64,000 nucleotides of DNA, taken from contig NZ_LR723670.1 in the NCBI RefSeq assembly GCF_902502825.2, positions 1,674,001 through 1,738,000 on the forward strand, in the 5' to 3' direction. Positions within the stretch are counted from its first letter, which is position 1; each line of letters begins with the position of its first letter. Source of the DNA: Pseudorhizobium flavum. GTDB taxonomy: Bacteria; Pseudomonadota; Alphaproteobacteria; Rhizobiales; Rhizobiaceae. Below the pieces are notes generated by a model that ran no database searches, had not been told where the DNA came from, and worked only from the letters and a program-made list of their open reading frames with translations. This document shows, piece after piece, positions 1-64,000 of this stretch. Made by a program: the position numbers and the translations under genes.

Positions 1-35
1 AGCGAACTGATCTCGCACGCGCAAGGAGTTTAGCA

Positions 36-2306
36 ATGGTCGAGGGCGTCTTTTCGCCCGCGGAAGAAGCCGGATCGGATCTTGAAGCCCAGGACCGTCG
101 CGCATCCTTCGCATTGCCGGGCCTCCTGCTTGCCGGAGGGGCGCTTCTCTGCGCTATCCTCACGCTCTTCGTCCTGCTCGGCCTCACGCCGATCGCGCCC
201 ACCACGCCGGTGGTCATCGCCTCCGCCGTCCTCAACGGCATCTTCGTTGTCGGGCTTCTCTATCTTATTGGCCGCGAGCTCAGCCGGCTGCTGAGAGCGC
301 GCAACAGGGGACGGGCGGCCGCGCGTCTTCACATCCGTGTCGTTGCGCTTTTCTCGATCGTGGCAATCACGCCTGCGGTGCTTGTGGCACTGTTCGCGAG
401 CATCACGCTGAGCGCGGGCCTTGACCGCTGGTTCTCCATACGCACGCAATCCATCGTCCGGTCCTCCACCGATGTGGCGCAGGCCTACATGATGGAGAAT
501 GCGAGCTACCTGCAGGGCCAGACGGTATCGATGGCCAATGACCTCGAGCGCAATCGCGCCACCTTCTACCTGGACCGCACCGGCTTCGTCGATCTGATGA
601 CCCGCCAGGCACGGGGCAGGGGGCTCCTGGGCGCCTTCCTCGTTCGAGAGGACGGGGCGGCGATCGCCCAGGCCGACATCTCGACGGAGCGCCCGCTCCC
701 GGCCATACCCAAGGACGCTTTGGAAAAGGCGGCCGCAGGGCAGCCGACGCTGATCCCGCCTGGCGTGACCAATCTCGTCGGCGCCATCATCAAGCTGGAT
801 GCGTTTCCCGGAACATTCCTCTACACCATCCGCGCTGTTGATCCGAAGGTCATGGCCGCGATGCGTCTGATGGAGGACAATACGGCCGAATATCAGGCCA
901 TGGAGGCCGGCCGGGCATCGTTGCAGTTCGCCTTTGCGATCGTCTATCTGGGATTCGCATTGATCGTCCTCCTGGCCGCCATATGGACGGCCATTGCCGT
1001 TGCCGACCGGATCGTTCGTCCCATCCGTCTTCTGATCAGCGCAGCCGACAGCGTCGCCACGGGAGACTTGAACGTAGTCGTTCCGGTCCGGGCGGCTGAT
1101 GGCGATGTCGGCAGCCTGTCGCGCACCTTCAACAAGATGATTTCCGAGATTCGCAGCCAGCGCGACGAGATCCTCGAGGCCAAGGATGAGGTGGACGACC
1201 GGCGGCGGTTCATTGAGGCGGTTCTCTCGGGCGTGACCGCTGCCGTCATTGGCGTCGAGGACGACCGGCGGATCACCATCGTCAATCCGTCCGCTGAAGC
1301 GTTCCTGGGTCTGTCGGCCGAGCGGTTGATCGGGCGCAATCTCTCCGAAGTCGTGCCGGAGATCGACAGCGTGCTCTCGGAGGCTGCCTCCCGCGCCCGT
1401 AACGACTTCCGCAAGCAGGTCAACCTGATGCGGGGCGGCAAGGAGCGGACGCTGAGCGTCCAGGTTACGCGGGAAGAGCAGAGCACCTCTCGCGATTCCT
1501 ATGTGATTACCCTCGACGACATTACCGACCTCGTCATCGCCCAGCGGTCGACTGCCTGGGCGGATGTCGCGCGTCGCATCGCTCATGAGATCAAGAACCC
1601 GCTGACGCCCATCCAGCTTTCGGCCGAGCGCTTGAAGCGCCGCTACGGCAAGCAGATCGCCGACGATGACCGGGCGGTCTTCGACCAGTGCACGGACACG
1701 ATCGTGCGCCAGGTGGGGGACATCGGACGCATGGTGGACGAGTTTTCCTCCTTTGCTCGGATGCCGAAGCCGGCGAAGGAGCAGACGGATCTGCGCGACA
1801 TCCTGCGCGATGCGGTATTCCTGAGGGAAATGGGTACAACCCACGTGGAGTTCCTGCGGGAGCTGGGCGACGAGCCCCTGGTCGGAATGTTCGACGCGCG
1901 AATGCTCGGCCAGGCCTTCGGCAACCTCGTCAAGAATGCGGTGGAAGCCATTGAGGCCGTGCCGGGCGATCAGGAGCGCGACGGGCGGAAGGTCTGGGTC
2001 AGGGCGAACTACGAACCGGCCCGCGATACTTTCGTTGTCGACATCATCGACAACGGCAGCGGCCTCCCGGCTGAGAACCGGCACCAGATTCTGGAGCCGT
2101 ACATGACGATGCGCGAAAAGGGCACGGGACTTGGCCTGGCGATCGTCAAGAAGATCATCGAGGAGCATGGGGGGCAGATTGAACTGCATGATGCGCCCCC
2201 TGAGTTCGATCATGGCCGCGGTGCCATGATCAGGGTCCTGCTGCCGCACATGGTAGCGGGCGGGATCGGAACTGAAACTGATAGGGAACTCGCATATGGC
2301 GTCTGA
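36..2306 (+). CDS. ntrY: NtrY nitrogen-regulation sensor histidine kinase
   Basis: This 756-residue inner-membrane kinase is the expected partner of NtrX encoded next to it. Hydrophobic segments lie near residues 28-48, 58-78, 103-128 and 297-318, the last two bounding a periplasmic domain. HAMP, PAS, HisKA and HATPase regions follow. The phospho-acceptor is H517 in RIAHEIKNPLTPIQ, and the ATP-binding G box reads KGTGLGLAIVKK near the end. An AAGGAG ribosome site at 23-28 supports the ATG at 36. The gene overlaps ntrX by 11 nt, so the two are translationally coupled. The family senses nitrogen status or redox and phosphorylates NtrX; that role comes from homologues, not from this sequence. 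Confidence 0.96.
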   Translation: MVEGVFSPAEEAGSDLEAQDRRASFALPGLLLAGGALLCAILTLFVLLGLTPIAPTTPVVIASAVLNGIFVVGLLYLIGRELSRLLRARNRGRAAARLHIRVVALFSIVAITPAVLVALFASITLSAGLDRWFSIRTQSIVRSSTDVAQAYMMENASYLQGQTVSMANDLERNRATFYLDRTGFVDLMTRQARGRGLLGAFLVREDGAAIAQADISTERPLPAIPKDALEKAAAGQPTLIPPGVTNLVGAIIKLDAFPGTFLYTIRAVDPKVMAAMRLMEDNTAEYQAMEAGRASLQFAFAIVYLGFALIVLLAAIWTAIAVADRIVRPIRLLISAADSVATGDLNVVVPVRAADGDVGSLSRTFNKMISEIRSQRDEILEAKDEVDDRRRFIEAVLSGVTAAVIGVEDDRRITIVNPSAEAFLGLSAERLIGRNLSEVVPEIDSVLSEAASRARNDFRKQVNLMRGGKERTLSVQVTREEQSTSRDSYVITLDDITDLVIAQRSTAWADVARRIAHEIKNPLTPIQLSAERLKRRYGKQIADDDRAVFDQCTDTIVRQVGDIGRMVDEFSSFARMPKPAKEQTDLRDILRDAVFLREMGTTHVEFLRELGDEPLVGMFDARMLGQAFGNLVKNAVEAIEAVPGDQERDGRKVWVRANYEPARDTFVVDIIDNGSGLPAENRHQILEPYMTMREKGTGLGLAIVKKIIEEHGGQIELHDAPPEFDHGRGAMIRVLLPHMVAGGIGTETDRELAYGV

Positions 2307-3660
2307 TATTCTGGTCGTGGACGACGAGGTGGACATCCGCGAGATCGTCTCCGGAATCCTTTCCGACGAGGGTCACGAGACCCGGACGGCGCATGACAGC
2401 GACAGCGCGCTGGCAGCCATCTCCGATCGCGTGCCGCGGCTCGTCTTTCTCGACATCTGGATGCAGGGCTCCAAGCTCGACGGTCTCGCCCTGCTCGACG
2501 AGATCAAGAACCGGCATCCCGACCTGCCCGTCGTGATGATTTCCGGTCACGGCAACATCGAGACCGCCGTCTCGGCGATCAAGCGCGGCGCCTTCGATTT
2601 CATCGAAAAGCCGTTCAAGGCAGACCGGCTGATCCTGATCGCCGAGCGGGCGCTGGAAAACTCGAAGCTGAAGCGCGAGGTCAGCGAGTTGAAGCGGCGG
2701 ACCGGTGACGCCGTGGAACTCGTCGGCACCTCCGTTGCCGTCTCGCAGCTTCGCCAGACCATCGACAAGGTCGCGCCGACCAACAGCCGCATCATGATTC
2801 TCGGGCCCTCCGGCTCCGGAAAGGAACTGGTCGCCCGGATGATCCACCGCAAGTCGTCCCGCGCCAACGGTCCGTTCGTGGCGCTGAATGCCGCGACGAT
2901 TACGCCGGACCGGATGGAGGTCGCTCTCTTCGGCACCGAGGGCGGCCCCGGACAGCAGCGCAAGATCGGCGCCCTGGAGGAGGCACATCGTGGCATCCTT
3001 TATCTCGACGAAGTGGGCGAGATGCCGCGCGAGACGCAGAACAAGATCCTCCGTGTCCTCGTCGACCAGCAGTTCGAGCGGGTCGGCGGTTCGAAGCGGG
3101 TCAAGGTGGACGTACGGATCATCTCGTCGACCGCTTACAACCTGGAGAGCCTGATCGCGGAAAGCATCTTCCGCGAGGATCTCTACCACAGGCTCGCCGT
3201 CGTGCCGGTCAAGGTTCCGGCGCTGGCCGAGCGGCGCGAGGACATCCCCTTCCTGGTCGACATGTTCATGCGCCAGATTTCCGAACAGGCCGGCATTCGC
3301 ACCCGCCGAATCGGCGAGGACGCCATGGCGGTGCTGCAGGCCCATGACTGGCCGGGCAACATCCGTCAGCTCCGCAACAATATCGAGCGGCTGATGATCC
3401 TGGCGCGAGGCGACAGCCCCGACAGCGTGATCTCGGCCGACATGCTGCCGACCGACCTCGGCGACATGCTCCCGAAGATTTCCTCCCAAGGCGATCATCA
3501 CATCATGACCTTGCCGCTCCGCGAGGCCCGTGAAATGTTCGAACGCGATTACCTGATCGCGCAGATCAACCGCTTCGGCGGCAATATCTCGCGGACGGCG
3601 GAATTCGTCGGCATGGAACGGTCGGCCCTGCATCGCAAACTGAAGTCCCTCGGCGTCTAG
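2296..3660 (+). CDS. ntrX: NtrX response regulator
   Basis: This is a 454-residue NtrC-family regulator: receiver domain with phospho-acceptor D53 (FLDIWMQG), AAA+ domain with Walker A GPSGSGKE and Walker B-like LYLDEVGE, and a C-terminal Fis-type helix-turn-helix (GNISRTAEFVGMERSALHRK). In classic sigma-54 activators the AAA+ L1 loop is GAFTGA. Here that region reads FGTEGGPGQQRKIGALEEAH, with no GAFTGA, as is known for alphaproteobacterial NtrX. It therefore probably does not act through canonical sigma-54 contact. It overlaps ntrY and controls nitrogen and envelope/redox genes in relatives. Confidence 0.96.
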   Translation: MASDILVVDDEVDIREIVSGILSDEGHETRTAHDSDSALAAISDRVPRLVFLDIWMQGSKLDGLALLDEIKNRHPDLPVVMISGHGNIETAVSAIKRGAFDFIEKPFKADRLILIAERALENSKLKREVSELKRRTGDAVELVGTSVAVSQLRQTIDKVAPTNSRIMILGPSGSGKELVARMIHRKSSRANGPFVALNAATITPDRMEVALFGTEGGPGQQRKIGALEEAHRGILYLDEVGEMPRETQNKILRVLVDQQFERVGGSKRVKVDVRIISSTAYNLESLIAESIFREDLYHRLAVVPVKVPALAERREDIPFLVDMFMRQISEQAGIRTRRIGEDAMAVLQAHDWPGNIRQLRNNIERLMILARGDSPDSVISADMLPTDLGDMLPKISSQGDHHIMTLPLREAREMFERDYLIAQINRFGGNISRTAEFVGMERSALHRKLKSLGV

Positions 3661-3695
3661 GCCAGTCTCCGGCCTGCAGCCATGAAAGAAGCCCC

Positions 3696-5072
3696 ATGAA
3701 AGTCATCATTTGCGGAGCGGGGCAGGTCGGCTACGGCATCGCCGAGCGCCTGTCCCAGGAAGACAACGACGTCTCCGTCATCGACACGTCCGCCTCGCTG
3801 GTTAACGCGATCACGGAGACGCTGGATGTGCGGGGCTATGTCGGGCACGGGGCGCATCCGGATATTCTGGCGAAGGCCGGCGCCGAGCAGGCGGACATGA
3901 TCATCGCCGTGACCCTCTACGACGAGGTCAATATCGTCGCTTGCGAGGTGGCCCAGGCTCTGTTCAGCGTCCCCACCAAGATTGCCCGAATCCGCGCCCA
4001 GAGCTATCTGGTACCGGAATATTCGAATCTTTTCAGCCGCCAGAACATGTCGATCGATGTGACGATCTCGCCGGAGATCGAGGTCGGCAAGATGGTGCTG
4101 CGGCGGATTTCCTTCCCAGGCGCGACGGACATCGTCCGGTTTGCGGAGGACTCGATTGCCATGCTGGCAATCGAGTGCATGGAGGATTGCCCCGTCCTCA
4201 ACACGCCGCTACAGCAGTTGAGCCAGCTGTTCCCGGACCTGATGGCGACGGTCGTCGGCATCTACCGCAATGGCAGGCTTGCCGTCAGCCGGTCGGCGGA
4301 CCAACTGGAAGCGGGAGATCTCGCCTATGTCATCTGCCAGCGTGACCACGTGCGCCGTACGCTGGGTCTCTTCGGGCATGAGGAACAGGAAGCGCGCCGC
4401 ATCATCATCGCCGGTGGCGGCAACATCGGCCACTATGTCGCACGCACAATCGAACAACTCCAGCCGAGAACCAGGCTGAAGATCATCGAGACCGATCGTG
4501 AGCGCGCCGCCGCCATTTCCGAGCAATTGCGCAACGCGGTCGTCCTGCATGGCTCAGCCCTCGACCAGAACATCCTGCAGCAGGCAGACGTCCAGGACGC
4601 GGATCTCTTCGTCAGCCTGACCAACAGCGATCAGATCAACATCCTCGGTGCGGTGATGGCCAAGTCACTCGGTTGCAAGTCGAACCTCGTGCTGATCAAC
4701 AGCTCCTCGCTGAACAAGGTCACGCAGTCCCTCGGCATCGACGCGCAGATCAACCCGCGCGCCGTCACCATTTCCCGGGTGCTCCAGCATGTTCGCAAGG
4801 GACGCATCCGCTCGGTCTACGCCGTGCAGCAGGGCTCGGCGGAGGTGATCGAGGCCGAGGCACTCGAGACGTCGCCGCTGGTCGGCAAGCCCTTCCGCGA
4901 ACTGGACCTGCCCGACGGCATCCGCATAGGCGCGATCTATCGCGGCGGTACCGTCATCCGCCCAAGCGGCGACACGAAGATCAAGGCGCATGATCGCGTC
5001 GTGCTGTTCTCCACCGCGGCGGCGGTCAAGAATGTCGAGCAGATGTTCCGCGTCTCCATTCAATATTTCTGA
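3696..5072 (+). CDS. trkA: Trk system K+ uptake regulatory protein TrkA
   Basis: This is a 458-residue cytoplasmic peripheral protein with two tandem RCK units. The first Rossmann motif is GAGQVG near residue 7, and the second is GGGNIG near residue 240; each is followed by a TrkA-C domain. It binds NAD(H) and gates the TrkH/TrkG potassium channel, which is not in this window. It starts 35 nt after ntrX in the conserved rhizobial ntrYX-trkA order, so cotranscription is plausible. The start ATG follows the context AAGAAGCCCC. Confidence 0.95.
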   Translation: MKVIICGAGQVGYGIAERLSQEDNDVSVIDTSASLVNAITETLDVRGYVGHGAHPDILAKAGAEQADMIIAVTLYDEVNIVACEVAQALFSVPTKIARIRAQSYLVPEYSNLFSRQNMSIDVTISPEIEVGKMVLRRISFPGATDIVRFAEDSIAMLAIECMEDCPVLNTPLQQLSQLFPDLMATVVGIYRNGRLAVSRSADQLEAGDLAYVICQRDHVRRTLGLFGHEEQEARRIIIAGGGNIGHYVARTIEQLQPRTRLKIIETDRERAAAISEQLRNAVVLHGSALDQNILQQADVQDADLFVSLTNSDQINILGAVMAKSLGCKSNLVLINSSSLNKVTQSLGIDAQINPRAVTISRVLQHVRKGRIRSVYAVQQGSAEVIEAEALETSPLVGKPFRELDLPDGIRIGAIYRGGTVIRPSGDTKIKAHDRVVLFSTAAAVKNVEQMFRVSIQYF

Positions 5073-5095
5073 GCATCGATCGGATCGGCTAGCCC

Positions 5096-5959
5096 ATGTC
5101 CAGAATTGCTTATGTCAACGGCCGCTACCTTCCCCACTCCGACGCCGCCATCCATATCGAGGATCGCGGTTTCCAGTTCGCAGATGGTGTCTACGAGGTC
5201 TGCGAGGTCCGCGACGGACTGATCATCGACCTGACCCGGCATCTCGACCGGCTCGACCGGTCTCTCCGCGAACTGCGCATGGCAAGTCCGATGGCTCGTG
5301 AGCCGCTGAAGCTCGTCATCAGGGAAGTCCTCCGCCGCAACCGGGTCAGGAACGGTCTCTTCTACCTGCAGGTGACGCGCGGCGTCGCCCGTCGCGACCA
5401 TTACTTCCCCGCCGCGGGCACTTTGCCGACGCTGACCATCACTGCGAAATCCGTTGATCCGCAGCCGGCTCGGGCGCGGTACGAGACGGGGATCAAGGTC
5501 ATCACAGTGCCGGAGAACCGCTGGGACCGCGTCGACATCAAGACGGTCGGCCTTCTTCCCAATGTTCTGGTCAAGCAGCAGGCTAAGGATGCCGGCGCCC
5601 AGGACGCCATATTCGTCGATACCGCGGGCAAGGTCACCGAGGCGGCCTCCTCGAATGTCTGGATCGTCAGCGCCGACGGCGTGCTGGTGACCCGCCCGGC
5701 CGAGCACGGGATCCTGCGCGGCGTCACCCGCACGACGGTCCTCGATGTGGCCGCCAGCCTCTCGGTCCCCGTCGAGGAGCGTGAGTTCACGGTCGAGGAG
5801 ATGCTCGCGGCGCGCGAAGTCTTCCTCACCTCGGCGACGGGCTCCTGTGTTCCGGTAGTTGCCGTCGACGGGCGGACCATCGCTAACGGTCATCCTGGCA
5901 GCGTCGCCGCTGCCCTGCGTGGTGCCTTTTTGCACATTGCGGAAAAGACGCCGATTTGA
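5096..5959 (+). CDS. dat: D-amino acid aminotransferase (fold-type IV PLP enzyme)
   Basis: This 287-residue class IV aminotransferase resembles D-alanine transaminase. N-terminal YVNGRYLPHSDAAIHIEDRG is the usual opening of the family. K160 in NVLVKQQAK is the likely PLP lysine, and TEAASSNVWIV is the phosphate-binding region. The family interconverts D-alanine and 2-oxoglutarate with pyruvate and D-glutamate, supplying peptidoglycan precursors. Branched-chain aminotransferase-like members are an alternative, but the conserved position between trkA and hfq in rhizobia supports the dat call. Confidence 0.87.
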   Translation: MSRIAYVNGRYLPHSDAAIHIEDRGFQFADGVYEVCEVRDGLIIDLTRHLDRLDRSLRELRMASPMAREPLKLVIREVLRRNRVRNGLFYLQVTRGVARRDHYFPAAGTLPTLTITAKSVDPQPARARYETGIKVITVPENRWDRVDIKTVGLLPNVLVKQQAKDAGAQDAIFVDTAGKVTEAASSNVWIVSADGVLVTRPAEHGILRGVTRTTVLDVAASLSVPVEEREFTVEEMLAAREVFLTSATGSCVPVVAVDGRTIANGHPGSVAAALRGAFLHIAEKTPI

Positions 5960-6069
5960 TAACGAGGATTTCATTGGGGGATGGAAGCACGAGGGCGCTT
6001 CCCGTATTTCTCTGAAATGTGATCAGATCATCCCGGCAGGATGCCGGCAAAAAAGAAAGAAGCGGCGCT

Positions 6070-6312
6070 ATGGCGGAACGTTCTCAGAACTTGCAGGACC
6101 TGTTTCTTAATACTGTCCGTAAGCAAAAGATTTCTTTGACGATTTTTCTCATCAACGGTGTGAAGCTGACCGGCGTTGTCACCTCCTTCGACAATTTCTG
6201 CGTTCTCCTGCGCCGTGACGGCCATTCGCAACTCGTGTATAAGCACGCGATCTCGACCATCATGCCCGGCCAGCCGATGCAGATGTTCGAGAGCGAAGAA
6301 AACGCGGCCTGA
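6070..6312 (+). CDS. hfq: RNA chaperone Hfq
   Basis: This 80-residue Sm-like protein starts [15 protein letters not shown] and carries the Sm1 motif around residues 20-45 and the Sm2 signature [10 protein letters not shown]. It forms a hexameric ring that pairs small RNAs with mRNAs. An in-frame upstream extension to 6019 exists. The ATG at 6070 is chosen because the protein then matches the universal Hfq N-terminus and follows a GAAAGAAGCGG ribosome-site region. hflX lies 44 nt downstream, the classic hfq-hflX pair. Confidence 0.97.
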
Positions 6313-6356
6313 CAGGACAGTAGCTGATTAAACATCGCGACACCTCGAATGAATCG

Positions 6357-7727
6357 ATGATCCCGGAGACCGACCGTCGCCGGGACGACATGCGCGCAGT
6401 GGTGCTCGTGCCGGTGCTGAAGAACGCCCGCGCCTCCCGTGCAGCACAGCCTGAGGCTGCACCCGCACCCCAGCGGTCGGAGGAGGCACGCCTCGAGGAG
6501 GCCATTGGCCTTGCCCGGGCGATCGACCTCGAAGTCGTGCAGGGCCTGATCGTTCAGGTCTCCCAGCCCCGCCCGGCCACGCTTATGGGAACGGGCAAGA
6601 TCGGCGAGATCAAGGCGCTGCTCGACCAGCACGACGCCGGCCTTGTCATCGTCGACCATCCGCTGACGCCGGTACAGCAGCGCAATCTCGAAAAGGAATG
6701 GAACGCCAAGGTCATCGACCGGACCGGTCTGATCCTGGAAATCTTCGGCCGCCGCGCCTCCACCAAGGAGGGCACGCTGCAGGTCGATCTCGCCCATCTG
6801 AACTACCAGAAGGGTCGCCTTGTCCGCAGCTGGACCCACCTTGAGCGGCAGCGCGGTGGCGCAGGCTTCATGGGTGGTCCCGGTGAAACGCAGATCGAGG
6901 CCGACCGGCGGCTGCTCCAGGAGCGCATCGTCAAGCTGGAACGCGAACTGGAGCAGGTGGTGCGGACCCGCCAGCTTCACCGCGCAAAGCGCCGAAAGGT
7001 GCCGCATCCGATCGTTGCCCTCGTCGGCTATACGAACGCTGGAAAGTCGACCCTCTTCAACCGCATCACCGGTGCCGGCGTTCTGGCCGAGGACATGCTG
7101 TTCGCCACGCTCGATCCGACGCTCCGCCGCATGAAGCTGCCGCATGGGCGCACCGTCATCCTGTCCGATACCGTTGGCTTCATCTCCGATCTGCCGACCC
7201 ACCTTGTTGCAGCCTTCCGCGCCACGCTCGAAGAGGTGCTCGAAGCCGACCTCATCCTGCATGTCCGCGACATGTCCGATCCTGACAACGCCGCGCAATC
7301 CGCGGACGTCATGCGAATCCTGTCCGATCTCGGCATCGACGAGAAGGAGCGGGAGGCCCGGATCATCGAGGTCTGGAACAAGATCGACCGCCTCGATCCC
7401 GAGGCCCATGACGCGATGGCGGAACGGGCAAGCGGCCGCGACAACATCATGGCCGTGTCGGCGATCACCGGCGAGGGCGTCGAGGCGCTGCTGGCAGAGA
7501 TCGCCCGCCGGCTGTCCGGCGTGCTGACCGAAACCACGGTCGCGATACCGGCAGACAAGCTGGCGCTCGTCTCCTGGGTCTACGAGAACGCCGTCGTCGA
7601 CGAGCGCCGAGACCATGAGGACGGTTCGGTCGAGCTCGACGTGCGGCTCTCCGAAAGCCAGGCGGCAGCGCTCGAGCGCCGGCTTGGCAACGGCCCGAGG
7701 CCCGAGAAGGAAGACTGGGAGCGGTAG
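6357..7727 (+). CDS. hflX: GTPase HflX (ribosome-splitting)
   Basis: This 456-residue HflX has the N-terminal nucleotide-binding domain, a linker with the GGxGFxGGPGETQ-type signature (GGAGFMGGPGETQIE), and a TRAFAC GTPase domain with Walker A GYTNAGKS from residue 224, DTVGF and NKID motifs. The family binds the 50S E site and rescues stalled ribosomes under stress. No strong ribosome site precedes the ATG at 6357, and M12 (6390) is a possible alternative start. It lies directly after hfq. Confidence 0.94.
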   Translation: MIPETDRRRDDMRAVVLVPVLKNARASRAAQPEAAPAPQRSEEARLEEAIGLARAIDLEVVQGLIVQVSQPRPATLMGTGKIGEIKALLDQHDAGLVIVDHPLTPVQQRNLEKEWNAKVIDRTGLILEIFGRRASTKEGTLQVDLAHLNYQKGRLVRSWTHLERQRGGAGFMGGPGETQIEADRRLLQERIVKLERELEQVVRTRQLHRAKRRKVPHPIVALVGYTNAGKSTLFNRITGAGVLAEDMLFATLDPTLRRMKLPHGRTVILSDTVGFISDLPTHLVAAFRATLEEVLEADLILHVRDMSDPDNAAQSADVMRILSDLGIDEKEREARIIEVWNKIDRLDPEAHDAMAERASGRDNIMAVSAITGEGVEALLAEIARRLSGVLTETTVAIPADKLALVSWVYENAVVDERRDHEDGSVELDVRLSESQAAALERRLGNGPRPEKEDWER

Positions 7728-7799
7728 TCCCCGGCGGTGTCGCCCATGCCTTCGGTTGAAGCGTTCTGAAACACGTTATTCATGGGTGGGAGGAGCACC

Positions 7800-8387
7800 A
7801 TGGGCGATGACGAGCGGAAGATCGATGCCTTCTTCTCCGATCAGGAGCGTTGGCGCGAGGAACTCCTGGCCCTGAGAAAGATCCTCCTGGACTGCGGGCT
7901 TGTCGAAACATTCAAGTGGAGCTCCCCCTGCTACACCGTCGACGATGGCAATGTCGCGCTGCTGTGGGGTTTCAAGGATGCGGCCACGCTCGGTTTCTTC
8001 AAGGGCGTCCTCCTGAAGGACCCTGAGAAAATCCTCATCGCGCCCGGAGAGAATTCCCGGTCCTCGCGCATCCTCCGCTTCACCGGGACTGCCCAGATTG
8101 CCGGACTGGAGAAGACGATCAAGGCCTATGTTCGCGAGGCCATGGAGCTGGAGCGCGCGGGTGCCAGGGTCGACATGCCGAAGGATGATCTCGATTATCC
8201 GGAGGAACTTGTCTGCGCCCTTGGGGAGGATCCTGAATTGCAAGCTGCCTTCGAAGGCCTCACTCCCGGCCGCCGGCGCGGCTATGTCCTCCATTTCTCC
8301 CAGGCCAAGCAGTCCCAGACGCGTCGCGCACGCATCGAAAAGCATCGCAGCCGCATCCTGGCGGGCAAGGGAATGCACGACCGATAG
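7800..8387 (+). CDS. YdeI/OmpD-associated family protein (DUF1801 + OmdA)
   Basis: This is a 195-residue cytoplasmic protein. The first half (DDERKIDAFFSDQERWREEL...) matches the DUF1801/YdhG-type domain and the C-terminal part matches the bacteriocin-protection YdeI/OmpD-associated domain (GYVLHFSQAKQSQTRRARI). GGGAGGAG at 7788-7795 fits the ATG at 7800 better than the in-frame ATG at 7782. The molecular function of the family is not established; E. coli YdeI is linked to antimicrobial peptide resistance. It converges on the SDR gene. Confidence 0.82.
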   Translation: MGDDERKIDAFFSDQERWREELLALRKILLDCGLVETFKWSSPCYTVDDGNVALLWGFKDAATLGFFKGVLLKDPEKILIAPGENSRSSRILRFTGTAQIAGLEKTIKAYVREAMELERAGARVDMPKDDLDYPEELVCALGEDPELQAAFEGLTPGRRRGYVLHFSQAKQSQTRRARIEKHRSRILAGKGMHDR

Positions 8388-8419
8388 CCGTGGCTCTCCC
8401 CGGACCGCCAGAGACTTCG

Positions 8420-9169
8420 CTATCCGGCTAGTGCCACCGCATCCGCGCCGGCAGCGATGCGCATGGGCGACAACGGATCGGTGGCCGCCCGCCAAACCGC
8501 CGCCACCACATCGGCCGGAGGCGTGACTGGCGCCTCCACTTGCTGTTCCCGGGCGCTGAAGATCTGCTTGACGAAATCTTCATACGGGCTTGGAAAGCCG
8601 CCCTGATCCTGCAGCCGGCTGCGCGCAGTTCCGCCGAAAGCCGTGTCCGGAGCCCGTCCCGGCAGCACCAGCCGGACCCTGATGTTGAACGGCTCAAGCT
8701 CCAGTGCGGCCGATTCCGTGAAAGCGTTCACGGCCGCCTTGCTCGCGGTGTAGGCGGACAGGAGCGGCAGCGGCTTCAGCGTCACGCTCGAGGACACATT
8801 GATGATGACGCCCTCCCGGCGTTTGCGGAACTGCGGCAGCACGGCCTGCGTCATCGCCATCGTGCCGAAGGTGTTCGTCTCGAAGAGGTCCCGCACGGTC
8901 TCCATCGGCGTGCCTTCTATGACGTTCATCCAGCCGATGCCGGCATTGTTGACGAGCACGTCGATCGGGCCTGCCGCTTCCAAGGCCGCACAAATGCTCT
9001 CGGCATCACGCACATCCAGCGCCAGAACCGTGAGATTGCCGGAGGAGGGGAGGACGTCGTTTCGCGGCCTGCGCATGGTAGCGACCACACGCCAGCCCTT
9101 GTCGAGGAAGAACTTTGCGATTTCCAAGCCGAAGCCGGACGAGCAGCCAGTGATCAATATGGTTTTCAT
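8420..9169 (-). CDS. SDR family oxidoreductase
   Basis: This is a 249-residue classical short-chain dehydrogenase. It starts MKTILITGCSSGFG, so the TGxxxGxG NAD(P)-binding motif lies at residues 7-14. NNAG follows, and the catalytic Ser-Tyr-Lys reads SSSVTLKPLPLLSAYTASK. Its substrate cannot be told from sequence. It is transcribed divergently from an AraC-type regulator at 9264, which makes that regulator its likely controller. An upstream in-frame start at 9241 is rejected because it would add 24 residues before the family N-terminus. Confidence 0.88.
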   Translation of the reverse strand: MKTILITGCSSGFGLEIAKFFLDKGWRVVATMRRPRNDVLPSSGNLTVLALDVRDAESICAALEAAGPIDVLVNNAGIGWMNVIEGTPMETVRDLFETNTFGTMAMTQAVLPQFRKRREGVIINVSSSVTLKPLPLLSAYTASKAAVNAFTESAALELEPFNIRVRLVLPGRAPDTAFGGTARSRLQDQGGFPSPYEDFVKQIFSAREQQVEAPVTPPADVVAAVWRAATDPLSPMRIAAGADAVALAG

Positions 9170-9223
9170 ATCTGTCTCCGAGGTTGTGTCCCGAGCATCA
9201 TGGACCGCGCAAGCGCGACTAGC

Positions 9224-9229
9224 TATAAT
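9224..9229 (+). promoter_or_regulatory. Candidate -10 box of the AraC-type gene
   Basis: A perfect TATAAT sits 35 nt before the ATG of the AraC-type gene, inside the 94-nt divergent spacer shared with the SDR gene. No clear -35 hexamer is visible 16-18 nt upstream, consistent with an activator-dependent or weak promoter. This call rests on the hexamer alone. Confidence 0.4.
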
Positions 9230-9263
9230 GGTAGGTACCAAAAACGTTATCGAGAGTATTCGA

Positions 9264-10190
9264 ATGGCTGATCCGCTCGCCGAAATGGTTGGGGTCTTCG
9301 CACCCGGCGTGCCTATGTCAAAGGTGGTCAGCGGCTCGGGGAGCTGGCGCGTCGATCGCCTCGAACAGGGTAACCCGTTCTATTGCGTGGTTCTGGAAGG
9401 AAGCGCGGACCTCTGGGTTCAGGGGCGCCCGCCGATCACCCTGCAGGAAGGCGACTTCGTCTTGATCCCGGCCGCCTTCGCCTTCACCATGTCCAGCGCG
9501 CAGGACACCGACAGGAACGAGGAGACCCGGTGGACAATCACCATGCTGGAGGGAGAGACGAGGCACGGGGATCCGCACGGGCCCGCGGATGTCCGCTTGC
9601 TGATCGGTCACTTCGTCTTCGGTTCGCCCGACAGGAACTTGCTCGTTTCCCTTCTGCCGCAACTCCTGCACATCCGCGGCGAACAACGCCTGTCCATGCT
9701 GGTCCGACTGATCACTGATGAGGCCCGCACCGACCGGCCGGCGCGGGAGATGATCCTTGCGCGCCTGCTCGAAGTCCTGCTCGTGGAAGCCTTGCGCTCT
9801 GCCGCCGCTGAAGCTGCGCCACAGGGGATCGTTCGCGGGCTTGCCGATCCGCGCCTGGCGCTCGCCATCCGGCGCCTGCACCAGGATCCGGCAAGGCCCT
9901 GGACGGTCGAACAAATGGCAAAGGAGGCAGCCCTTTCCCGCTCCGCATTCTTCAACCGCTTCCGCCAGAAGGTGGGTGTCGCACCGATGGATTATCTGAC
10001 GTCCTGGCGCATGGCGCTGGCGAGGAACCTGCTGCGCTCAGGGCAGGCGGGACTGCAGGAGATTGCTGAACGTGTCGGCTACGGCTCCGCCAGCGCGTTC
10101 AGCACCGCATTCACGCGGCTGGTCGGCGTACCGCCCTCGCGATTTGCTGAGCAGGCGGCAGTCAACCGCCTTTCCGCCGCAGCCGCTTGA
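9264..10190 (+). CDS. AraC family transcriptional regulator with N-terminal cupin
   Basis: This is a 308-residue regulator. Residues 1-190 form a cupin-type sensory domain typical of the AraC_binding/cupin_6 group (MADPLAEMVGVFAPGVPMSK, then a GSWRVDR...FYCVVLEG stretch). Residues about 200-300 hold two helix-turn-helix motifs (SRSAFFNRFRQKVGVAPMDY and LQEIAERVGYGSASAFSTAF). It is divergent from the SDR gene and probably regulates it in response to an unknown small molecule. The ATG at 9264 is selected because the protein then begins as relatives do. Confidence 0.88.
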   Translation: MADPLAEMVGVFAPGVPMSKVVSGSGSWRVDRLEQGNPFYCVVLEGSADLWVQGRPPITLQEGDFVLIPAAFAFTMSSAQDTDRNEETRWTITMLEGETRHGDPHGPADVRLLIGHFVFGSPDRNLLVSLLPQLLHIRGEQRLSMLVRLITDEARTDRPAREMILARLLEVLLVEALRSAAAEAAPQGIVRGLADPRLALAIRRLHQDPARPWTVEQMAKEAALSRSAFFNRFRQKVGVAPMDYLTSWRMALARNLLRSGQAGLQEIAERVGYGSASAFSTAFTRLVGVPPSRFAEQAAVNRLSAAAA

Positions 10191-10194
10191 GCCG

Positions 10195-11019
10195 TTATCG
10201 CTCTCCCAGCTTCGCCGCCTGCCAGAGCTCTTCCATCCGCTCCAGTGTCGCCGCTTCGAGCGTCTCGCCTGATTTCTGAAGTTCCGTCTCGATGTGCCTG
10301 AACCGACTCCGGAACTTCGTGTTCGTGCCGCGCAGCGCATCCTCCGGGTCGGCGTCGACGTGGCGGCCGATGTTGACCAGCGCGAAGATGAGGTCGCCGA
10401 GTTCGTCCTTCACTTTGTCCTTCTGTCCGCCGCGGAGCGCCTCGCGCAACTCGGCAACCTCCTCCTCGATCTTGTCGAGGATTGGCTCTGCCTCCGACCA
10501 GTCGAAGCCGACCTTCGCCGCCCGCTGCTGCAGCTTCAGTGCTTCCGTCAGCGCCGGCTGGCTGCGCTGCACGCTGCCGAGATAGCCGGCCTTGAAGTCT
10601 TCCTGGATCCCACGCCGTGCCCGCCGCTCGGCGCGCTCGCGCTTCTCCTCCGTCTTGATCTCATCCCACTGGACTTTGACGGCGCCGGGCGTATCAGCGT
10701 CAGAGATCGCGAAGACATGCGGGTGGCGGCGGATCATCTTGCGGGTCACAGCATGGACGACGTCGCCGAAGGAGAACTCACCGGCCTCCTCGGCCATCTG
10801 TGCGTGGTAGACGACCTGCAGCAGGAGGTCGCCCAACTCCTCGCAGAGGTCGTCGAGGTCGTTACGCTCGATGGCGTCGGCCACCTCATATGCCTCCTCG
10901 ATCGTATAGGGCTTGATCGTCTCGAAGGTCTGCACGATGTCCCAGGGGCAGCCGCTTTGCGAATCGCGCAGCGCCTTCATGATGTCGATCAGGCGGGAGA
11001 TGTCTCGTGAAGCTTCCAT
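10195..11019 (-). CDS. mazG: Nucleoside triphosphate pyrophosphohydrolase MazG
   Basis: This 274-residue protein has two MazG domains. The N-terminal one reads CPWDIVQTFETIKPYTIEEAYE then EELGDLLLQVVYHAQM; the second contains EEEVAELREA and DELGDLIFALVN. The acidic EExxE and ExxD metal sites are present. The enzyme hydrolyses NTPs and dNTPs to monophosphates and pyrophosphate, cleaning aberrant nucleotides and modulating stringent signalling in relatives. It ends 5 nt from the convergent AraC gene and is followed upstream by the deaminase on the same strand. Confidence 0.94.
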   Translation of the reverse strand: MEASRDISRLIDIMKALRDSQSGCPWDIVQTFETIKPYTIEEAYEVADAIERNDLDDLCEELGDLLLQVVYHAQMAEEAGEFSFGDVVHAVTRKMIRRHPHVFAISDADTPGAVKVQWDEIKTEEKRERAERRARRGIQEDFKAGYLGSVQRSQPALTEALKLQQRAAKVGFDWSEAEPILDKIEEEVAELREALRGGQKDKVKDELGDLIFALVNIGRHVDADPEDALRGTNTKFRSRFRHIETELQKSGETLEAATLERMEELWQAAKLGER

Positions 11020-11043
11020 GGCGTCGATGGTCCTCAGCGAACT

Positions 11044-11622
11044 TTAGCGGAGCGGGATGGAATTAGCGGACTTGCCGGCCTGATAGGTGCCGGAAAGCCG
11101 GTCATAGGCCGCGCGGATTCTTGCCGACTGCTCCAGCAGAGCCGTTCGTTTTGGCTCTTCCTCCACCGCCACGAGGTCTGCGATCGCATGTGAATGCCAG
11201 AAGGCGTTCTGCCGCCGGTAGCCGCCTGGTGGAAGGCCGAAGACTTCGTTCAGGATCTTCAGGTCATGCGGAATGGCGAAGGCGTCGCGCGAATCCTCGT
11301 GGCTGAAGAAATAGTAGAAATTGTCGAAGCCCGCCCAAGTGATCGCCGACATGCACATGGTGCAGGGTTCGTGGGTGGAGAGGAAGATCAGGTCCTTGGT
11401 GTCAGGCTTTGCGTCCAGTTCGTAGAAGCGCTTCAGCGCATGCACCTCGCCGTGCCAGAGCGGGTTCTCCATCTCGTTGTTGGTCTCGGCGAGCACCAGC
11501 GACAGGTCGGACTTGCGTAGGATCGCCGCGCCGAACACCTTGTTGCCGGCCGCCACGCCGGCCTCCGTCAGCGGCAGGATGTCATTCTCCATGACGTCGA
11601 GGAGGCGGGCAACAAGGGACAT
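11044..11622 (-). CDS. Nucleoside deaminase (CDA fold, zinc-dependent)
   Basis: This 192-residue cytidine-deaminase-superfamily enzyme has both zinc motifs: the H-x-E site in WHGEVHALKRF, where the Glu is the proton shuttle, and PCTMC in HEPCTMCMSAITWAG. Such proteins deaminate cytosine, guanine or related nucleobases. The long C-terminal part (GYRRQNAFWHSHAIADL) is not typical of TadA, so tRNA editing is unlikely. The substrate is not determinable here. It lies 24 nt upstream of mazG on the same strand, suggesting a nucleotide-housekeeping pair. Confidence 0.82.
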   Translation of the reverse strand: MSLVARLLDVMENDILPLTEAGVAAGNKVFGAAILRKSDLSLVLAETNNEMENPLWHGEVHALKRFYELDAKPDTKDLIFLSTHEPCTMCMSAITWAGFDNFYYFFSHEDSRDAFAIPHDLKILNEVFGLPPGGYRRQNAFWHSHAIADLVAVEEEPKRTALLEQSARIRAAYDRLSGTYQAGKSANSIPLR

Positions 11623-11816
11623 GGCTTCTTCCTTAGGGACGGGCCGCCGGACGGATGCGGAATCACCGCCGGCGCCTGCGGGTATCGGTGGCTTTTACTC
11701 AAGATGGCAGGCGAGCGAGAACAGAAATGTTCGCACGCCGTGCAACTCGCATATCGGTTTCTTCTGTCTCAAGGTGCGATGGGTGATATTGTGCAGCCAA
11801 GCTCGAAAAGGTCGTC

Positions 11817-13253
11817 ATGTCCACCACCCGTTTGACAACATTCCCGGCATTCTTCCGCGTCAGCGGTAGGACCGTTGCAGTCTTCGGCAATGGCGACGAG
11901 GCGTTCGCCAAGGTCCGGCTGCTGCGCAACACGGATGCACACATCGTCGCCTATGCCGAGGATCCGGAACCCGATTACCGGGACTATCTGGCAGCAAACA
12001 AGCTTGACGTCATCGCCGCTTCTTTCGCGGCTGACCAGGTGGACGGTGCCGCTCTCGTCTTCGCTGCGACCGGCGACGAGCAGCAGGATCAGGCCATTGT
12101 CACGGCTGCCCGCGCAGCGAGGATTCCGGCCAATGCGGTCGACCAGCCGGAATTTTGTGACTTCCTCACCCCGGCCCTCGTCAACCGTGCGCCGGTTGCC
12201 GTCGCGATCGGCACGGAAGGAGCAGGTCCGGTGCTGGCGCAGATGATCCGCGCCCGCGTCGACCAGATGCTTTCGCCGTCGCTCGGCCGGCTCGCTTCCC
12301 TTGCCGTTGATTACCGGGATTCCGTCGAACGGTTGATCCCCAAGGGGGTATCGCGTCGCATCTTCTGGCGCCGCTTCTTCACCGGCGCTGTCGCAGACAG
12401 CGTTGATGCAGGTGACGTCTCCGGCGCCCGCCGCTCTGCCAATGCCCTGCTTTCCACCTCGGGCCGGGCCGAAGGCCATGTCTGGCTCGTGGGTGCCGGC
12501 CCCGGTGCCGAGGATCTGCTCACGCTGCGCGCCCAGCGCGTGCTGATGGAAGCCGATGTGATCGTCTATGACGCTCTCGTCCCCCAAGCAATCGTCGACA
12601 TGGGCCGCCGTGATGCGGAGCGCCTGTCCGTTGGGAAGCGCAAGAACTGTCATTCCAAGTCGCAAGGCGAGATCAATCGTCTGCTGGTGCGGCTGGGGCA
12701 GGATGGCAAGCGCGTGGTGCGCCTCAAGTCGGGCGATCCGCTGGTCTACGGCCGGGCAGGGGAGGAGATGGCTGCTCTCCGCGAGGCCGGCATCTCTTAC
12801 GAGATCGTGCCGGGCATCACCTCCGCCTTTGCCGCAGCCGCCGATTTCGATCTGCCGCTGACGCTGCGGGGTGTCGCCTCCTCGCTCATCTTTACGACCG
12901 GCCACGACCTCACCGGCGACGTAATGCCAGACTGGGCAAGGCTCGCTGTGTCCGGCGCCACCATCGCCGTCTACATGGGCCGCTCGGTTGCCGCCTCCGT
13001 GGCCGGCCGGCTGGTGGAAGCCGGCCTGTCGCCAGACACGACCGTGGCCGTGGTGGAAAATGCCAGCCGCACCGATCGCCGTCTTTTCCACGGGGTCCTG
13101 AAGGAACTTCCGGATCTCGAGGCGAGGGACGATCTCGCCGGTCCGGTCATGGTCATCATCGGCGAGGCTGTCGCCGGTGCGAATTTTCAAAGATCCGAGC
13201 CCCTGTCCGCATGGACTGCGACGGCTCGCGCCAGGATGGGAAGTGAAGCATGA
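11817..13253 (+). CDS. cysG: Siroheme synthase CysG
   Basis: This 478-residue trifunctional enzyme makes siroheme for the reductase encoded just downstream. Residues 1-210 are the precorrin-2 dehydrogenase/sirohydrochlorin ferrochelatase module (TVAVFGNGDEAFAKVRLL binds NAD). Residues about 220-478 are the uroporphyrinogen-III C-methyltransferase (VWLVGAGPGAEDLLTLRAQRV, VYMGRS). An AAAGG ribosome site precedes the ATG. The last 4 nt overlap the DUF2849 gene, showing operon coupling with sulfite reduction. Confidence 0.95.
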   Translation: MSTTRLTTFPAFFRVSGRTVAVFGNGDEAFAKVRLLRNTDAHIVAYAEDPEPDYRDYLAANKLDVIAASFAADQVDGAALVFAATGDEQQDQAIVTAARAARIPANAVDQPEFCDFLTPALVNRAPVAVAIGTEGAGPVLAQMIRARVDQMLSPSLGRLASLAVDYRDSVERLIPKGVSRRIFWRRFFTGAVADSVDAGDVSGARRSANALLSTSGRAEGHVWLVGAGPGAEDLLTLRAQRVLMEADVIVYDALVPQAIVDMGRRDAERLSVGKRKNCHSKSQGEINRLLVRLGQDGKRVVRLKSGDPLVYGRAGEEMAALREAGISYEIVPGITSAFAAAADFDLPLTLRGVASSLIFTTGHDLTGDVMPDWARLAVSGATIAVYMGRSVAASVAGRLVEAGLSPDTTVAVVENASRTDRRLFHGVLKELPDLEARDDLAGPVMVIIGEAVAGANFQRSEPLSAWTATARARMGSEA

Positions 13254-13564
13254 CGGACAAGGTCCTCACCGCAAACAGGCTGACGGACGGCATCGCCGTA
13301 TGGCTGGATGTCAACGGCCATTGGGTGGAAAACCTGCAGGACGCGCTGGTCGCCCGCCATGCCGAGGCCGTCGCCTCGCTGGAAGCGATCGGCAAGCGGG
13401 ACTTCGCCGCCAACCGCGTCGTCGACGTCAATGTCATCGACGTGCAGGAAGTCGCTGGCAAGCTTTGGCCGATCCGGCTGCGCGAGCGCATCCGTGCTGC
13501 CGGCCCCACCATGGAATACGCCGCGGGCTACCGCCCGGCCGATGCGGCCTTCATCGCAGTCTGA
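13250..13564 (+). CDS. DUF2849 domain-containing protein
   Basis: This 104-residue soluble protein starts at the ATGA overlap with cysG and ends 7 nt before cysI. It fits DUF2849, a family found almost only between cysG and cysI in alphaproteobacteria (KVLTANRLTDGIAVWLDV at the N-terminus). No catalytic motif is seen. The context implies an accessory role in siroheme-dependent sulfite or nitrite reduction; the biochemical role is unknown. Confidence 0.88.
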   Translation: MTDKVLTANRLTDGIAVWLDVNGHWVENLQDALVARHAEAVASLEAIGKRDFAANRVVDVNVIDVQEVAGKLWPIRLRERIRAAGPTMEYAAGYRPADAAFIAV

Positions 13565-13571
13565 GGATATC

Positions 13572-15242
<1,671 letters not shown>

Positions 15243-15250
15243 AGGGGCGG

Positions 15251-15760
15251 ATGATGACCAGGATCTGGAAGGAAACCGGTTTCGTCGAGAACGACCCCTG
15301 GATGGTCGAGACCGAGGAACACCCCGCGACGGGCGAGCAGACGCCGCTCTTGTCCCTCGACCAGCTGATCGAGAAGGCGGAAGCCAGCAACGACGTCGGC
15401 CTCGGCGTCCTGATCAGGCCCGCCGACGATGTGCACCGGCTCCAGCCTTATCTCGACCGACTGGCGATCGTTGCGGTGGAATTCCCCGCCTTCAACGACG
15501 GTCGGGCATTTTCGCATGCCTCGCTGCTGCGGGAACGGCTGGGTTATCAAAATGAGCTGCGGGCGGTGGGCGACGTGCTGATCGACCAGATCCCGCTGAT
15601 GCTGCGGGTCGGGATCGACAGCTTTGCCGTCACCAACGAGACGGCGCTGCGACGGCTGGCGGAAGGCCGGCTGCCGGCCATTCCCGTCCACTACCAGCCC
15701 GCCGCGCGACCGGCAGCCGATGCCCCCGGCTACAGCTGGCGCCGCCGCACCGCCGGCTGA
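15251..15760 (+). CDS. DUF934 domain-containing protein
   Basis: This 169-residue protein starts 8 nt after the reductase and belongs to DUF934, which co-occurs with cysI and cysH. It carries FNDGRAFSHASLLRERLGYQNELRAVGDVL, split here as the conserved FNDGR-xxS and RAVGD motifs. Its activity has not been established to my knowledge; an accessory role in sulfite reduction is inferred from synteny alone. ATGATG at 15251 offers two adjacent starts. Confidence 0.87.
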   Translation: MMTRIWKETGFVENDPWMVETEEHPATGEQTPLLSLDQLIEKAEASNDVGLGVLIRPADDVHRLQPYLDRLAIVAVEFPAFNDGRAFSHASLLRERLGYQNELRAVGDVLIDQIPLMLRVGIDSFAVTNETALRRLAEGRLPAIPVHYQPAARPAADAPGYSWRRRTAG

Positions 15761-15895
15761 CCGGTTGAAAGCGGATTTTCCGGCACATATTTTCCGGGCG
15801 CGCCGCGGCATAAGCACGCGGGTGCCTTCAATTTGCGGGGCGGATGGTATATTTCGCTCCGCAGCCCACCAGACGACAAGCGAAACGGACGCCGC

Positions 15896-16720
15896 ATGAA
15901 CGCTCCAGCCAAGACGGATGACTTCGTTGCCACCAAGCCGGCGGTGCCGGACAATGTCTATGCCGAGACGGTGCTGGCGGTGGAGCACTATACCGACTTC
16001 CTGTTCCGCTTCCGCATGACGCGCCCGGCCGGCTTCCGCTTCCGCTCCGGCGAATTCGCCATGATCGGCCTGATGGTCGGCGACAAGCCGATCTACCGCG
16101 CCTATTCGATCGCCAGCCCCGCCTGGGACGAGGAACTGGAATTCTTCTCCATCAAGGTGCCGGACGGCCCGCTCACCTCGCACCTGCAGAAGATCAAAGC
16201 CGGCGACACGGTGCTGATGCGCAAGAAGCCGACCGGCACGCTGGTGCTCGATGCGCTGACGCCGGGAAAACGCCTCTACATGTTCTCCACCGGCACCGGC
16301 ATCGCGCCGTTCGCCAGCCTGATCCGCGATCCGGAGACCTATGAGAAGTTCGACGAGGTGATCCTCACCCATACCTGCCGCGAGGTGGCGGAGCTGAAAT
16401 ACGGCTTCGACCTGATGGAGGAGATCCGCAACCACGAGTTCCTCTCGGAAATCGTCGGCACCAAGCTGAAGCACTACCCGACCGTCACCCGCGACCCCTC
16501 CTATCCGAACCAGGGCCGCATCACCGACCTGATCGAGAGCGGCAAGCTGTTCACCGATCTCGGCGTGCCGCCGCTGGAGCCTGCCACCGACCGCGGCATG
16601 ATCTGCGGCTCGACCGAGATGCTGAAGGACACGAAGGCGCTGCTCGAGGCCGCCGGCCTCACCGAAGGCGCCAACAGCCAGCCGGCCGAATTCGTCATCG
16701 AACGGGCGTTTGTGGGGTGA
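15896..16720 (+). CDS. fpr: Ferredoxin--NADP+ reductase
   Basis: This 274-residue flavoprotein has the FAD-binding RAYSIASP motif, the NADP-binding segment MFSTGTGIAPFASLIRDPE and the usual C-terminal aromatic-poor ending (VIERAFVG). It moves electrons between NADPH and ferredoxin, and in this neighbourhood plausibly feeds the siroheme reductase. It begins 135 nt after the DUF934 gene, so it may have its own promoter. The ATG at 15896 is preferred to an upstream in-frame ATG at 15833. A strong hairpin lies just downstream. Confidence 0.93.
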   Translation: MNAPAKTDDFVATKPAVPDNVYAETVLAVEHYTDFLFRFRMTRPAGFRFRSGEFAMIGLMVGDKPIYRAYSIASPAWDEELEFFSIKVPDGPLTSHLQKIKAGDTVLMRKKPTGTLVLDALTPGKRLYMFSTGTGIAPFASLIRDPETYEKFDEVILTHTCREVAELKYGFDLMEEIRNHEFLSEIVGTKLKHYPTVTRDPSYPNQGRITDLIESGKLFTDLGVPPLEPATDRGMICGSTEMLKDTKALLEAAGLTEGANSQPAEFVIERAFVG

Positions 16721-16747
16721 GGCGCGTCCGGGCGCGACGCGCCCGGC

Positions 16748-16770
16748 AAAACGCTCCAGTGGAGCGTTTT
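16748..16770 (+). terminator. Bidirectional hairpin terminator after fpr
   Basis: A perfect 10-bp inverted repeat (AAAACGCTCC / GGAGCGTTTT) with a 3-nt AGT loop lies 27 nt after the fpr stop. A-run and T-run flanks on both arms make it a plausible intrinsic terminator in either direction. Confidence 0.7.
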
Positions 16771-16946
16771 GAGCGCCGAACGCCCGAAGCGCAAGCGCAG
16801 GGCCGGGGGGCGGCGCGTCACACTCGACCTCCTGCGGCGCCGAACGCCCTGAGCCCAAAGCGCAGGGCCGGGGGCGTTGCGTCACACTCTACCCTCTTTC
16901 CGCGTCGAACGCCCGAAGCGCAAGCGAAGGGCCGGGAGGCGCCGCC
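16771..16946. repeat. Three degenerate copies of a ~65-70 nt GC-rich unit
   Basis: The core GCCGAACGCCC-GAAGCGCAAGCG-AGGGCCGGG recurs near 16774, 16840 and 16905, each copy followed by GGCG..GCGTCACACTC-like sequence and a pyrimidine-rich tract. The copies differ at several positions and the block carries no credible reading frame. It is a short tandem intergenic repeat between fpr and the convergent hypothetical gene. Confidence 0.6.
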
Positions 16947-17381
16947 TCATCCTCTCCTCCCTTCCGACCCGTCCTTTCCCGACGCCTGCTCCCTGTCGAA
17001 CTGCGCCAGCCGCTTCTCCCGCGCCCGCCGCTCGGCGTCCCATTTCTCCCTCCGCCACCTGCCGGGATCGGTTCGGGCAATGGCAATCCCCAGGTCGTTG
17101 CGCGTCCGGCGTTCTCCCTCGCGCGCCTCGAACCAATGCGGGTCCGTGCCGAGAAAATGCCAGGCGGCAGCGGCCTCATGATAGACGACGTCGAAGAACC
17201 GGCGCTGCTCGGCCGTCAGGTTCCTCATGCAGCAGCGCTCGCCGGTGGAGCGGAAGCACCAGAGGCAGCGGTTCTTGCGGCGGCACGCGCGGCGCCGGCA
17301 GACGAGGTGCGGAAGGGCCAGCGCCTCGGCTGTGCGGGCGGCGAGTAGCGGGTCGATGGCAGGTGGCTTGGTGTCGGACAT
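16947..17381 (-). CDS. Hypothetical protein, Cys/Arg-rich centre
   Basis: This is a 144-residue basic soluble protein (MSDTKPPAIDPLLAARTAEAL...). Residues about 28-52 hold six cysteines among arginines (CRRRACRRKNRCLWC, then ERCCMRNLT), suggestive of a metal-binding knuckle. The rest is charged and probably helical (FFDVVYHEAAAAWHFLG). The start at 17381 follows GAAAGGAACCCACC and avoids an extension that reads through a palindromic repeat. I recognise it only as a conserved rhizobial hypothetical; no function is assigned. Confidence 0.65.
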   Translation of the reverse strand: MSDTKPPAIDPLLAARTAEALALPHLVCRRRACRRKNRCLWCFRSTGERCCMRNLTAEQRRFFDVVYHEAAAAWHFLGTDPHWFEAREGERRTRNDLGIAIARTDPGRWRREKWDAERRAREKRLAQFDREQASGKDGSEGRRG

Positions 17382-17414
17382 GGTGGGTTCCTTTCGGGTT
17401 GGGGGCTTGAGGTC

Positions 17415-17527
17415 GTCATCCCGGACTTGTTCCGGGATCCAGCCACGCGAAGTCCTTCGCGTGAGAAGAGTCTTCCGCACCGCCGACGCGGCGCTGCTGG
17501 ATTCCTGTGACAAGCACAGGAATGACG
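17415..17527. repeat. Rhizobial palindromic mosaic element (GTCATCCCGGA type)
   Basis: Three hairpins follow one another: GTCATCCCGGACTTGTTCC with its GGGATCCAG arm, CACGCGAAG-TCC-TTCGCGTG, and CTGGATTCCTGTG-ACAAG-CACAGGAATGAC. The outer ends (GTCATyCC ... GGAATGAC) form an inverted repeat. Elements of this type are scattered in rhizobial and other alphaproteobacterial intergenic regions. It lies upstream of the hypothetical gene at 16947-17381. Confidence 0.75.
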
Positions 17528-17590
17528 GAAGGGAAGACTCCCTCAACAAGACACACTACCCCCTTGGTGTTCTCCAAAATTTCAAATCGG

Positions 17591-18000
17591 ACGGGGCGCT
17601 GAAAGCTGCCTCGTAAAGTTAGTTTATGTGGCACCTCTCAGCGCCCCGTTCGGCAGTTTGTGCCCGCGACTCCGGTCTCTCTGCAAGGGCCGAATGGGAG
17701 GTGTTTGACCGCCGGTTTCCCGGTTTCCGAGGCTCTTCGCCCCGGCATCTCGTCGGACTTGAAGGTCCGGCGACATCCTCTCCATCGACCCCCCTGTGTG
17801 CCGCACAGGCACGCCCGGCGCGCACTTTCGGGCATCAGAAGCAGGTAGGAGGTCCGGACCCATCTGCTTCCCCCGTGTCGCCGGAGGGAGACCATTTTCC
17901 GCGGACCCCGATGATGAAGGTTCACGTCGTCCCTTCACCACCAGCGCCGGCCCCGCCTCGCCAGGACGCCTCCTGGTGTATCCGCGGCGGGACAGGGGAA
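17591..18000. other. Hairpin-rich non-coding block, candidate structured RNA or repeat
   Basis: No plausible gene is seen in this 410-nt GC-rich block, but it holds a dense run of inverted repeats. A perfect 12-bp pair lies at 17591-17602/17638-17649 (ACGGGGCGCTGA). Further stems are CGGAC-TTGAAG-GTCCG near 17755, CTGTG-TGC-CGCACAG near 17796, GCCCG...CGGGC near 17814-17835, GAAGCAG...CTGCTTC near 17838-17871 enclosing GGTCCGGACC, and CCAGGA-CGCC-TCCTGG near 17962. Reading frames exist on both strands but look like artefacts of GC richness. Strand and function are unknown. Confidence 0.45.
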
Positions 18001-18010
18001 GTGTAGGCAC

Positions 18011-18040
18011 GGGTTTGGGGGACGGGGATGAGGAGGGGGG
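18011..18040 (+). other. Potential G-quadruplex tract
   Basis: Four G runs lie within 30 nt: GGG at 18011, GGGGG at 18017, GGGG at 18024 and GGGGGG at 18035, with loops of 3, 2 and 7 nt. More G runs follow to 18075. The tract sits at the edge between the GC-rich hairpin block and the AT-richer island. Its ability to fold is inferred from the pattern alone. Confidence 0.5.
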
Positions 18041-18288
18041 TAAGTGGTTGATATTTGGTGGGTGGGGGTGCGGTTTTGGGCCCTCGAAGCATTAGCCGCA
18101 GGACCTTCCTTCATCCTCCGCTGCTTGACCGTGGATCCAGCCGTAGGAGGGCAACTGACTAGCGACAATATTCGAAAAAGGCCGTGACCACGGCGCACCT
18201 CACCTGCTCCCAGTTAAACAGAAGTCTGTCCTCCAGCAAGCGCTGAAGTCATCTGTTCTATCTGCGAGCGTATTATTCCAAGAAGCTC

Positions 18289-18318
18289 TTGAAAGTTGAT
18301 GAGCGTCGATACTATATT
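18289..18318 (+). promoter_or_regulatory. Candidate promoter of the DRT ncRNA and reverse transcriptase
   Basis: TTGAAA at 18289-18294 and TATATT at 18313-18318 are separated by 18 nt, a near-consensus sigma-70 pair at the left side of the AT-rich island. Transcription would begin near 18325, just before the hairpin-bearing non-coding segment that precedes the reverse transcriptase. This agrees with the arrangement in DRT2 loci, where a non-coding RNA is transcribed upstream of the RT. Confidence 0.5.
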
Positions 18319-18324
18319 GACTAT

Positions 18325-18565
18325 ATGGGGGTTCCCAGACGGAAGACGACGAGAGATCGAAGTCCCGGATCACGGTAACGCGTGAGCCAAGTGTTTACAC
18401 TGTCAATAGGGAAGACAGCGAAGATCGATGCTAACATGAGGGCAATCCTTACGGTTACATGGCTTCCAACATTCCTGAAGATGATGCCGACTACCGGCAT
18501 TAGCTTGATGACATTATACACTAACTCGTTGGAAAAGGACGTAGTGGCGCGAATGCCATGCTAAA
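18325..18565 (+). ncRNA. Predicted template ncRNA of the DRT2-like system
   Basis: This segment of about 240 nt lies between the promoter-like sequence and the RT ribosome site and lacks a convincing sense gene. Visible stems are GGA-TCACG-loop-CGTGA-GCC at 18367-18388 immediately before the proposed template end, ATGCCG-ACTAC-CGGCAT at 18484-18500 inside the template, and TGGC-GCGAAT-GCCA at 18545-18558 just after it. GTT triplets at 18393-18395 and 18528-18530 bound a 135-nt unit. Both ends of the RNA are inferred. Confidence 0.55.
18396..18530 (-). other. neo: Predicted neo repeat unit: stop-free antisense frame made by rolling reverse transcription
   Basis: Read antisense, from 18530 down to 18396, this 135-nt unit has no stop in the frame starting GAG TTA GTG at 18527. 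Joining the unit to itself at the shared GTT (cDNA AAC) places TTGACA (18406-18401) exactly 17 nt before TATAAT (18518-18513). It also continues the same frame, giving a 45-residue repeat without end. AAGGA lies 8 nt before the ATG that begins MLASIFAVFPIDSVN. The repeat is hydrophobic (LMPVVGIIF, LMLASIFAVF). As linear genomic DNA the frame is not a gene: it runs to a stop at 18321-18323. The call depends on the rolling-circle mechanism known for DRT2. Confidence 0.6.
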
Positions 18566-18588
18566 TTGGCGGAGGCAGTAACTAGTCC

Positions 18589-20064
18589 ATGCCTGATGGT
18601 GTTGCTGCCTCCACTCAGTTGTCAGATGAGTGGGTGCCGAGGGAAAAAGATCTCAAAACGTACCTTCATTTTGACCGTAACATATCCGCTCGAAGAATTG
18701 CTGAGATTGCCAACGATCCCGATTCTGTCGCAAAGCATGCGTTTTTCCCGCTAATCCGTTTTTTTGAAACTTGGACAAAGTTCAGGAATGGACAAGGCCG
18801 CAAGAAGAAGGTGCGGCCACTTCGATATGCAGCGAGGGTCGATGCAGCTATCTACGCCAGATATCGCGCGCTGCTTTCGAGACGCTACGAAGATGAGCTG
18901 GTGAGGCGGGATCTCATTGAGGTCCCCGTTGCCTATAGGAAGCTGCCAAAGGCCGGAGGCGGCAATAAGTCAAATATCGAGATTGCTCGAGATGTGTTCG
19001 ACGAGATCCGAAATATTGGAAATTGTACAGTCACGGTCGTAGACATAAAATCCTATTTTGAAAGCCTTGATCATGATCGCATTAGGCAGATGTGGGAGAT
19101 GTTATTAGGGGAGGTTTTGCCTCCCGATCATGAATCCGTTTTCGATGCTATTACGCGCTACACGGTCGTAGATTACGACAGATTATTCGACCGGCTAAAA
19201 ATGTGGGATAAGCCAGCTACGGGTACCCGTCGTCTTAGACGACAAAGACGCGTGGACGCACTACGTTCGGCTGGCCTTAAACAGATTTGTTCGCCGAAGG
19301 AGTTTCGTGACCTCGTGGCAGGAGTTGGTCAGCGAGGAGGAAGTTTGCTGCAAAAAAACAACTTCTCATTCGGGATCCCGCAGGGAACGCCGATATCTGA
19401 CTTGATAGCAAACTTCTACCTGATTGACTTTGATGATGAGTTGCATCGCTGGGCGAGTCAACGAGGCGGCATATATCGTCGCTATTCGGATGATATAGTC
19501 GTGGTTGTTCCGACGCCAAGCTTAGCTTCAAACCTTGAAGTGAAGGATTATCTCCAGGCGCGCATATCCGTCTACGGCAGTAGGCTACGTATCCAAGACC
19601 AGAAAGTCAGTATCGTCCAGTTTTCTTCCACTAGCGGCGGTACGAATTTTTCACATGTCTTTGGTAAGGCGTCGCGGAATGGACTTGAATACCTGGGATT
19701 TGAGTTCAATGGTGATTCAGTCAAGATAAAGCACTCCACCCTTTCAAACGCATGGCGAAAGATGAAGAGGCAGGCCTACGGGCATGCTAGTAGTTACGTT
19801 AAACGTTATCGAGAAAAGAAAATGCCATGGATATTGGCAAACTACCCAGCCAGCGCACTAGAAACACAAATATTAAGAGATGTGACATTCACCCAAGACA
19901 CTGGCTATGAAACTTGGACCTTTGTCAAATACGTAAGACGAGCGAGTAGCGCATTTGTCGGGTACAATCCCAGATTTTCTCGGCAGACGAGGCGTTATAG
20001 ACGTTATACTAAGGCGATTATAAACAGATCTCTCATTAAGGCGCTTGAAGTTCACCTGAAGTAG
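18589..20064 (+). CDS. drt2: DRT2-like (UG2) antiviral reverse transcriptase
   Basis: This 491-residue RT has motif A VTVVDIKSYFESLDHD (D152), motif B FGIPQGTPISDLIANF (residues 261-276) and motif C YRRYSDDIVVVV (catalytic YSDD 299-302). The N-terminal part TYLHFDRNIS...DPDSVAKHAFFPLIRF (residues 24-58) resembles the opening of Drt2-family proteins, which are not retron or group II intron RTs; no maturase or endonuclease domain is visible. GGAGG at 18571 is 13 nt before the ATG, a long spacing. Base composition is unlike the neighbours: the line 19021-19080 has 23 G+C of 60. A stem-bearing non-coding segment precedes it. The island was probably acquired horizontally. It ends 55 nt from the convergent uvrB. 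Confidence 0.82.
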   Translation: MPDGVAASTQLSDEWVPREKDLKTYLHFDRNISARRIAEIANDPDSVAKHAFFPLIRFFETWTKFRNGQGRKKKVRPLRYAARVDAAIYARYRALLSRRYEDELVRRDLIEVPVAYRKLPKAGGGNKSNIEIARDVFDEIRNIGNCTVTVVDIKSYFESLDHDRIRQMWEMLLGEVLPPDHESVFDAITRYTVVDYDRLFDRLKMWDKPATGTRRLRRQRRVDALRSAGLKQICSPKEFRDLVAGVGQRGGSLLQKNNFSFGIPQGTPISDLIANFYLIDFDDELHRWASQRGGIYRRYSDDIVVVVPTPSLASNLEVKDYLQARISVYGSRLRIQDQKVSIVQFSSTSGGTNFSHVFGKASRNGLEYLGFEFNGDSVKIKHSTLSNAWRKMKRQAYGHASSYVKRYREKKMPWILANYPASALETQILRDVTFTQDTGYETWTFVKYVRRASSAFVGYNPRFSRQTRRYRRYTKAIINRSLIKALEVHLK

Positions 20065-20119
20065 CTTTGAGGTGTCTCAATAGGTCTCCCACGAGGGGAG
20101 AGAAGCGGCAGCGGATGCC

Positions 20120-23248
<3,129 letters not shown>

Positions 23249-23347
23249 CGCCGGAATATGGCTAGAGTCCGGGCGAAAGTGAAGGGGGCGGACCGCAAAA
23301 ATGAGTACAAAAGGGAAACGCGAAAGCGCTGTCGCCGTGCGGTGACG

Positions 23348-23740
23348 TCAGTCTTCCGCGCGGCCGATGCCCTCGCGGTCGCGCGCGTAATGGTGCCGGA
23401 GCGGGAAGGGCGGCAGCCAGTGCTCGCGGCGGACTGTCCAGAGCTCGTAGCTGGGGGTGAACCGGTCTGGCGCGTCGAGCGCGCCGAGCGCCACCTCGAC
23501 CTCGTCGCCGCTGACGGCGAAGACGGAGGAGCCGCAGCGCGGGCAGAAATGCCGGCCGCGAAACTCCGCCGTCTCGCCCTCGATCGTCACCGCGTCGGCG
23601 GGAAAGATCGCCGAGGCGGCAAACAGCGCGCCGTGGTGCTTGCGGCAGTCGAGGCAGTGGCAGAGGCCGACCCGGTAGGGCCTGCCGTGGGCGGAAAGGC
23701 GGACCTGGCCGCAGAGGCAGCCGCCGGTGACGTCGTCCAT
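23348..23740 (-). CDS. GFA family (CENP-V/GFA domain) protein
   Basis: This 130-residue zinc protein has the cysteine pairs of the glutathione-dependent formaldehyde-activating fold: CLCG near residue 8, CHCLDC near 28 and CPRCGS near 65. Members bind structural zinc; true GFA activity on formaldehyde-glutathione adducts is documented for few of them. The start at 23740 follows AAGGAGCGCATC. It lies between uvrB and an MFS transporter without obvious operon partners. Confidence 0.88.
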   Translation of the reverse strand: MDDVTGGCLCGQVRLSAHGRPYRVGLCHCLDCRKHHGALFAASAIFPADAVTIEGETAEFRGRHFCPRCGSSVFAVSGDEVEVALGALDAPDRFTPSYELWTVRREHWLPPFPLRHHYARDREGIGRAED

Positions 23741-23801
23741 GATGCGCTCCTTAGTTGGATGATGGGAGGCTAGGGCGAAGGCCCGGCGGCGGCAAGGTTT
23801 C

Positions 23802-25010
23802 TCAGGCCACGGCGCCGGCCGGTTCTGCCTCCTTGCTCGGCAGCGGCGGGAAGGCAAGCGCGATGAGAACCGCGCCGAGGCCGACGAGGGCGGAGCCGAT
23901 GAACAGCCACTGGTAGCTGGCGAAGGCGTCGAAGGCCCAGCCGCCGGCGAGCGGGCCGAAGGCCATGCCGATGGAGGAGAGCATGGTCGCGGCGCCGAAG
24001 ACGGTGCCCACCACATGCGGCCCGAAATACTCCCGCGCCAGCACCGCATAGAGCGGCATGACGCCGCCATAGGTGCCGCCAAAAATCACCGCCAGCGTAT
24101 AGAAGCTCGTCAGACTGTCGGCGGCGAGATAGGCGGAGATCACCGCCGCCTGGACGAGGAGACCCGCGACCAGCACCGGCTTGACGCCGATCCGGTCGGC
24201 GAGCACGCCGAACAGCACCCGGCCGCCGAGCCCCGCGAGGCCCTCGACGCTGTAGATGCTGACTGCGGCCATGGGCGCGATGCCGCAGAGCATGGCATAG
24301 CTCACCATGTGGAAGATCGGCCCGGAATGGGCGGCACAGCAGGCAAAGAAGGTGAAGCCCAGCACGAGGAACTGCGGCGTCAGCAGCAGGCGCGACAGCG
24401 GCTGGCGGCGCGCCTCGACCGCGCTTGCCTCATCGTCCGCCGACATCGCCGGCGGCTGGCGGATCAGCAGCGCGGTCGGCAGCAGGATCGTCCAGGCGCC
24501 GACGCCGATCATCAGCATGGCGGTGCGCCAGTCAGTGGCGGAAATCAGATAGCGGGCGAGCGGCGACACGGTCATCGGCGCCATGCCCATGCCGGCGGAA
24601 ACGAGCGAGACGGCGAGCCCGCGCTGCTCGTCGAACCAGGTCATCACGGCGGCGATCATCGGCGCGAAGAAGGCGCTGGCAGCAAGCCCCACCAGCGTGC
24701 CATAGGCGAGCTGGAAGGAAAGAAGGCTTTCGGCGCGGCTTGCCAGCACCAGCGCCAGGCCGAGCAGGACCGACCCGATCAGCACGACGATCCGGGCGCC
24801 AAAGCGGTCGGTGAGCGAGCCCCAGAGGAAGCCGCCGACGCCCATGACGAGGAAGTTCAGCGTCATGGCGGTGGAAATGCCGGCGCGCGACCAGCCGGTC
24901 TCGCTCGCCACCGGTTCCAGGAAGATCGCCAGCGAAAACATGGTGCCCGCCGCCACGCAGCCCATCAGCCCGCCGGCGGCGACAATTACCCAACGATATG
25001 CACTTGCCAT
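23802..25010 (-). CDS. MFS transporter
   Basis: This 402-residue inner-membrane protein has about twelve hydrophobic segments. The cytoplasmic loop motif GSLTDRFGARIVVLIG follows helix 2, and the weaker duplicate VLADRIGVKPVLVAG follows helix 8. It resembles monocarboxylate/oxalate-formate antiporter-type carriers, but the substrate cannot be assigned. GGGAGAGGGTC precedes the ATG at 25010. The in-frame upstream extension to 25121 is not hydrophobic and is rejected. Confidence 0.87.
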   Translation of the reverse strand: MASAYRWVIVAAGGLMGCVAAGTMFSLAIFLEPVASETGWSRAGISTAMTLNFLVMGVGGFLWGSLTDRFGARIVVLIGSVLLGLALVLASRAESLLSFQLAYGTLVGLAASAFFAPMIAAVMTWFDEQRGLAVSLVSAGMGMAPMTVSPLARYLISATDWRTAMLMIGVGAWTILLPTALLIRQPPAMSADDEASAVEARRQPLSRLLLTPQFLVLGFTFFACCAAHSGPIFHMVSYAMLCGIAPMAAVSIYSVEGLAGLGGRVLFGVLADRIGVKPVLVAGLLVQAAVISAYLAADSLTSFYTLAVIFGGTYGGVMPLYAVLAREYFGPHVVGTVFGAATMLSSIGMAFGPLAGGWAFDAFASYQWLFIGSALVGLGAVLIALAFPPLPSKEAEPAGAVA

Positions 25011-25142
25011 GACCCTCTCCCGTACAAGGCCGGCGGTGGCGCCGGCGAGGTTATATGAGGCAAGGACGGATGGGGAGAGGGGATTCCGACAGGGGGTGGC
25101 AGATACAGCGATACTGGCCAAGTGAACCGAAAGGATCCTGCA

Positions 25143-26966
25143 TCAGAACGGCAGCAGGAGCGGCACGAGCAGGACCGTGACCACCAGCGCGACCATCGCA
25201 AACGGCACGCCGATCTTGACGAAGTCACCAAACCGGTAGTTGCCCGGCCCCACCACCAGCGTGTTCACCGGTGATGAGACCGGCGTCATGAAGGCCGCAG
25301 AGGCAGCCAGGGCAACCGTCATGGCGAGTGGATAGGGCGAGACGTCGAGCGCGCCGGCAAGCGCTATCGCAACCGGGGCCATGAGCACCGCAGTTGCCGT
25401 ATTGGAGATGAAGAGCCCCAGCACCGCGGTCAGGACAAAAAGCGTTGCCAGTACGACACGCGGCGGGGCCCCGCCCACCATGGCCAGCAGCCATTGGGCG
25501 ACGATATCGATCCCGCCCGTCCGTTGAAGCGCAATGGAAAAGGGCAGCATGCCGACGATCAGTATGAGCGTTTGCCAGTGGACGGAGCGATAGGCGGCAT
25601 TCATGTTGATGCAGCCAAACAGGCCGAACAACAGGCAGCCGAGCAAGGCCGCGACGACGTTGGGGACGATGCCGGACGCCATGAGCGCGACTGTCGCGAG
25701 CAGAATAACCGCGGCATGGGGAGCGCGGTCGGATGCTGGCGCCACATCCTCCATCTCTATCGGTGCGTTGAGCAGGATCAGCCGCTCGGCACGTTGCGGC
25801 ACGCGAGCGATCGCTCGCCAGGGACCGATCACCAATATCGTGTCGCCGGTCTGGAGGACGACGTCGGTTACAGGCGTGTCAATCGCCTCCCGGCCTCGGC
25901 GGATACCGAGCGCGACAAGATCCGTCAAACTGCGGAAACGCCCGTCCACGACTGTCTTGCCAACGAGGCTCGAGTCTGGCGACACGAGCAGTTCGGCCAT
26001 TCCAATCTCCTGTGAACGGTCACCAAAATAGGCATTTCCGAGCGCGAGCCGGGCAAGCCCATACCGTTCGGCCAACGCGTCCATATCGAGATCCGGCGAC
26101 CGGGCGTCGATCAGCATCACGTCGCCGACTTCGATACGGCTCTCGGCCTTTGGCCGCATCAATTGCCGCCCGAAGCGGGTGGCGCGCTCGATCGCGATGA
26201 TATTGATGCCTTCGCTCCCCCGAAGATCGAATGCGCTCAGGCGGTCGCTGACAAGCGGAGAACTCGGCCGCACGACCAGCCTGTGCTCCCTGCCTTCCAG
26301 CCGGTAGGCCTTGGCTAAGTGGCCAAGTGTCGGGCGCTTCACCGGTTCGGTCGGCGCCGCGTCTCGACCGAGGAACCGCTTGGCAATCAACATATAGACG
26401 ATGGCCAGTGCAAGCAGGGGCATACCGAACGGCGTGAAGGCGAAGAAGCCGAAGCCTTCAAACCCGTTGCGAACAAGTTCACCATGGACGACGAGGTTCG
26501 GCGCTGTGGCGACGAGGGTCATCATGCCGCTCAGGAGTGCTGCGACCGAGAGCGGCATCATCAATCGTCCGGCAGGTATTGATGCATTGCGCGCGATCCG
26601 CAGCACGATCGGGATGAAGATCGCTACCACGCCCGTCGAACTCATGAACGATCCGATGCCGGCGACCACGACCATCAGAAGCACGATCAGCCGGGCCTCG
26701 CTGCGTCCTGCCTTGCGCACCAGCCAATCGCCCAGGCGCTGTGCGATCCCCGTCCGGACGAGCGCCTCGCCGACCACGAACAGGGCGCCGATCAGCACGA
26801 TGTTGGGGTCGGCGAAGCCGGCCAGCGCATCATCAATGCCGATCACGCCGGTCAGGGGCAGGGCGACCACCATGATCAGCGCAACGGCATCCATCCGGGG
26901 ACGCCCGAGCGCGAACATGATGATGGCTAAAACGAGCAGGAAAAGAACGATTGCGAGGTCAGGCAT
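25143..26966 (-). CDS. SLC13 family permease with two RCK_C (TrkA-C) domains
   Basis: This is a 607-residue membrane carrier. Residues 1-190 and about 400-607 contain the transport helices, including FMSSTGVVAIFIPIVL and a second AFMTPVSSPVNTLVVGPGNY hairpin typical of DASS carriers. Two cytoplasmic TrkA-C domains (about residues 215-385) sit between them. The family imports dicarboxylates, citrate, sulfate or similar anions with sodium or protons. The substrate here is unknown. Confidence 0.87.
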   Translation of the reverse strand: MPDLAIVLFLLVLAIIMFALGRPRMDAVALIMVVALPLTGVIGIDDALAGFADPNIVLIGALFVVGEALVRTGIAQRLGDWLVRKAGRSEARLIVLLMVVVAGIGSFMSSTGVVAIFIPIVLRIARNASIPAGRLMMPLSVAALLSGMMTLVATAPNLVVHGELVRNGFEGFGFFAFTPFGMPLLALAIVYMLIAKRFLGRDAAPTEPVKRPTLGHLAKAYRLEGREHRLVVRPSSPLVSDRLSAFDLRGSEGINIIAIERATRFGRQLMRPKAESRIEVGDVMLIDARSPDLDMDALAERYGLARLALGNAYFGDRSQEIGMAELLVSPDSSLVGKTVVDGRFRSLTDLVALGIRRGREAIDTPVTDVVLQTGDTILVIGPWRAIARVPQRAERLILLNAPIEMEDVAPASDRAPHAAVILLATVALMASGIVPNVVAALLGCLLFGLFGCINMNAAYRSVHWQTLILIVGMLPFSIALQRTGGIDIVAQWLLAMVGGAPPRVVLATLFVLTAVLGLFISNTATAVLMAPVAIALAGALDVSPYPLAMTVALAASAAFMTPVSSPVNTLVVGPGNYRFGDFVKIGVPFAMVALVVTVLLVPLLLPF

Positions 26967-27146
26967 GGGGGAGATCTATCGTAAACGGTGCGAAATCCCA
27001 AGGCTGCCGGAGCTTGGGGAGGAGTTACGATGGATCTCGAGCAGGTTGAGAGTTGCACTGGTGCAATGACAGAGGGGCGAGGAACTCCCGATGGAAAAGC
27101 GTCGCTTGTTGCGGGAGGCCCGCTACTTCACCGACCAGTTCAACCG

Positions 27147-28037
27147 CTACTGCTTGAAAACATTCTCCCGATGCCAACTAAGGTATCGAGGATGAGGTCG
27201 ATATCGGAGTTCGGTGGGTACGCGAGCGACGAGATCCTTCGTCAATAGATGCGTCACGTCCTCATTGAGATGGCGTGAGCAGATGATTTTGTAGTCATCC
27301 CCCATAGAAAGTAGGCCTCGATCGAACATCCAGTGAACTGTCCCGGACAAGGCGATACCATTCTGCACCGAGTCATTTCCGCCGCGTTCCACCGGGATGA
27401 TATGTGCGGCTTCCACTTCAGGGCGACCGCCGCCGTTGATGAGACGCAAACCGGTAAACGCACAGGTGCGATCGTAGACGGTACGGATATGTTGTCGGAA
27501 CTTGGCGTCGCGGAAGGGACGGCTGATTGTCTGCAGCAGTATGGGTCGCTCGAAATCACCTACATCATAGGAGGACTGTGGCGCCTCTTCAAAGTGGAGG
27601 ATTGTCTGGCTTTCCAAACGAGCGGGCCATTCGTCTTCCTGTCCAAGGCCTGCCGCGACGATGGAGGCGAATTCCTCCTCTTCGATGATACGAACGGCTT
27701 GTACGCTGCGCCCGGGATTAATGGATAGATCTGGTCCGACGAGCTTCCTCTCGAACCCACCGCCGGCCACGTAATCTACAGGCGCATCGAAGTCCAAATA
27801 GTCTTCAAGATGAGCGTAGAAGTGGTCATCTCTACGTGGATCCGGTTTAACTGATGAGACCCGCGCCAGGCCGGAATAGTATCTGCTGCGCATCCGAGGG
27901 AGTGGACCATAGTAGATTACCCAGTCCCCAACCGTCTGCCGAACACGAGAAAAATAAGTCTTAGGGAAGTGATAGCGGATGCCCGTGACGTCGTCATAAG
28001 TGCTGTCGACTTTGTGGTAGAAGATTCCCTTCGCCAT
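27147..28037 (-). CDS. HNH endonuclease, possible modification-dependent or defence nuclease
   Basis: This is a 296-residue protein. The C-terminal HNH_2-type nuclease includes CAFTGLRLING, AAHIIPVERGGNDSVQNGIAL and HWMFDRGLL (roughly residues 190-255). The N-terminal half (DDVTGIRYHFPKTYFSR..GDWVIYYGPLPRMRSRYY) resembles the PUA/SRA-like readers found in front of HNH nucleases, a weak inference. The gene is AT-richer than its neighbours and isolated, suggesting transfer. No methylase is adjacent. It could be a type IV-like restriction nuclease or a domesticated one. Confidence 0.75.
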   Translation of the reverse strand: MAKGIFYHKVDSTYDDVTGIRYHFPKTYFSRVRQTVGDWVIYYGPLPRMRSRYYSGLARVSSVKPDPRRDDHFYAHLEDYLDFDAPVDYVAGGGFERKLVGPDLSINPGRSVQAVRIIEEEEFASIVAAGLGQEDEWPARLESQTILHFEEAPQSSYDVGDFERPILLQTISRPFRDAKFRQHIRTVYDRTCAFTGLRLINGGGRPEVEAAHIIPVERGGNDSVQNGIALSGTVHWMFDRGLLSMGDDYKIICSRHLNEDVTHLLTKDLVARVPTELRYRPHPRYLSWHRENVFKQ

Positions 28038-28268
28038 TCCCTCACCATACGAACTGTCCCGCTCTTAGGAGTACCTCTCGATCTGTATCTGGAAAAGAGG
28101 CTAAAGCGAACCGGGCGACATTTGATGGGCACCCCCAAACACTTGCGGGCGGGGTGAAGTTATTCCACCTCAGCTGTTTCATGCGAGCCACACCCAAAGC
28201 TGGAGGAGTTGCAGCCTTCGGCCTACATCCTGGTAGAGCGAAATCGTCGGACAAGGACCACCCCCACC

Positions 28269-28751
28269 ATGAGCGTTGCCTTCGTCAAGGAAGAGAGTGC
28301 GGAAACGGCGGCGGAGACGTTGTTGCCGGATCGTCCTGTCTCGCCGCATCCGAACCTCGTGACGGAGGCGGGGCTGGAGGCTTTGAAGCGGCAGCTGGAG
28401 GAGGCGCGCGAGGCTTATGGGGCGGCGAGTGCCATCGAGGACGTCAACGAGCGGCGGCGGCAGGCGGCGGGGCCTTTGCGGGACCTGCGCTATTTCACCG
28501 AGCGGGTGCGCACGGCGCAGGTCATGCCCGAGCCGACGACGTCAGAGGTCGTGGCCTTCGGCAGCACGGTGACCTTTTCGCGGGAGGACGGGCGGGTCCA
28601 GACCTACCGGATCGTCGGCGAGGACGAAGCCGATCCCAGGGCGGGCACGATTTCTTATGTGTCTCCCGTCGCCCGGCAGCTGATGGGCAAGCGGGTGGGG
28701 GACGTCGTTTCGGTCGCGGAGCAGGCACTGGAGCTCGTTGCGATTTCCTGA
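28269..28751 (+). CDS. GreA/GreB family elongation factor-like protein
   Basis: This 160-residue protein has an N-terminal coiled-coil region (EAGLEALKRQLEEAREAY...) and a C-terminal FKBP-like Gre domain (FGSTVTFSREDGRVQTYRIVGEDEADP, then SYVSPVARQLMGKRVGDVV). Such proteins bind in the RNA polymerase secondary channel. It is a paralogue type, since the canonical greA of rhizobia has a shorter N-terminus. The ATG at 28269 follows AAGGACCACCCCCACC. Confidence 0.87.
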   Translation: MSVAFVKEESAETAAETLLPDRPVSPHPNLVTEAGLEALKRQLEEAREAYGAASAIEDVNERRRQAAGPLRDLRYFTERVRTAQVMPEPTTSEVVAFGSTVTFSREDGRVQTYRIVGEDEADPRAGTISYVSPVARQLMGKRVGDVVSVAEQALELVAIS

Positions 28752-28950
28752 GACGGGGGCGCTCGCGGTAAATGTGGCGGGGCGAGGTCTAAGGATCTCC
28801 CGATCCTGAACGGATCGTGCCGCACGGTCCGAAGCGGCAGACGCGCCGACCTGCCGATCCGCCATCCTCGATCCGCGCTGGGGGGAGCGTCGGCCCTTGA
28901 TCGGCCGTAATGCTCCTGTCACGAAGGGCTCTGGAGATTGGCGGGCTGCG

Positions 28951-29715
28951 ATGCGAAAGACCAGATTGACGAACCTGCCGGCGCCCTATCTGAAGCGCCT
29001 TTCGGTGCGCGACGACGCGAGCCTCGGCGGCGACTATCCGTTCAACCTTCCCTGGCTGGATAGGGATTTTTCCCTCGATTTCGTAACCCCCGTGACGATC
29101 ATCGTGGGGGAGAACGGCACGGGGAAATCGACGCTGATCGAGGCGGTGGCCGCACTCTGCGGCTATGACGAGGCAGGCGGCGGCAAGGGCTACCGGCCCC
29201 TGGACCACTCCCTCGCGGTCGACCGGAGCGGCGCGCTGCTGGCCTCGGCGCTACGGGCGAGCTGGCTGCCGAAGGTGACGGCGGGCTGGTTCTTTCGCGC
29301 CGAATCCTTCTTCTCGGTCGCCCGCTTCCTCGACGAAGCCGCCCGCGACGCCCATGCGGCACCGCCGGATTTTCTCTCCTGGAGCCATGGCGAGGGCTTC
29401 GTGCGCTTCTTCGAGGAGCGCATGAGCCGGCAGGGCATCTATTTCCTCGACGAGCCGGAAAGCGCGCTTTCGCCAAAACGCCAGCTGGAACTCCTGCGGC
29501 TTCTCCATCAGATCCAGGAGACGGCCAGCGCCCAGATCATCATGGCGACCCATTCGCCCATCCTGATGGCGGTGCCCGGCGCCCGGCTTCTGGAGATCAC
29601 CCGCGGGGGCCTTATCGAGACGCAGCTTCGCCAGACACGGCACTTCCGGCTCTACCAGGATTTCACCAGCGACCCGGAGGATTTCATCGAGCGGGCGTTG
29701 CGGGACGAGATATGA
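28951..29715 (+). CDS. AAA family ATPase (RecF/ABC-like, small)
   Basis: This is a 254-residue soluble ATPase with Walker A GENGTGKST near residues 54-62, Walker B IYFLDEPESALS with the ABC-type acidic pair, and H-loop MATHSPIL. No long coiled coil is inserted, so it is a compact ABC-like ATPase of the SMC/RecF group (COG3910 type). Its physiological role is unknown. It does not sit with a nuclease or toxin gene here, so a defence role is not supported. Confidence 0.85.
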   Translation: MRKTRLTNLPAPYLKRLSVRDDASLGGDYPFNLPWLDRDFSLDFVTPVTIIVGENGTGKSTLIEAVAALCGYDEAGGGKGYRPLDHSLAVDRSGALLASALRASWLPKVTAGWFFRAESFFSVARFLDEAARDAHAAPPDFLSWSHGEGFVRFFEERMSRQGIYFLDEPESALSPKRQLELLRLLHQIQETASAQIIMATHSPILMAVPGARLLEITRGGLIETQLRQTRHFRLYQDFTSDPEDFIERALRDEI

Positions 29716-29808
29716 TGGCGGGCGAGGGGGCGGCCGGTTCGTTTGTTGGCGAGCGGTCGAACCGGCTCCGCATCGGAGCCCCTGTGTCACCCCGACGGGC
29801 CAGAGAGA

Positions 29809-31860
29809 TCACAGCATCTTGCCGAGCACCGAAGCCAGTTGGTCCTGGGAATAGGGCTTGGCCAGCCGGGCAACGTCCATTTCAACCCCCGAGGGCAGGT
29901 CGGCATAGCCGGAGGCCAGCAGGATCGGCAGTCCCGGAACGCGGTCGCGGGCAGCCTTCGCCAGTTCCGCACCCGTCATGCCGGGCATGGAATAATCGGT
30001 GATCAACAGGTCGAAGGTGGCGCCCCCGTCGATCAAGGCGAGCGCCTCCTTGCCGGAATGGGCTTCGACGACCTGGTGGCCGAGATCGCTCAGCATGTCG
30101 GCCGAACTCATGGCGATCAGGACATCATCGTCGACGAGAAGGATCCGCTTTGGCCCGGCATCATCCCGAGGTCCTGCGGGCGCGACATCCTGCGCATGGT
30201 CCTGAACGTCCGCAGTCGACACAGGGATCCACAGTTCCGCGGTGGTTCCCTGACCCGGCGCGCTTGTTAGCGTCAAACGGCCGTCCAGTTGGAGTGCCAA
30301 CCCATGCACCATGGAAAGGCCGAGGCCGGTGCCCTTGCCGAGTTCCTTGGTGGAAAAAAACGGCTCGACCGCCTTCTGCAGCGTTTCGGCGTCCATGCCC
30401 AGCCCCTGGTCGATCACGGAGAGGACGACATAGCGGCCGGGTGCAAGCATATCCGATCCCGCCGGCTGCTCCGCCTCCTTCAGTTCGATCCGGATCGTTC
30501 CGCCATCCGGCATTGCATCGCGGGCATTGACGGCGAGGTTGAGGAGGGCGAGCTCGACCTGGTTGGCATCGGCGGAGACGGGCGGGAGGCGTTCCGGAAC
30601 GGCCACCTCTATGGCAATCCTGGAGCCGACCGACCGTTGCAGGAGATCCTCCATTTCCGTCACCAGCCCGGCAAGGTTGACCGGACCCACCTGCAGGTCC
30701 TGCCTGCGGGCGAATGCCAGCAGCCGTTGGGTGAGCGAGGCGCCGCGCTGGGCGCCCTGGAGGGCTCCATCGATCAGCCGCGTCGCCTTCGCGTCGCCGG
30801 CAACATGCTTGCGCAGGAGCTCGAGGTTACCGAGCACCGCCATCAGGAGATTGTTGAAGTCGTGAGCCACCCCGCCGGTGAGTTGGCCGATCGCTTCCAT
30901 CTTCTGGGCCTGGCGAAGCTGCTCCTCCGCCCGTTCCCGCTGGCTGACCTCGGCCAGCACGAGCCTGTGCGCCTCCTGCAGCTCGCGCGTCCGCTCCGCC
31001 ACGCGTTCCTCGAGCATCTCGTTGAGACGACGCTGCTGCTCTTCAGCCTGCAGGCGTTCGGTGATGTCGGCCGAGACGCCGACGAGCTTGATTGGATGGC
31101 CGGTGCGATCGCGGTGAAGCTGGGCGCGGATTTCGGCGCCATGGACAGAGCTATCCGGCCAGACGGTCCGGTAGGCGATGGCATAGTCGACGCCCGTTTC
31201 AAGCGTTTTGCGCACCGCCTCCTTCATGCGCTCCACGTCATCTGGGTGAATGGCATTGATCAGGTCGTCATAGGTGAAGCTGTCGTCCGGGCCGCGGCCG
31301 AAGATGCCCCGGCAGGTTGCGGACGTGGTCAGGACATTGGTGGCAATATCGAATTCCCACGCTCCGAGACGGCCGGCTTCCAAGGCCGTCTGCAGACGAC
31401 GCTCCCCTTCGTCCAGCGCCTCCATACGGGCACTGGCCTCGTATTGCCGCCGTCGCGCCCGCATTGCGGAACGGGCGACACTGATGAATGTTGTTGGGTG
31501 GAAGGGCCGCTCCACGAAACTGACATTGCCCAGGACTTCCGACAGCCGGGCAGCGGCGGGGTTGCGCTCAGGACCACCGCCGCGGGCCGTCAGAATGATG
31601 AACGGAAGATCGGACCAGCTTGGTTGCGTCTCGATCCACGAGACAAATGGACGAAGATCGACCGACCGCAACGCCTCTTCCGTCATCACGGCGAAGGCGA
31701 CGTTCTCGTTCAGCCCCGCAACCAGCGCGTCCAGCGTCGGGGCAATCCGTGCGGGCAGCCCCGCTTCCTCTAGCAAAGCGGCCGCGATCTGCGCATCGCG
31801 GCCCAGCGGAGCATGGATCAGGCCAAAGACATCACGCTCAGGAATTGGGGCCATCCTCAT
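29809..31860 (-). CDS. Hybrid PAS sensor histidine kinase with C-terminal receiver
   Basis: This protein is about 683 residues long. The order is a degenerate receiver-like N-terminal domain (1-130, LPFIILTARGG), a PAS/PAC domain (about 155-270), a coiled coil, HisKA with GGVAHDFNNLLMAV, HATPase (GKGTGLGLSMVHG) and a receiver with ITDYSMPG. No membrane segment is seen, so it is cytoplasmic. Its start overlaps the end of the KaiC-like gene, giving a translationally coupled pair. ATG at 31860 or 31854 are both possible. Relatives next to kaiC act in light, redox or stress signalling. Confidence 0.85.
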   Translation of the reverse strand: MRMAPIPERDVFGLIHAPLGRDAQIAAALLEEAGLPARIAPTLDALVAGLNENVAFAVMTEEALRSVDLRPFVSWIETQPSWSDLPFIILTARGGGPERNPAAARLSEVLGNVSFVERPFHPTTFISVARSAMRARRRQYEASARMEALDEGERRLQTALEAGRLGAWEFDIATNVLTTSATCRGIFGRGPDDSFTYDDLINAIHPDDVERMKEAVRKTLETGVDYAIAYRTVWPDSSVHGAEIRAQLHRDRTGHPIKLVGVSADITERLQAEEQQRRLNEMLEERVAERTRELQEAHRLVLAEVSQRERAEEQLRQAQKMEAIGQLTGGVAHDFNNLLMAVLGNLELLRKHVAGDAKATRLIDGALQGAQRGASLTQRLLAFARRQDLQVGPVNLAGLVTEMEDLLQRSVGSRIAIEVAVPERLPPVSADANQVELALLNLAVNARDAMPDGGTIRIELKEAEQPAGSDMLAPGRYVVLSVIDQGLGMDAETLQKAVEPFFSTKELGKGTGLGLSMVHGLALQLDGRLTLTSAPGQGTTAELWIPVSTADVQDHAQDVAPAGPRDDAGPKRILLVDDDVLIAMSSADMLSDLGHQVVEAHSGKEALALIDGGATFDLLITDYSMPGMTGAELAKAARDRVPGLPILLASGYADLPSGVEMDVARLAKPYSQDQLASVLGKML

Positions 31861-33346
31861 CGAGTGTCTGCAAAAGGGGCTGTCGGTCCCCCACGAAGAT
31901 AGGGACACCACGCAAGATGCCCTGGAATCCTGAAAGCGGCTCGCCCAGCGTCAGTCCATTACTGCCGATCGTGTACTCGCGGATCGTATCTTCGTGCTGC
32001 CCGGTGCGCTTCTTGATCACCGAGATGGCTCGGCGGACGCGCCCCTCCGCCTCAAAGTAGCGCAGCAGGATGACCGTGTCTGCAAGGTATGTCACGTCCA
32101 CCGGGGACTTCATGTCGCCGACGAGGCCGTGCTGCGCGACGGTGATGAAGGTGTTGGCACCCTGCCTGTTCAGATATTGCAGCAGCTCGTGCATGTGCAG
32201 GATCAGTGCGTTCTCCTCGGGCATCGCCGCCTGGTAGCCGTTGATGCTGTCGATCACCACCGTCTTGGCGTCGAAGCTCGTTACCCTGTCCCTTACGCGC
32301 TGGGCAAACTCACCGGGCGAAAGTTCAGCAGCGTCGAGCTGCTCGATGTGGATCAGGCCCTCATCGCGCAAATCCTCAAGGTCAAGCCCCATCTCCTTCG
32401 TGCGGGAAAACAGCAGTCCCAATTCCTCGTCGAAAATGAAGATTGCGGCCCGCTCACCACGCCGGATGGCGGCTTCGACGAACTGTAATGCGAAAAGGCT
32501 TTTGCCGGTACCGGCCGGGCCGATCAGCAGCGTGCTGGAGCCGCGGGCGATGCCCCCGCCGAGAAGCGCGTCGAATGCGCTGATGCCACTCGCCAGCGAG
32601 GAGCGCTCGAACCCCGACCTGTGCTCGACAGCGCGCAGCCGCGGGAAAACGGCGACGCCGCCGGTCTTGATAATGAAGTCATGGTAACCACCGCGAAAGG
32701 CTTGGCCGCGGTACTTGAGGACCCGGAGCCGACGTCGCTCGGAGCCATAGTCCGGGGAAAGCTGCTCCAGGTGGATGACACCATGCACGACGCTGTGGAC
32801 GGTCTTGTCCATCGCTTCGGAGGTCATGTCGTCCAACAGCAGCACCGTTGCATCGGAGCGGGAGAAGAAGTGCTTCATTGCAAGGATCTGGCGGCGATAG
32901 CGTAGTGAGCTCTGCGCCAGCAGCCGGATTTCGGAGAGGCTGTCAATCACCACCCGATGGGGCCTCACGCGCTCGAAGGCTTCAAAGATGAGTTTTGTGG
33001 TTTCGCCTAGTTCCAGGTCGGAAGAATACAGGAGGCTCTGCTGCTGGTCGGCATCGAGCAGGCTTTCCGGCGGAACAAGCTCGAAGATCTCCACCTGATC
33101 GCCAATATCCTTCCCATGCGAGAGCGCACTGTCACGCAGTTCTTCCTCGGTCTCCGAAAGCGTGATGTAGAGACAGCGCTCGCCGATGCTGGCGCCTTCC
33201 AGCAGGAACTGCAATGCGACTGTCGTCTTCCCCGAACCTGGCGCCCCTTCGAGAAGAAAAACGTGACCGCGGGAGAGCCCACCAGACAGAATGTCGTCCA
33301 AACCCTCCACTCCGGTCTTTGCTTTCGCACTTGAACTGTCTGTCAT
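31838..33346 (-). CDS. KaiC-like RecA-fold ATPase (two domains)
   Basis: This 502-residue protein has duplicated KaiC domains with Walker A GAPGSGKTT (near residue 34) and GPAGTGKS (near 278), and Walker B segments VVIDSLSE and VVIDSING. This is the double-domain architecture of KaiC. The region after the second domain, including ISVIKKRTGQHEDTIREY, is typical of proteobacterial KaiC homologues. No kaiA or kaiB is present. It overlaps the hybrid kinase gene, suggesting a KaiC-kinase signalling module and not a full clock. GGAGG precedes the ATG. Confidence 0.88.
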   Translation of the reverse strand: MTDSSSAKAKTGVEGLDDILSGGLSRGHVFLLEGAPGSGKTTVALQFLLEGASIGERCLYITLSETEEELRDSALSHGKDIGDQVEIFELVPPESLLDADQQQSLLYSSDLELGETTKLIFEAFERVRPHRVVIDSLSEIRLLAQSSLRYRRQILAMKHFFSRSDATVLLLDDMTSEAMDKTVHSVVHGVIHLEQLSPDYGSERRRLRVLKYRGQAFRGGYHDFIIKTGGVAVFPRLRAVEHRSGFERSSLASGISAFDALLGGGIARGSSTLLIGPAGTGKSLFALQFVEAAIRRGERAAIFIFDEELGLLFSRTKEMGLDLEDLRDEGLIHIEQLDAAELSPGEFAQRVRDRVTSFDAKTVVIDSINGYQAAMPEENALILHMHELLQYLNRQGANTFITVAQHGLVGDMKSPVDVTYLADTVILLRYFEAEGRVRRAISVIKKRTGQHEDTIREYTIGSNGLTLGEPLSGFQGILRGVPIFVGDRQPLLQTLDEDGPNS

Positions 33347-33775
33347 ACATCCTCCATGGCGGCCTATGAAGTAGAGTGAGATCGCAGATTTACTAGAAGG
33401 AAGACGTTAAAGGCGGGTGATTCGTTCCGTCGGCGGCGGGCTCGGCCGGAGGGTTTGCACTAACGTAGACAAGGGTCGCCATACGCTTCATCCTGTACCC
33501 TTCTGCGCCTCCTTTTGTTTGATCTCGCTCGACGTCGCCCGAGACCAGATCGAGCGAAAGAGCGCTCTCCTGTTGGTCGGCCGCGATCGTCTCCATGAGG
33601 CTGGTACGGGCCTGTGCATGTCTGTCTGTGCCCGGACCTGCGGTGGAATGTCGCCGTGGACGCCCATGTGGTCAGCGCCGCTCCCTTGTGAAATATCCCG
33701 ATCCGCCTCTGGTGCTTCCCGCGCAAAGGCTTTAGCGTCCGGCTTTCCCTTTTTCCTGTTTGTTTGAGGCGTCCT
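33347..33775. other. 429-nt divergent intergenic region
   Basis: This gap separates the kaiC-like gene from the dehydrogenase gene. I see no convincing gene in it. A 67-residue minus-strand frame at 33393-33596 lacks a ribosome site and family features. One candidate promoter on the minus strand is listed separately. Confidence 0.5.
33403..33428 (-). promoter_or_regulatory. Possible EcfG (general stress) promoter of the kaiC-like operon
   Basis: On the minus strand GGAAC (33428-33424) is followed after 17 nt by CGTC (33406-33403). The alphaproteobacterial EcfG/RpoE2 consensus is GGAAC-N16/17-CGTT, so there is one mismatch in the -10 part. A start near 33396 would leave a leader of about 50 nt. 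This is a motif match only. Confidence 0.35.
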
Positions 33776-35077
33776 ATGGCCGAGCCTTCCCTGTTAGCCC
33801 GTCTTGTTGCCCTTGTGGGCGATGTCACCGTTGCCGTCCGTCATTCCCGCGATGGCGAGCGCGCGCCGGTCTATGGAACCGCGCCGGCCATTCCGGAGGC
33901 CAAGCCGCAGGGCAAGCTGCCGACCCTGAAGATGCCGACGGCGAAGGGCTGGGAGGGCGACCATAAACCGACCGCAGCACCGGGGCTGAAGGTCAATGCC
34001 TTTGCGCGCGGGCTCGTGCATCCGCGCAACATGCATGTGCTGCCGAACGGCGACGTGCTGGTCGCCGAATCGATGAGCGAGCCGGACAAGCCCGGCAGCC
34101 TGTTCGACCATGCCATGACGGCGACGATGAAGCGGGCGCGGGCGGCCGGCGACAGTCCGAACCGTGTGACACTGCTGCGCGACGCCGACGGTGATGGCGT
34201 GGCGGAGGAAAGCCACGCCTATCTGGAAAACGTGCGCCAGCCCTTCGGCATCGCGCTTGTCGGCGACACGCTTTATGTCGGGGCAAGCGATGCGCTGCTC
34301 GCCTATCCCTACGAGCCCGGCGCGACCAGGATCACCCAGCCGGGCCGCAAGCTGATGGACCTCGTTCCGGGCGGCCACTGGACGCGCAACCTGATCGCCA
34401 GCAAGGACGGAACCAAGCTTTACGTGGCCGTCGGTTCGCTCAGCAACATCGCCGAGCACGGCATGGCGGTGGAGGAAAACCGCGCCTGTATCCTCGAATA
34501 CGACATCGCCTCGGGGCAATCGCGGATGTTTGCGGGCGGCCTGCGCAATCCGGTCGGCATGGCCTGGGAGCCGTCGCGGGACACGCTCTGGACGGTTGTC
34601 AACGAGCGCGACGGGCTGGGCGACGAGACGCCGCCGGACTACCTGACCTCGGTCGTCGACGGCGGCTTCTACGGCTGGCCCTTCTGCTACTGGGACCGGG
34701 TGGTGGACGACCGGGTGCCGCAGGATGCGGCCAAGGTCGCCTCGGCGCTGCAGCCGGATTACGCGCTCGGCGGCCATACGGCTTCGCTCGGGCTCTGCTG
34801 GCTGCCGGAGGGAACGCTGCCGGGCTTTCCGGCCGGCATGGCGATCGGCCAGCACGGCTCGTGGAACCGCTCCAAGCTTTCCGGCTACAAGCTCGCCTTC
34901 GTCGCCTTCGAGAACGGCAGGCCGGTCGGCATGCCGCGCGAGATTCTCACCGGCTTCCTGTCGCCGGACGAGAAGCATTCCTACGGGCGGCCGGTCGGCG
35001 TGGCGCTTGCCGCCGACGGCGCGGTGCTGATGGCGGATGATGTGGGCGACGTCATCTGGCGCGTCACCGGGGCGTGA
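33776..35077 (+). CDS. PQQ-dependent sugar/sorbosone dehydrogenase family protein
   Basis: This is a 433-residue six-bladed beta-propeller of the GDH/L-sorbosone dehydrogenase group. Typical segments are FARGLVHPRNMHVLPNGDVLVAE, RNPVGMAWEP and the calcium/PQQ-region sequence VVNERDGLGDETPPDYL. The C-terminal part holds ADGAVLMADDVGDVIWRV. It would oxidise an aldose or sorbosone in the periplasm, but no clear signal peptide is seen in the first 30 residues, so location and cofactor use are uncertain. Confidence 0.8.
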   Translation: MAEPSLLARLVALVGDVTVAVRHSRDGERAPVYGTAPAIPEAKPQGKLPTLKMPTAKGWEGDHKPTAAPGLKVNAFARGLVHPRNMHVLPNGDVLVAESMSEPDKPGSLFDHAMTATMKRARAAGDSPNRVTLLRDADGDGVAEESHAYLENVRQPFGIALVGDTLYVGASDALLAYPYEPGATRITQPGRKLMDLVPGGHWTRNLIASKDGTKLYVAVGSLSNIAEHGMAVEENRACILEYDIASGQSRMFAGGLRNPVGMAWEPSRDTLWTVVNERDGLGDETPPDYLTSVVDGGFYGWPFCYWDRVVDDRVPQDAAKVASALQPDYALGGHTASLGLCWLPEGTLPGFPAGMAIGQHGSWNRSKLSGYKLAFVAFENGRPVGMPREILTGFLSPDEKHSYGRPVGVALAADGAVLMADDVGDVIWRVTGA

Positions 35078-35125
35078 CAAGGGTGGCGGTCAGGCGGAGT
35101 GCCTGACCGTATCTGCCTGCCGGCA

Positions 35126-35359
35126 TCAGGCGGTGGCGAACGTCACCGTCACGCCGCGCTGGCGGAAATAGGCCTGCATCAGCTTGCGGCCGGAACGGTT
35201 GTTCTGGGCGAGCCTAGCGGGATCGAAGACGGCTTCCTTCTGGCCTTCGCGGGCGAGGGCTGCCTTGAGGCTGGCGATATGGGTGTCGAGATCGGCATTG
35301 TCGGCCGCCAGCGATTGGTAGATGCGGTCGGTGGCCTCGGCCACGGTCAGTTCGCTCAC
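35126..35359 (-). CDS. Small conserved hypothetical protein
   Basis: This 77-residue soluble, probably helical protein (ELTVAEATDRIYQSLAADN...) starts with GTG at 35359. AGGAGG lies immediately upstream on the minus strand, which supports this start. A short C-terminal basic stretch follows (NNRSGRKLMQAYFRQRG). I do not recognise a domain. It ends 49 nt from the convergent dehydrogenase gene. Confidence 0.65.
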   Translation of the reverse strand: MSELTVAEATDRIYQSLAADNADLDTHIASLKAALAREGQKEAVFDPARLAQNNRSGRKLMQAYFRQRGVTVTFATA

Positions 35360-35432
35360 GGGGAACCTCCTGTTGGTGTCGTGTGGCGGGCGCTTATCAT
35401 GATTTTCAGCTTTGCCATACCGGGACCGCGGT

Positions 35433-36065
35433 TCAGCGGAGAAGTCCGTCGAGATCGAAATCGTCCCAGCCGGCGAGCGGCGGAGCTTCGTCCGCAGCCT
35501 TGCCTGCGGTTTTCGGGTTAGACTTGTTCTTCTTCAGCGAGCGGGTGAGCTTTGCCTTGAAGGCGGCACGCCGCCGGTTTTCGGCCGCCGCTGCCTTGTC
35601 GTGTTCGCGCCATTCGTCCACCGTGCCATGGTCGAGCAGGTCCTTGACGAGCTTCGGGTCGAAGACATGGAAGGTGATCTGGCGAGCGCGGCCGCGAAGC
35701 TTGACGGTGCGCGTGCCGGCGCTTTTGAGCCGTCCGTCCTCCAGCCAGCGGTGGCGCTCGGTGGTGGAGATCGACAGGATGTCCTGGATCTCACGCGGGA
35801 TCACCGGCAGGTCCTCGATGCCCTCGAGCGCCTTCGACACGCTGGCGGCGGTGTGGCGGAATTCCGCCTCGGCGCCTTCGGGCATGGAGAGCGTCAGGCT
35901 TGCGACGGTGTAGTCGAGTGACTTGCGCACTGCCATCGGCAACCGCGCGCGGATTTCCAGAAGGATGCCCTTGGCCCGAACGAGCGACCCGAAGGTTGCT
36001 GCCGCCGGCAGGCTCCAGGTTTCGGTGATCGTGGGGATGTCCGCGTTTTTCTTGCTCTTCGCCAT
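35433..36065 (-). CDS. Conserved hypothetical protein
   Basis: This 210-residue soluble protein has a low-complexity basic C-terminus (FKAKLTRSLKKNKSNPKTAGK) and an acidic tail (GWDDFDLDGLL). The centre reads LPVIPREIQDILSISTTERHRWLEDGRLKS, which resembles a short winged-helix or MerR-like excision helix and suggests nucleic-acid binding. Coding character and length support a real gene. The function is unknown. Confidence 0.68.
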   Translation of the reverse strand: MAKSKKNADIPTITETWSLPAAATFGSLVRAKGILLEIRARLPMAVRKSLDYTVASLTLSMPEGAEAEFRHTAASVSKALEGIEDLPVIPREIQDILSISTTERHRWLEDGRLKSAGTRTVKLRGRARQITFHVFDPKLVKDLLDHGTVDEWREHDKAAAAENRRRAAFKAKLTRSLKKNKSNPKTAGKAADEAPPLAGWDDFDLDGLLR

Positions 36066-36236
36066 CGCGGCAGCATGTGGCGATCGGGAGAGCTGGCGTC
36101 AATGGATGAGCGGCCGGGGTCAACCCCGGCAGATCAAAATGACTCGCCAGCGATTGAGGCTTGGCCCAAGCTCGGATACCACCTTTGGGAAGGAAGCGGG
36201 TGCGGCGGTGGACCTTGTTCACGGCAAGGAGGGCGA

Positions 36237-37634
36237 ATGGACGGCGACAGGATCGAAGCGACCGTCACGCGGCAGAAGGCGGCAGTTGCGGAACGGCGGC
36301 TGCGCTTCGGGCTGGAGGAGCGGAAGGGAGCCCTTGCCCATCTGCGCCAGACCATCGAGCGGCGCGAGCGGGATATCGTCGAGGCCCTCCGTCGGGATTT
36401 CGGCAAGCCGGAGCCCGAGGTCATCCTGACCGAGATCCTGCCGGTGCTGCAGGAAATCCGCCATACGATGCGGCACCTGAAGCGGTGGATGCGGGAACGG
36501 CGCGTTGCGCCGACACTTGCCACCCTCGGCACCTCTGCCCGCATCCGTCCGGAGCCGCGCGGGCTCTGCCTGATCATCGCGCCGTGGAACTATCCGTTCA
36601 ACCTGGCGCTTGGGCCGCTCGTCTCAGCGCTGGCGGCAGGCAACAGTGCGGTGGTCAAACCGTCGGAGATGACGCCCGCCACCTCGCAGGTGATCGCCGA
36701 CATCATCGAGGAGACCTTTCCGCCCGATCTCGTCGCTGTGGTCCAGGGCGGCCGGGAGGTTTCGCAGCAACTTCTCGACCAGCCCTTCGACCATATCTTC
36801 TTCACCGGCAGTCCAGAGGTCGGCAAGATCGTCATGGCGGCGGCAGCTCGCCATCTCTCTTCGGTGACGCTGGAGCTCGGTGGCAAATCGCCGACCATCG
36901 TCGGGCCGGGTGCCGATCTCGACAAGGCTGCGCGGTGGATCGCCTTCGGCAAATTCGTCAATGCCGGCCAGACCTGCATCGCTCCCGACCACGTCTTCGT
37001 CCATCGCAGCATCGAGGCACGCTTTTCAGAGGCGTTGCGGGCAGCGATCCGCCATGCCTATGGCGCGGATCCGCAGGCGAGCCGCGATTATGCCCGCATC
37101 GTCAACGCTCACCACGCCGAGCGCCTTCGCGGCCTGCTTCAGGATGCAACGGACAAGGGTGCCCGGATCAGCTTCGGCGGCGAGGCGGAGGGCACCTATC
37201 TTGCGCCGACGCTGATCGAGGCGATCACGCCGCAGATGGACATCGACCGCGAGGAGATCTTCGGCCCGGTTCTGCCGATCATGGCCTATGACGGGCTGGA
37301 CGAGGTGATTAACCGCATCAACGCGCGGCCGAAGCCGCTGGCTCTCTACATCTTCGAGAAGGATGCGGCTTTCGCAGAGGAGATCGTCGCCCGCACCTCT
37401 TCCGGCGGCGTCGGCGTCAACCTTACCACCATGCACTACAGCCATGCGGGTCTGCCGTTCGGCGGCGTCAACAATTCCGGCATCGGCGCGGCACACGGGT
37501 ATTTCGGCTTTCAGGCCTTCAGCCACGTCAAGCCGATCCTCAAGGAGCGCTGGTCGGCGGTGCCGATGCTCTTTCCGCCCTATCGGCCGCGCGTCGAGCG
37601 GCTGATCCGCATCGCAAAGCGTTTCCTCGGATAG
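36237..37634 (+). CDS. Aldehyde dehydrogenase (class 3-like, NAD(P)+)
   Basis: This is a 465-residue ALDH. The NAD-binding segment is IIAPWNYPFNLALGPL, the general base lies in ELGGKSPTIVG and the catalytic cysteine in NAGQTCIAPDHVF. EIFGPVLPIM is the family C-terminal motif. It oxidises fatty or aromatic aldehydes; similar proteins include coniferyl-aldehyde and class 3 enzymes. AAGGAGGGCGA precedes the ATG at 36237. A hydrophobic or basic tail (RVERLIRIAKRFLG) may contact the membrane, as in class 3 ALDH. Confidence 0.9.
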   Translation: MDGDRIEATVTRQKAAVAERRLRFGLEERKGALAHLRQTIERRERDIVEALRRDFGKPEPEVILTEILPVLQEIRHTMRHLKRWMRERRVAPTLATLGTSARIRPEPRGLCLIIAPWNYPFNLALGPLVSALAAGNSAVVKPSEMTPATSQVIADIIEETFPPDLVAVVQGGREVSQQLLDQPFDHIFFTGSPEVGKIVMAAAARHLSSVTLELGGKSPTIVGPGADLDKAARWIAFGKFVNAGQTCIAPDHVFVHRSIEARFSEALRAAIRHAYGADPQASRDYARIVNAHHAERLRGLLQDATDKGARISFGGEAEGTYLAPTLIEAITPQMDIDREEIFGPVLPIMAYDGLDEVINRINARPKPLALYIFEKDAAFAEEIVARTSSGGVGVNLTTMHYSHAGLPFGGVNNSGIGAAHGYFGFQAFSHVKPILKERWSAVPMLFPPYRPRVERLIRIAKRFLG

Positions 37635-37642
37635 CGGCCTGT

Positions 37643-38506
37643 TCAGCGGGCAAATCGTTTCGCGCCGGCCACGCAGAGGATGACGGCGAGCGTTATCGCC
37701 AGCATCGCCGGGCTCACGGCTTCACCGAGCAGGGTGGCCGCAAGCGCCAGCCCCAGGAAGGGCTGCAGCAGTTGCAACTGTCCGACCCCGGCGATGCCAC
37801 CGAGTGCGAGACCGCGATACCAGAACACGAAGCCGACCAGCATGCTGAAGACGGACACATAGGCGAGGCCGAGCCAGGCGGGGCCGCCGGTCGTTTCCAG
37901 CGTCGGCGGCACGGTGGCAACCGCCAGCGCCACCATCACCGGCAGCGACAGGACGAGCGCCCAGGAGATCACCTGCCAGCCCCCGAGCCGGCGGGAGAGG
38001 CGGGCGCCTTCTGCGTAGCCCAGCCCGCAGGCGAGGATGGCCGCCAGCATCAGCATGTCGCCGGTCGTTGACGTGGTCAGCCCATCCTTCAGCGCAAAGC
38101 CTGCTACCAGCGCGCTGCCGAGGCAGGAGAACAGCCAGAAAGCCGGCTTCGGCCGCTCGCCAGCGCGAAAAACGCCGAAGAGGGCGGTAGCCAGCGGCAG
38201 GAGGCCGACGAAGACGATCGAGTGCGCGGCGGTGACATGTTCCAGCGCCAGGGCCGTCAACAGCGGAAAGCCGACGACGACGCCGAGCGCCACGACCGCC
38301 AGCGGCAGGAGGTCGGTCCGCACCGGCCGCTTTTCGCCGAAGGCGGCAAGCAGGAGAATTGCGAGGAGACCGGCGATTGCGGCGCGGGCACCCGTGAGGA
38401 AGAGCGGGTGGAAATCCGCCACCGCGACCCGCGTTGCCGGCAGCGAGCCGCTGAAGATTACGACGCCCAGGAACCCGTTGATCCAGCCGCTCGTCGTCCT
38501 GTCCAT
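37643..38506 (-). CDS. EamA/DMT family transporter
   Basis: This 287-residue inner-membrane protein has ten hydrophobic segments arranged as two EamA repeats (first ending near residue 135, second beginning DMLMLAAILACGLGYAEGARLS). Members export amino acids or metabolites. It is divergent from a MocR-type regulator, whose operator-like inverted repeat lies in the 113-nt spacer, so the regulator probably controls it. The start at 38506 follows a GGAAGGAACAAC region. Confidence 0.87.
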   Translation of the reverse strand: MDRTTSGWINGFLGVVIFSGSLPATRVAVADFHPLFLTGARAAIAGLLAILLLAAFGEKRPVRTDLLPLAVVALGVVVGFPLLTALALEHVTAAHSIVFVGLLPLATALFGVFRAGERPKPAFWLFSCLGSALVAGFALKDGLTTSTTGDMLMLAAILACGLGYAEGARLSRRLGGWQVISWALVLSLPVMVALAVATVPPTLETTGGPAWLGLAYVSVFSMLVGFVFWYRGLALGGIAGVGQLQLLQPFLGLALAATLLGEAVSPAMLAITLAVILCVAGAKRFAR

Positions 38507-38576
38507 GCTGTTGTTCCTTCCGTTTCCGTGATGTTGGAGGCTAGGACGTCGTGGATGGCGTTTGAAGCGACAGTGC

Positions 38577-38600
38577 ATTACAGTTCGCACAAACTGTAAT
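38577..38600. promoter_or_regulatory. Perfect inverted repeat, probable MocR operator
   Basis: ATTACAGTT (38577-38585) and AACTGTAAT (38592-38600) form a perfect 9-bp inverted repeat with a 6-nt spacer. It lies in the divergent spacer between the EamA and MocR genes, 20 nt before the MocR start. This is the position and symmetry expected of an autoregulatory operator; binding is inferred. Confidence 0.6.
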
Positions 38601-38619
38601 GGTGCAAGAGGCAGTACGG

Positions 38620-40023
38620 ATGGATGTTTCCTCGACGGCAAACGGGGGACAGACGGCGCGGGTGGTCGCGGCGATCCGCCAGCGCATTTCGGCGCGGGCG
38701 CTGTCTCCGGGCGCAAGGTTGCCGTCGATCCGCAGCTTCGCACGAACCATGGGCGTTTCCACCTCCACGGTCGTGGAGGCCTATGAGCGGCTGGTGGCCG
38801 AGGGACTCATCCAGTCGCGGCCGGGTTCGGGATTCTATGTGACCCGGGTGCCGCAGCCGCTTGCGCTGGCCGAGATCGGTCCGCGCCTGGAGCGGGCGGT
38901 GGATCCCTTCTGGGTCTCCAGGCAGTCACTGGAGGCGGGAGGCGACGTGCTGAAGCCCGGCTGCGGCTGGCTGCCTGCGTCCTGGATGCCGGAGGCGGAG
39001 CTGCGCAAGGCGCTGCGCCGGTTCGCGCGCGCAGAGGCCGGCCATCTGGTGGACTACGGCACGCCGCTGGGGCATCCGTCGCTGCGCCGGCTTCTGTCGC
39101 TGAGGATGAGCGAGCACGGCGTGGTGGCGCCGGCGGACCAGATCCTGCTGACGGAAAGCGGCACGCAGGCAATCGACATGCTTTGCCGGCTGCTCGTCGA
39201 ACCAGGCGACACGGTTCTGGTCGACGATCCGTGCTACTTCAACTTCCTGGCCCTGCTGCGCGCCCATCGGGTCAAGATCGTCGGCGTGCCATGGACGCCG
39301 TCGGGGCCCGACCTGACGGCATTCGCGGCGGCACTCGGCGAGCATCGTCCGCGGCTCTACATCACCAATTCCGGCCTTCACAACCCCACCGGTGCCATGC
39401 TCTCACCGGCGACCGCGCACCGGCTGCTTTCGCTGTCGGGGGAGGCGGGGCTGACGATCATCGAGGACGACATCTTCGGCGATTTCTGCGAGGAACCCGC
39501 GCCGCGGCTGGCCGCGCTCGACGGTCTCGACCGGGTGATCCAGATCGGCAGCTTCTCGAAGACGCTGACGGCAGCGGCGCGCTGCGGCTACATTGCCGCG
39601 CGACCGGAATGGATCGAGCGTCTTTCAGATCTGAAGATTGCGACGACCTTCGGTGGCAATCCGGTTTCCGCCGATCTGGTCCACGCGATCCTGCGCGACG
39701 GCAGCTACCGGCGCCATCTGAATGGACTCCGCGACCGGCTGGCGCGTGCCAGGGGAGACGTGGCGTCAAGGCTTCGGGCGCTCGAAATCCGCCCGTGGAT
39801 CGAGCCGCGGGGCGGCATTTTCCTGTGGTGCCAGCTGCCTGACGGACTAGATGGCGCAGAGTTCGCGCGGCGGGCACTGGCGGAGGATGTGGTACTGGCG
39901 CCTGGCAACGTGTTCAGCGTCTCGCAATCCTGTGCCGCCTTCATGCGCTTCAATGTGGCGCAGTGTGCGGATGAGCGCGTCTTTGCGGTGCTGAAGCGAG
40001 CAATAGCCGCTGCGACGGTCTGA
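38620..40023 (+). CDS. MocR/GntR family PLP-dependent transcriptional regulator
   Basis: This 467-residue protein fuses an N-terminal GntR winged helix (ARALSPGARLPSIRSFARTM...VVEAYERLVAEGLI) to a fold-type I aminotransferase domain. The PLP lysine is in IGSFSKTLTAAARCGYI and the aspartate in IIEDDIFGDF. MocR proteins sense amines or PLP and control nearby genes. It is divergent from the EamA transporter. GAGG 8 nt before 38620 supports this ATG; the earlier ATG at 38599 lies inside the inverted repeat. Confidence 0.9.
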   Translation: MDVSSTANGGQTARVVAAIRQRISARALSPGARLPSIRSFARTMGVSTSTVVEAYERLVAEGLIQSRPGSGFYVTRVPQPLALAEIGPRLERAVDPFWVSRQSLEAGGDVLKPGCGWLPASWMPEAELRKALRRFARAEAGHLVDYGTPLGHPSLRRLLSLRMSEHGVVAPADQILLTESGTQAIDMLCRLLVEPGDTVLVDDPCYFNFLALLRAHRVKIVGVPWTPSGPDLTAFAAALGEHRPRLYITNSGLHNPTGAMLSPATAHRLLSLSGEAGLTIIEDDIFGDFCEEPAPRLAALDGLDRVIQIGSFSKTLTAAARCGYIAARPEWIERLSDLKIATTFGGNPVSADLVHAILRDGSYRRHLNGLRDRLARARGDVASRLRALEIRPWIEPRGGIFLWCQLPDGLDGAEFARRALAEDVVLAPGNVFSVSQSCAAFMRFNVAQCADERVFAVLKRAIAAATV

Positions 40024-42021
40024 TCAGGCTTCCGCGGTAATGGACCGGGCGTTGCCGGCATGGCTGTCTATCCAGGTCCGGAGCGTATCCTGCGGCATGG
40101 GGCGGCCATACAGGTAGCCCTGGCCGAAGCGGCAGCCAAGCATGCGCAGGACTTCGGCATCCTCCGCCGTCTCTACCCCTTCGACGACGATGTCGATCGA
40201 CAGCGCATGGCCCATGCCGACCAGTGCCGAGACAAGGGCCTGGTTCGGGCGGCTCTGCGCAATGCCGCTGACGAAATTGCGGTCGATCTTCAGTCGGTCG
40301 ACCTTCAGGTCCATAAGGTAGGCGAGCGAGGAGTGGCCCATGCCGAAATCGTCGACGGCGATGCGGAAACCCATCTGCTCGAGACGCCCGAGTTCGGCGC
40401 CGGCGGCGACCGTATCGAGCATGGCCTCCTCGGTGATCTCGACCTCGAAGCATGACGGGTCGATGCCGAAGAGTTCGACGACCTCGCGCAATGTACTGGA
40501 GAGCGAATAGGCGGAAAATTCGCCCGGCGACACGTTGATAGCGACTGAGAGGCCGCCAACGCCCATCGAGGGCAGATCGCCCACGAGCTTTGCAGAGGCC
40601 ATGGCAACATGCCGCGTGAGGGCCTCGGACGCATGGGCCGCGCGCGCGGCACGGACGATCTCCGGTGGCGCCACCGGGCCGAGCGAGGGATGGGTCCAGC
40701 GGATAAGTGCTTCGAAACCGGTGACGCTGCCATCGGCGAGGCCGACCTGCGGCTGGAAGAAGACCTTGATCTCCCCAGCCGCGAGCGCCGCCTGGACATC
40801 GATTTCCAGCTGCCGCTGGCGGTCAAGCTGCCGCTTCATCTCCGGGTCGAAGATGCAGACGCGCCGACGGCCCTGGTCCTTGGCGGCATAGAGCGCGATA
40901 TCGGCACAGGCGAAGAGTTCGTGCGGCAGGCCGGCATGATCGGGGAAGAGTGCGAGCCCGATGCTGGTGCCGGTCGTGACCTCGCGATCGTCGACCACGA
41001 TTGTCTCGGCAACACGGGCCATGAAGCCTGTCGCCGCCGCACGGGCTCGCGCAAATGCGTCCGGTCCCTCCAGTACGACGGCGAACTCGTCACCCCCAAG
41101 GCGGACCACCAGATCTCTGTCACTGGCCGTCTCCTGAAGCCGCCGCGCAAGTTCCACCAGTACTGCGTCGCCGACGGAGTGTCCCATCGTGTCGTTGATG
41201 GACTTGAAGCCGTCTAGGTCGATGATCATCAGCGCCACCGGGCTGTCGTCGCGCCGACTGCGATCCAGAACCTCGGCGAGACCGAGGTTGAAGGCGGCAC
41301 GATTGCCAAGGCCGGTCAGCGCGTCGCGGCTCGCGAGTATCTCCAGTTGCTGGTTCGTGGACCGGATCTCCGCATTGGCCTTCGACAGCGAGCGGGCCAG
41401 CGACACTGCCTTCAGGCGGTCGCCGTGGCCGACGATGAAGTTCTTCTCGCTGATAAGGCTGCTGCGGAACATCATCACCATCAGCAAGAGAACATCGACC
41501 GACACCACGACGGCGATCAACGAGCCGGTCATCAGCAGCGATGTGACTGCGGCAAGCATCTGCGGCGCGCCGAACAGGATGGCGACCCTGGAATAGGCGG
41601 TGCTCTGGATGATCGAGCCGGCGCAGATGCCGGCAATGATGAAGATGACGTAGGCATGCGCCCGGTCTCCTTCGACTGCAAGTCCAAGGAAGGGAACGAA
41701 GGCCCAGAGACATCCGCTGACGAAGGCTGCACCGCTCAGGAAACGAAGGGTAAGCTCGGTGTGACGAACTGCAGCGTCACTGCGATGGATGATCACGGAT
41801 GCAAAGACACGTGCGAGGTTCAGTCCGCAGATAGCCGATAGCCAGTAGATCAACGCAGCGGATGGCTGGTGAAGCCACAGGATGGCGGCCGTCGTCAGTG
41901 CGATGAAGCTGTTCGCCCAGATGGAGATCGTCAGGGAGTGGAGAACGGCACAGGCCTGCGCGATGCGGATTTCGGACGCGATGGTTGTGGCGCTTTCGCC
42001 CGCTTCCTGCGATTCCAGCAT
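40024..42021 (-). CDS. GGDEF-EAL c-di-GMP enzyme, membrane-anchored
   Basis: This is a 665-residue protein. Residues 20-195 contain about six hydrophobic segments forming a membrane sensor (AFVSGCLWAFVPFLGL, IIAGICAGSIIQS). The GGDEF domain has an intact RLGGDEFAVV site and the EAL domain has FEALIRWTHP, the ITEEAML segment and VDDFGMGHSSL. Both cyclase and phosphodiesterase centres look complete, so either activity is possible. Rhizobial homologues regulate motility and exopolysaccharide. Confidence 0.92.
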   Translation of the reverse strand: MLESQEAGESATTIASEIRIAQACAVLHSLTISIWANSFIALTTAAILWLHQPSAALIYWLSAICGLNLARVFASVIIHRSDAAVRHTELTLRFLSGAAFVSGCLWAFVPFLGLAVEGDRAHAYVIFIIAGICAGSIIQSTAYSRVAILFGAPQMLAAVTSLLMTGSLIAVVVSVDVLLLMVMMFRSSLISEKNFIVGHGDRLKAVSLARSLSKANAEIRSTNQQLEILASRDALTGLGNRAAFNLGLAEVLDRSRRDDSPVALMIIDLDGFKSINDTMGHSVGDAVLVELARRLQETASDRDLVVRLGGDEFAVVLEGPDAFARARAAATGFMARVAETIVVDDREVTTGTSIGLALFPDHAGLPHELFACADIALYAAKDQGRRRVCIFDPEMKRQLDRQRQLEIDVQAALAAGEIKVFFQPQVGLADGSVTGFEALIRWTHPSLGPVAPPEIVRAARAAHASEALTRHVAMASAKLVGDLPSMGVGGLSVAINVSPGEFSAYSLSSTLREVVELFGIDPSCFEVEITEEAMLDTVAAGAELGRLEQMGFRIAVDDFGMGHSSLAYLMDLKVDRLKIDRNFVSGIAQSRPNQALVSALVGMGHALSIDIVVEGVETAEDAEVLRMLGCRFGQGYLYGRPMPQDTLRTWIDSHAGNARSITAEA

Positions 42022-42231
42022 TCACCTGCCCTCCGCAACAGCTTTCAGCTCGGAAACAGTAGCCCACTGACGATAATTTACGTTTAACGGAGACGAGACG
42101 ATGCGAAGCATCTGAGGGATGCAGTCACCGGCGTTTCTCGCAGCGCCCGTGGGAAACCGCTCTTCGCCGTGGCCGGCCGGTGACGAGCCTGCTACCAATG
42201 CGGTGGTGCGGACGCCGGGAGGGGCGAGGGA

Positions 42232-43806
42232 ATGTACGACTACATCATCGTGGGTGCGGGCTCGGCCGGCTGCGTGCTCGCCAACCGCCTGTCCCGGGAT
42301 CCCGACAGGCGCATCTGCCTCATCGAGGCAGGACCTCCCGATACGAGCCCGTTCATCCACATGCCTCTCGGCCTCGCGGCGCTCGCCCGCATCCGCTCGA
42401 TCAACTGGGGCTATTCGACCGAACCGGAAGCGGAACTTGGAGGGCGGCGGCTCTACTGGCCGCGCGGGCGCACGCTCGGCGGTTCGAGCTCCATCAATGC
42501 GATGATCTACATGCGCGGCCACCCGCAAGATTATGAGGGGTGGGCGAAGCACGCTGGCGACGAGTGGGGATGGGAGAGTGTGCGCCGGCTGTTTCTCCAG
42601 ATGGAGCGCAACGCATCGATCACGGACGACCACCACGGCACCGAAGGCGAGCTCTGCGTCAGCGACTTGCGACACGTCAATCCGCTCAGCCGCGCCTTCG
42701 TCGAGGCGGGCGTGCAGCTCGGATATCCCCGCAACGCCGATTTCAACGGAGCGAGCCAGGAGGGCTTCGGCCTCTACCAGGTGACCCAGCGCGACGGCCG
42801 GCGGTTCAGTTCCGCACGGGCCTTCCTTGAACCGATCAGCCACAGGCCAAACCTCGAACTTCGCACCGGGGCGCAGGTGCAGAGGGTCGTGATCCAGCAC
42901 CGGCGCCCCATCGGTGTCTCGCTGGCCGACGAAATGCTGAGACTGAAAGCCGGCGGCGAGGTGATCCTCTGTGGCGGTGCCATCAACTCGCCGCAGCTGC
43001 TCATGCTCTCAGGCATCGGCAACGGCAAAGACCTCGCCGGACTTGGAATAGAGGTGGTCCATCACCTGCCGGCGGTGGGTGAGAACCTGCAGGACCATCT
43101 CGACATCACGGCAATGGCGAGTGCAAACGGCCGCGATGCGATCGGTCTCAGCCTCGGCGGGCTGCCGCGGCTTTGGAAAGCCTGGCGTGCTTATCGCCGG
43201 GGAGAGGGGGAACTGACGAGCAATGTCGCCGAAGGTGGCGGCTTCGTGCGCAGCGATCCGTCCCGTGACCGGCCGAACCTGCAGTTCCATTTCATTCCGG
43301 CCTATATGCGCGACCATGGCCGGCAGGTCTCGTTCGGCTACGGCTTTACCCTGCATGTTTGCGATCTTCTGCCGAAGAGCCGCGGCCGCATCCGGCTTGC
43401 CTCCGCCGATCCGGCGGCGGCCGCAGCAATCGAAGCCAACTATCTCTCTCATCCGGACGATGCCGGGACGCTGCTGGCAGGCCTGAAGATCGCCCGCCGA
43501 CTGTTGGCGGCGCCTGCATTCGCTCCTTACCGCCGCGCCGAGGTGCTGCCGGGCGAAGAGATCCAGTCGGACGATGAATTGCTTGCGTTCATCCGCGGGC
43601 GCGCGGAAACGATCTACCATCCGGTCGGCACCTGCCGCATGGGAAGGGACGACGGTTCGGTGGTCGATCCGCAATTGCGGGTCAGGGGCGTGGAGGGGCT
43701 GCGCGTCGCTGATGCATCGGTCATGCCGACGCTCATCGCCGGGAACACGAACGCACCGGTAATGATGATCGCCGAGAACCTGGCGGGTATGATGCGGCGA
43801 AACTGA
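42232..43806 (+). CDS. GMC family oxidoreductase (choline/alcohol dehydrogenase-like)
   Basis: This is a 524-residue flavoprotein. It starts MYDYIIVGAGSAGCVLANRL (FAD ADP-binding motif), then GMC signature 1 (RGRTLGGSSSINAMIYMRG) and signature 2 (GAINSPQLLMLSGIG). The C-terminal active-site histidine lies in IYHPVGTCRMG and an asparagine in AGNTNAPVMM. Members oxidise choline, alcohols or polyethylene glycol. No betaine aldehyde dehydrogenase is adjacent, so choline as substrate is not supported. Confidence 0.92.
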   Translation: MYDYIIVGAGSAGCVLANRLSRDPDRRICLIEAGPPDTSPFIHMPLGLAALARIRSINWGYSTEPEAELGGRRLYWPRGRTLGGSSSINAMIYMRGHPQDYEGWAKHAGDEWGWESVRRLFLQMERNASITDDHHGTEGELCVSDLRHVNPLSRAFVEAGVQLGYPRNADFNGASQEGFGLYQVTQRDGRRFSSARAFLEPISHRPNLELRTGAQVQRVVIQHRRPIGVSLADEMLRLKAGGEVILCGGAINSPQLLMLSGIGNGKDLAGLGIEVVHHLPAVGENLQDHLDITAMASANGRDAIGLSLGGLPRLWKAWRAYRRGEGELTSNVAEGGGFVRSDPSRDRPNLQFHFIPAYMRDHGRQVSFGYGFTLHVCDLLPKSRGRIRLASADPAAAAAIEANYLSHPDDAGTLLAGLKIARRLLAAPAFAPYRRAEVLPGEEIQSDDELLAFIRGRAETIYHPVGTCRMGRDDGSVVDPQLRVRGVEGLRVADASVMPTLIAGNTNAPVMMIAENLAGMMRRN

Positions 43807-43810
43807 TCCC

Positions 43811-44218
43811 TCAGTTGGCAGCTGGCTGCTCTTCCTCGGGCGGCACCGGAACGGGGTGTCCGCTCTCATCCAGCGCCACCATGATGAAGGTGCCTGCGGT
43901 GACCTTCTCCAGTATGCGGTGGCGGGCCCGATTCGCCCAAGCCTCGACCTGAAGCGTGATCGAGCTGCGGCCGACGCGGGTAATTTCAGTGTAGACATTC
44001 AGGGTGTCACCGATCTTCACCGGCAACTGGAATGCCATTTCCTTGACCGCCGCGGTGACCACGCGGCCGCGGGCGCGCTCGGCTGCCCTGATTCCACTCG
44101 CAAGGTCCATCTGCGACATCACCCAACCGCCGAAGATGTCGCCCGCGGCGTTGGCATCGGCGGGCATTGCCAGGGTCCGCAGAGTGAGTTCGCCGGTGGG
44201 GCGGGAGCCGTGGTTCAT
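43811..44218 (-). CDS. Acyl-CoA thioesterase (YciA-like hotdog)
   Basis: This 135-residue hotdog-fold protein has LAMPADANAAGDIFGGWVMSQMD, with the catalytic aspartate region of YciA thioesterases, and VKIGDTLNVYTEITRVGRSSI. It hydrolyses acyl-CoA esters and acts as a hexamer in relatives. AAGGACTTCCC precedes the start at 44218; an upstream in-frame start at 44242 is less likely. It overlaps no gene and converges on the GMC gene with a 4-nt gap. Confidence 0.9.
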   Translation of the reverse strand: MNHGSRPTGELTLRTLAMPADANAAGDIFGGWVMSQMDLASGIRAAERARGRVVTAAVKEMAFQLPVKIGDTLNVYTEITRVGRSSITLQVEAWANRARHRILEKVTAGTFIMVALDESGHPVPVPPEEEQPAAN

Positions 44219-44409
44219 GGGAAGTCCTTTTCGAGCGTACAACAGTCGTCAATGCGGTGCATACCAGCACTGGTACGAGAATGACATGCTGCGTGCATGA
44301 CTAGACTTAAGTTGCATCTAACTCGCGTCAGGCGTGAATTAGCGCTTTCACGGGCCAGTAACCTTTAGGGGCTAGATATTGTGACAACAAGTTACAAAAG
44401 GGGGTCTCT

Positions 44410-46236
44410 ATGCAGCGTCTTACCATTTCTGCGCGCATGTACTGTCTCATCGCGCTTTCTCTCGCGATCCTGGCTGGCGCGCTCACATTCAGTCTGTTCC
44501 AGAGCTATTCGTCGATGGAGAGGGAGCGCAAGGCAGGTCTTGCCTATATGAACGACATCGCGATGAGCATGCTCAAGCAGTACCACGCGATGGAGATCTC
44601 TGGCGAGATGAACCGCGAGCAGGCCCAGGCGGGCGCCATGGAGGCGATCGGTGCCATGCGCTACGGCGACGGCAGCGGTTACTTCTGGATCAACGACATG
44701 CGGCCCTTCATGGTCATGCATCCGATCAATGCCAAGCTGAACGGCGCGGACCTGTCGCAGAACAAGGACCCGAACGGTAAGCACCTGTTCGTCGAGTTCG
44801 TCAACACGGTCAAGGCGAGCGGCCATGGCTTCGTCGACTACTACTGGCCGAAGCCGGGCCTCGAGGAGCCGGTCGAGAAGTATTCGCACGTCATCGGGTT
44901 TGAACCCTGGGGCTGGATCGTCGGCACCGGGGTCTACGTCGACGACCTGCACGCGATGTTCCAGGAGAACCTCATCACCTACGCCATGATCTTCTCGGTC
45001 TGCGCCGTAGTTCTGATCGGCGGCGCCTTCTACGTCATTCGCAGCGTCACCGGCCCGCTGGGTCAGGTTCAGGGCGTGCTTCAGCATATCGCTGACGGGG
45101 AGGCGAACGTGGCCGTTCCCCACACCGATCAGAAGAACGAAATCGGAAGCATGGCCCGGGCGCTGGTCGTCCTCCGCGATGCGGTCGAGGAGCGGCTCGC
45201 CCTCCAGGCCCGTGAGAGTGAACAGCAACGTGCCCTTTCCGAGGAACGCTCCACCAACGAGCGGGCGCTCGCCTCCGCCTCCGATCGGCAGGCCCGCGCC
45301 ATGGCCGAACTCGGTCGTGCGCTTTCGGAGCTGGCGCGGGGCGATCTGTCGGTGAGCGTCGCCGACCTCGGTGCCGACTATGCGACGATACGCGAGGACT
45401 TCAACCAGGCGGTGAGCTCGCTGCGCCAGACCGTTCAGGCGATCACCGAGACGAGCCATGTCGTCCGCGACAGCGCGTCCGACATCAGCGGTGCGACGAA
45501 CAACCTGTCGCGTCGCACCGAGCAGCAGGCAGCTTCCCTGGAGGAAACCGCAGCGGCTCTCGACGAGATCACCGCGACGGTCAAGACGGCTTCGGAGCGC
45601 GCCAACGAGGCTCGGACCATGGTTGCCGAAACCAAGGACAGCGCCGGCCGCTCCGGCGAGATCGTCCGCAACGCAGTCGATGCAATGGGCCGGATCGAGG
45701 ATTCGTCCAGCCGCATCAACCAGATCATCTCGGTCATTGACGAGATCGCGTTCCAGACGAACCTGCTGGCGCTGAATGCCGGTGTCGAGGCGGCGCGCGC
45801 TGGTGAGGCCGGCCGTGGGTTTGCCGTCGTCGCCCAGGAAGTGCGTGAACTGGCGCAGCGTTCCGCGAACGCGGCGAAGGAGATCAAGACGCTGATCAGC
45901 AATTCGGCGCGCGAAGTCGAAAACGGCGTCTCGCTCGTTCGCTCCACCGGCGATGCCCTGGTCGAGATCGCGCAACTGGTCGAGCGGGTCAATTCCCATG
46001 TGGAGACGATCGCGACGGCGTCCCGCGAGCAGGCAACTGCGTTGCAGGAAATCAACTCCTCGGTCAACAACATGGACCAGATGACGCAGCAGAACGCCGC
46101 CATGGTCGAGGAGACGACCGCTGCCAGCCAGACGCTTGCCGAACAGAGCCTGCACCTGCAAAGTCTGCTCTCCGCCTTCCGCCTGGAGAACGGCCACGGC
46201 GGCTACGGCTCGGGCCAGGCGACGCGCGCAGCCTGA
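44410..46236 (+). CDS. Methyl-accepting chemotaxis protein with Cache sensor
   Basis: This is a 608-residue chemoreceptor. Transmembrane helix 1 lies near residues 12-32 and helix 2 near 190-212. Between them is a single Cache_2 domain ([11 protein letters not shown]...PMVMHP-type, then [22 protein letters not shown]). HAMP regions follow, then the signalling domain with the hairpin tip [25 protein letters not shown]. It binds an unknown ligand, often an organic acid for this sensor type. It ends shortly before a strong terminator. Confidence 0.93.
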
Positions 46237-46260
46237 CCGCTCAGATTCGAGAACATCTGA

Positions 46261-46292
46261 GCCCGCCGGGGAAAACGCCGGCGGGCTTTTTT
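46261..46292 (+). terminator. Rho-independent terminator after the chemoreceptor
   Basis: A 9-bp GC stem (GCCCGCCGG / CCGGCGGGC) with an 8-nt loop is followed by six T residues, 24 nt after the chemoreceptor stop. Confidence 0.88.
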
Positions 46293-46354
46293 GATGCCGC
46301 TCAATGGCGACCGTCCCGTCTCTGCTAGGCTCTCCTGCGACAAAGGAGACGGTG

Positions 46355-46933
46355 ATGGCGAAGATCCTGATCATCCAGGCCCATCCGGATGGCGCCGAGC
46401 GCCACCTCTGCCATGCGTTGGCGGATGCCTATGCCGAAGGCGCGCAAAACGGCGGCCATGACGTTTCGCGGCTGGAGCTCGCGCGCATGGACATACCCTT
46501 CCTGACGTCGCAGAAGGAGCAGGAAAAGGGCGTGGTCGGGCCGGCAATCAGCGAGGCGCAGGATCTGATCAGGGCCGCCGACCACATCGTATTCGTCTTC
46601 CCGCTCTGGCTCGGCGAGATGCCAGCCCTCCTCAAGGCATTCTTCGAGCAGGTTGCGCGCCCGGGCTTCGCCTATGATCTCGGTGGGTCGCCGCTGAGGA
46701 GCGGCCTGCTTCGCGGCAAGTCGGCGCGGATCGTCATCACCATGGGGATGCCGGCGTTTGTCTACCGGCTCTACTATGGCAGCCATAGCCTCAAAGCGAT
46801 GAAGATCGGCATCCTCCGGTTCGTGGGGATCGCACCCATACGCTTGACGCTGATCGGCATGGTTGGCTCCAAACGCTTCGACGGCGGATCCTGGCTGGAC
46901 GAGATGCTACGGCTCGGGAGAATGGCCAGGTAG
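46355..46933 (+). CDS. NAD(P)H-dependent oxidoreductase (flavodoxin-like)
   Basis: This is a 192-residue flavodoxin-fold quinone reductase-like enzyme. It begins MAKILIIQAHPDGAERHLC (FMN/FAD phosphate loop) and includes FVFPLWLGEMPALLKAFFEQV, the typical NQO/MdaB segment. It reduces quinones or xenobiotics with NAD(P)H. AAAGGAGACGGTG precedes the ATG at 46355. No operon partner is visible. Confidence 0.86.
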   Translation: MAKILIIQAHPDGAERHLCHALADAYAEGAQNGGHDVSRLELARMDIPFLTSQKEQEKGVVGPAISEAQDLIRAADHIVFVFPLWLGEMPALLKAFFEQVARPGFAYDLGGSPLRSGLLRGKSARIVITMGMPAFVYRLYYGSHSLKAMKIGILRFVGIAPIRLTLIGMVGSKRFDGGSWLDEMLRLGRMAR

Positions 46934-47037
46934 CCCCGGTGATGCCCTGATATGGTCATTTTCTCTCAAGCCTTCGTTTACCGCATCGTCGTAAATTTGT
47001 CGAACGTGCCATTTCGGCACCGAGAGCAGCGATTGGT

Positions 47038-48333
47038 ATGGCGTACGCTTCCCTTTCTCGGCAGGTTCTTGCCTCGCTGATGATCACGACGATGCTGGTG
47101 AGCTGCTCGGCCGAGGGGCTCATGCCGCCGGCGAGTATCGATGGCGAGACGCGGGTGAGCTCGATCGGCCCGATGTCGGAGCCAACGAGTGCCCGGCAGC
47201 CCTACCAGGCGCCGGTCGCGCCGGTGTCGCAGGTGAGCGGCGGATATGGCGAGCCTTACGCAGCCGATGCCAGGGCGCAGTCCTATCCCATCCAGCAGGC
47301 ACCCGCGGCGCAGTCTTCGTCACTGCCGATGATCGACAGCGACGAAGCGCTCGGGCTGCAGTCGGCAGGCGGTCCCGTCGCAGTTCCCGAGGAAGGCGTC
47401 AACATGGACGCCCAGTTCGGTTTCGTCGGTGGTGGTGAGCCGCAGGTGGTGGGTCTTGCACAGGAGCAGGACCAGATGATTGCAGAAGGTGCCACCGCGC
47501 AGCCGGTGGTCGACGGGATAGGAACCGACAATCCCGTCAGCCTCGGTGCACCTCCAGGCTTCCTGGCCCCTCCGGATGATCAGATCATCTCCGTCCCGCC
47601 GAAGCGGCAGGGCGCCGGCATCCAGCAGCCGCGGAATCAGGCGCTCGTCTGGGGTGATCAATCGCCTGTCGTCGCTCCGACCCGGCTGCCGCCCGAAGAG
47701 CCGCAGCAGGTCGCCATGCTTGCGCCCGGCAATCCGATGGCAGAGCGCGAGCCGATCCGACCGCGGGCGGTTATGCCGCAATCGGAGGTCAGTTGCCGCG
47801 CCGAGCTGCGCCGCCTCGGGGTGCAGTTCCGTGACATCCCCCGCATCAGTGACGGCCCGAGCTGCGGCATCGAGCATCCCGTGCTGCTCAGCGGGTTTTC
47901 GGGCAATATCGCCCTGAAGCCGGCGACGAAGCTCAACTGCCAGACGACGCTGGCGCTCGCCAAATGGGTGAAGTTCGAGTTGGCACCCTCGTCGCGCTAT
48001 CGCTATCTTTCCGGCGTCAAGACCATCGAGTCCATGGGCGGCTACTCCTGCCGGCGCATGAACAACAGCCGCCAGAAGCGCAACCCGATGTCGGAGCACG
48101 CGCGCGGCAATGCGATCGATCTCGGCAAGTTCGTTCTGAAGAACGGCAAGAAGATCGACGTGCGCAAGAAGAACATCTTCGCCTTCCGCGAGCGGGGACT
48201 GCTCAACACGGTCCGCGACGACAGCTGCAAGTACTTCCATACGGTGCTGGGGCCTGGCAGCAACAAGGAGCACTGGAACCACTTCCACTTCGATCTCCGG
48301 TCCCGCAAGTCCGGATCGAAGTACTGCGACTGA
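47038..48333 (+). CDS. Extensin-like lipoprotein
   Basis: This 431-residue envelope protein starts with a lipoprotein signal peptide whose lipobox is LVSC (Cys near residue 22). A Pro/Gln-rich low-complexity linker (residues 30-250) leads to an extensin-like C domain (CRAELRRLGVQFRDIP...CGIEHP, HARGNAIDL and EHWNHFHFDL). This domain resembles VanY/MepA-type peptidoglycan peptidases in its His and Asp residues. A role in cell-wall remodelling is inferred. The stop is followed after 11 nt by the MmcQ gene. Confidence 0.86.
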   Translation: MAYASLSRQVLASLMITTMLVSCSAEGLMPPASIDGETRVSSIGPMSEPTSARQPYQAPVAPVSQVSGGYGEPYAADARAQSYPIQQAPAAQSSSLPMIDSDEALGLQSAGGPVAVPEEGVNMDAQFGFVGGGEPQVVGLAQEQDQMIAEGATAQPVVDGIGTDNPVSLGAPPGFLAPPDDQIISVPPKRQGAGIQQPRNQALVWGDQSPVVAPTRLPPEEPQQVAMLAPGNPMAEREPIRPRAVMPQSEVSCRAELRRLGVQFRDIPRISDGPSCGIEHPVLLSGFSGNIALKPATKLNCQTTLALAKWVKFELAPSSRYRYLSGVKTIESMGGYSCRRMNNSRQKRNPMSEHARGNAIDLGKFVLKNGKKIDVRKKNIFAFRERGLLNTVRDDSCKYFHTVLGPGSNKEHWNHFHFDLRSRKSGSKYCD

Positions 48334-48344
48334 CGGGAGGCGTC

Positions 48345-48668
48345 ATGGCGAACGGGGAGACACTGCGGCGGATCGCTCTCTCCCTCGATGGCACGACCGA
48401 GAGGCCGCATTTCGACCGCATCGCGTTCCGGGTTGCTCGAAACTACGCGACACTCGCCCCAGACGGATTATCCGCGAACTTCAGGTTCCTGCCCGACGAA
48501 CAGGCATTCAAGTGCATGTTGCTGCCAACCGTGTTTTCTCCGGTACCGAATGCCTGGGGAAAGCAGGGGTGGACGCAAGGTCTGCTTGAGCCGATGACGG
48601 AAGTGGACCTGAAGGATGCGCTGGAGACGGCCTGGCGCCATGCGCTCCCGAAGCGACGGCACAGATGA
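48345..48668 (+). CDS. MmcQ/YjbR family protein
   Basis: This 107-residue protein carries the CyaY-like fold signature of MmcQ/YjbR (ERPHFDRIAFRVARNYATL, ALETAWRHALP). Members are proposed DNA-binding proteins, without a settled role. GGGAGGCGTC precedes the ATG at 48345, and the 11-nt gap suggests cotranscription with the extensin-like gene. Confidence 0.85.
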   Translation: MANGETLRRIALSLDGTTERPHFDRIAFRVARNYATLAPDGLSANFRFLPDEQAFKCMLLPTVFSPVPNAWGKQGWTQGLLEPMTEVDLKDALETAWRHALPKRRHR

Positions 48669-48778
48669 CGGAGCCAGGGGGGCAGGCAGTGACGACCTGG
48701 GCACTTGTCTGACAACCGAGTTGGTGCCAGAAGTGCCTCCCAGACCTCCACCGGCCTAGCCGTCATCCATGGTACCCC

Positions 48779-49600
48779 ATGCACCCTGTTGCCGAACTTC
48801 TTCCCTTCGCCGTCGCGCTGGCCGCCGCGGGCGCTTTGGCGGGCTTGCTTGCGGGCATGTTCGGGATCGGCGGCGGTGCGATCCTGGTACCGATCTTCTT
48901 CCACGTCTTCGGGCTCCTGGGCGTTCCGGAAGAGGTCAGGATGCAGCTTGCACTCGGGACATCGCTTGCGATCATTGTCCCCACCTCCGTGCGCTCCTTC
49001 ATGTCCCATCGCAAACGCGGGGCGGTCGACACCGAACTGCTGAAGGGCTGGGTCATCGCTGTCCCGCTCGGCACGCTCATCGCAGCCTATGTCGCGGCCA
49101 AGGCCTCCAGCGTGGAATTGCGGGTGATCTTCGCGCTGATCGCCTTGGCGCTCGCATTCCGGATGATCTTCAACCGGGCGACCTGGCAGCTCGGCAGCGA
49201 TCTGCCGGGAAATCCGGTCCGTTTCTTCGTGGGTGCGGGCATCGGCGTCCTTTCGGGGTTGATGGGTATCGGCGGCGGCGTCCTCAATAACACCTTCATG
49301 ACGCTCTACGGGCGGCCGATCCACCAGGCGGTGGCCACGTCGGCCGGTATCGGCGTGCTCATTTCGATCCCAGGCCTGGTCGGCTATGTCTGGGGCGGCT
49401 GGGGGCTCGATGGCCTGCCGCCATTCTCGACGGGCTACATCAACTGGATCGCCGTCGCCCTGCTGATTCCGATCACCCTGTCGCTTGCGCCGCTCGGGGC
49501 GCAACTGGCGCATGCCATGTCGAAGCGACAGCTCGAGATCGGCTTCGGAATTTTCCTGATCCTGGTGTCGCTGCAGTTCTTCGCAACGATCGTTGCTTGA
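48779..49600 (+). CDS. TauE/SafE family sulfite exporter-like permease
   Basis: This 273-residue membrane protein has eight hydrophobic segments. The duplicated family motif appears as GLLAGMFGIGGGAILVP near residue 25 and GVLSGLMGIGGGVLNN near residue 160. The family exports sulfite, sulfoacetate or related anions. Substrate choice is not visible. It is not next to the sulfite-reduction genes at 11.8-16.7 kb. Confidence 0.88.
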   Translation: MHPVAELLPFAVALAAAGALAGLLAGMFGIGGGAILVPIFFHVFGLLGVPEEVRMQLALGTSLAIIVPTSVRSFMSHRKRGAVDTELLKGWVIAVPLGTLIAAYVAAKASSVELRVIFALIALALAFRMIFNRATWQLGSDLPGNPVRFFVGAGIGVLSGLMGIGGGVLNNTFMTLYGRPIHQAVATSAGIGVLISIPGLVGYVWGGWGLDGLPPFSTGYINWIAVALLIPITLSLAPLGAQLAHAMSKRQLEIGFGIFLILVSLQFFATIVA

Positions 49601-49729
49601 ACCCTTCAGTCTTCTGCGGGATTGGTCCGGCAGCGCGAACGCAATGTTCTTCTATTTGGGATGGTCTCGGCGCGCGTGACGCCTATATTGGCGCCACTTC
49701 CCGGAAACAGATTTCAAAAAGACCTTCCC

Positions 49730-50656
49730 ATGGCTCCCATTGTATCTATTCGTAACCTTGCCAAAACCTATGGCAACGGCTTTCAGGCGCTGAAGGGCGT
49801 CGACCTCGACATCAAGAAGGGCGAGATCCTGGCACTTCTGGGCCCGAACGGCGCGGGCAAGACGACGCTGATCTCGATCGTCTGCGGCCTCGTCAATCCA
49901 AGCGGCGGCCAGGTGCTCGTCGGCGGCCATGACGTGGTGCGTGATTTCCGGCAGACCCGGGCGATGATCGGTCTCGTGCCGCAGGAGCTCACGACGGACA
50001 TGTTCGAAACCGTCTGGAACACCGTGTCCTTCTCGCGGGGATTGCACGGCAAGAAGGCGGATCCGGGCCGGATCGAGACGATCCTCAAGGACCTCTCCCT
50101 GTGGGACAAGAAGGACAACATGCTGAGGGAGCTTTCCGGCGGCATGAAGCGCCGCGTGCTGATCGCCAAGGCGCTGGCGCACGAGCCGGAAATCCTCTTT
50201 TTGGACGAGCCGACCGCCGGCGTCGACGTCAACCTGAGGCGCGAGATGTGGCAGGTGGTGGAGCGGCTTCGCAAGGGCGGTGTCACCGTCATCCTCACCA
50301 CGCATTACATCGAGGAAGCGGAGGAGATCGCCGACCGGGTGGGCGTCATCAACCATGGGGAACTCCTGCTCGTGGAGGACAAGACGGCCCTGATGCGGAA
50401 GCTTGGACGCAAGGAACTGCGCCTCGAACTCGCCGAGCCGCTTGGCGCGCTGCCGCCGGTGCTTGCGCCCTACAACCTGGCGCTCGCCGAGGACGGCGGC
50501 GCCCTGATCTACGAATATCAGGGGGAGGCGGAGCAGGGACGAATCGGTACGCTGCTCGGCTCGCTTGCGGCACAAGGGATTGAGTTCCGGGACCTCTCGA
50601 CGCGTCAGAGTTCGCTCGAGGACATCTTCGTCGAACTGGTGGGGCAGAGAGCATGA
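49730..50656 (+). CDS. ABC-2 type transporter ATP-binding protein
   Basis: This 308-residue ATPase has Walker [10 protein letters not shown], signature LSGGMKRR, Walker B ILFLDEP and H-loop TTHYIEE. The last 80 residues form an exporter-specific regulatory tail. It powers the permease encoded by the gene that overlaps its last 4 nt. The pair resembles YadG/YadH-type exporters. AAAAGACCTTCCC precedes the ATG at 49730. Confidence 0.93.
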
Positions 50657-51414
50657 ACTTCGAAGCGGTCAAATCCATCTACCTGTTCGAGATGGCGCGC
50701 ATGCGCCGCACGCTGATGCAGAGCGTCATCTCGCCCGTGCTGACGACGTCGCTCTACTTCGTTGTCTTCGGTGCGGCGATCGGTTCGCGGATCGAGCAGA
50801 TCGACGGCGTCTCGTACGGCGCCTTCATCACGCCGGGCCTGATCATGCTGTCGCTCCTGACCCAGTGCATCTCCAACGGCTCGATCGGCATCTACTTCCC
50901 GAAGTTCACCGGCACGATCTACGAGATCCTGTCCTCGCCGATCGCGATGGCCGAGATCCTGCTGGGCTACGTGGGGGCGGCGGCGAGCAAGGGCCTGATC
51001 ATCGGGCTGATCATCCTGGCGACCGCGTCCTTCTTCGTCGACATCTCGATCGCCCATCCCGTCATGATGCTGGTCTTCCTGGTGCTGACGGCGGTTACCT
51101 TCAGCCTTGCCGGCTTCATCGTCGGCATCTGGGCGAAGAATTTCGAGCAGCTCAACATCATGCCTATGCTGGTTGTGCCGCCGCTGACCTTCCTGGGCGG
51201 AACCTTTTATTCGGTGGAAATGCTGTCGCCGTTCTGGCAGGCGGTCAGCCACTTGAACCCGGTTCTCTATCTGGTCAGTGGTTTCCGCTGGAGCTTCTAC
51301 GAAATCGCCGACGTCAATCCGTTGATCAGCCTTGGCATGATCGCCCTGTTCCTGGTGGTTTGCCTGGCGCTGGTCGCCTGGATATTCCGCACGGGCTACC
51401 GGCTGCGAAACTGA
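50653..51414 (+). CDS. ABC-2 type transporter permease
   Basis: This 253-residue membrane protein has six hydrophobic segments and the ABC-2 signature region ([23 protein letters not shown]). It is coupled to the ATPase gene by an ATGA overlap. The substrate is unknown; relatives export polysaccharides, lipids or drugs. Confidence 0.92.
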
Positions 51415-51436
51415 TCTCGCAGCCGGCGGGGCAGGG

Positions 51437-52645
51437 TCAGTTCTGCTGCAGCGCGGCCTGTCGTCCGCCACGCGCCAGCATCACGACGGAGCCGAGGGCG
51501 CAGGCGATGCCGACGAAGGTCACGCCGCCGAGGGGCCCTTGGCTATCGACCAGCAGGCCACCCAGGACGGCTCCGGATGAGATGGCGACCTGGAAGGTGG
51601 TGAGCAGCATCGCGCCGACGCTTTCGGCCTCATCGGACGCCGCCCGGGTGACATGGGTCTGAATGCTGACGGGCAGGATGCCGAAGGCGAGGCCCCACAG
51701 CACGATTGCCGCCCATGATACCAGCGGCAGCCCGCCCGCCCAGAGCATCAGCAATGCCGAGAGCGCCACCAGCCCGGCACCCAAGGCGACGGAGCCGGTC
51801 GTGCTGCGGCTGGCGATCGCGCCGCCGAGGAGGTTTCCGAAGAAGCCGGCAACGCCATAGGCGAGGAGGACCAGCGAGATCATCTCGACGCTGAAGCGGG
51901 GGATCTGCTCCAGGTAAGGACGAACATAGGTGAAGCCGGCGAAATGCCCCGCGACGATGATCAGCGTCACGATCAGCCCGACCCGGACCCGCGGGCGGCC
52001 GAGCAGCGAAACCATCGTTGCAAGGCTCGCACTGCCCCGCGGCGGCAGCGACGGGACCGTGAAGGCCTGGACTAGGAGGGCTACGACGCCGACGCCCGCC
52101 GAAAGCGCGAAGGCCGCGCGCCAGCCAAGGGTCGCACCGATCCAGGCGCCAAGGGGTGCCGCACAGACGGTCGCGACGGAGACGCCGGTGAAAACGATCG
52201 CCATGGCGCGGGGCATCAGATGCTCCGGTACGAGCCGCATGGCGAGTGCGGCGGACATGGCCCAGAAGCCACCGAGGCCGATCCCGAGCAGGAGGCGTGC
52301 GACGAGCAGCATCGGCAGGCTGCTTGCGAGCGCCGCAAGCGTGCTGGAGACGACGAGCAGGGTGGTGAGCGTGAGCAGGACCCAGCGGCGGTCAAGGTTT
52401 CTGGTGCCGATCACCACGCCCGGACCGGCGATGGCACCGATTACGGCCGTCGCCGTGATCGTCTGGCCGGCCGTGCCGGGCGTGATGGCAAGATCCTGGG
52501 AGATCGGGGTCAGCAGGCTGACGGGGAGAAATTCGGCGGTGACAAGGCCGAAGACGCCAAGTGACAGGGAGACGACGGCAGCCCAGGCGGCATCGCCGCG
52601 GGTGCCGCATAAGGCATGGGAGGGATCAAGAGTGCAGTCGGTCAT
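51437..52645 (-). CDS. MFS transporter (DHA1-like)
   Basis: This is a 402-residue inner-membrane carrier with twelve hydrophobic segments. It starts after a short polar N-terminus with LGVFGLVTAEFLPVSLL (drug:H+ antiporter motif C-like region) and carries VIGTRNLDRRWVLLT in the helix 2-3 loop. It resembles the arabinose/drug efflux group. It is divergent from an AraC-type regulator, its probable controller. Confidence 0.88.
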   Translation of the reverse strand: MTDCTLDPSHALCGTRGDAAWAAVVSLSLGVFGLVTAEFLPVSLLTPISQDLAITPGTAGQTITATAVIGAIAGPGVVIGTRNLDRRWVLLTLTTLLVVSSTLAALASSLPMLLVARLLLGIGLGGFWAMSAALAMRLVPEHLMPRAMAIVFTGVSVATVCAAPLGAWIGATLGWRAAFALSAGVGVVALLVQAFTVPSLPPRGSASLATMVSLLGRPRVRVGLIVTLIIVAGHFAGFTYVRPYLEQIPRFSVEMISLVLLAYGVAGFFGNLLGGAIASRSTTGSVALGAGLVALSALLMLWAGGLPLVSWAAIVLWGLAFGILPVSIQTHVTRAASDEAESVGAMLLTTFQVAISSGAVLGGLLVDSQGPLGGVTFVGIACALGSVVMLARGGRQAALQQN

Positions 52646-52719
52646 GATCGGTTCCTGCGTTGTTGGAGGCTCAACAGATATGGGTGACCTCCTGTCGTTT
52701 CTATGCTAGAAAATCCGAC

Positions 52720-53694
52720 ATGCTTGACCGTTCGTCCAAATCTGCTGTGGCTGCATCCGGCGATCCGCTGAGCGATCTGCTGCGTGGCCTGCGCCTCGAC
52801 GGCGTCGAATACGGCCGCTGCCGTCCCTGCGAGCCCTGGGCCACTGCCTTTCCGGCACAGGACGAGGCGCGCTTCCACTTCCTTGCCTCCGGGCGCGCCT
52901 TGCTACAGACGCCTTCTGGCCAGTTGCTGACGCTATCTGCCGGCGATGCGGTTCTGCTGCCGCGGGGCGGGGCGCATGTGATGGCGAGCGGCAAGGAAGT
53001 TCCTCCGGCTCCCTACGACAAGCTCATCCGCCGGGAAGTCTGCCAAGGCATCTACGACGTGCAGTGCCCGAATGCTCCGGGCGGCACGCTGCTGCTGGTC
53101 GGGTCCATGCGGTTCAACGTCGACCGGCTTCATCCGCTTCTGCAACTCATGCCGGACGTGATGATGACGAGCGATCTGGCAGGAAGCGAACCGGCGATCC
53201 CGCACCTGCTGGATGCGATGGGCCGGGAAGTGGAGATGGACCGCGTGGGGGCAGGCGGCATCCTTGCGCGGCTCGCCGACGTGCTGACGGCAACGCTCAT
53301 CCGTACCTGGGTCGAGCATGGCTGCGGCGAGTCGACCGGCTGGCTCGCGGCGGTGCGCAATCCGGAGATCGGTCGCGTACTGGCGGCGATCCACCTGCAG
53401 CCGGAGCGGGACTGGAGCGTGGCGGATCTCGCCAGGCTCATGGGCGCGTCGCGGTCGGGTTTTGCCGAACGCTTTTCTCGGGTCGTGGGCGAGACCCCGG
53501 CCCGCTACGTCGCTCGCGTCCGGATGCATCAGGCGCGCCAGTGGCTGAGCCAGGGGATGCGGGTATCGGTGGCGGCGCAGCGTCTTGGATATGATGCCGA
53601 GGCTTCGTTCAGCCGGGCCTTCAAGCGCATCATCGGCGCACCGCCCAGCGCCTATCGGGCGACCACCACCACACGGATGGCGGCGGCCGAGTGA
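52720..53694 (+). CDS. AraC family regulator with cupin_6 domain
   Basis: This is a 324-residue regulator. The N-terminal half is a cupin_6 sensor (ARFHFLASGRALLQTPSG, LLPRGGAHVMAS); the C-terminal AraC domain has SRSGFAERFSRVVGETPARYV and VSVAAQRLGYDAEASFSRAF. It is divergent from the MFS gene with a 74-nt spacer. The start at 52720 (MLDRSSKS) is chosen over an upstream in-frame start at 52660 that overlaps the spacer. Confidence 0.88.
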   Translation: MLDRSSKSAVAASGDPLSDLLRGLRLDGVEYGRCRPCEPWATAFPAQDEARFHFLASGRALLQTPSGQLLTLSAGDAVLLPRGGAHVMASGKEVPPAPYDKLIRREVCQGIYDVQCPNAPGGTLLLVGSMRFNVDRLHPLLQLMPDVMMTSDLAGSEPAIPHLLDAMGREVEMDRVGAGGILARLADVLTATLIRTWVEHGCGESTGWLAAVRNPEIGRVLAAIHLQPERDWSVADLARLMGASRSGFAERFSRVVGETPARYVARVRMHQARQWLSQGMRVSVAAQRLGYDAEASFSRAFKRIIGAPPSAYRATTTTRMAAAE

Positions 53695-53699
53695 CCGCC

Positions 53700-53858
53700 T
53701 CAGAGCATGCTGACGCGGACCAGGAACACGAAGACGATCAGCATCGAGGCAAGAGCCACCATGGTGATTGCCGGGGCTAGACCGATGGTCACGGCGCCGA
53801 AGGCGATGAGCGCGATGGCGATGACGGCGAGGAGGGGGATGAGAAGCTTGCTGGACAT
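53700..53858 (-). CDS. Small two-helix membrane protein (52 aa)
   Basis: This short reading frame encodes MSSKLLIPLLAVIAIALIAF then a second hydrophobic segment (ITMVALASMLIVFVFLV). Only a few charged residues occur, near the ends, as in small inner-membrane proteins. No strong ribosome site is visible, but the coding pattern is clean and the frame fills the gap between the AraC gene and the protease gene. The function is unknown. Confidence 0.5.
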   Translation of the reverse strand: MSSKLLIPLLAVIAIALIAFGAVTIGLAPAITMVALASMLIVFVFLVRVSML

Positions 53859-53958
53859 GCTTAGCTTATAATCCACCTGCCAAAATTGACAAAAGGACGT
53901 TCTGACGCACCTGGTCTGTCCCTGGGCGCCGCCGGTGCTAGCGCGTGCGTAAGCCGGA

Positions 53959-54663
53959 TCAGTCGCGCAGCCGCAGCTCGTCGGTCTGCATCTGGATCGA
54001 GCCGAGCGTCGACAGGAATGTCATCCCGAGGAGACTCTGGTCCAACCGTCCCTCCTCGGCCACCATGGCCCGGACATCGCGACGCAGGATCGGCCCGATG
54101 GCGACTTCCTCGAGGCGGACCGGTGCTGCCGTCGCGCGCCCGTTTGCGGTGGAGACGGTGACGGTATAGGCGAGGCGCTGCGGTTCAAGGCCGATGCGTT
54201 CGGCGTCCTCGAACGAAAGAACAACGGCACTGGCACCGGTATCGACAAGCATCGACACCGCTTGCCCGTTCACGCTCGCGGACGTGTGGAAATGCCCGCG
54301 AATGCCGCGGTGGATAAGGACTTCCGTGACGCCCTGTGCCGTTGTGACCTCGACGGCGCTGCCCGGGATGAGCCCGGCTGAGAGCCGGGCGCCGACCTGT
54401 TGCAGATCGTACCTGTAGATATAGGCTGCGACGAGGGCGAGGATGATCACCAGCCACACCGCGATATAGCGAAGAATTTGGGTCAAGCCGCCGCGGTTGC
54501 CCGCAAGGATGCCGACCGAGAGAAGGCCCGCGATCGGCAGGAGATAGATCATCTGCCCAAAGTCCTCGTTTGCGATACCGAAGGTCTGACCGCTGTCGTG
54601 GTTGAAGACGAGAAGGGCAAGACCCGCGCCAAGGACGAGGAGGACGAAGGTGAGGCCGTTCAC
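53959..54663 (-). CDS. TIGR02281 family clan AA aspartic protease
   Basis: This is a 234-residue membrane-anchored retropepsin-like protease. Two to three N-terminal hydrophobic segments (LTFVLLVLGAGLALLVF, IYLLPIAGLLSVGILAG, ILRYIAVWLVIILALVA) precede a periplasmic domain with catalytic VDTGASAVVLSFEDAERIG. GTG at 54663 overlaps the stop of the DUF1289 gene, so translation is coupled. Relatives (PerP-like) process membrane proteins; the target here is unknown. Confidence 0.88.
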   Translation of the reverse strand: MNGLTFVLLVLGAGLALLVFNHDSGQTFGIANEDFGQMIYLLPIAGLLSVGILAGNRGGLTQILRYIAVWLVIILALVAAYIYRYDLQQVGARLSAGLIPGSAVEVTTAQGVTEVLIHRGIRGHFHTSASVNGQAVSMLVDTGASAVVLSFEDAERIGLEPQRLAYTVTVSTANGRATAAPVRLEEVAIGPILRRDVRAMVAEEGRLDQSLLGMTFLSTLGSIQMQTDELRLRD

Positions 54664-54887
54664 GAGGCAGCCCGCTCCCGTGCCGGTCGCTGGACTTGCC
54701 CGGTGCCTCCGTCCAGCCCTGCGCGCTTTGGCCGGGCGGGCAGGGCATCCATCAGGGCGCGGCGTTCCGCGTCGGTGAAGCTTGTCCAGCGAGCGATCTC
54801 GTCGCGGGTGCGCCCGCAGCCGATGCAGTTGCCGGAGGTTTCGTCGATGGAGCAGACGAGGATGCAGGGTGAAATCATGTTCTTCAT
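54660..54887 (-). CDS. DUF1289 domain-containing protein
   Basis: This 75-residue protein has the DUF1289 cysteine pattern: PCILVCSIDETSGNCIGCGRTRDEIARW. The four cysteines suggest a small metal or Fe-S site. It lies between cobS and the protease gene on the same strand, overlapping the latter by 4 nt. The function is unknown. Confidence 0.88.
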   Translation of the reverse strand: MKNMISPCILVCSIDETSGNCIGCGRTRDEIARWTSFTDAERRALMDALPARPKRAGLDGGTGQVQRPARERAAS

Positions 54888-54896
54888 ATCTGCGGT

Positions 54897-55670
54897 TCAC
54901 GCAGCGAGCGCAAGGGAGACCAGGAACACGATCTCGCAAGCTTGCTGCGTGGCGCCGATCGTATCGCCCGTATGACCGCCGATCCTGCGTGCGGCCAATC
55001 GTGTGACGCCCATTGCCGCCACCGCCGACAGGCCGCCGGCGAAGATAAAAGGCAGGAAGCCAGCGACCGGCCACAGGAGCATAAGGCCGGCAAGGGCGGC
55101 ACTTCCGAGCGCAACGTTGCGGGCAGCCGAAGCCGGCCTGCCGGCGCCTGCCGCGACCCCATTGCTGCGGGCGGCCGGCAAAGCGTGCCAGTGCCCGACC
55201 ATCAGCGCCCGGCTGAGCGCCGCCGAGGCGACCAGTGCGAATGCGGGGAGGCTGGCTGCCGGACCGGCGAGCGCGGAGAGTGCTGCCGCACGAAGCGCGA
55301 AGGACAGGATCAGAGCGATGACGCCATAGCTTCCGTTGCGGCTATCCTTCATGATCGAGAGGATATGCTCGCGATCACGGCCACCGCCAAAACCGTCCGC
55401 TGCATCGGCAAGACCGTCCTCGTGCAGTGCGCCGGTGAGGACGGTCAGCACCGCAAGTGCGACCAGCGACGACAGGAGCGGGTCGGCGTCGAGGTGCAGC
55501 AGCAAGGCGAGCAGCAGCGCGGGCGGGGTGGCGATCACCAGGCCTGCAGAGGGAAAGGCACGCACCGCGCGGCTTAACGACCCGTCGTGCCCTACGAAAA
55601 AGCGCGAGGGAACCGGCAATCGTCCGAGAAAGCCGACCGAACGCGCGAGGTCGTCGAGGAATTCCGTCAC
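54897..55670 (-). CDS. cobS: Adenosylcobinamide-GDP ribazoletransferase CobS
   Basis: This 257-residue membrane enzyme catalyses the last step of cobalamin assembly, joining adenosylcobinamide-GDP with alpha-ribazole. The family signature is LHEDGLADAADGFGGG...MKDSRNGSYGV, shown here in parts, and several membrane segments follow. GTG at 55670 is the likely start; the much longer in-frame extension overlaps cobT antisense and is rejected. It is divergent from cobT with a 102-nt spacer. Confidence 0.92.
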   Translation of the reverse strand: MTEFLDDLARSVGFLGRLPVPSRFFVGHDGSLSRAVRAFPSAGLVIATPPALLLALLLHLDADPLLSSLVALAVLTVLTGALHEDGLADAADGFGGGRDREHILSIMKDSRNGSYGVIALILSFALRAAALSALAGPAASLPAFALVASAALSRALMVGHWHALPAARSNGVAAGAGRPASAARNVALGSAALAGLMLLWPVAGFLPFIFAGGLSAVAAMGVTRLAARRIGGHTGDTIGATQQACEIVFLVSLALAA

Positions 55671-55772
55671 CTTTGGCAGTTGTCCCTCCGTGCCTGCGCG
55701 ACTATGAGAGCAACAAAGCGTGATTTGCCGGCAAAACACAAGCGACCGGCCAAGGACGAGAGAAAGCATCCG

Positions 55773-56789
55773 ATGAGCGTGAGCGGCCTGCCATTCGACG
55801 ACTTCCGCACCCTCCTGCAGAACCTGCCCGGCCCTGATTCGCGGGCGCTGGTCGCTGCACGCGAGCGGGATGCGCAACTGACGAAGCCGCCGGGTTCGCT
55901 CGGCCGGCTGGAAGAAATCGCTATGTGGCTGGCGGCTTGGACGGGACGTCCCCCGGCGGTGACACGTCCGCTGGTGGCGATCTTCGCCGGGAACCATGGC
56001 GTCACGAAACATGGGATCACGCCGTTCCCGCCCTCGGTGACACAGCAGATGGTCGAAAACTTTGCCGCGGGCGGCGCGGCGATCAACCAGATCTGCGTTA
56101 CCCATGACCTCGGACTGAAGATCTTCGACCTGGCGCTCGACTATCCCACGGGCGACATCACCTGCGAGGCCGCACTTTCGGAGCGCGACTGTGCCGCCAC
56201 CATGGCCTTCGGGATGGAAGCGATCGCGGGAGGAACCGACCTCCTGTGCATCGGCGAAATGGGGATCGGCAACACGACGATCGCGGCCGCCATCAACCTC
56301 GCCCTCTACGGTGGAGAGGCGGAGGATTGGGTGGGGCCGGGGACCGGTTCGCACGGCGTCCAGATGGAGCGGAAGATCCAGGCGGTGAAGACGGCCGTGG
56401 AGTTCCACAAGGATCATCTCAAGGATCCGCTCGAGGTTCTGCGGCGGCTGGGCGGGCGGGAGATCGCCGCCATCGCGGGCGCGATCCTGGCGGCGCGCAT
56501 CGAGAAGATACCGGTGCTGCTCGACGGCTATGTCGTGACGGCGGCGGCGTCCATCCTGAAGGCGGCCAATCCCTCCGCCCTTGATCACTGCCTGATCGGC
56601 CATGTCTCGGCTGAACCGGGCCATCTGAAGGCGGTGGAGAAGCTCGGGAAGACACCACTGCTGGCGCTCGGCATGCGGCTCGGCGAGGGTACCGGGGCAG
56701 CCCTTGCCGCAGGCATCGTCAAGTCTGCGGCCGCCTGCCATTCCGGAATGGCGACCTTTGCCCAGGCGGGCGTGAGCGCGGGGAACTGA
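55773..56789 (+). CDS. cobT: Nicotinate-nucleotide--dimethylbenzimidazole phosphoribosyltransferase CobT
   Basis: This 338-residue enzyme transfers phosphoribose from nicotinate mononucleotide to dimethylbenzimidazole, giving alpha-ribazole phosphate for CobS. Family motifs are LTKPPGSLGRLEE, FAGNHGVTKHGITPFP, GEMGIGNTT, GPGTGSHG and LGMRLGEGTGAALA, the last with the catalytic Glu region. It is divergent from cobS and 2 nt before dgkA. Confidence 0.95.
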   Translation: MSVSGLPFDDFRTLLQNLPGPDSRALVAARERDAQLTKPPGSLGRLEEIAMWLAAWTGRPPAVTRPLVAIFAGNHGVTKHGITPFPPSVTQQMVENFAAGGAAINQICVTHDLGLKIFDLALDYPTGDITCEAALSERDCAATMAFGMEAIAGGTDLLCIGEMGIGNTTIAAAINLALYGGEAEDWVGPGTGSHGVQMERKIQAVKTAVEFHKDHLKDPLEVLRRLGGREIAAIAGAILAARIEKIPVLLDGYVVTAAASILKAANPSALDHCLIGHVSAEPGHLKAVEKLGKTPLLALGMRLGEGTGAALAAGIVKSAAACHSGMATFAQAGVSAGN

Positions 56790-56791
56790 CC

Positions 56792-57187
56792 TTGGAAAAG
56801 GCGCCGCAGGAAAGTGGGATCCGCAAGGCGAGCGGGCCTCGGCGCGTGCTGGCGGCAACGCGCTACTCGCTGCAGGGACTGGTGCGGCTGTGGGGCGAAG
56901 AGGCGTTTCGAACCGAGGTCGTGGCCTTCGCCCTCGGGCTGCTGCTGTTCGTCGTCATTGACGCAGAACTCTATCAATACCTGATCTTCGTCATCCTGAT
57001 GCTGCTCCTCTTCTGCGTTGAGGCGTTGAACACGGCGATCGAGGAACTCGTCGACCGGATCTCACCCGAGATTTCCACCGTCGGCCGGCATGCGAAGGAT
57101 CTGGGCTCGTTCGCGGTCTTCTGCCTCTTGTGCGTGAACGGTCTGTTTGTGCTGTGGTGCCTGTGTGACAGGCTGTGGCAGGGTTGA
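56792..57187 (+). CDS. dgkA: Diacylglycerol kinase
   Basis: This 131-residue inner-membrane enzyme has three helices (VVAFALGLLLFVVI, LYQYLIFVILMLLLF, FAVFCLLCVNGLFVLW). The signature E-A-L-N-T-A-IEELVDRIS is in CVEALNTAIEELVDRIS. It phosphorylates diacylglycerol from glucan or lipopolysaccharide decoration. It uses a TTG start 2 nt after the cobT stop, so it probably relies on coupling. Confidence 0.93.
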   Translation: MEKAPQESGIRKASGPRRVLAATRYSLQGLVRLWGEEAFRTEVVAFALGLLLFVVIDAELYQYLIFVILMLLLFCVEALNTAIEELVDRISPEISTVGRHAKDLGSFAVFCLLCVNGLFVLWCLCDRLWQG

Positions 57188-57205
57188 ACTCGTAATACGA
57201 GTATA

Positions 57206-57233
57206 TTGACTAATTGTTCCCATAAGTTGTATT
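57206..57233 (+). promoter_or_regulatory. Candidate promoter of the membrane-protein gene
   Basis: TTGACT (57206-57211) and TGTATT (57228-57233) are separated by 16 nt in an unusually AT-rich spacer. The palindrome CTCGTAATACGAG (57189-57201) lies immediately upstream and could be an operator or end of the preceding transcript. Motif match only. Confidence 0.4.
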
Positions 57234-57260
57234 TTGCATTCATACAACTGAGGGCCGGTC

Positions 57261-58307
57261 ATGTTTCGCATTTTCATGAGGCGGTGGATAACTGACCGGC
57301 AAACGCGCAGGCGTGACCAGTATGCAGCCTTGCTGGCGATTGTTGGCCTGCTCTGCGCCCTCCTTACGCTCACCTTCATGATACTCTCCCAATTTCCGGG
57401 ACGGTTCGGTGCGGTGGGATTGGGCGGCGTCATTCTCTTTGCGGCTGCCGCCGCCGGCGGTGGGCTCGGCTTCCTCTTTTCGGTCCCACGCGTCCTTTCT
57501 ACCGGAGAGGCCGGCCCGAATGGCGCCGATCGGAAGGAGGGTGAGGGGAAGGAGGTCAAGGCTGATCGGCTTCTCGGGTCTAATACCAACCTTGAACGGA
57601 TTTCCGAATGGCTGACGACGATGATCGTCGGGGTGGGGCTCAGTCAGATTACGTCGGTGGGCGAACATATGGCCGCCTTGACCGCATTTCTGGCTGGACA
57701 TCATGATTCGACGACGCTCGCCGCGGCGGGACCCTTCATTCTGATTGTCGGGTTGGTGGGAGGATTCATCTTCCTCTATCTCTACACAAGGTTGTACCTT
57801 TCGCCGCTTTTCCTCTACGTCGAGACGCTGATAAGCAAGCCCGGTCAGGAAGAGGTGCCCACTCAGGAAGATAGGATTAGGACGCTCGCCAGGGAGCTTT
57901 CGGAGAAGACGGGCGCGTCATTCTTTCGGTACATCGCGGATCGCGATTCCATCTCACTGGACAACACGATGCATGTGCTCTCCGCCCTCTTGTACGAGGA
58001 CGACGGATACCGCACGGTGTTGGAAATCGGCGATGAACTTCAGGAGACTCTGGCAGCCGAGATGCCGCGCTTTTGGTATATCATGGCGGCTGCAAACGGG
58101 CAGCTTCATCATCAACTTCTTTCTCGTGGTGAAGCGAAACCCGAGCTGGAGGATGCTCGCAAGGCAGTACTCAAGGCCAGTCAAATGGCCGTGTCGCTGG
58201 ACCCGAACTACAAGCGCCGCCTTCTCGAACTGAGCAGGCCAGGCTCAAGGGACGATGATCTGCAGGACTTCACAGACGACCCGGACTTCAAGAAGATCGT
58301 ACGCTAA
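57261..58307 (+). CDS. Unknown membrane protein with FLFSVPR / NTNLERISEWL module
   Basis: This is a 348-residue protein. Hydrophobic segments lie near residues 25-43, 52-74 and 147-170. Between the second and third is GFLFSVPR (74-81) and NTNLERISEWLTTMIVGVGLS (around 108-127, given in part), a module I associate with membrane proteins in variable accessory operons, some carrying prokaryotic YEATS domains. The C-terminal 170 residues are soluble, helical and unlike YEATS. No function is assigned; a sensor or effector role in a conflict-type system is speculation. Confidence 0.7.
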   Translation: MFRIFMRRWITDRQTRRRDQYAALLAIVGLLCALLTLTFMILSQFPGRFGAVGLGGVILFAAAAAGGGLGFLFSVPRVLSTGEAGPNGADRKEGEGKEVKADRLLGSNTNLERISEWLTTMIVGVGLSQITSVGEHMAALTAFLAGHHDSTTLAAAGPFILIVGLVGGFIFLYLYTRLYLSPLFLYVETLISKPGQEEVPTQEDRIRTLARELSEKTGASFFRYIADRDSISLDNTMHVLSALLYEDDGYRTVLEIGDELQETLAAEMPRFWYIMAAANGQLHHQLLSRGEAKPELEDARKAVLKASQMAVSLDPNYKRRLLELSRPGSRDDDLQDFTDDPDFKKIVR

Positions 58308-58312
58308 ATTGC

Positions 58313-59848
58313 TCAGGCAAACGTCTTGCGCCGTCGCTCCACCGGAGCGGTGTCCTCCACCGCCGGCAGGCTCTGCAGGATACGGGTGGCCGGGAGGATG
58401 GCGATGGCCTCCGTTCCCTCGCGCAGCTTCGAGCGCAACACGAATTGGCCGTCGTGCTTGGCAAGGATCGCCTGGACGATCGGCAGGCCGAGGCCAGTTC
58501 CCTGCTCGGCGCTCTTGATGGCGATGGAGCCCTGCCCGAAGGCGGAGAGGACGACTGGGATTTCCTCCTCGGGTATGCCGGGACCATTGTCCTTGACCGC
58601 AACATACTGCCCGCCGCCCGCCGTCCAGCCCACCTTCACTGTGATCTCGCCACCCTGCGTGGTGAACTTCACCGCATTGGACAAAAGGTTGAGGACGACC
58701 TGGCGGATGGCCTTCTCGTCCGCCCATATCTGCGGCAGCGTGGGCTCGAACTGCTCGTGGATGACGATGCTCTTCGTGCTGGCCCGCAGCTGCACCATGC
58801 CGATGCAGTCCTCGGCGATGTCGAGCAGCGAGAGCGCTTCCTCGTTGAGTTCGTAGCGACCCGCCTCGATGCGCGAGAGGTCGAGGATTTCGTTGATCAG
58901 GTTGAGGAGATGTTCGCCCGACCGGTGGATGTCGGCGGCATATTCGCGGTAGGTCGGATTGGAGAGGGGGCCCAGAAGTTCGGAATTCATCACCTCGGAA
59001 AAGCCGAGAATCGCGTTGAGCGGCGTGCGCAACTCGTGTGACATGGTGGCGAGGAAGCGGGACTTGGCCAGATTGGCGTCCTCGGCGCGGCGGCGGGCTT
59101 CGTCCGACATCGACTTGGCCACTTCCAGCTCGGCGATCAGGTCGTCCTTCTCCGACTGGTAGGACATCAGGGTCAGGTTCGAGCGATATTGCCGCTGGGA
59201 GATGTAGTGGAAGAAGACGACGGCGATCGCCGCCATGGCCGTCATGCCGATGTCCAGCGGATGGCGCGACAGGAACGCGGTGACCAGCAGGGTTCCCACC
59301 AGCGGCAGAAAGCCGAACAGGACGCCCTGGCGGAGCATGACGCTGTTCATCGCGCTGATCGAGATGGCGACGAGAAGGGCCATCCCCTGGTAGAAGTAGT
59401 AGCCGTCGCCGGAGCAGCTCGCGCAATCCTGCAAGGCGAACACCGCCCAGCCGACGCCGATGAGGATCTGGCCGATCAGCAGACGGCGATGCCATTTTGC
59501 GGTATCGGCCGCGGTGATCTCGATCCGGCTCGCGCGCCGCGCAATCAGGATGTTGATGGCGTGGACGCTGAGCGCCAGCAGCGCCCAGCCGAAGAGGTTG
59601 GCGGTCGGGTTGATGTAGAGCCCGACGGCGGTCACGATGGCGACGAAGAAGGGTGTGACCAGCGCGCCTTGCAGGACCGTATTGACGTGCATGGCGAGCA
59701 CGTCGCGGTCGAAGGCGGACGCATTGCGCCCCGTCGACTGTAAACGTTCACGGGTCGCGCGGACGGTCTTTGACACCGCCTTGTTGCGGTGGCTGCGAGA
59801 CAGGTCGACGATGTTCTTGTCCGCCGAGGCGCTTGCGCCGTTACTCAT
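58313..59848 (-). CDS. Sensor histidine kinase, membrane-bound
   Basis: This 511-residue kinase has about six hydrophobic segments in residues 50-215, a coiled coil, HisKA with ATMSHELRTPLNAILGFSE and HATPase with N-box NLLSNAVKFTTQ and G-box GTGLGLPIVQA. No receiver or PAS is clear. It resembles rhizobial PdhS/DivJ-type cell-cycle kinases in the HisKA region, but membership is not certain. No response regulator is adjacent. GTG at 59854 is an alternative start. Confidence 0.87.
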   Translation of the reverse strand: MSNGASASADKNIVDLSRSHRNKAVSKTVRATRERLQSTGRNASAFDRDVLAMHVNTVLQGALVTPFFVAIVTAVGLYINPTANLFGWALLALSVHAINILIARRASRIEITAADTAKWHRRLLIGQILIGVGWAVFALQDCASCSGDGYYFYQGMALLVAISISAMNSVMLRQGVLFGFLPLVGTLLVTAFLSRHPLDIGMTAMAAIAVVFFHYISQRQYRSNLTLMSYQSEKDDLIAELEVAKSMSDEARRRAEDANLAKSRFLATMSHELRTPLNAILGFSEVMNSELLGPLSNPTYREYAADIHRSGEHLLNLINEILDLSRIEAGRYELNEEALSLLDIAEDCIGMVQLRASTKSIVIHEQFEPTLPQIWADEKAIRQVVLNLLSNAVKFTTQGGEITVKVGWTAGGGQYVAVKDNGPGIPEEEIPVVLSAFGQGSIAIKSAEQGTGLGLPIVQAILAKHDGQFVLRSKLREGTEAIAILPATRILQSLPAVEDTAPVERRRKTFA

Positions 59849-59969
59849 GACCACTGGATAGATGTCCCCGATGGTTGAGACCCTAGGCGGGAAACCTTAA
59901 GAAGATACTGCCGGGCAAGGTTTTGTTTGCCATTTTCCTGAAGGGTCTGTTGTTGATTGGGGCGGGATC

Positions 59970-60536
59970 GTGACGCGGATTTACCGGAAGCTGAGGGATG
60001 CCGGGCTTCTGCTCGCGCTGGTATTCCTAGGCGCACTTGTCGCCGCGCGGCTGGAAGACAGCTCGGCCGTCTCGATCGGAGGCCCATTCGTCGCGATAGA
60101 TGGCGATACATTGGCCTTTGGCGCCGAGCGCTTGCGCCTGCACGGGCTCGATGCACCGGAGGTCCGGCAGACCTGCACGGATCGCCGGGGCAGAGACTGG
60201 CGCTGCGGCGAGGAGGCAAGGGCTGCCCTCGAGCGCCTTACTTCTGCCGCCTCCGTCATGTGCAGCGGGTCCGAGCGTGACCGCTATGATCGGCTTCTGG
60301 CGGCCTGCCGCGACGGCGAGCTTGATATCAACGCCCGCATGGTGGCTCTGGGCCTGGCGGTGGCGTCCGGCAACTACGCTTCCGAGGAAGCGCAGGCGCA
60401 GGAAAAGGGCGAGGGCGTCTGGGCCGGAGAGTTCGAGCGCCCGCGCGACTGGCGGGTCCGACATGGGGTTATAGATGATCCGAGCGCGGCAGAGGGTATC
60501 CTTGCATGGCTGAAGGGATGGCTGGGGCTGAACTGA
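59970..60536 (+). CDS. Thermonuclease family (SNase-like) protein
   Basis: This 188-residue protein has an N-terminal hydrophobic segment (LLLALVFLGALVAARL) that may be a signal peptide or anchor. An OB-fold nuclease follows with VAIDGDTLAFG, RLHGLDAPE and YDRLLAAC, matching the calcium and catalytic residues of staphylococcal nuclease. It would cleave DNA or RNA outside the cytoplasm. It starts with GTG at 59970 and overlaps the next gene by 31 nt. Confidence 0.87.
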   Translation: MTRIYRKLRDAGLLLALVFLGALVAARLEDSSAVSIGGPFVAIDGDTLAFGAERLRLHGLDAPEVRQTCTDRRGRDWRCGEEARAALERLTSAASVMCSGSERDRYDRLLAACRDGELDINARMVALGLAVASGNYASEEAQAQEKGEGVWAGEFERPRDWRVRHGVIDDPSAAEGILAWLKGWLGLN

Positions 60537-61186
60537 CGGAGCAGTTGGCCGCTTCCGGGCAGGGTGACGGCCTTGACAGCCTGCGGGCCGCCATCCGCAT
60601 CTGCCGGCTTTGCCGTGATGCGCCAGCCCGAGGCCCTCAACATTGCCTGCCGCATGAGCCTCGACCGGTCGCGGTTCTCTCTCGGACAGCGCGCATCCTG
60701 ATCGCCGGTCAGGCGCCCGGTCTGAGGGTTCATGAAAGCGGCCTTCCCTTCAACGATGCATCGGGGGACCGTTTGCGGTCCTGGCTCGGGGTCGGCAGGG
60801 AGGAGTTCTACGACCCGGATCGCTTCGCGATCGTGCCCATGGGTTTCTGCTTTCCGGGATATGATGACAAGGGGAGCGACCTGCCGCCACGCCGCGAATG
60901 CGCGCCGCTGTGGCGGCAGCCGGTAATGGATGCAATGCCCCAGATCGAACTGATCCTGATGATCGGTCAGTACGCCCAGGCCTGGCACCTGGGAGCGAGG
61001 CGGAAGAAGGGCATGACGGAAACGGTCCGCAATTGGCGGGAATATTACTTCGCGAACCAGGCACCGCGCATCCTGCCGCTCCCGCATCCGAGCTGGCGCA
61101 ATACCGGCTGGCTGAGGCGTAATCCATGGTTTGAGGCCGATGTCCTGCCGGTATTGAAGCAGGATGTGGATAGACTGATACGTTAA
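60506..61186 (+). CDS. Uracil-DNA glycosylase family protein
   Basis: This 226-residue protein is of the UDG superfamily. The active-site motif is GQAPGLRVHESGLPFNDASG, and the C-terminal motif is LPLPHPSWRN with the conserved histidine. Two cysteines precede the fold (RICRLC), which could support a metal site. Members remove uracil or damaged bases, but the activity of this rhizobial subgroup is unproven. It overlaps the nuclease gene by 31 nt. Confidence 0.85.
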   Translation: MAEGMAGAELTEQLAASGQGDGLDSLRAAIRICRLCRDAPARGPQHCLPHEPRPVAVLSRTARILIAGQAPGLRVHESGLPFNDASGDRLRSWLGVGREEFYDPDRFAIVPMGFCFPGYDDKGSDLPPRRECAPLWRQPVMDAMPQIELILMIGQYAQAWHLGARRKKGMTETVRNWREYYFANQAPRILPLPHPSWRNTGWLRRNPWFEADVLPVLKQDVDRLIR

Positions 61187-61252
61187 AACAAATTACGCCT
61201 GTTTGTGCTAAAAGGACCCATGCAGGAGAAAAGCATTTCGAAGGACCGTGTA

Positions 61253-61738
61253 ATGGACCGCCTTGACCGCAAAATCCTCCGTATCCTTCAGGAAGACTCG
61301 ACGCTTGCCGTCGCGGATCTTGCCAAGAAGGTGGGCCTGTCCACCACGCCATGCTGGCGCCGCATCCAGCGGATGGAGGAGGAGGGCGTGATCCGCCGCC
61401 GCGTGGCGCTGCTCGATCCCGTCAAGGTCAACACGAAAGTCACCGTCTTCGTCTCGATCCGCACGGCGAGCCATTCGATCGAGTGGCTGAAGCGCTTCTC
61501 GGAAGTCGTCGTGGATTTTCCCGAGGTCGTCGAGTTCTACCGCATGAGCGGCGACGTCGACTATCTGCTGCGCGTGGTAGTGCCGGATATCGCCGCCTAT
61601 GACGCCTTCTACAAGCGCTTGATCGCCCGCATCGAAATCCGTGACGTGTCCTCCGCCTTTGCGATGGAGCAGATCAAGTACACGACCGAACTGCCGCTCG
61701 ACTACATGATCCTCGATCAGAAGTCAGGCGACGACTGA
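61253..61738 (+). CDS. Lrp/AsnC family transcriptional regulator
   Basis: This is a 161-residue regulator with an N-terminal helix-turn-helix (LDRKILRILQEDSTLAVADL, then KKVGLSTTPCWRRIQRMEEEGVI) and a C-terminal RAM ligand-binding domain (MSGDVDYLLRVVVPD). It binds amino acids. AAGGACCGTGTA precedes the ATG at 61253; an upstream in-frame ATG at 61220 is less likely. Confidence 0.93.
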   Translation: MDRLDRKILRILQEDSTLAVADLAKKVGLSTTPCWRRIQRMEEEGVIRRRVALLDPVKVNTKVTVFVSIRTASHSIEWLKRFSEVVVDFPEVVEFYRMSGDVDYLLRVVVPDIAAYDAFYKRLIARIEIRDVSSAFAMEQIKYTTELPLDYMILDQKSGDD

Positions 61739-61740
61739 TC

Positions 61741-62430
61741 CTATTTCAGGCGGGCGAGGATCTTCTCGCTCGTCAACTCCCGCACCGCATCCTTGCCGTT
61801 CCAGCGAGCGGTCCTGTCGTTGCCGGCGGAGAGCTTTTCCGCCACGGCGAGTGCCGGAGCATGACAGGCGCGGTTGCGCTTGCCGATATTGCGGAGGGCC
61901 CAGTTCACGGCCTTCTTGACGAAGTTGCGCGGGTCTGTCGCGTATGCCTCGATCAGCGGCAGATAGGCGAGCAGAGTGTCGTCCGGCTCCTGCTTGTTAT
62001 GTACGGTCGCGCCAGCGATCATCGCGAAGGCGGTCCGACGTACATATTCGCGACTGTCCGCGGCGAACTCGGGAATCAGTTCCCGCCAGAACGTCGTCTG
62101 CGTGAAGAGGTCGGCCGCAGTGTCGACGATTTCCCAGGAGTTGAAGTCGCCCGCCCAGGCCCATGCGTCTTCCTTCGTCAGCCGGGCAGGGTCGGCGGTG
62201 AGGATTGCAGCCATTCGGGCGTCGCGCAGACCAGTCCGCCAGAGCTCGAGAGCACGTTCGTGATTTCGTTTCACCTGCCGGCCGACCGCCTGCATCTGCG
62301 GGGTCGTGATCCCGAGCGCTGTCGAGGTGTCGATCCCGTAGCGGGCCATGCTGGCAATATTGGCCTCGTTGCGCAGCGATTTCAGATGCGCAACGATCTC
62401 CTCGGCGGATGAGGATGGCGTAAGGGTCAT
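61741..62430 (-). CDS. DNA alkylation repair protein (AlkD-like)
   Basis: This 229-residue HEAT-repeat protein resembles AlkD/AlkC-type glycosylases (EEIVAHLKSLRNEANIASMARYG, WEIVDTAADLFTQT, FVKKAVNWALRNIGKRN). It would remove alkylated bases. It starts at an ATGA overlap with the dehydrogenase gene on the same strand; the longer in-frame extension to 62883 is a shadow of that gene. Confidence 0.85.
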   Translation of the reverse strand: MTLTPSSSAEEIVAHLKSLRNEANIASMARYGIDTSTALGITTPQMQAVGRQVKRNHERALELWRTGLRDARMAAILTADPARLTKEDAWAWAGDFNSWEIVDTAADLFTQTTFWRELIPEFAADSREYVRRTAFAMIAGATVHNKQEPDDTLLAYLPLIEAYATDPRNFVKKAVNWALRNIGKRNRACHAPALAVAEKLSAGNDRTARWNGKDAVRELTSEKILARLK

Positions 62431-63296
62431 TTTTCCAGACGCGCGAGAAGCGACGACGTGTCCCACCGGTTTCCACCCATGGACTGGACGTCGCCGTAGA
62501 ACTGGTCGACGAGGGCGGTGACTGGCAGCTTGGCGCCGTTGCGACGGGCTTCCGCGAGGACGATACCAAGGTCCTTGCGCATCCAGTCGACGGCAAAGCC
62601 GAAGTCGTACTTGCCCTGATTCATTGTCTTGTGCCGGTTCTCCATCTGCCAGGAGCCCGCCGCGCCCTTGGAGATGACGTCGACGACCTTCTCGATGTCC
62701 AGGCCGGCCTTCTTGCCGAAGTGGATCCCCTCCGCAAGGCCCTGGACGAGCCCGGCAATGCAGATCTGGTTGATCATCTTGGTGAGCTGGCCGGCCCCGA
62801 CCGGCCCCATCAGTCCGACCATGCGGGCATAGGCCTCGATCACCGGCTTGGCGCGATCGAACACGGCCTGGTCGCCGCCGCACATGACCGTGAGGACGCC
62901 ATTCTCCGCGCCTGCCTGGCCGCCGGAGACGGGTGCGTCGATGAAGTCGACGCCCTTGGCCTTGGCGGCGTTGGCAAGCTCGCGGGCGACTTCGGCGCTG
63001 GCAGTGGTATTATCGATCAGAATGGCGCCAGCCTTCATGCCGGCAGTGGCGCCGGTGTCTCCGAGCGTGACGGAGCGGAGGTCATCATCATTGCCGACGC
63101 AGGTGAAGACGAAGTCGGCGTCCCTGGCGGCTTCGGCGGGAGTGGCGGCGGAGCGCCCACCATGTTTCTTCGCCCATTCCTCCGCCTTGGCAGCGGTGCG
63201 GTTGTAGACAGTGACGTCGTGGCCGCCCTTTTCCTTGAGATGCCCGGCCATCGGGAAACCCATTACGCCCAGACCGATGAATGCCACCTTCGCCAT
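62427..63296 (-). CDS. NAD(P)-dependent beta-hydroxyacid dehydrogenase (HIBADH type)
   Basis: This 289-residue enzyme has MAKVAFIGLGVMGFPMAGHL with the GxGxxG-type dinucleotide motif, DAPVSGGQAGAENG with the substrate loop and the catalytic lysine in GAGQLTKMINQ. It may be 3-hydroxyisobutyrate, tartronate-semialdehyde or a related hydroxyacid dehydrogenase. The neighbouring genes do not settle the substrate. Confidence 0.9.
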   Translation of the reverse strand: MAKVAFIGLGVMGFPMAGHLKEKGGHDVTVYNRTAAKAEEWAKKHGGRSAATPAEAARDADFVFTCVGNDDDLRSVTLGDTGATAGMKAGAILIDNTTASAEVARELANAAKAKGVDFIDAPVSGGQAGAENGVLTVMCGGDQAVFDRAKPVIEAYARMVGLMGPVGAGQLTKMINQICIAGLVQGLAEGIHFGKKAGLDIEKVVDVISKGAAGSWQMENRHKTMNQGKYDFGFAVDWMRKDLGIVLAEARRNGAKLPVTALVDQFYGDVQSMGGNRWDTSSLLARLEK

Positions 63297-63357
63297 GTCG
63301 TCCTCCTCAACTGGTTGATCCTTGAGACGTAGCGGAAACCCCGCAGAGCCTCAATGG

Positions 63358-63768
63358 CTAGAACGGCTTGACGACCGCCAGAAGCACGATCGCGACGACG
63401 GACACGAGTACGATCGGCATCCCTACCCGCACGAAGGCAGGGGGATCGAGATGCGGATCGGCTTCCATACGCCGCAGCCAGGCCGCCTGCATGCCGTGCA
63501 GTGCCGACAGCATCACGACGATGAGGAACTTGAAGCCGAACCAGCCGGTCGCGTACCAGCCGTACCAGATGGCCAGGATGATGCCGAAGAGCCATGCACC
63601 GCCCTCGGCGACCGTCGTGATCCTGCGGTCGAACGGGCGGACGGCGGCGATGACGCCGGTCCGGATCGTCGGCGGTACCATGGCGATGACGAAGGCGTTG
63701 ACCAGCATCCCGCCGACCCAGACGATGTCGGAGATGATGTGGAGTGACTTGAGGACGAAATAGAGCAT
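63358..63768 (-). CDS. CopD/DUF2269-like small membrane protein
   Basis: This 136-residue protein has four hydrophobic segments (FVLKSLHIISDIVWVGGMLV, WLFGIILAIWYGWY, FLIVVMLSALHGMQAAWL, PIVLVSVVAIVLLAVV). Histidines in KSLHI and SALHGM resemble haem or copper ligands of CopD-like proteins. It follows 2 nt after the DinB-family gene on the same strand. The function is uncertain. Confidence 0.75.
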   Translation of the reverse strand: MLYFVLKSLHIISDIVWVGGMLVNAFVIAMVPPTIRTGVIAAVRPFDRRITTVAEGGAWLFGIILAIWYGWYATGWFGFKFLIVVMLSALHGMQAAWLRRMEADPHLDPPAFVRVGMPIVLVSVVAIVLLAVVKPF

Positions 63769-63770
63769 GG

Positions 63771-64000
63771 TCAATTCCAGATGAGGTCTTCGGTGAAGCC
63801 GAGTTCGGCAAAATCCTGCCGGCGCAATGCCTGCTCGGCCGGATCGGCGGGAAAGAATTCATCGAGCTGGGGCGGCCGGACGGAAGTGCCCGACATCATG
63901 GCATGCACCTGACCCCGGTGATGGATCTGGTGCTGGAAGAGGTGCAGCAGGATGCGGTCCGCCCGCTCGACCTGGACATGGCTTTCCCGCGGTATATGCA
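63771..64000 (-). CDS. DinB family protein, partial (5' end outside window)
   Basis: The last 76 codons of a minus-strand gene are present, running off the right edge. The visible C-terminus contains HVQVERADRILLHLFQHQIH and HRGQVHAMMSGTSVRPPQLD, typical of the DinB/YfiT-like metal-binding four-helix fold with its HxxxH ligands (HQIHHRGQVH). Members are thiol transferases or of unknown function. It is followed by the CopD-like gene. Confidence 0.85.
   Translation of the reverse strand, partial: HIPRESHVQVERADRILLHLFQHQIHHRGQVHAMMSGTSVRPPQLDEFFPADPAEQALRRQDFAELGFTEDLIWN

What the first reader, a model, noticed from the sequence alone, without database searches (positions are those of the whole stretch)
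18393..18530. Stop-free 135-nt antisense unit that self-joins into a promoter and an endless reading frame (predicted neo)
Seen directly: antisense TTGACA (18406-18401) and TATAAT (18518-18513) are both perfect. Joining the segment head to tail at GTT (18393-18395 = 18528-18530) gives a 17-nt spacer, GTGTAAACGAGTTAGTG. The resulting unit is 135 nt, divisible by three, and the frame across the join has no stop. The predicted repeat is 45 residues and hydrophobic, with AAGGA 8 nt before the ATG of MLASIFAVFPIDSVN. At a 135-nt offset, GTT is the only triplet I found matching at both ends. Known: Klebsiella DRT2 makes such concatemers by template jumping on a short microhomology, and the product is toxic to the infected cell. 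Inference: this locus encodes a divergent neo with its own length and sequence.
Basis: partly seen in the sequence, partly recalled or inferred. Interest (0 to 1): 0.95.

Follow-up and report, generated by a model that had tools for sequence, protein, structure and literature searches.

The report
DRT2 hidden gene, GTT-jumping variant
Upstream of a DRT2-family reverse transcriptase gene in a probable Rhizobiaceae genome lies a 135-base stretch that, if the enzyme copies it head to tail as predicted, would assemble a promoter and a stop-free gene for a likely self-toxic antiviral protein, and close relatives keep this design with a predicted jump signal (GTT) that differs from the ACA of the known Klebsiella system.

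Summary
The RT at 18589-20064 is a divergent DRT2 (PADLOC Drt2 E 1e-127; nearest solved fold KpnDRT2, 9c0i). In 10 core loci (window included; an eleventh, truncated, was dropped) GTT is invariant at both template ends. In 9 of 10 the unit (132-144 nt) is a multiple of three and stop-free in the same single frame; L003 (152 nt) is not. The reading phase relative to TTGACA equals that of Klebsiella-type loci. A rule (TTGACA, -10, 17-nt spacer, length divisible by 3, stop-free in that phase) is met by 44 of 99 DRT2 loci, by at most 2 of 99 in 60 rounds of shuffling and by 0 of 99 on the other strand. In-frame ribosome sites, hydrophobic codons and covarying RNA helices agree.

New here: the published KpnDRT2 jump uses ACA; this clade has GTT, shifted 2 nt in the spacer, and other alphaproteobacterial loci share GT or GA there. 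The predicted neo start lies 75 nt beyond the -10. A 12-bp covarying helix spans the RT start codon, so ncRNA and RT gene appear to overlap. cDNA, Neo protein and toxicity are inferred, not tested. Verdict: a real, new variant of a known kind.

The parts
18289..18318 (+). Predicted ncRNA promoter (TTGAAA 18289-18294, TATATT 18313-18318, spacer 18)
   Evidence: Read from sequence; CTTGAA is present in all 9 core loci whose aligned stretch reaches that far (L004 is not covered there). RNA start near 18325 is inferred.
18325..18612 (+). Predicted DRT2 ncRNA (5' handle, template, 3' scaffold reaching into the RT gene); both ends are inferred
   Evidence: Conserved blocks; fold of 18325-18615 z -3.17, 3 of 200 shuffles as stable; covarying helices.
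18367..18388 (+). 5' hairpin next to the template (18367-18373 pairs with 18382-18388)
   Evidence: 10 loci: 96.7% of cells paired, 2 of 6 pairs with changes on both sides, covariation score reached by 0 of 500 shuffles.
18393..18395 (+). [quoted passage not shown]
   Evidence: Invariant in 10 of 10 core loci.
18393..18527 (-). Template / neo repeat unit, 135 nt, 45 codons, stop-free across the join
   Evidence: orthologous units 132-144 nt in 8 others, 152 and broken in L003.
18401..18406 (-). -35 element TTGACA of the predicted concatemer promoter
   Evidence: TTGACA in 9 of 10 core loci, TTGCCA in L004.
18513..18518 (-). -10 element TATAAT of the predicted concatemer promoter
   Evidence: TATACT, CATACT or TATAAT in the core loci.
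18446..18450 (-). AAGGA, predicted ribosome site of neo
   Evidence: an in-frame ribosome site plus start is found in 16 of 16 stop-free units against 13% in stop-free shuffles.
18435..18437 (-). ATG, predicted neo start (codon 31 of the unit)
18528..18530 (+). GTT-2, predicted landing motif just 3' of the template
   Evidence: Invariant in 10 of 10 core loci.
18544..18559 (+). Scaffold hairpin 1 (18544-18548 with 18555-18559)
   Evidence: 9 loci: 100% paired; one pair changes from U-A to C-G in 2 of 9.
18571..18612 (+). 12-bp scaffold helix (18571-18582 with 18601-18612) spanning the RT start codon
   Evidence: 9 loci (L004 left out, misaligned): 100% of cells paired, 5 of 12 pairs changed on both sides; RT codons 5-10 keep the same codon in 0.92 of same-residue pairs against 0.36-0.46 from codon 11 on.
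18589..20064 (+). DRT2-family reverse transcriptase, 491 aa, active-site YSDD

Best explanation
The locus encodes a divergent DRT2-family reverse transcriptase, likely an antiviral one, that is predicted to copy the 135-nt template of its ncRNA again and again by jumping from GTT (18393-18395) to GTT (18528-18530), so that the repeats would form a TTGACA/TATAAT promoter and an endless reading frame (neo) likely encoding a growth-arresting protein. Shown: the motifs, their conservation, the length and frame rule in relatives, the in-frame ribosome site, covarying RNA helices, and the RT family and fold. Inferred from KpnDRT2: the cDNA ending in AAC frees itself from GTT-1, re-pairs with GTT-2 and is extended; the cDNA becomes double-stranded after infection; sigma-70-type transcription makes neo mRNA; translation starts at the ATG (18437-18435) 15 codons before the junction and runs through the repeats; the hydrophobic product stops growth. 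Also inferred: because a scaffold helix spans the RT start codon, one RNA molecule can hardly serve as folded template and as RT message at once.
For: RT is DRT2: PADLOC Drt2 E 1.1e-127; PDB 9c0i E 9e-52 by sequence; best fold match 9c0i E 5e-33, TM 0.71/0.82, next DRT9 at 4e-11. GTT at both ends in 10 of 10 core loci, which form one clade, support 100/100. Units 135, 132, 132, 141, 141, 144, 141, 144, 138 nt, all divisible by 3 and stop-free in the same single frame (9 of 10). Survey: 44 of 99 loci pass in phase 2 (3 have a stop-free phase 0, none phase 1); shuffles mean 0.22, maximum 2; other strand 0. Prediction noted before the sequences were looked at: 6 of 9 new loci pass, and these 6 all match GT at the same spacer position. 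Positive control: the published ACA is recovered in 7 of 13 gammaproteobacterial loci given, and with a poorer -10 in 3 more (L019, L022, L024). Ribosome site plus start in 16 of 16 stop-free units. Neo frame hydrophobic 0.54 against 0.40 in stop-free shuffles; T at codon position 2 is 0.43 against 0.16 and 0.21. Helices covary.
Against: No cDNA, RNA or protein data. L003 (unit 152, stops in all frames) and L012 (130) break the rule. The amino-acid sequence of neo is barely conserved, and substitutions do not concentrate at third positions; in L009, L011 and L013 hydrophobicity is not above shuffles. A 3-nt match is short. 55 of 99 DRT2 loci do not pass the rule, the Bacteroidota loci examined and the three Dyella loci among them. 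Of the 9 out-of-sample loci, 3 fail. The NCBIfam Drt2 score, 332, is under its cut-off of 390. Among the covariation measures, further pair types do not exceed shuffles.
Confidence: 0.9

Rival explanations
1. The system works as above, but GTT is not the jump signal: the RT jumps by position or RNA structure, and the GTT match is a by-product of RNA or promoter constraints.
For: Only 3 nt match; in other alphaproteobacterial loci only GT or GA match. Bases beside the two motifs (CAA before GTT-1, TTG over GTT-2) could pair in most core loci (sequences, judged by eye).
Against: GTT matches in 10 of 10 core loci while the other spacer positions match in 0-5 of 10; the 6 passing out-of-sample loci all match at the same place. 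In KpnDRT2 mutants that disrupt the ACA homology lose defence (PMC11100668, section 7).
Confidence: 0.12
2. The cDNA repeats themselves, not a Neo protein, are the effector (as reported for the DRT9 homopolymer); the open frame and promoter are by-products.
For: Neo sequence is poorly conserved.
Against: Unit lengths differ in steps of three, one stop-free phase is shared with Klebsiella-type loci, an in-frame ribosome site is found in 16 of 16 stop-free units, hydrophobic codon bias.
Confidence: 0.05
3. Chance: an RT gene with an unrelated antisense open frame and promoter-like hexamers.
For: Single motifs of this kind occur by chance; another TTGACA/TATAAT pair lies at 19923-20022.
Against: 0 of 3000 shuffles of the window region; conservation in orthologues; survey against shuffles.
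Confidence: 0.01

Closest known systems
KpnDRT2 (Klebsiella pneumoniae DRT2/neo; Wilkinson 2024 PMC12039810, Tang 2024 preprint PMC11100668)
   Same: Single RT gene with an upstream ncRNA; antisense TTGACA and TATAAT reunited with a 17-nt spacer only after head-to-tail joining; unit divisible by 3; stop-free hydrophobic frame; same reading phase relative to TTGACA as in the Klebsiella-type control loci; same fold.
   Different: Jump motif GTT, not ACA, and 8|9 instead of 6|11 within the spacer. Unit 135, not 120 nt. Predicted neo start 75 nt beyond the -10, where the paper places ribosome site and start 13 nt beyond it. RT start 60-64 nt after the second junction in 8 of 10 core loci (84 in L085, about 129 in L004), against candidate starts at about 104-153 nt in 7 ACA loci, one TTG at 60 in L028 excepted, with a scaffold helix across the start here. 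The RT begins 11 aa earlier than KpnDRT2 in the alignment and shares 26% identity in the structural alignment.
DRT9
   Same: Class 2 UG reverse transcriptase with ncRNA; second-best fold family.
   Different: Reported to copy a poly-U tract into homopolymer cDNA (PMC12632851 passages); no gene assembly is described in what was seen.
DRT10 / telomerase
   Same: ncRNA-templated tandem-repeat cDNA (DRT10: PMC12632851 abstract start and passages); repeat addition by realigning the DNA end on the template (telomerase: PMC12039810 discussion).
   Different: No promoter or reading frame is described as formed by their repeats in what was seen; telomere repeats are 4-8 nt.

Membership tests
DRT2 (UG2) reverse transcriptase family | RT matches the DRT2 family and not another UG group | tested here: met
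   PADLOC Drt2 425 bits, best non-Drt2 family Drt3a 64 bits; nearest fold 9c0i.
DRT2 (UG2) reverse transcriptase family | NCBIfam equivalog cut-off for Drt2 (a naming threshold, not biology) | tested here: not met
   332 bits, cut-off 390: divergent from the seed; still its best NCBIfam match.
DRT2 (UG2) reverse transcriptase family | Catalytic YxDD | tested here: met
   YSDD in the translation; both aspartates invariant in the 39 sequences of A1.
DRT2 neo system (KpnDRT2 type) | Structured ncRNA upstream of the RT | tested here: met
   Conserved blocks and covarying helices; transcription itself not tested.
DRT2 neo system (KpnDRT2 type) | Promoter reunited across the repeat junction, 17-nt spacer | tested here: met
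   (by sequence).
DRT2 neo system (KpnDRT2 type) | Unit divisible by three with a stop-free frame | tested here: met
   Window and 8 other core loci, 9 of 10 in all.
DRT2 neo system (KpnDRT2 type) | Matching ACA-1/ACA-2 at the template ends | tested here: not met
   GTT instead, 10 of 10 core loci; so it is not filed as a member of the ACA subtype.
DRT2 neo system (KpnDRT2 type) | Concatemeric cDNA after phage infection | not testable with these tools
   Needs cDNA sequencing.
DRT2 neo system (KpnDRT2 type) | Neo protein made and growth-arresting | not testable with these tools
   Needs expression and mass spectrometry.

The most novel reading that the evidence does not exclude
The jump signal of DRT2 gene assembly is a clade-specific code (ACA in the Klebsiella-type branch, GTT, GT or GA in alphaproteobacteria) that evolves under a fixed frame and promoter geometry; and in this clade the RNA that hides the neo gene also overlaps the RT start codon, so each transcript is either enzyme message or template, which would make the enzyme limit its own production.
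Probability: 0.5. Interest if true: 0.8.

Novelty: new variant of a known kind. Interest (0 to 1): 0.66.

Why it matters
Tang et al. [quoted passage not shown] Here a divergent clade, probably one of those, is read: neo is there by every sequence test applied except amino-acid conservation, with another jump signal. This gives a rule that finds hidden neo genes without knowing the signal, a natural experiment on what makes an RT jump (the match rather than ACA itself), and a testable coupling between ncRNA and RT expression.

Tried and rejected
Viral contigs: a protein-pattern scan gave no relative. A 14-base pattern matched 120 or more viral stretches, too many to be useful; none was read. 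Distant DNA search of plasmids with the ncRNA: no match. Rfam: no family in the window at gathering thresholds. Codon-position test for purifying selection on Neo: negative. Bacteroidota DRT2 loci: five share an 8-nt direct repeat 113 nt apart, not divisible by three; low-stringency candidates at 132 nt used poor hexamers and another phase; unresolved. The fold of the window ncRNA alone pairs part of GTT-1 with a downstream ACACU; that partner is not kept in L005 (by eye) and was not used. GAA as a separate jump signal: only GA is shared by all 7 loci of that group. Papers: the peer-reviewed version of Tang et al. is not among the papers listed, so a mention of GTT there cannot be excluded. 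Searches: 11 of 11 listed; 3 of 3; 20 of 74; 20 of 89; 15 of 860; 26 of 26; no title or abstract start shown describes another DRT2 jump signal. Passages of PMC12596737 hold neither ACA, GTT nor microhomology as words; those of PMC12632851 hold no 'microhomology' or 'template jump' (GTT was not searched there). Read: PMC12039810 abstract, section 4 in three parts, discussion; PMC11100668 abstract, sections 7 and 10, figure legends part 1 of 2, passages; supplements none; all other papers listings only.

Full report
WHAT WAS CHECKED. The ribosome site 8 nt before ATG is confirmed. In shuffles of the same 480 nt the full combination never appeared in 3000 trials with perfect hexamers, and 4 times with one mismatch allowed.

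THE ENZYME. The ORF 18589-20064 (491 aa) is a DRT2 reverse transcriptase: PADLOC Drt2 at 1.1e-127, far ahead of any other group; it falls below the NCBIfam naming cut-off (332 of 390 bits), so it is divergent. The AlphaFold model (mean pLDDT 87.8) matches KpnDRT2 9c0i best (E 5e-33, 26% identity), with DRT9 next at 4e-11. The 2-kb bin 18001-20000 has 49% GC against 59-68% in the other bins of the window. It lies between a ferredoxin-NADP reductase gene and uvrB. The best named relatives of that reductase are from Pseudorhizobium, Neorhizobium and Rhizobium (87-89%, among the best 120 of 3838 hits), so the host is probably a member of the Rhizobiaceae; the genome itself is not held.

THE CORE CLADE. 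Ten loci of 46% RT identity or more, window included, were aligned; an eleventh, L086, lacks the first 55 RT residues and the conserved upstream region and was dropped. GTT is invariant at both template ends in 10 of 10. Counting from 0 after the -35, spacer positions 5-7 match in all ten while the other positions match in 0-5 of ten. Units are 135, 132, 132, 141, 141, 144, 141, 144, 138 and 152 nt: 9 of 10 are multiples of three with exactly one stop-free frame, the same in all nine. L003 (152 nt) has stops in every frame. The ten form one clade with support 100/100, inside a wider alphaproteobacterial clade of 30 rows, also 100/100; the tree has 66 rows, L102 left out as partial.

THE WIDER FAMILY. 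Of 21 further loci given to a motif search that did not ask for length divisible by three or for an open frame, 8 had a GT[T/A]...GTT pair and 13 had none; 7 of the 8 were multiples of three and stop-free in the same frame (L009 in a second frame too), L012 (130 nt) was not. Position by position, GT at spacer positions 6-7 matches in 21 of 21 chosen alphaproteobacterial loci; part of that set was chosen on such a match, so the unselected figure is the 6 passing out-of-sample loci, all of which match there. A group of 7 loci shares GA at positions 3-4. Of 13 gammaproteobacterial loci given to, 7 show ACA with a good -10; L019 and L022 and L024 show it with a poorer one; three Dyella loci show none. 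In those 7 the ACA sits at positions 3-5. Two of them, checked, score 410 and 391 bits against KpnDRT2, the window 179. A prediction was written down and tested on 9 loci not looked at before: 6 passed; L105 failed on its -10 but has GTT and a stop-free 129-nt unit; L107 and L108 failed.

STATISTICS. With TTGACA, a -10 from a fixed list, a 17-nt spacer and unit 105-160, 55 of 99 nonredundant loci have a pair and 44 of 99 are divisible by three and stop-free in phase 2; phase 0 occurs in 3, phase 1 in none. By group: core 8 of 10 (L003 fails, L004 has TTGCCA), wider alpha set 18 of 21, GA group 7 of 7, ACA group 7 of 7; the groups were put together partly on such hits. The -10 list was widened after seeing some loci, so the same list was used on shuffles: mean 0.22, maximum 2 of 99 in 60 rounds; on the other strand 0 of 99. 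A stricter first survey gave 25 of 90 against a mean of 0.23 and maximum of 3, other strand 0. The loci are related, so these are not independent trials; unit lengths that vary in steps of three are the stronger argument.

SIGNS OF A GENE. An in-frame ribosome site and start codon is found in 16 of 16 stop-free GTT units (9 core, 7 wider), 13% expected in stop-free shuffles. In the 9 core units it lies at codons 30-33; in L042 and L036 at codon 13. The frame is hydrophobic (mean 0.54 against 0.40), though not above shuffles in L009, L011 and L013, with T at second codon positions. Against: amino-acid identity is low and third positions do not vary more than the others; for KpnDRT2 most conserved residues were likewise attributed to promoter and ACA (PMC12039810). 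A single 45-residue unit is modelled as one long helix, pLDDT 71, pTM 0.30.

THE RNA. A 5' hairpin (18367-18388, 10 loci) and two scaffold helices (9 loci, L004 left out as misaligned) covary; one of the five measures, further pair types, does not exceed shuffles. The largest helix, 12 bp (18571-18582 with 18601-18612), spans the RT start codon at 18589. RT codons 5-10 keep identical codons in 0.92 of same-residue pairs against 0.36-0.46 from codon 11 on, as expected if the scaffold overlaps the gene. In L005, L095, L006 and L084 no other in-frame start was found within about the first 20 codons. In 7 ACA loci the candidate RT starts lie about 104-153 nt after the junction (one further TTG at 60 in L028), against 60-64 nt in 8 of 10 core loci. 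The three-pair pseudoknot that was also scored never varies, so it is untested.

MECHANISM. From the KpnDRT2 work (PMC12039810, PMC11100668) the steps are: RT bound to ncRNA, repeated copying with the cDNA end re-pairing at the second motif, second strand after infection, transcription, Neo translation, growth arrest. Here only the sequence prerequisites of these steps are shown. What differs is the motif (GTT), its place in the spacer (8|9, not 6|11), the later neo start, and the overlap of scaffold and RT gene; the last suggests, without proof, that one transcript cannot be template and message at once.

VERDICT. Real, well supported, a new variant of DRT2 that speaks to a point left open in print.

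Noticed in passing
L105 1165-1293 and L106 1153-1287 (minus strand): Hypothetical proteins annotated antisense to and upstream of the DRT2 gene on Rhizobium and Neorhizobium plasmids overlap a predicted neo unit in its frame (129 nt, GTT junction).
   Followed up: yes
L085, just 3' of the template: The first scaffold hairpin appears duplicated in tandem in this locus (alignment).
   Followed up: no
L038, L044, L048, L057, L058 upstream of RT: Bacteroidota DRT2 loci carry an 8-nt direct repeat TATCAATG 113 nt apart, not divisible by three; the upstream DNA is highly conserved but no neo logic was read.
   Followed up: partly
L003 upstream of RT: A 494-codon open DRT2 RT with GTT motifs whose 152-nt unit is stopped in all frames: decay, sequencing error or another mechanism.
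   Followed up: no
L086: RT lacks its first 55 residues and the conserved upstream region; a probable wreck.
   Followed up: no
window 18001-20000: GC drops to 49% against 59-68% in the other 2-kb bins: the system is probably a horizontal arrival.
   Followed up: partly
L055, L076 upstream of RT: Bacillota DRT2 loci also give promoter-junction candidates (ATT with unit 186; TTAGT with unit 147), single cases not tested further.
   Followed up: no
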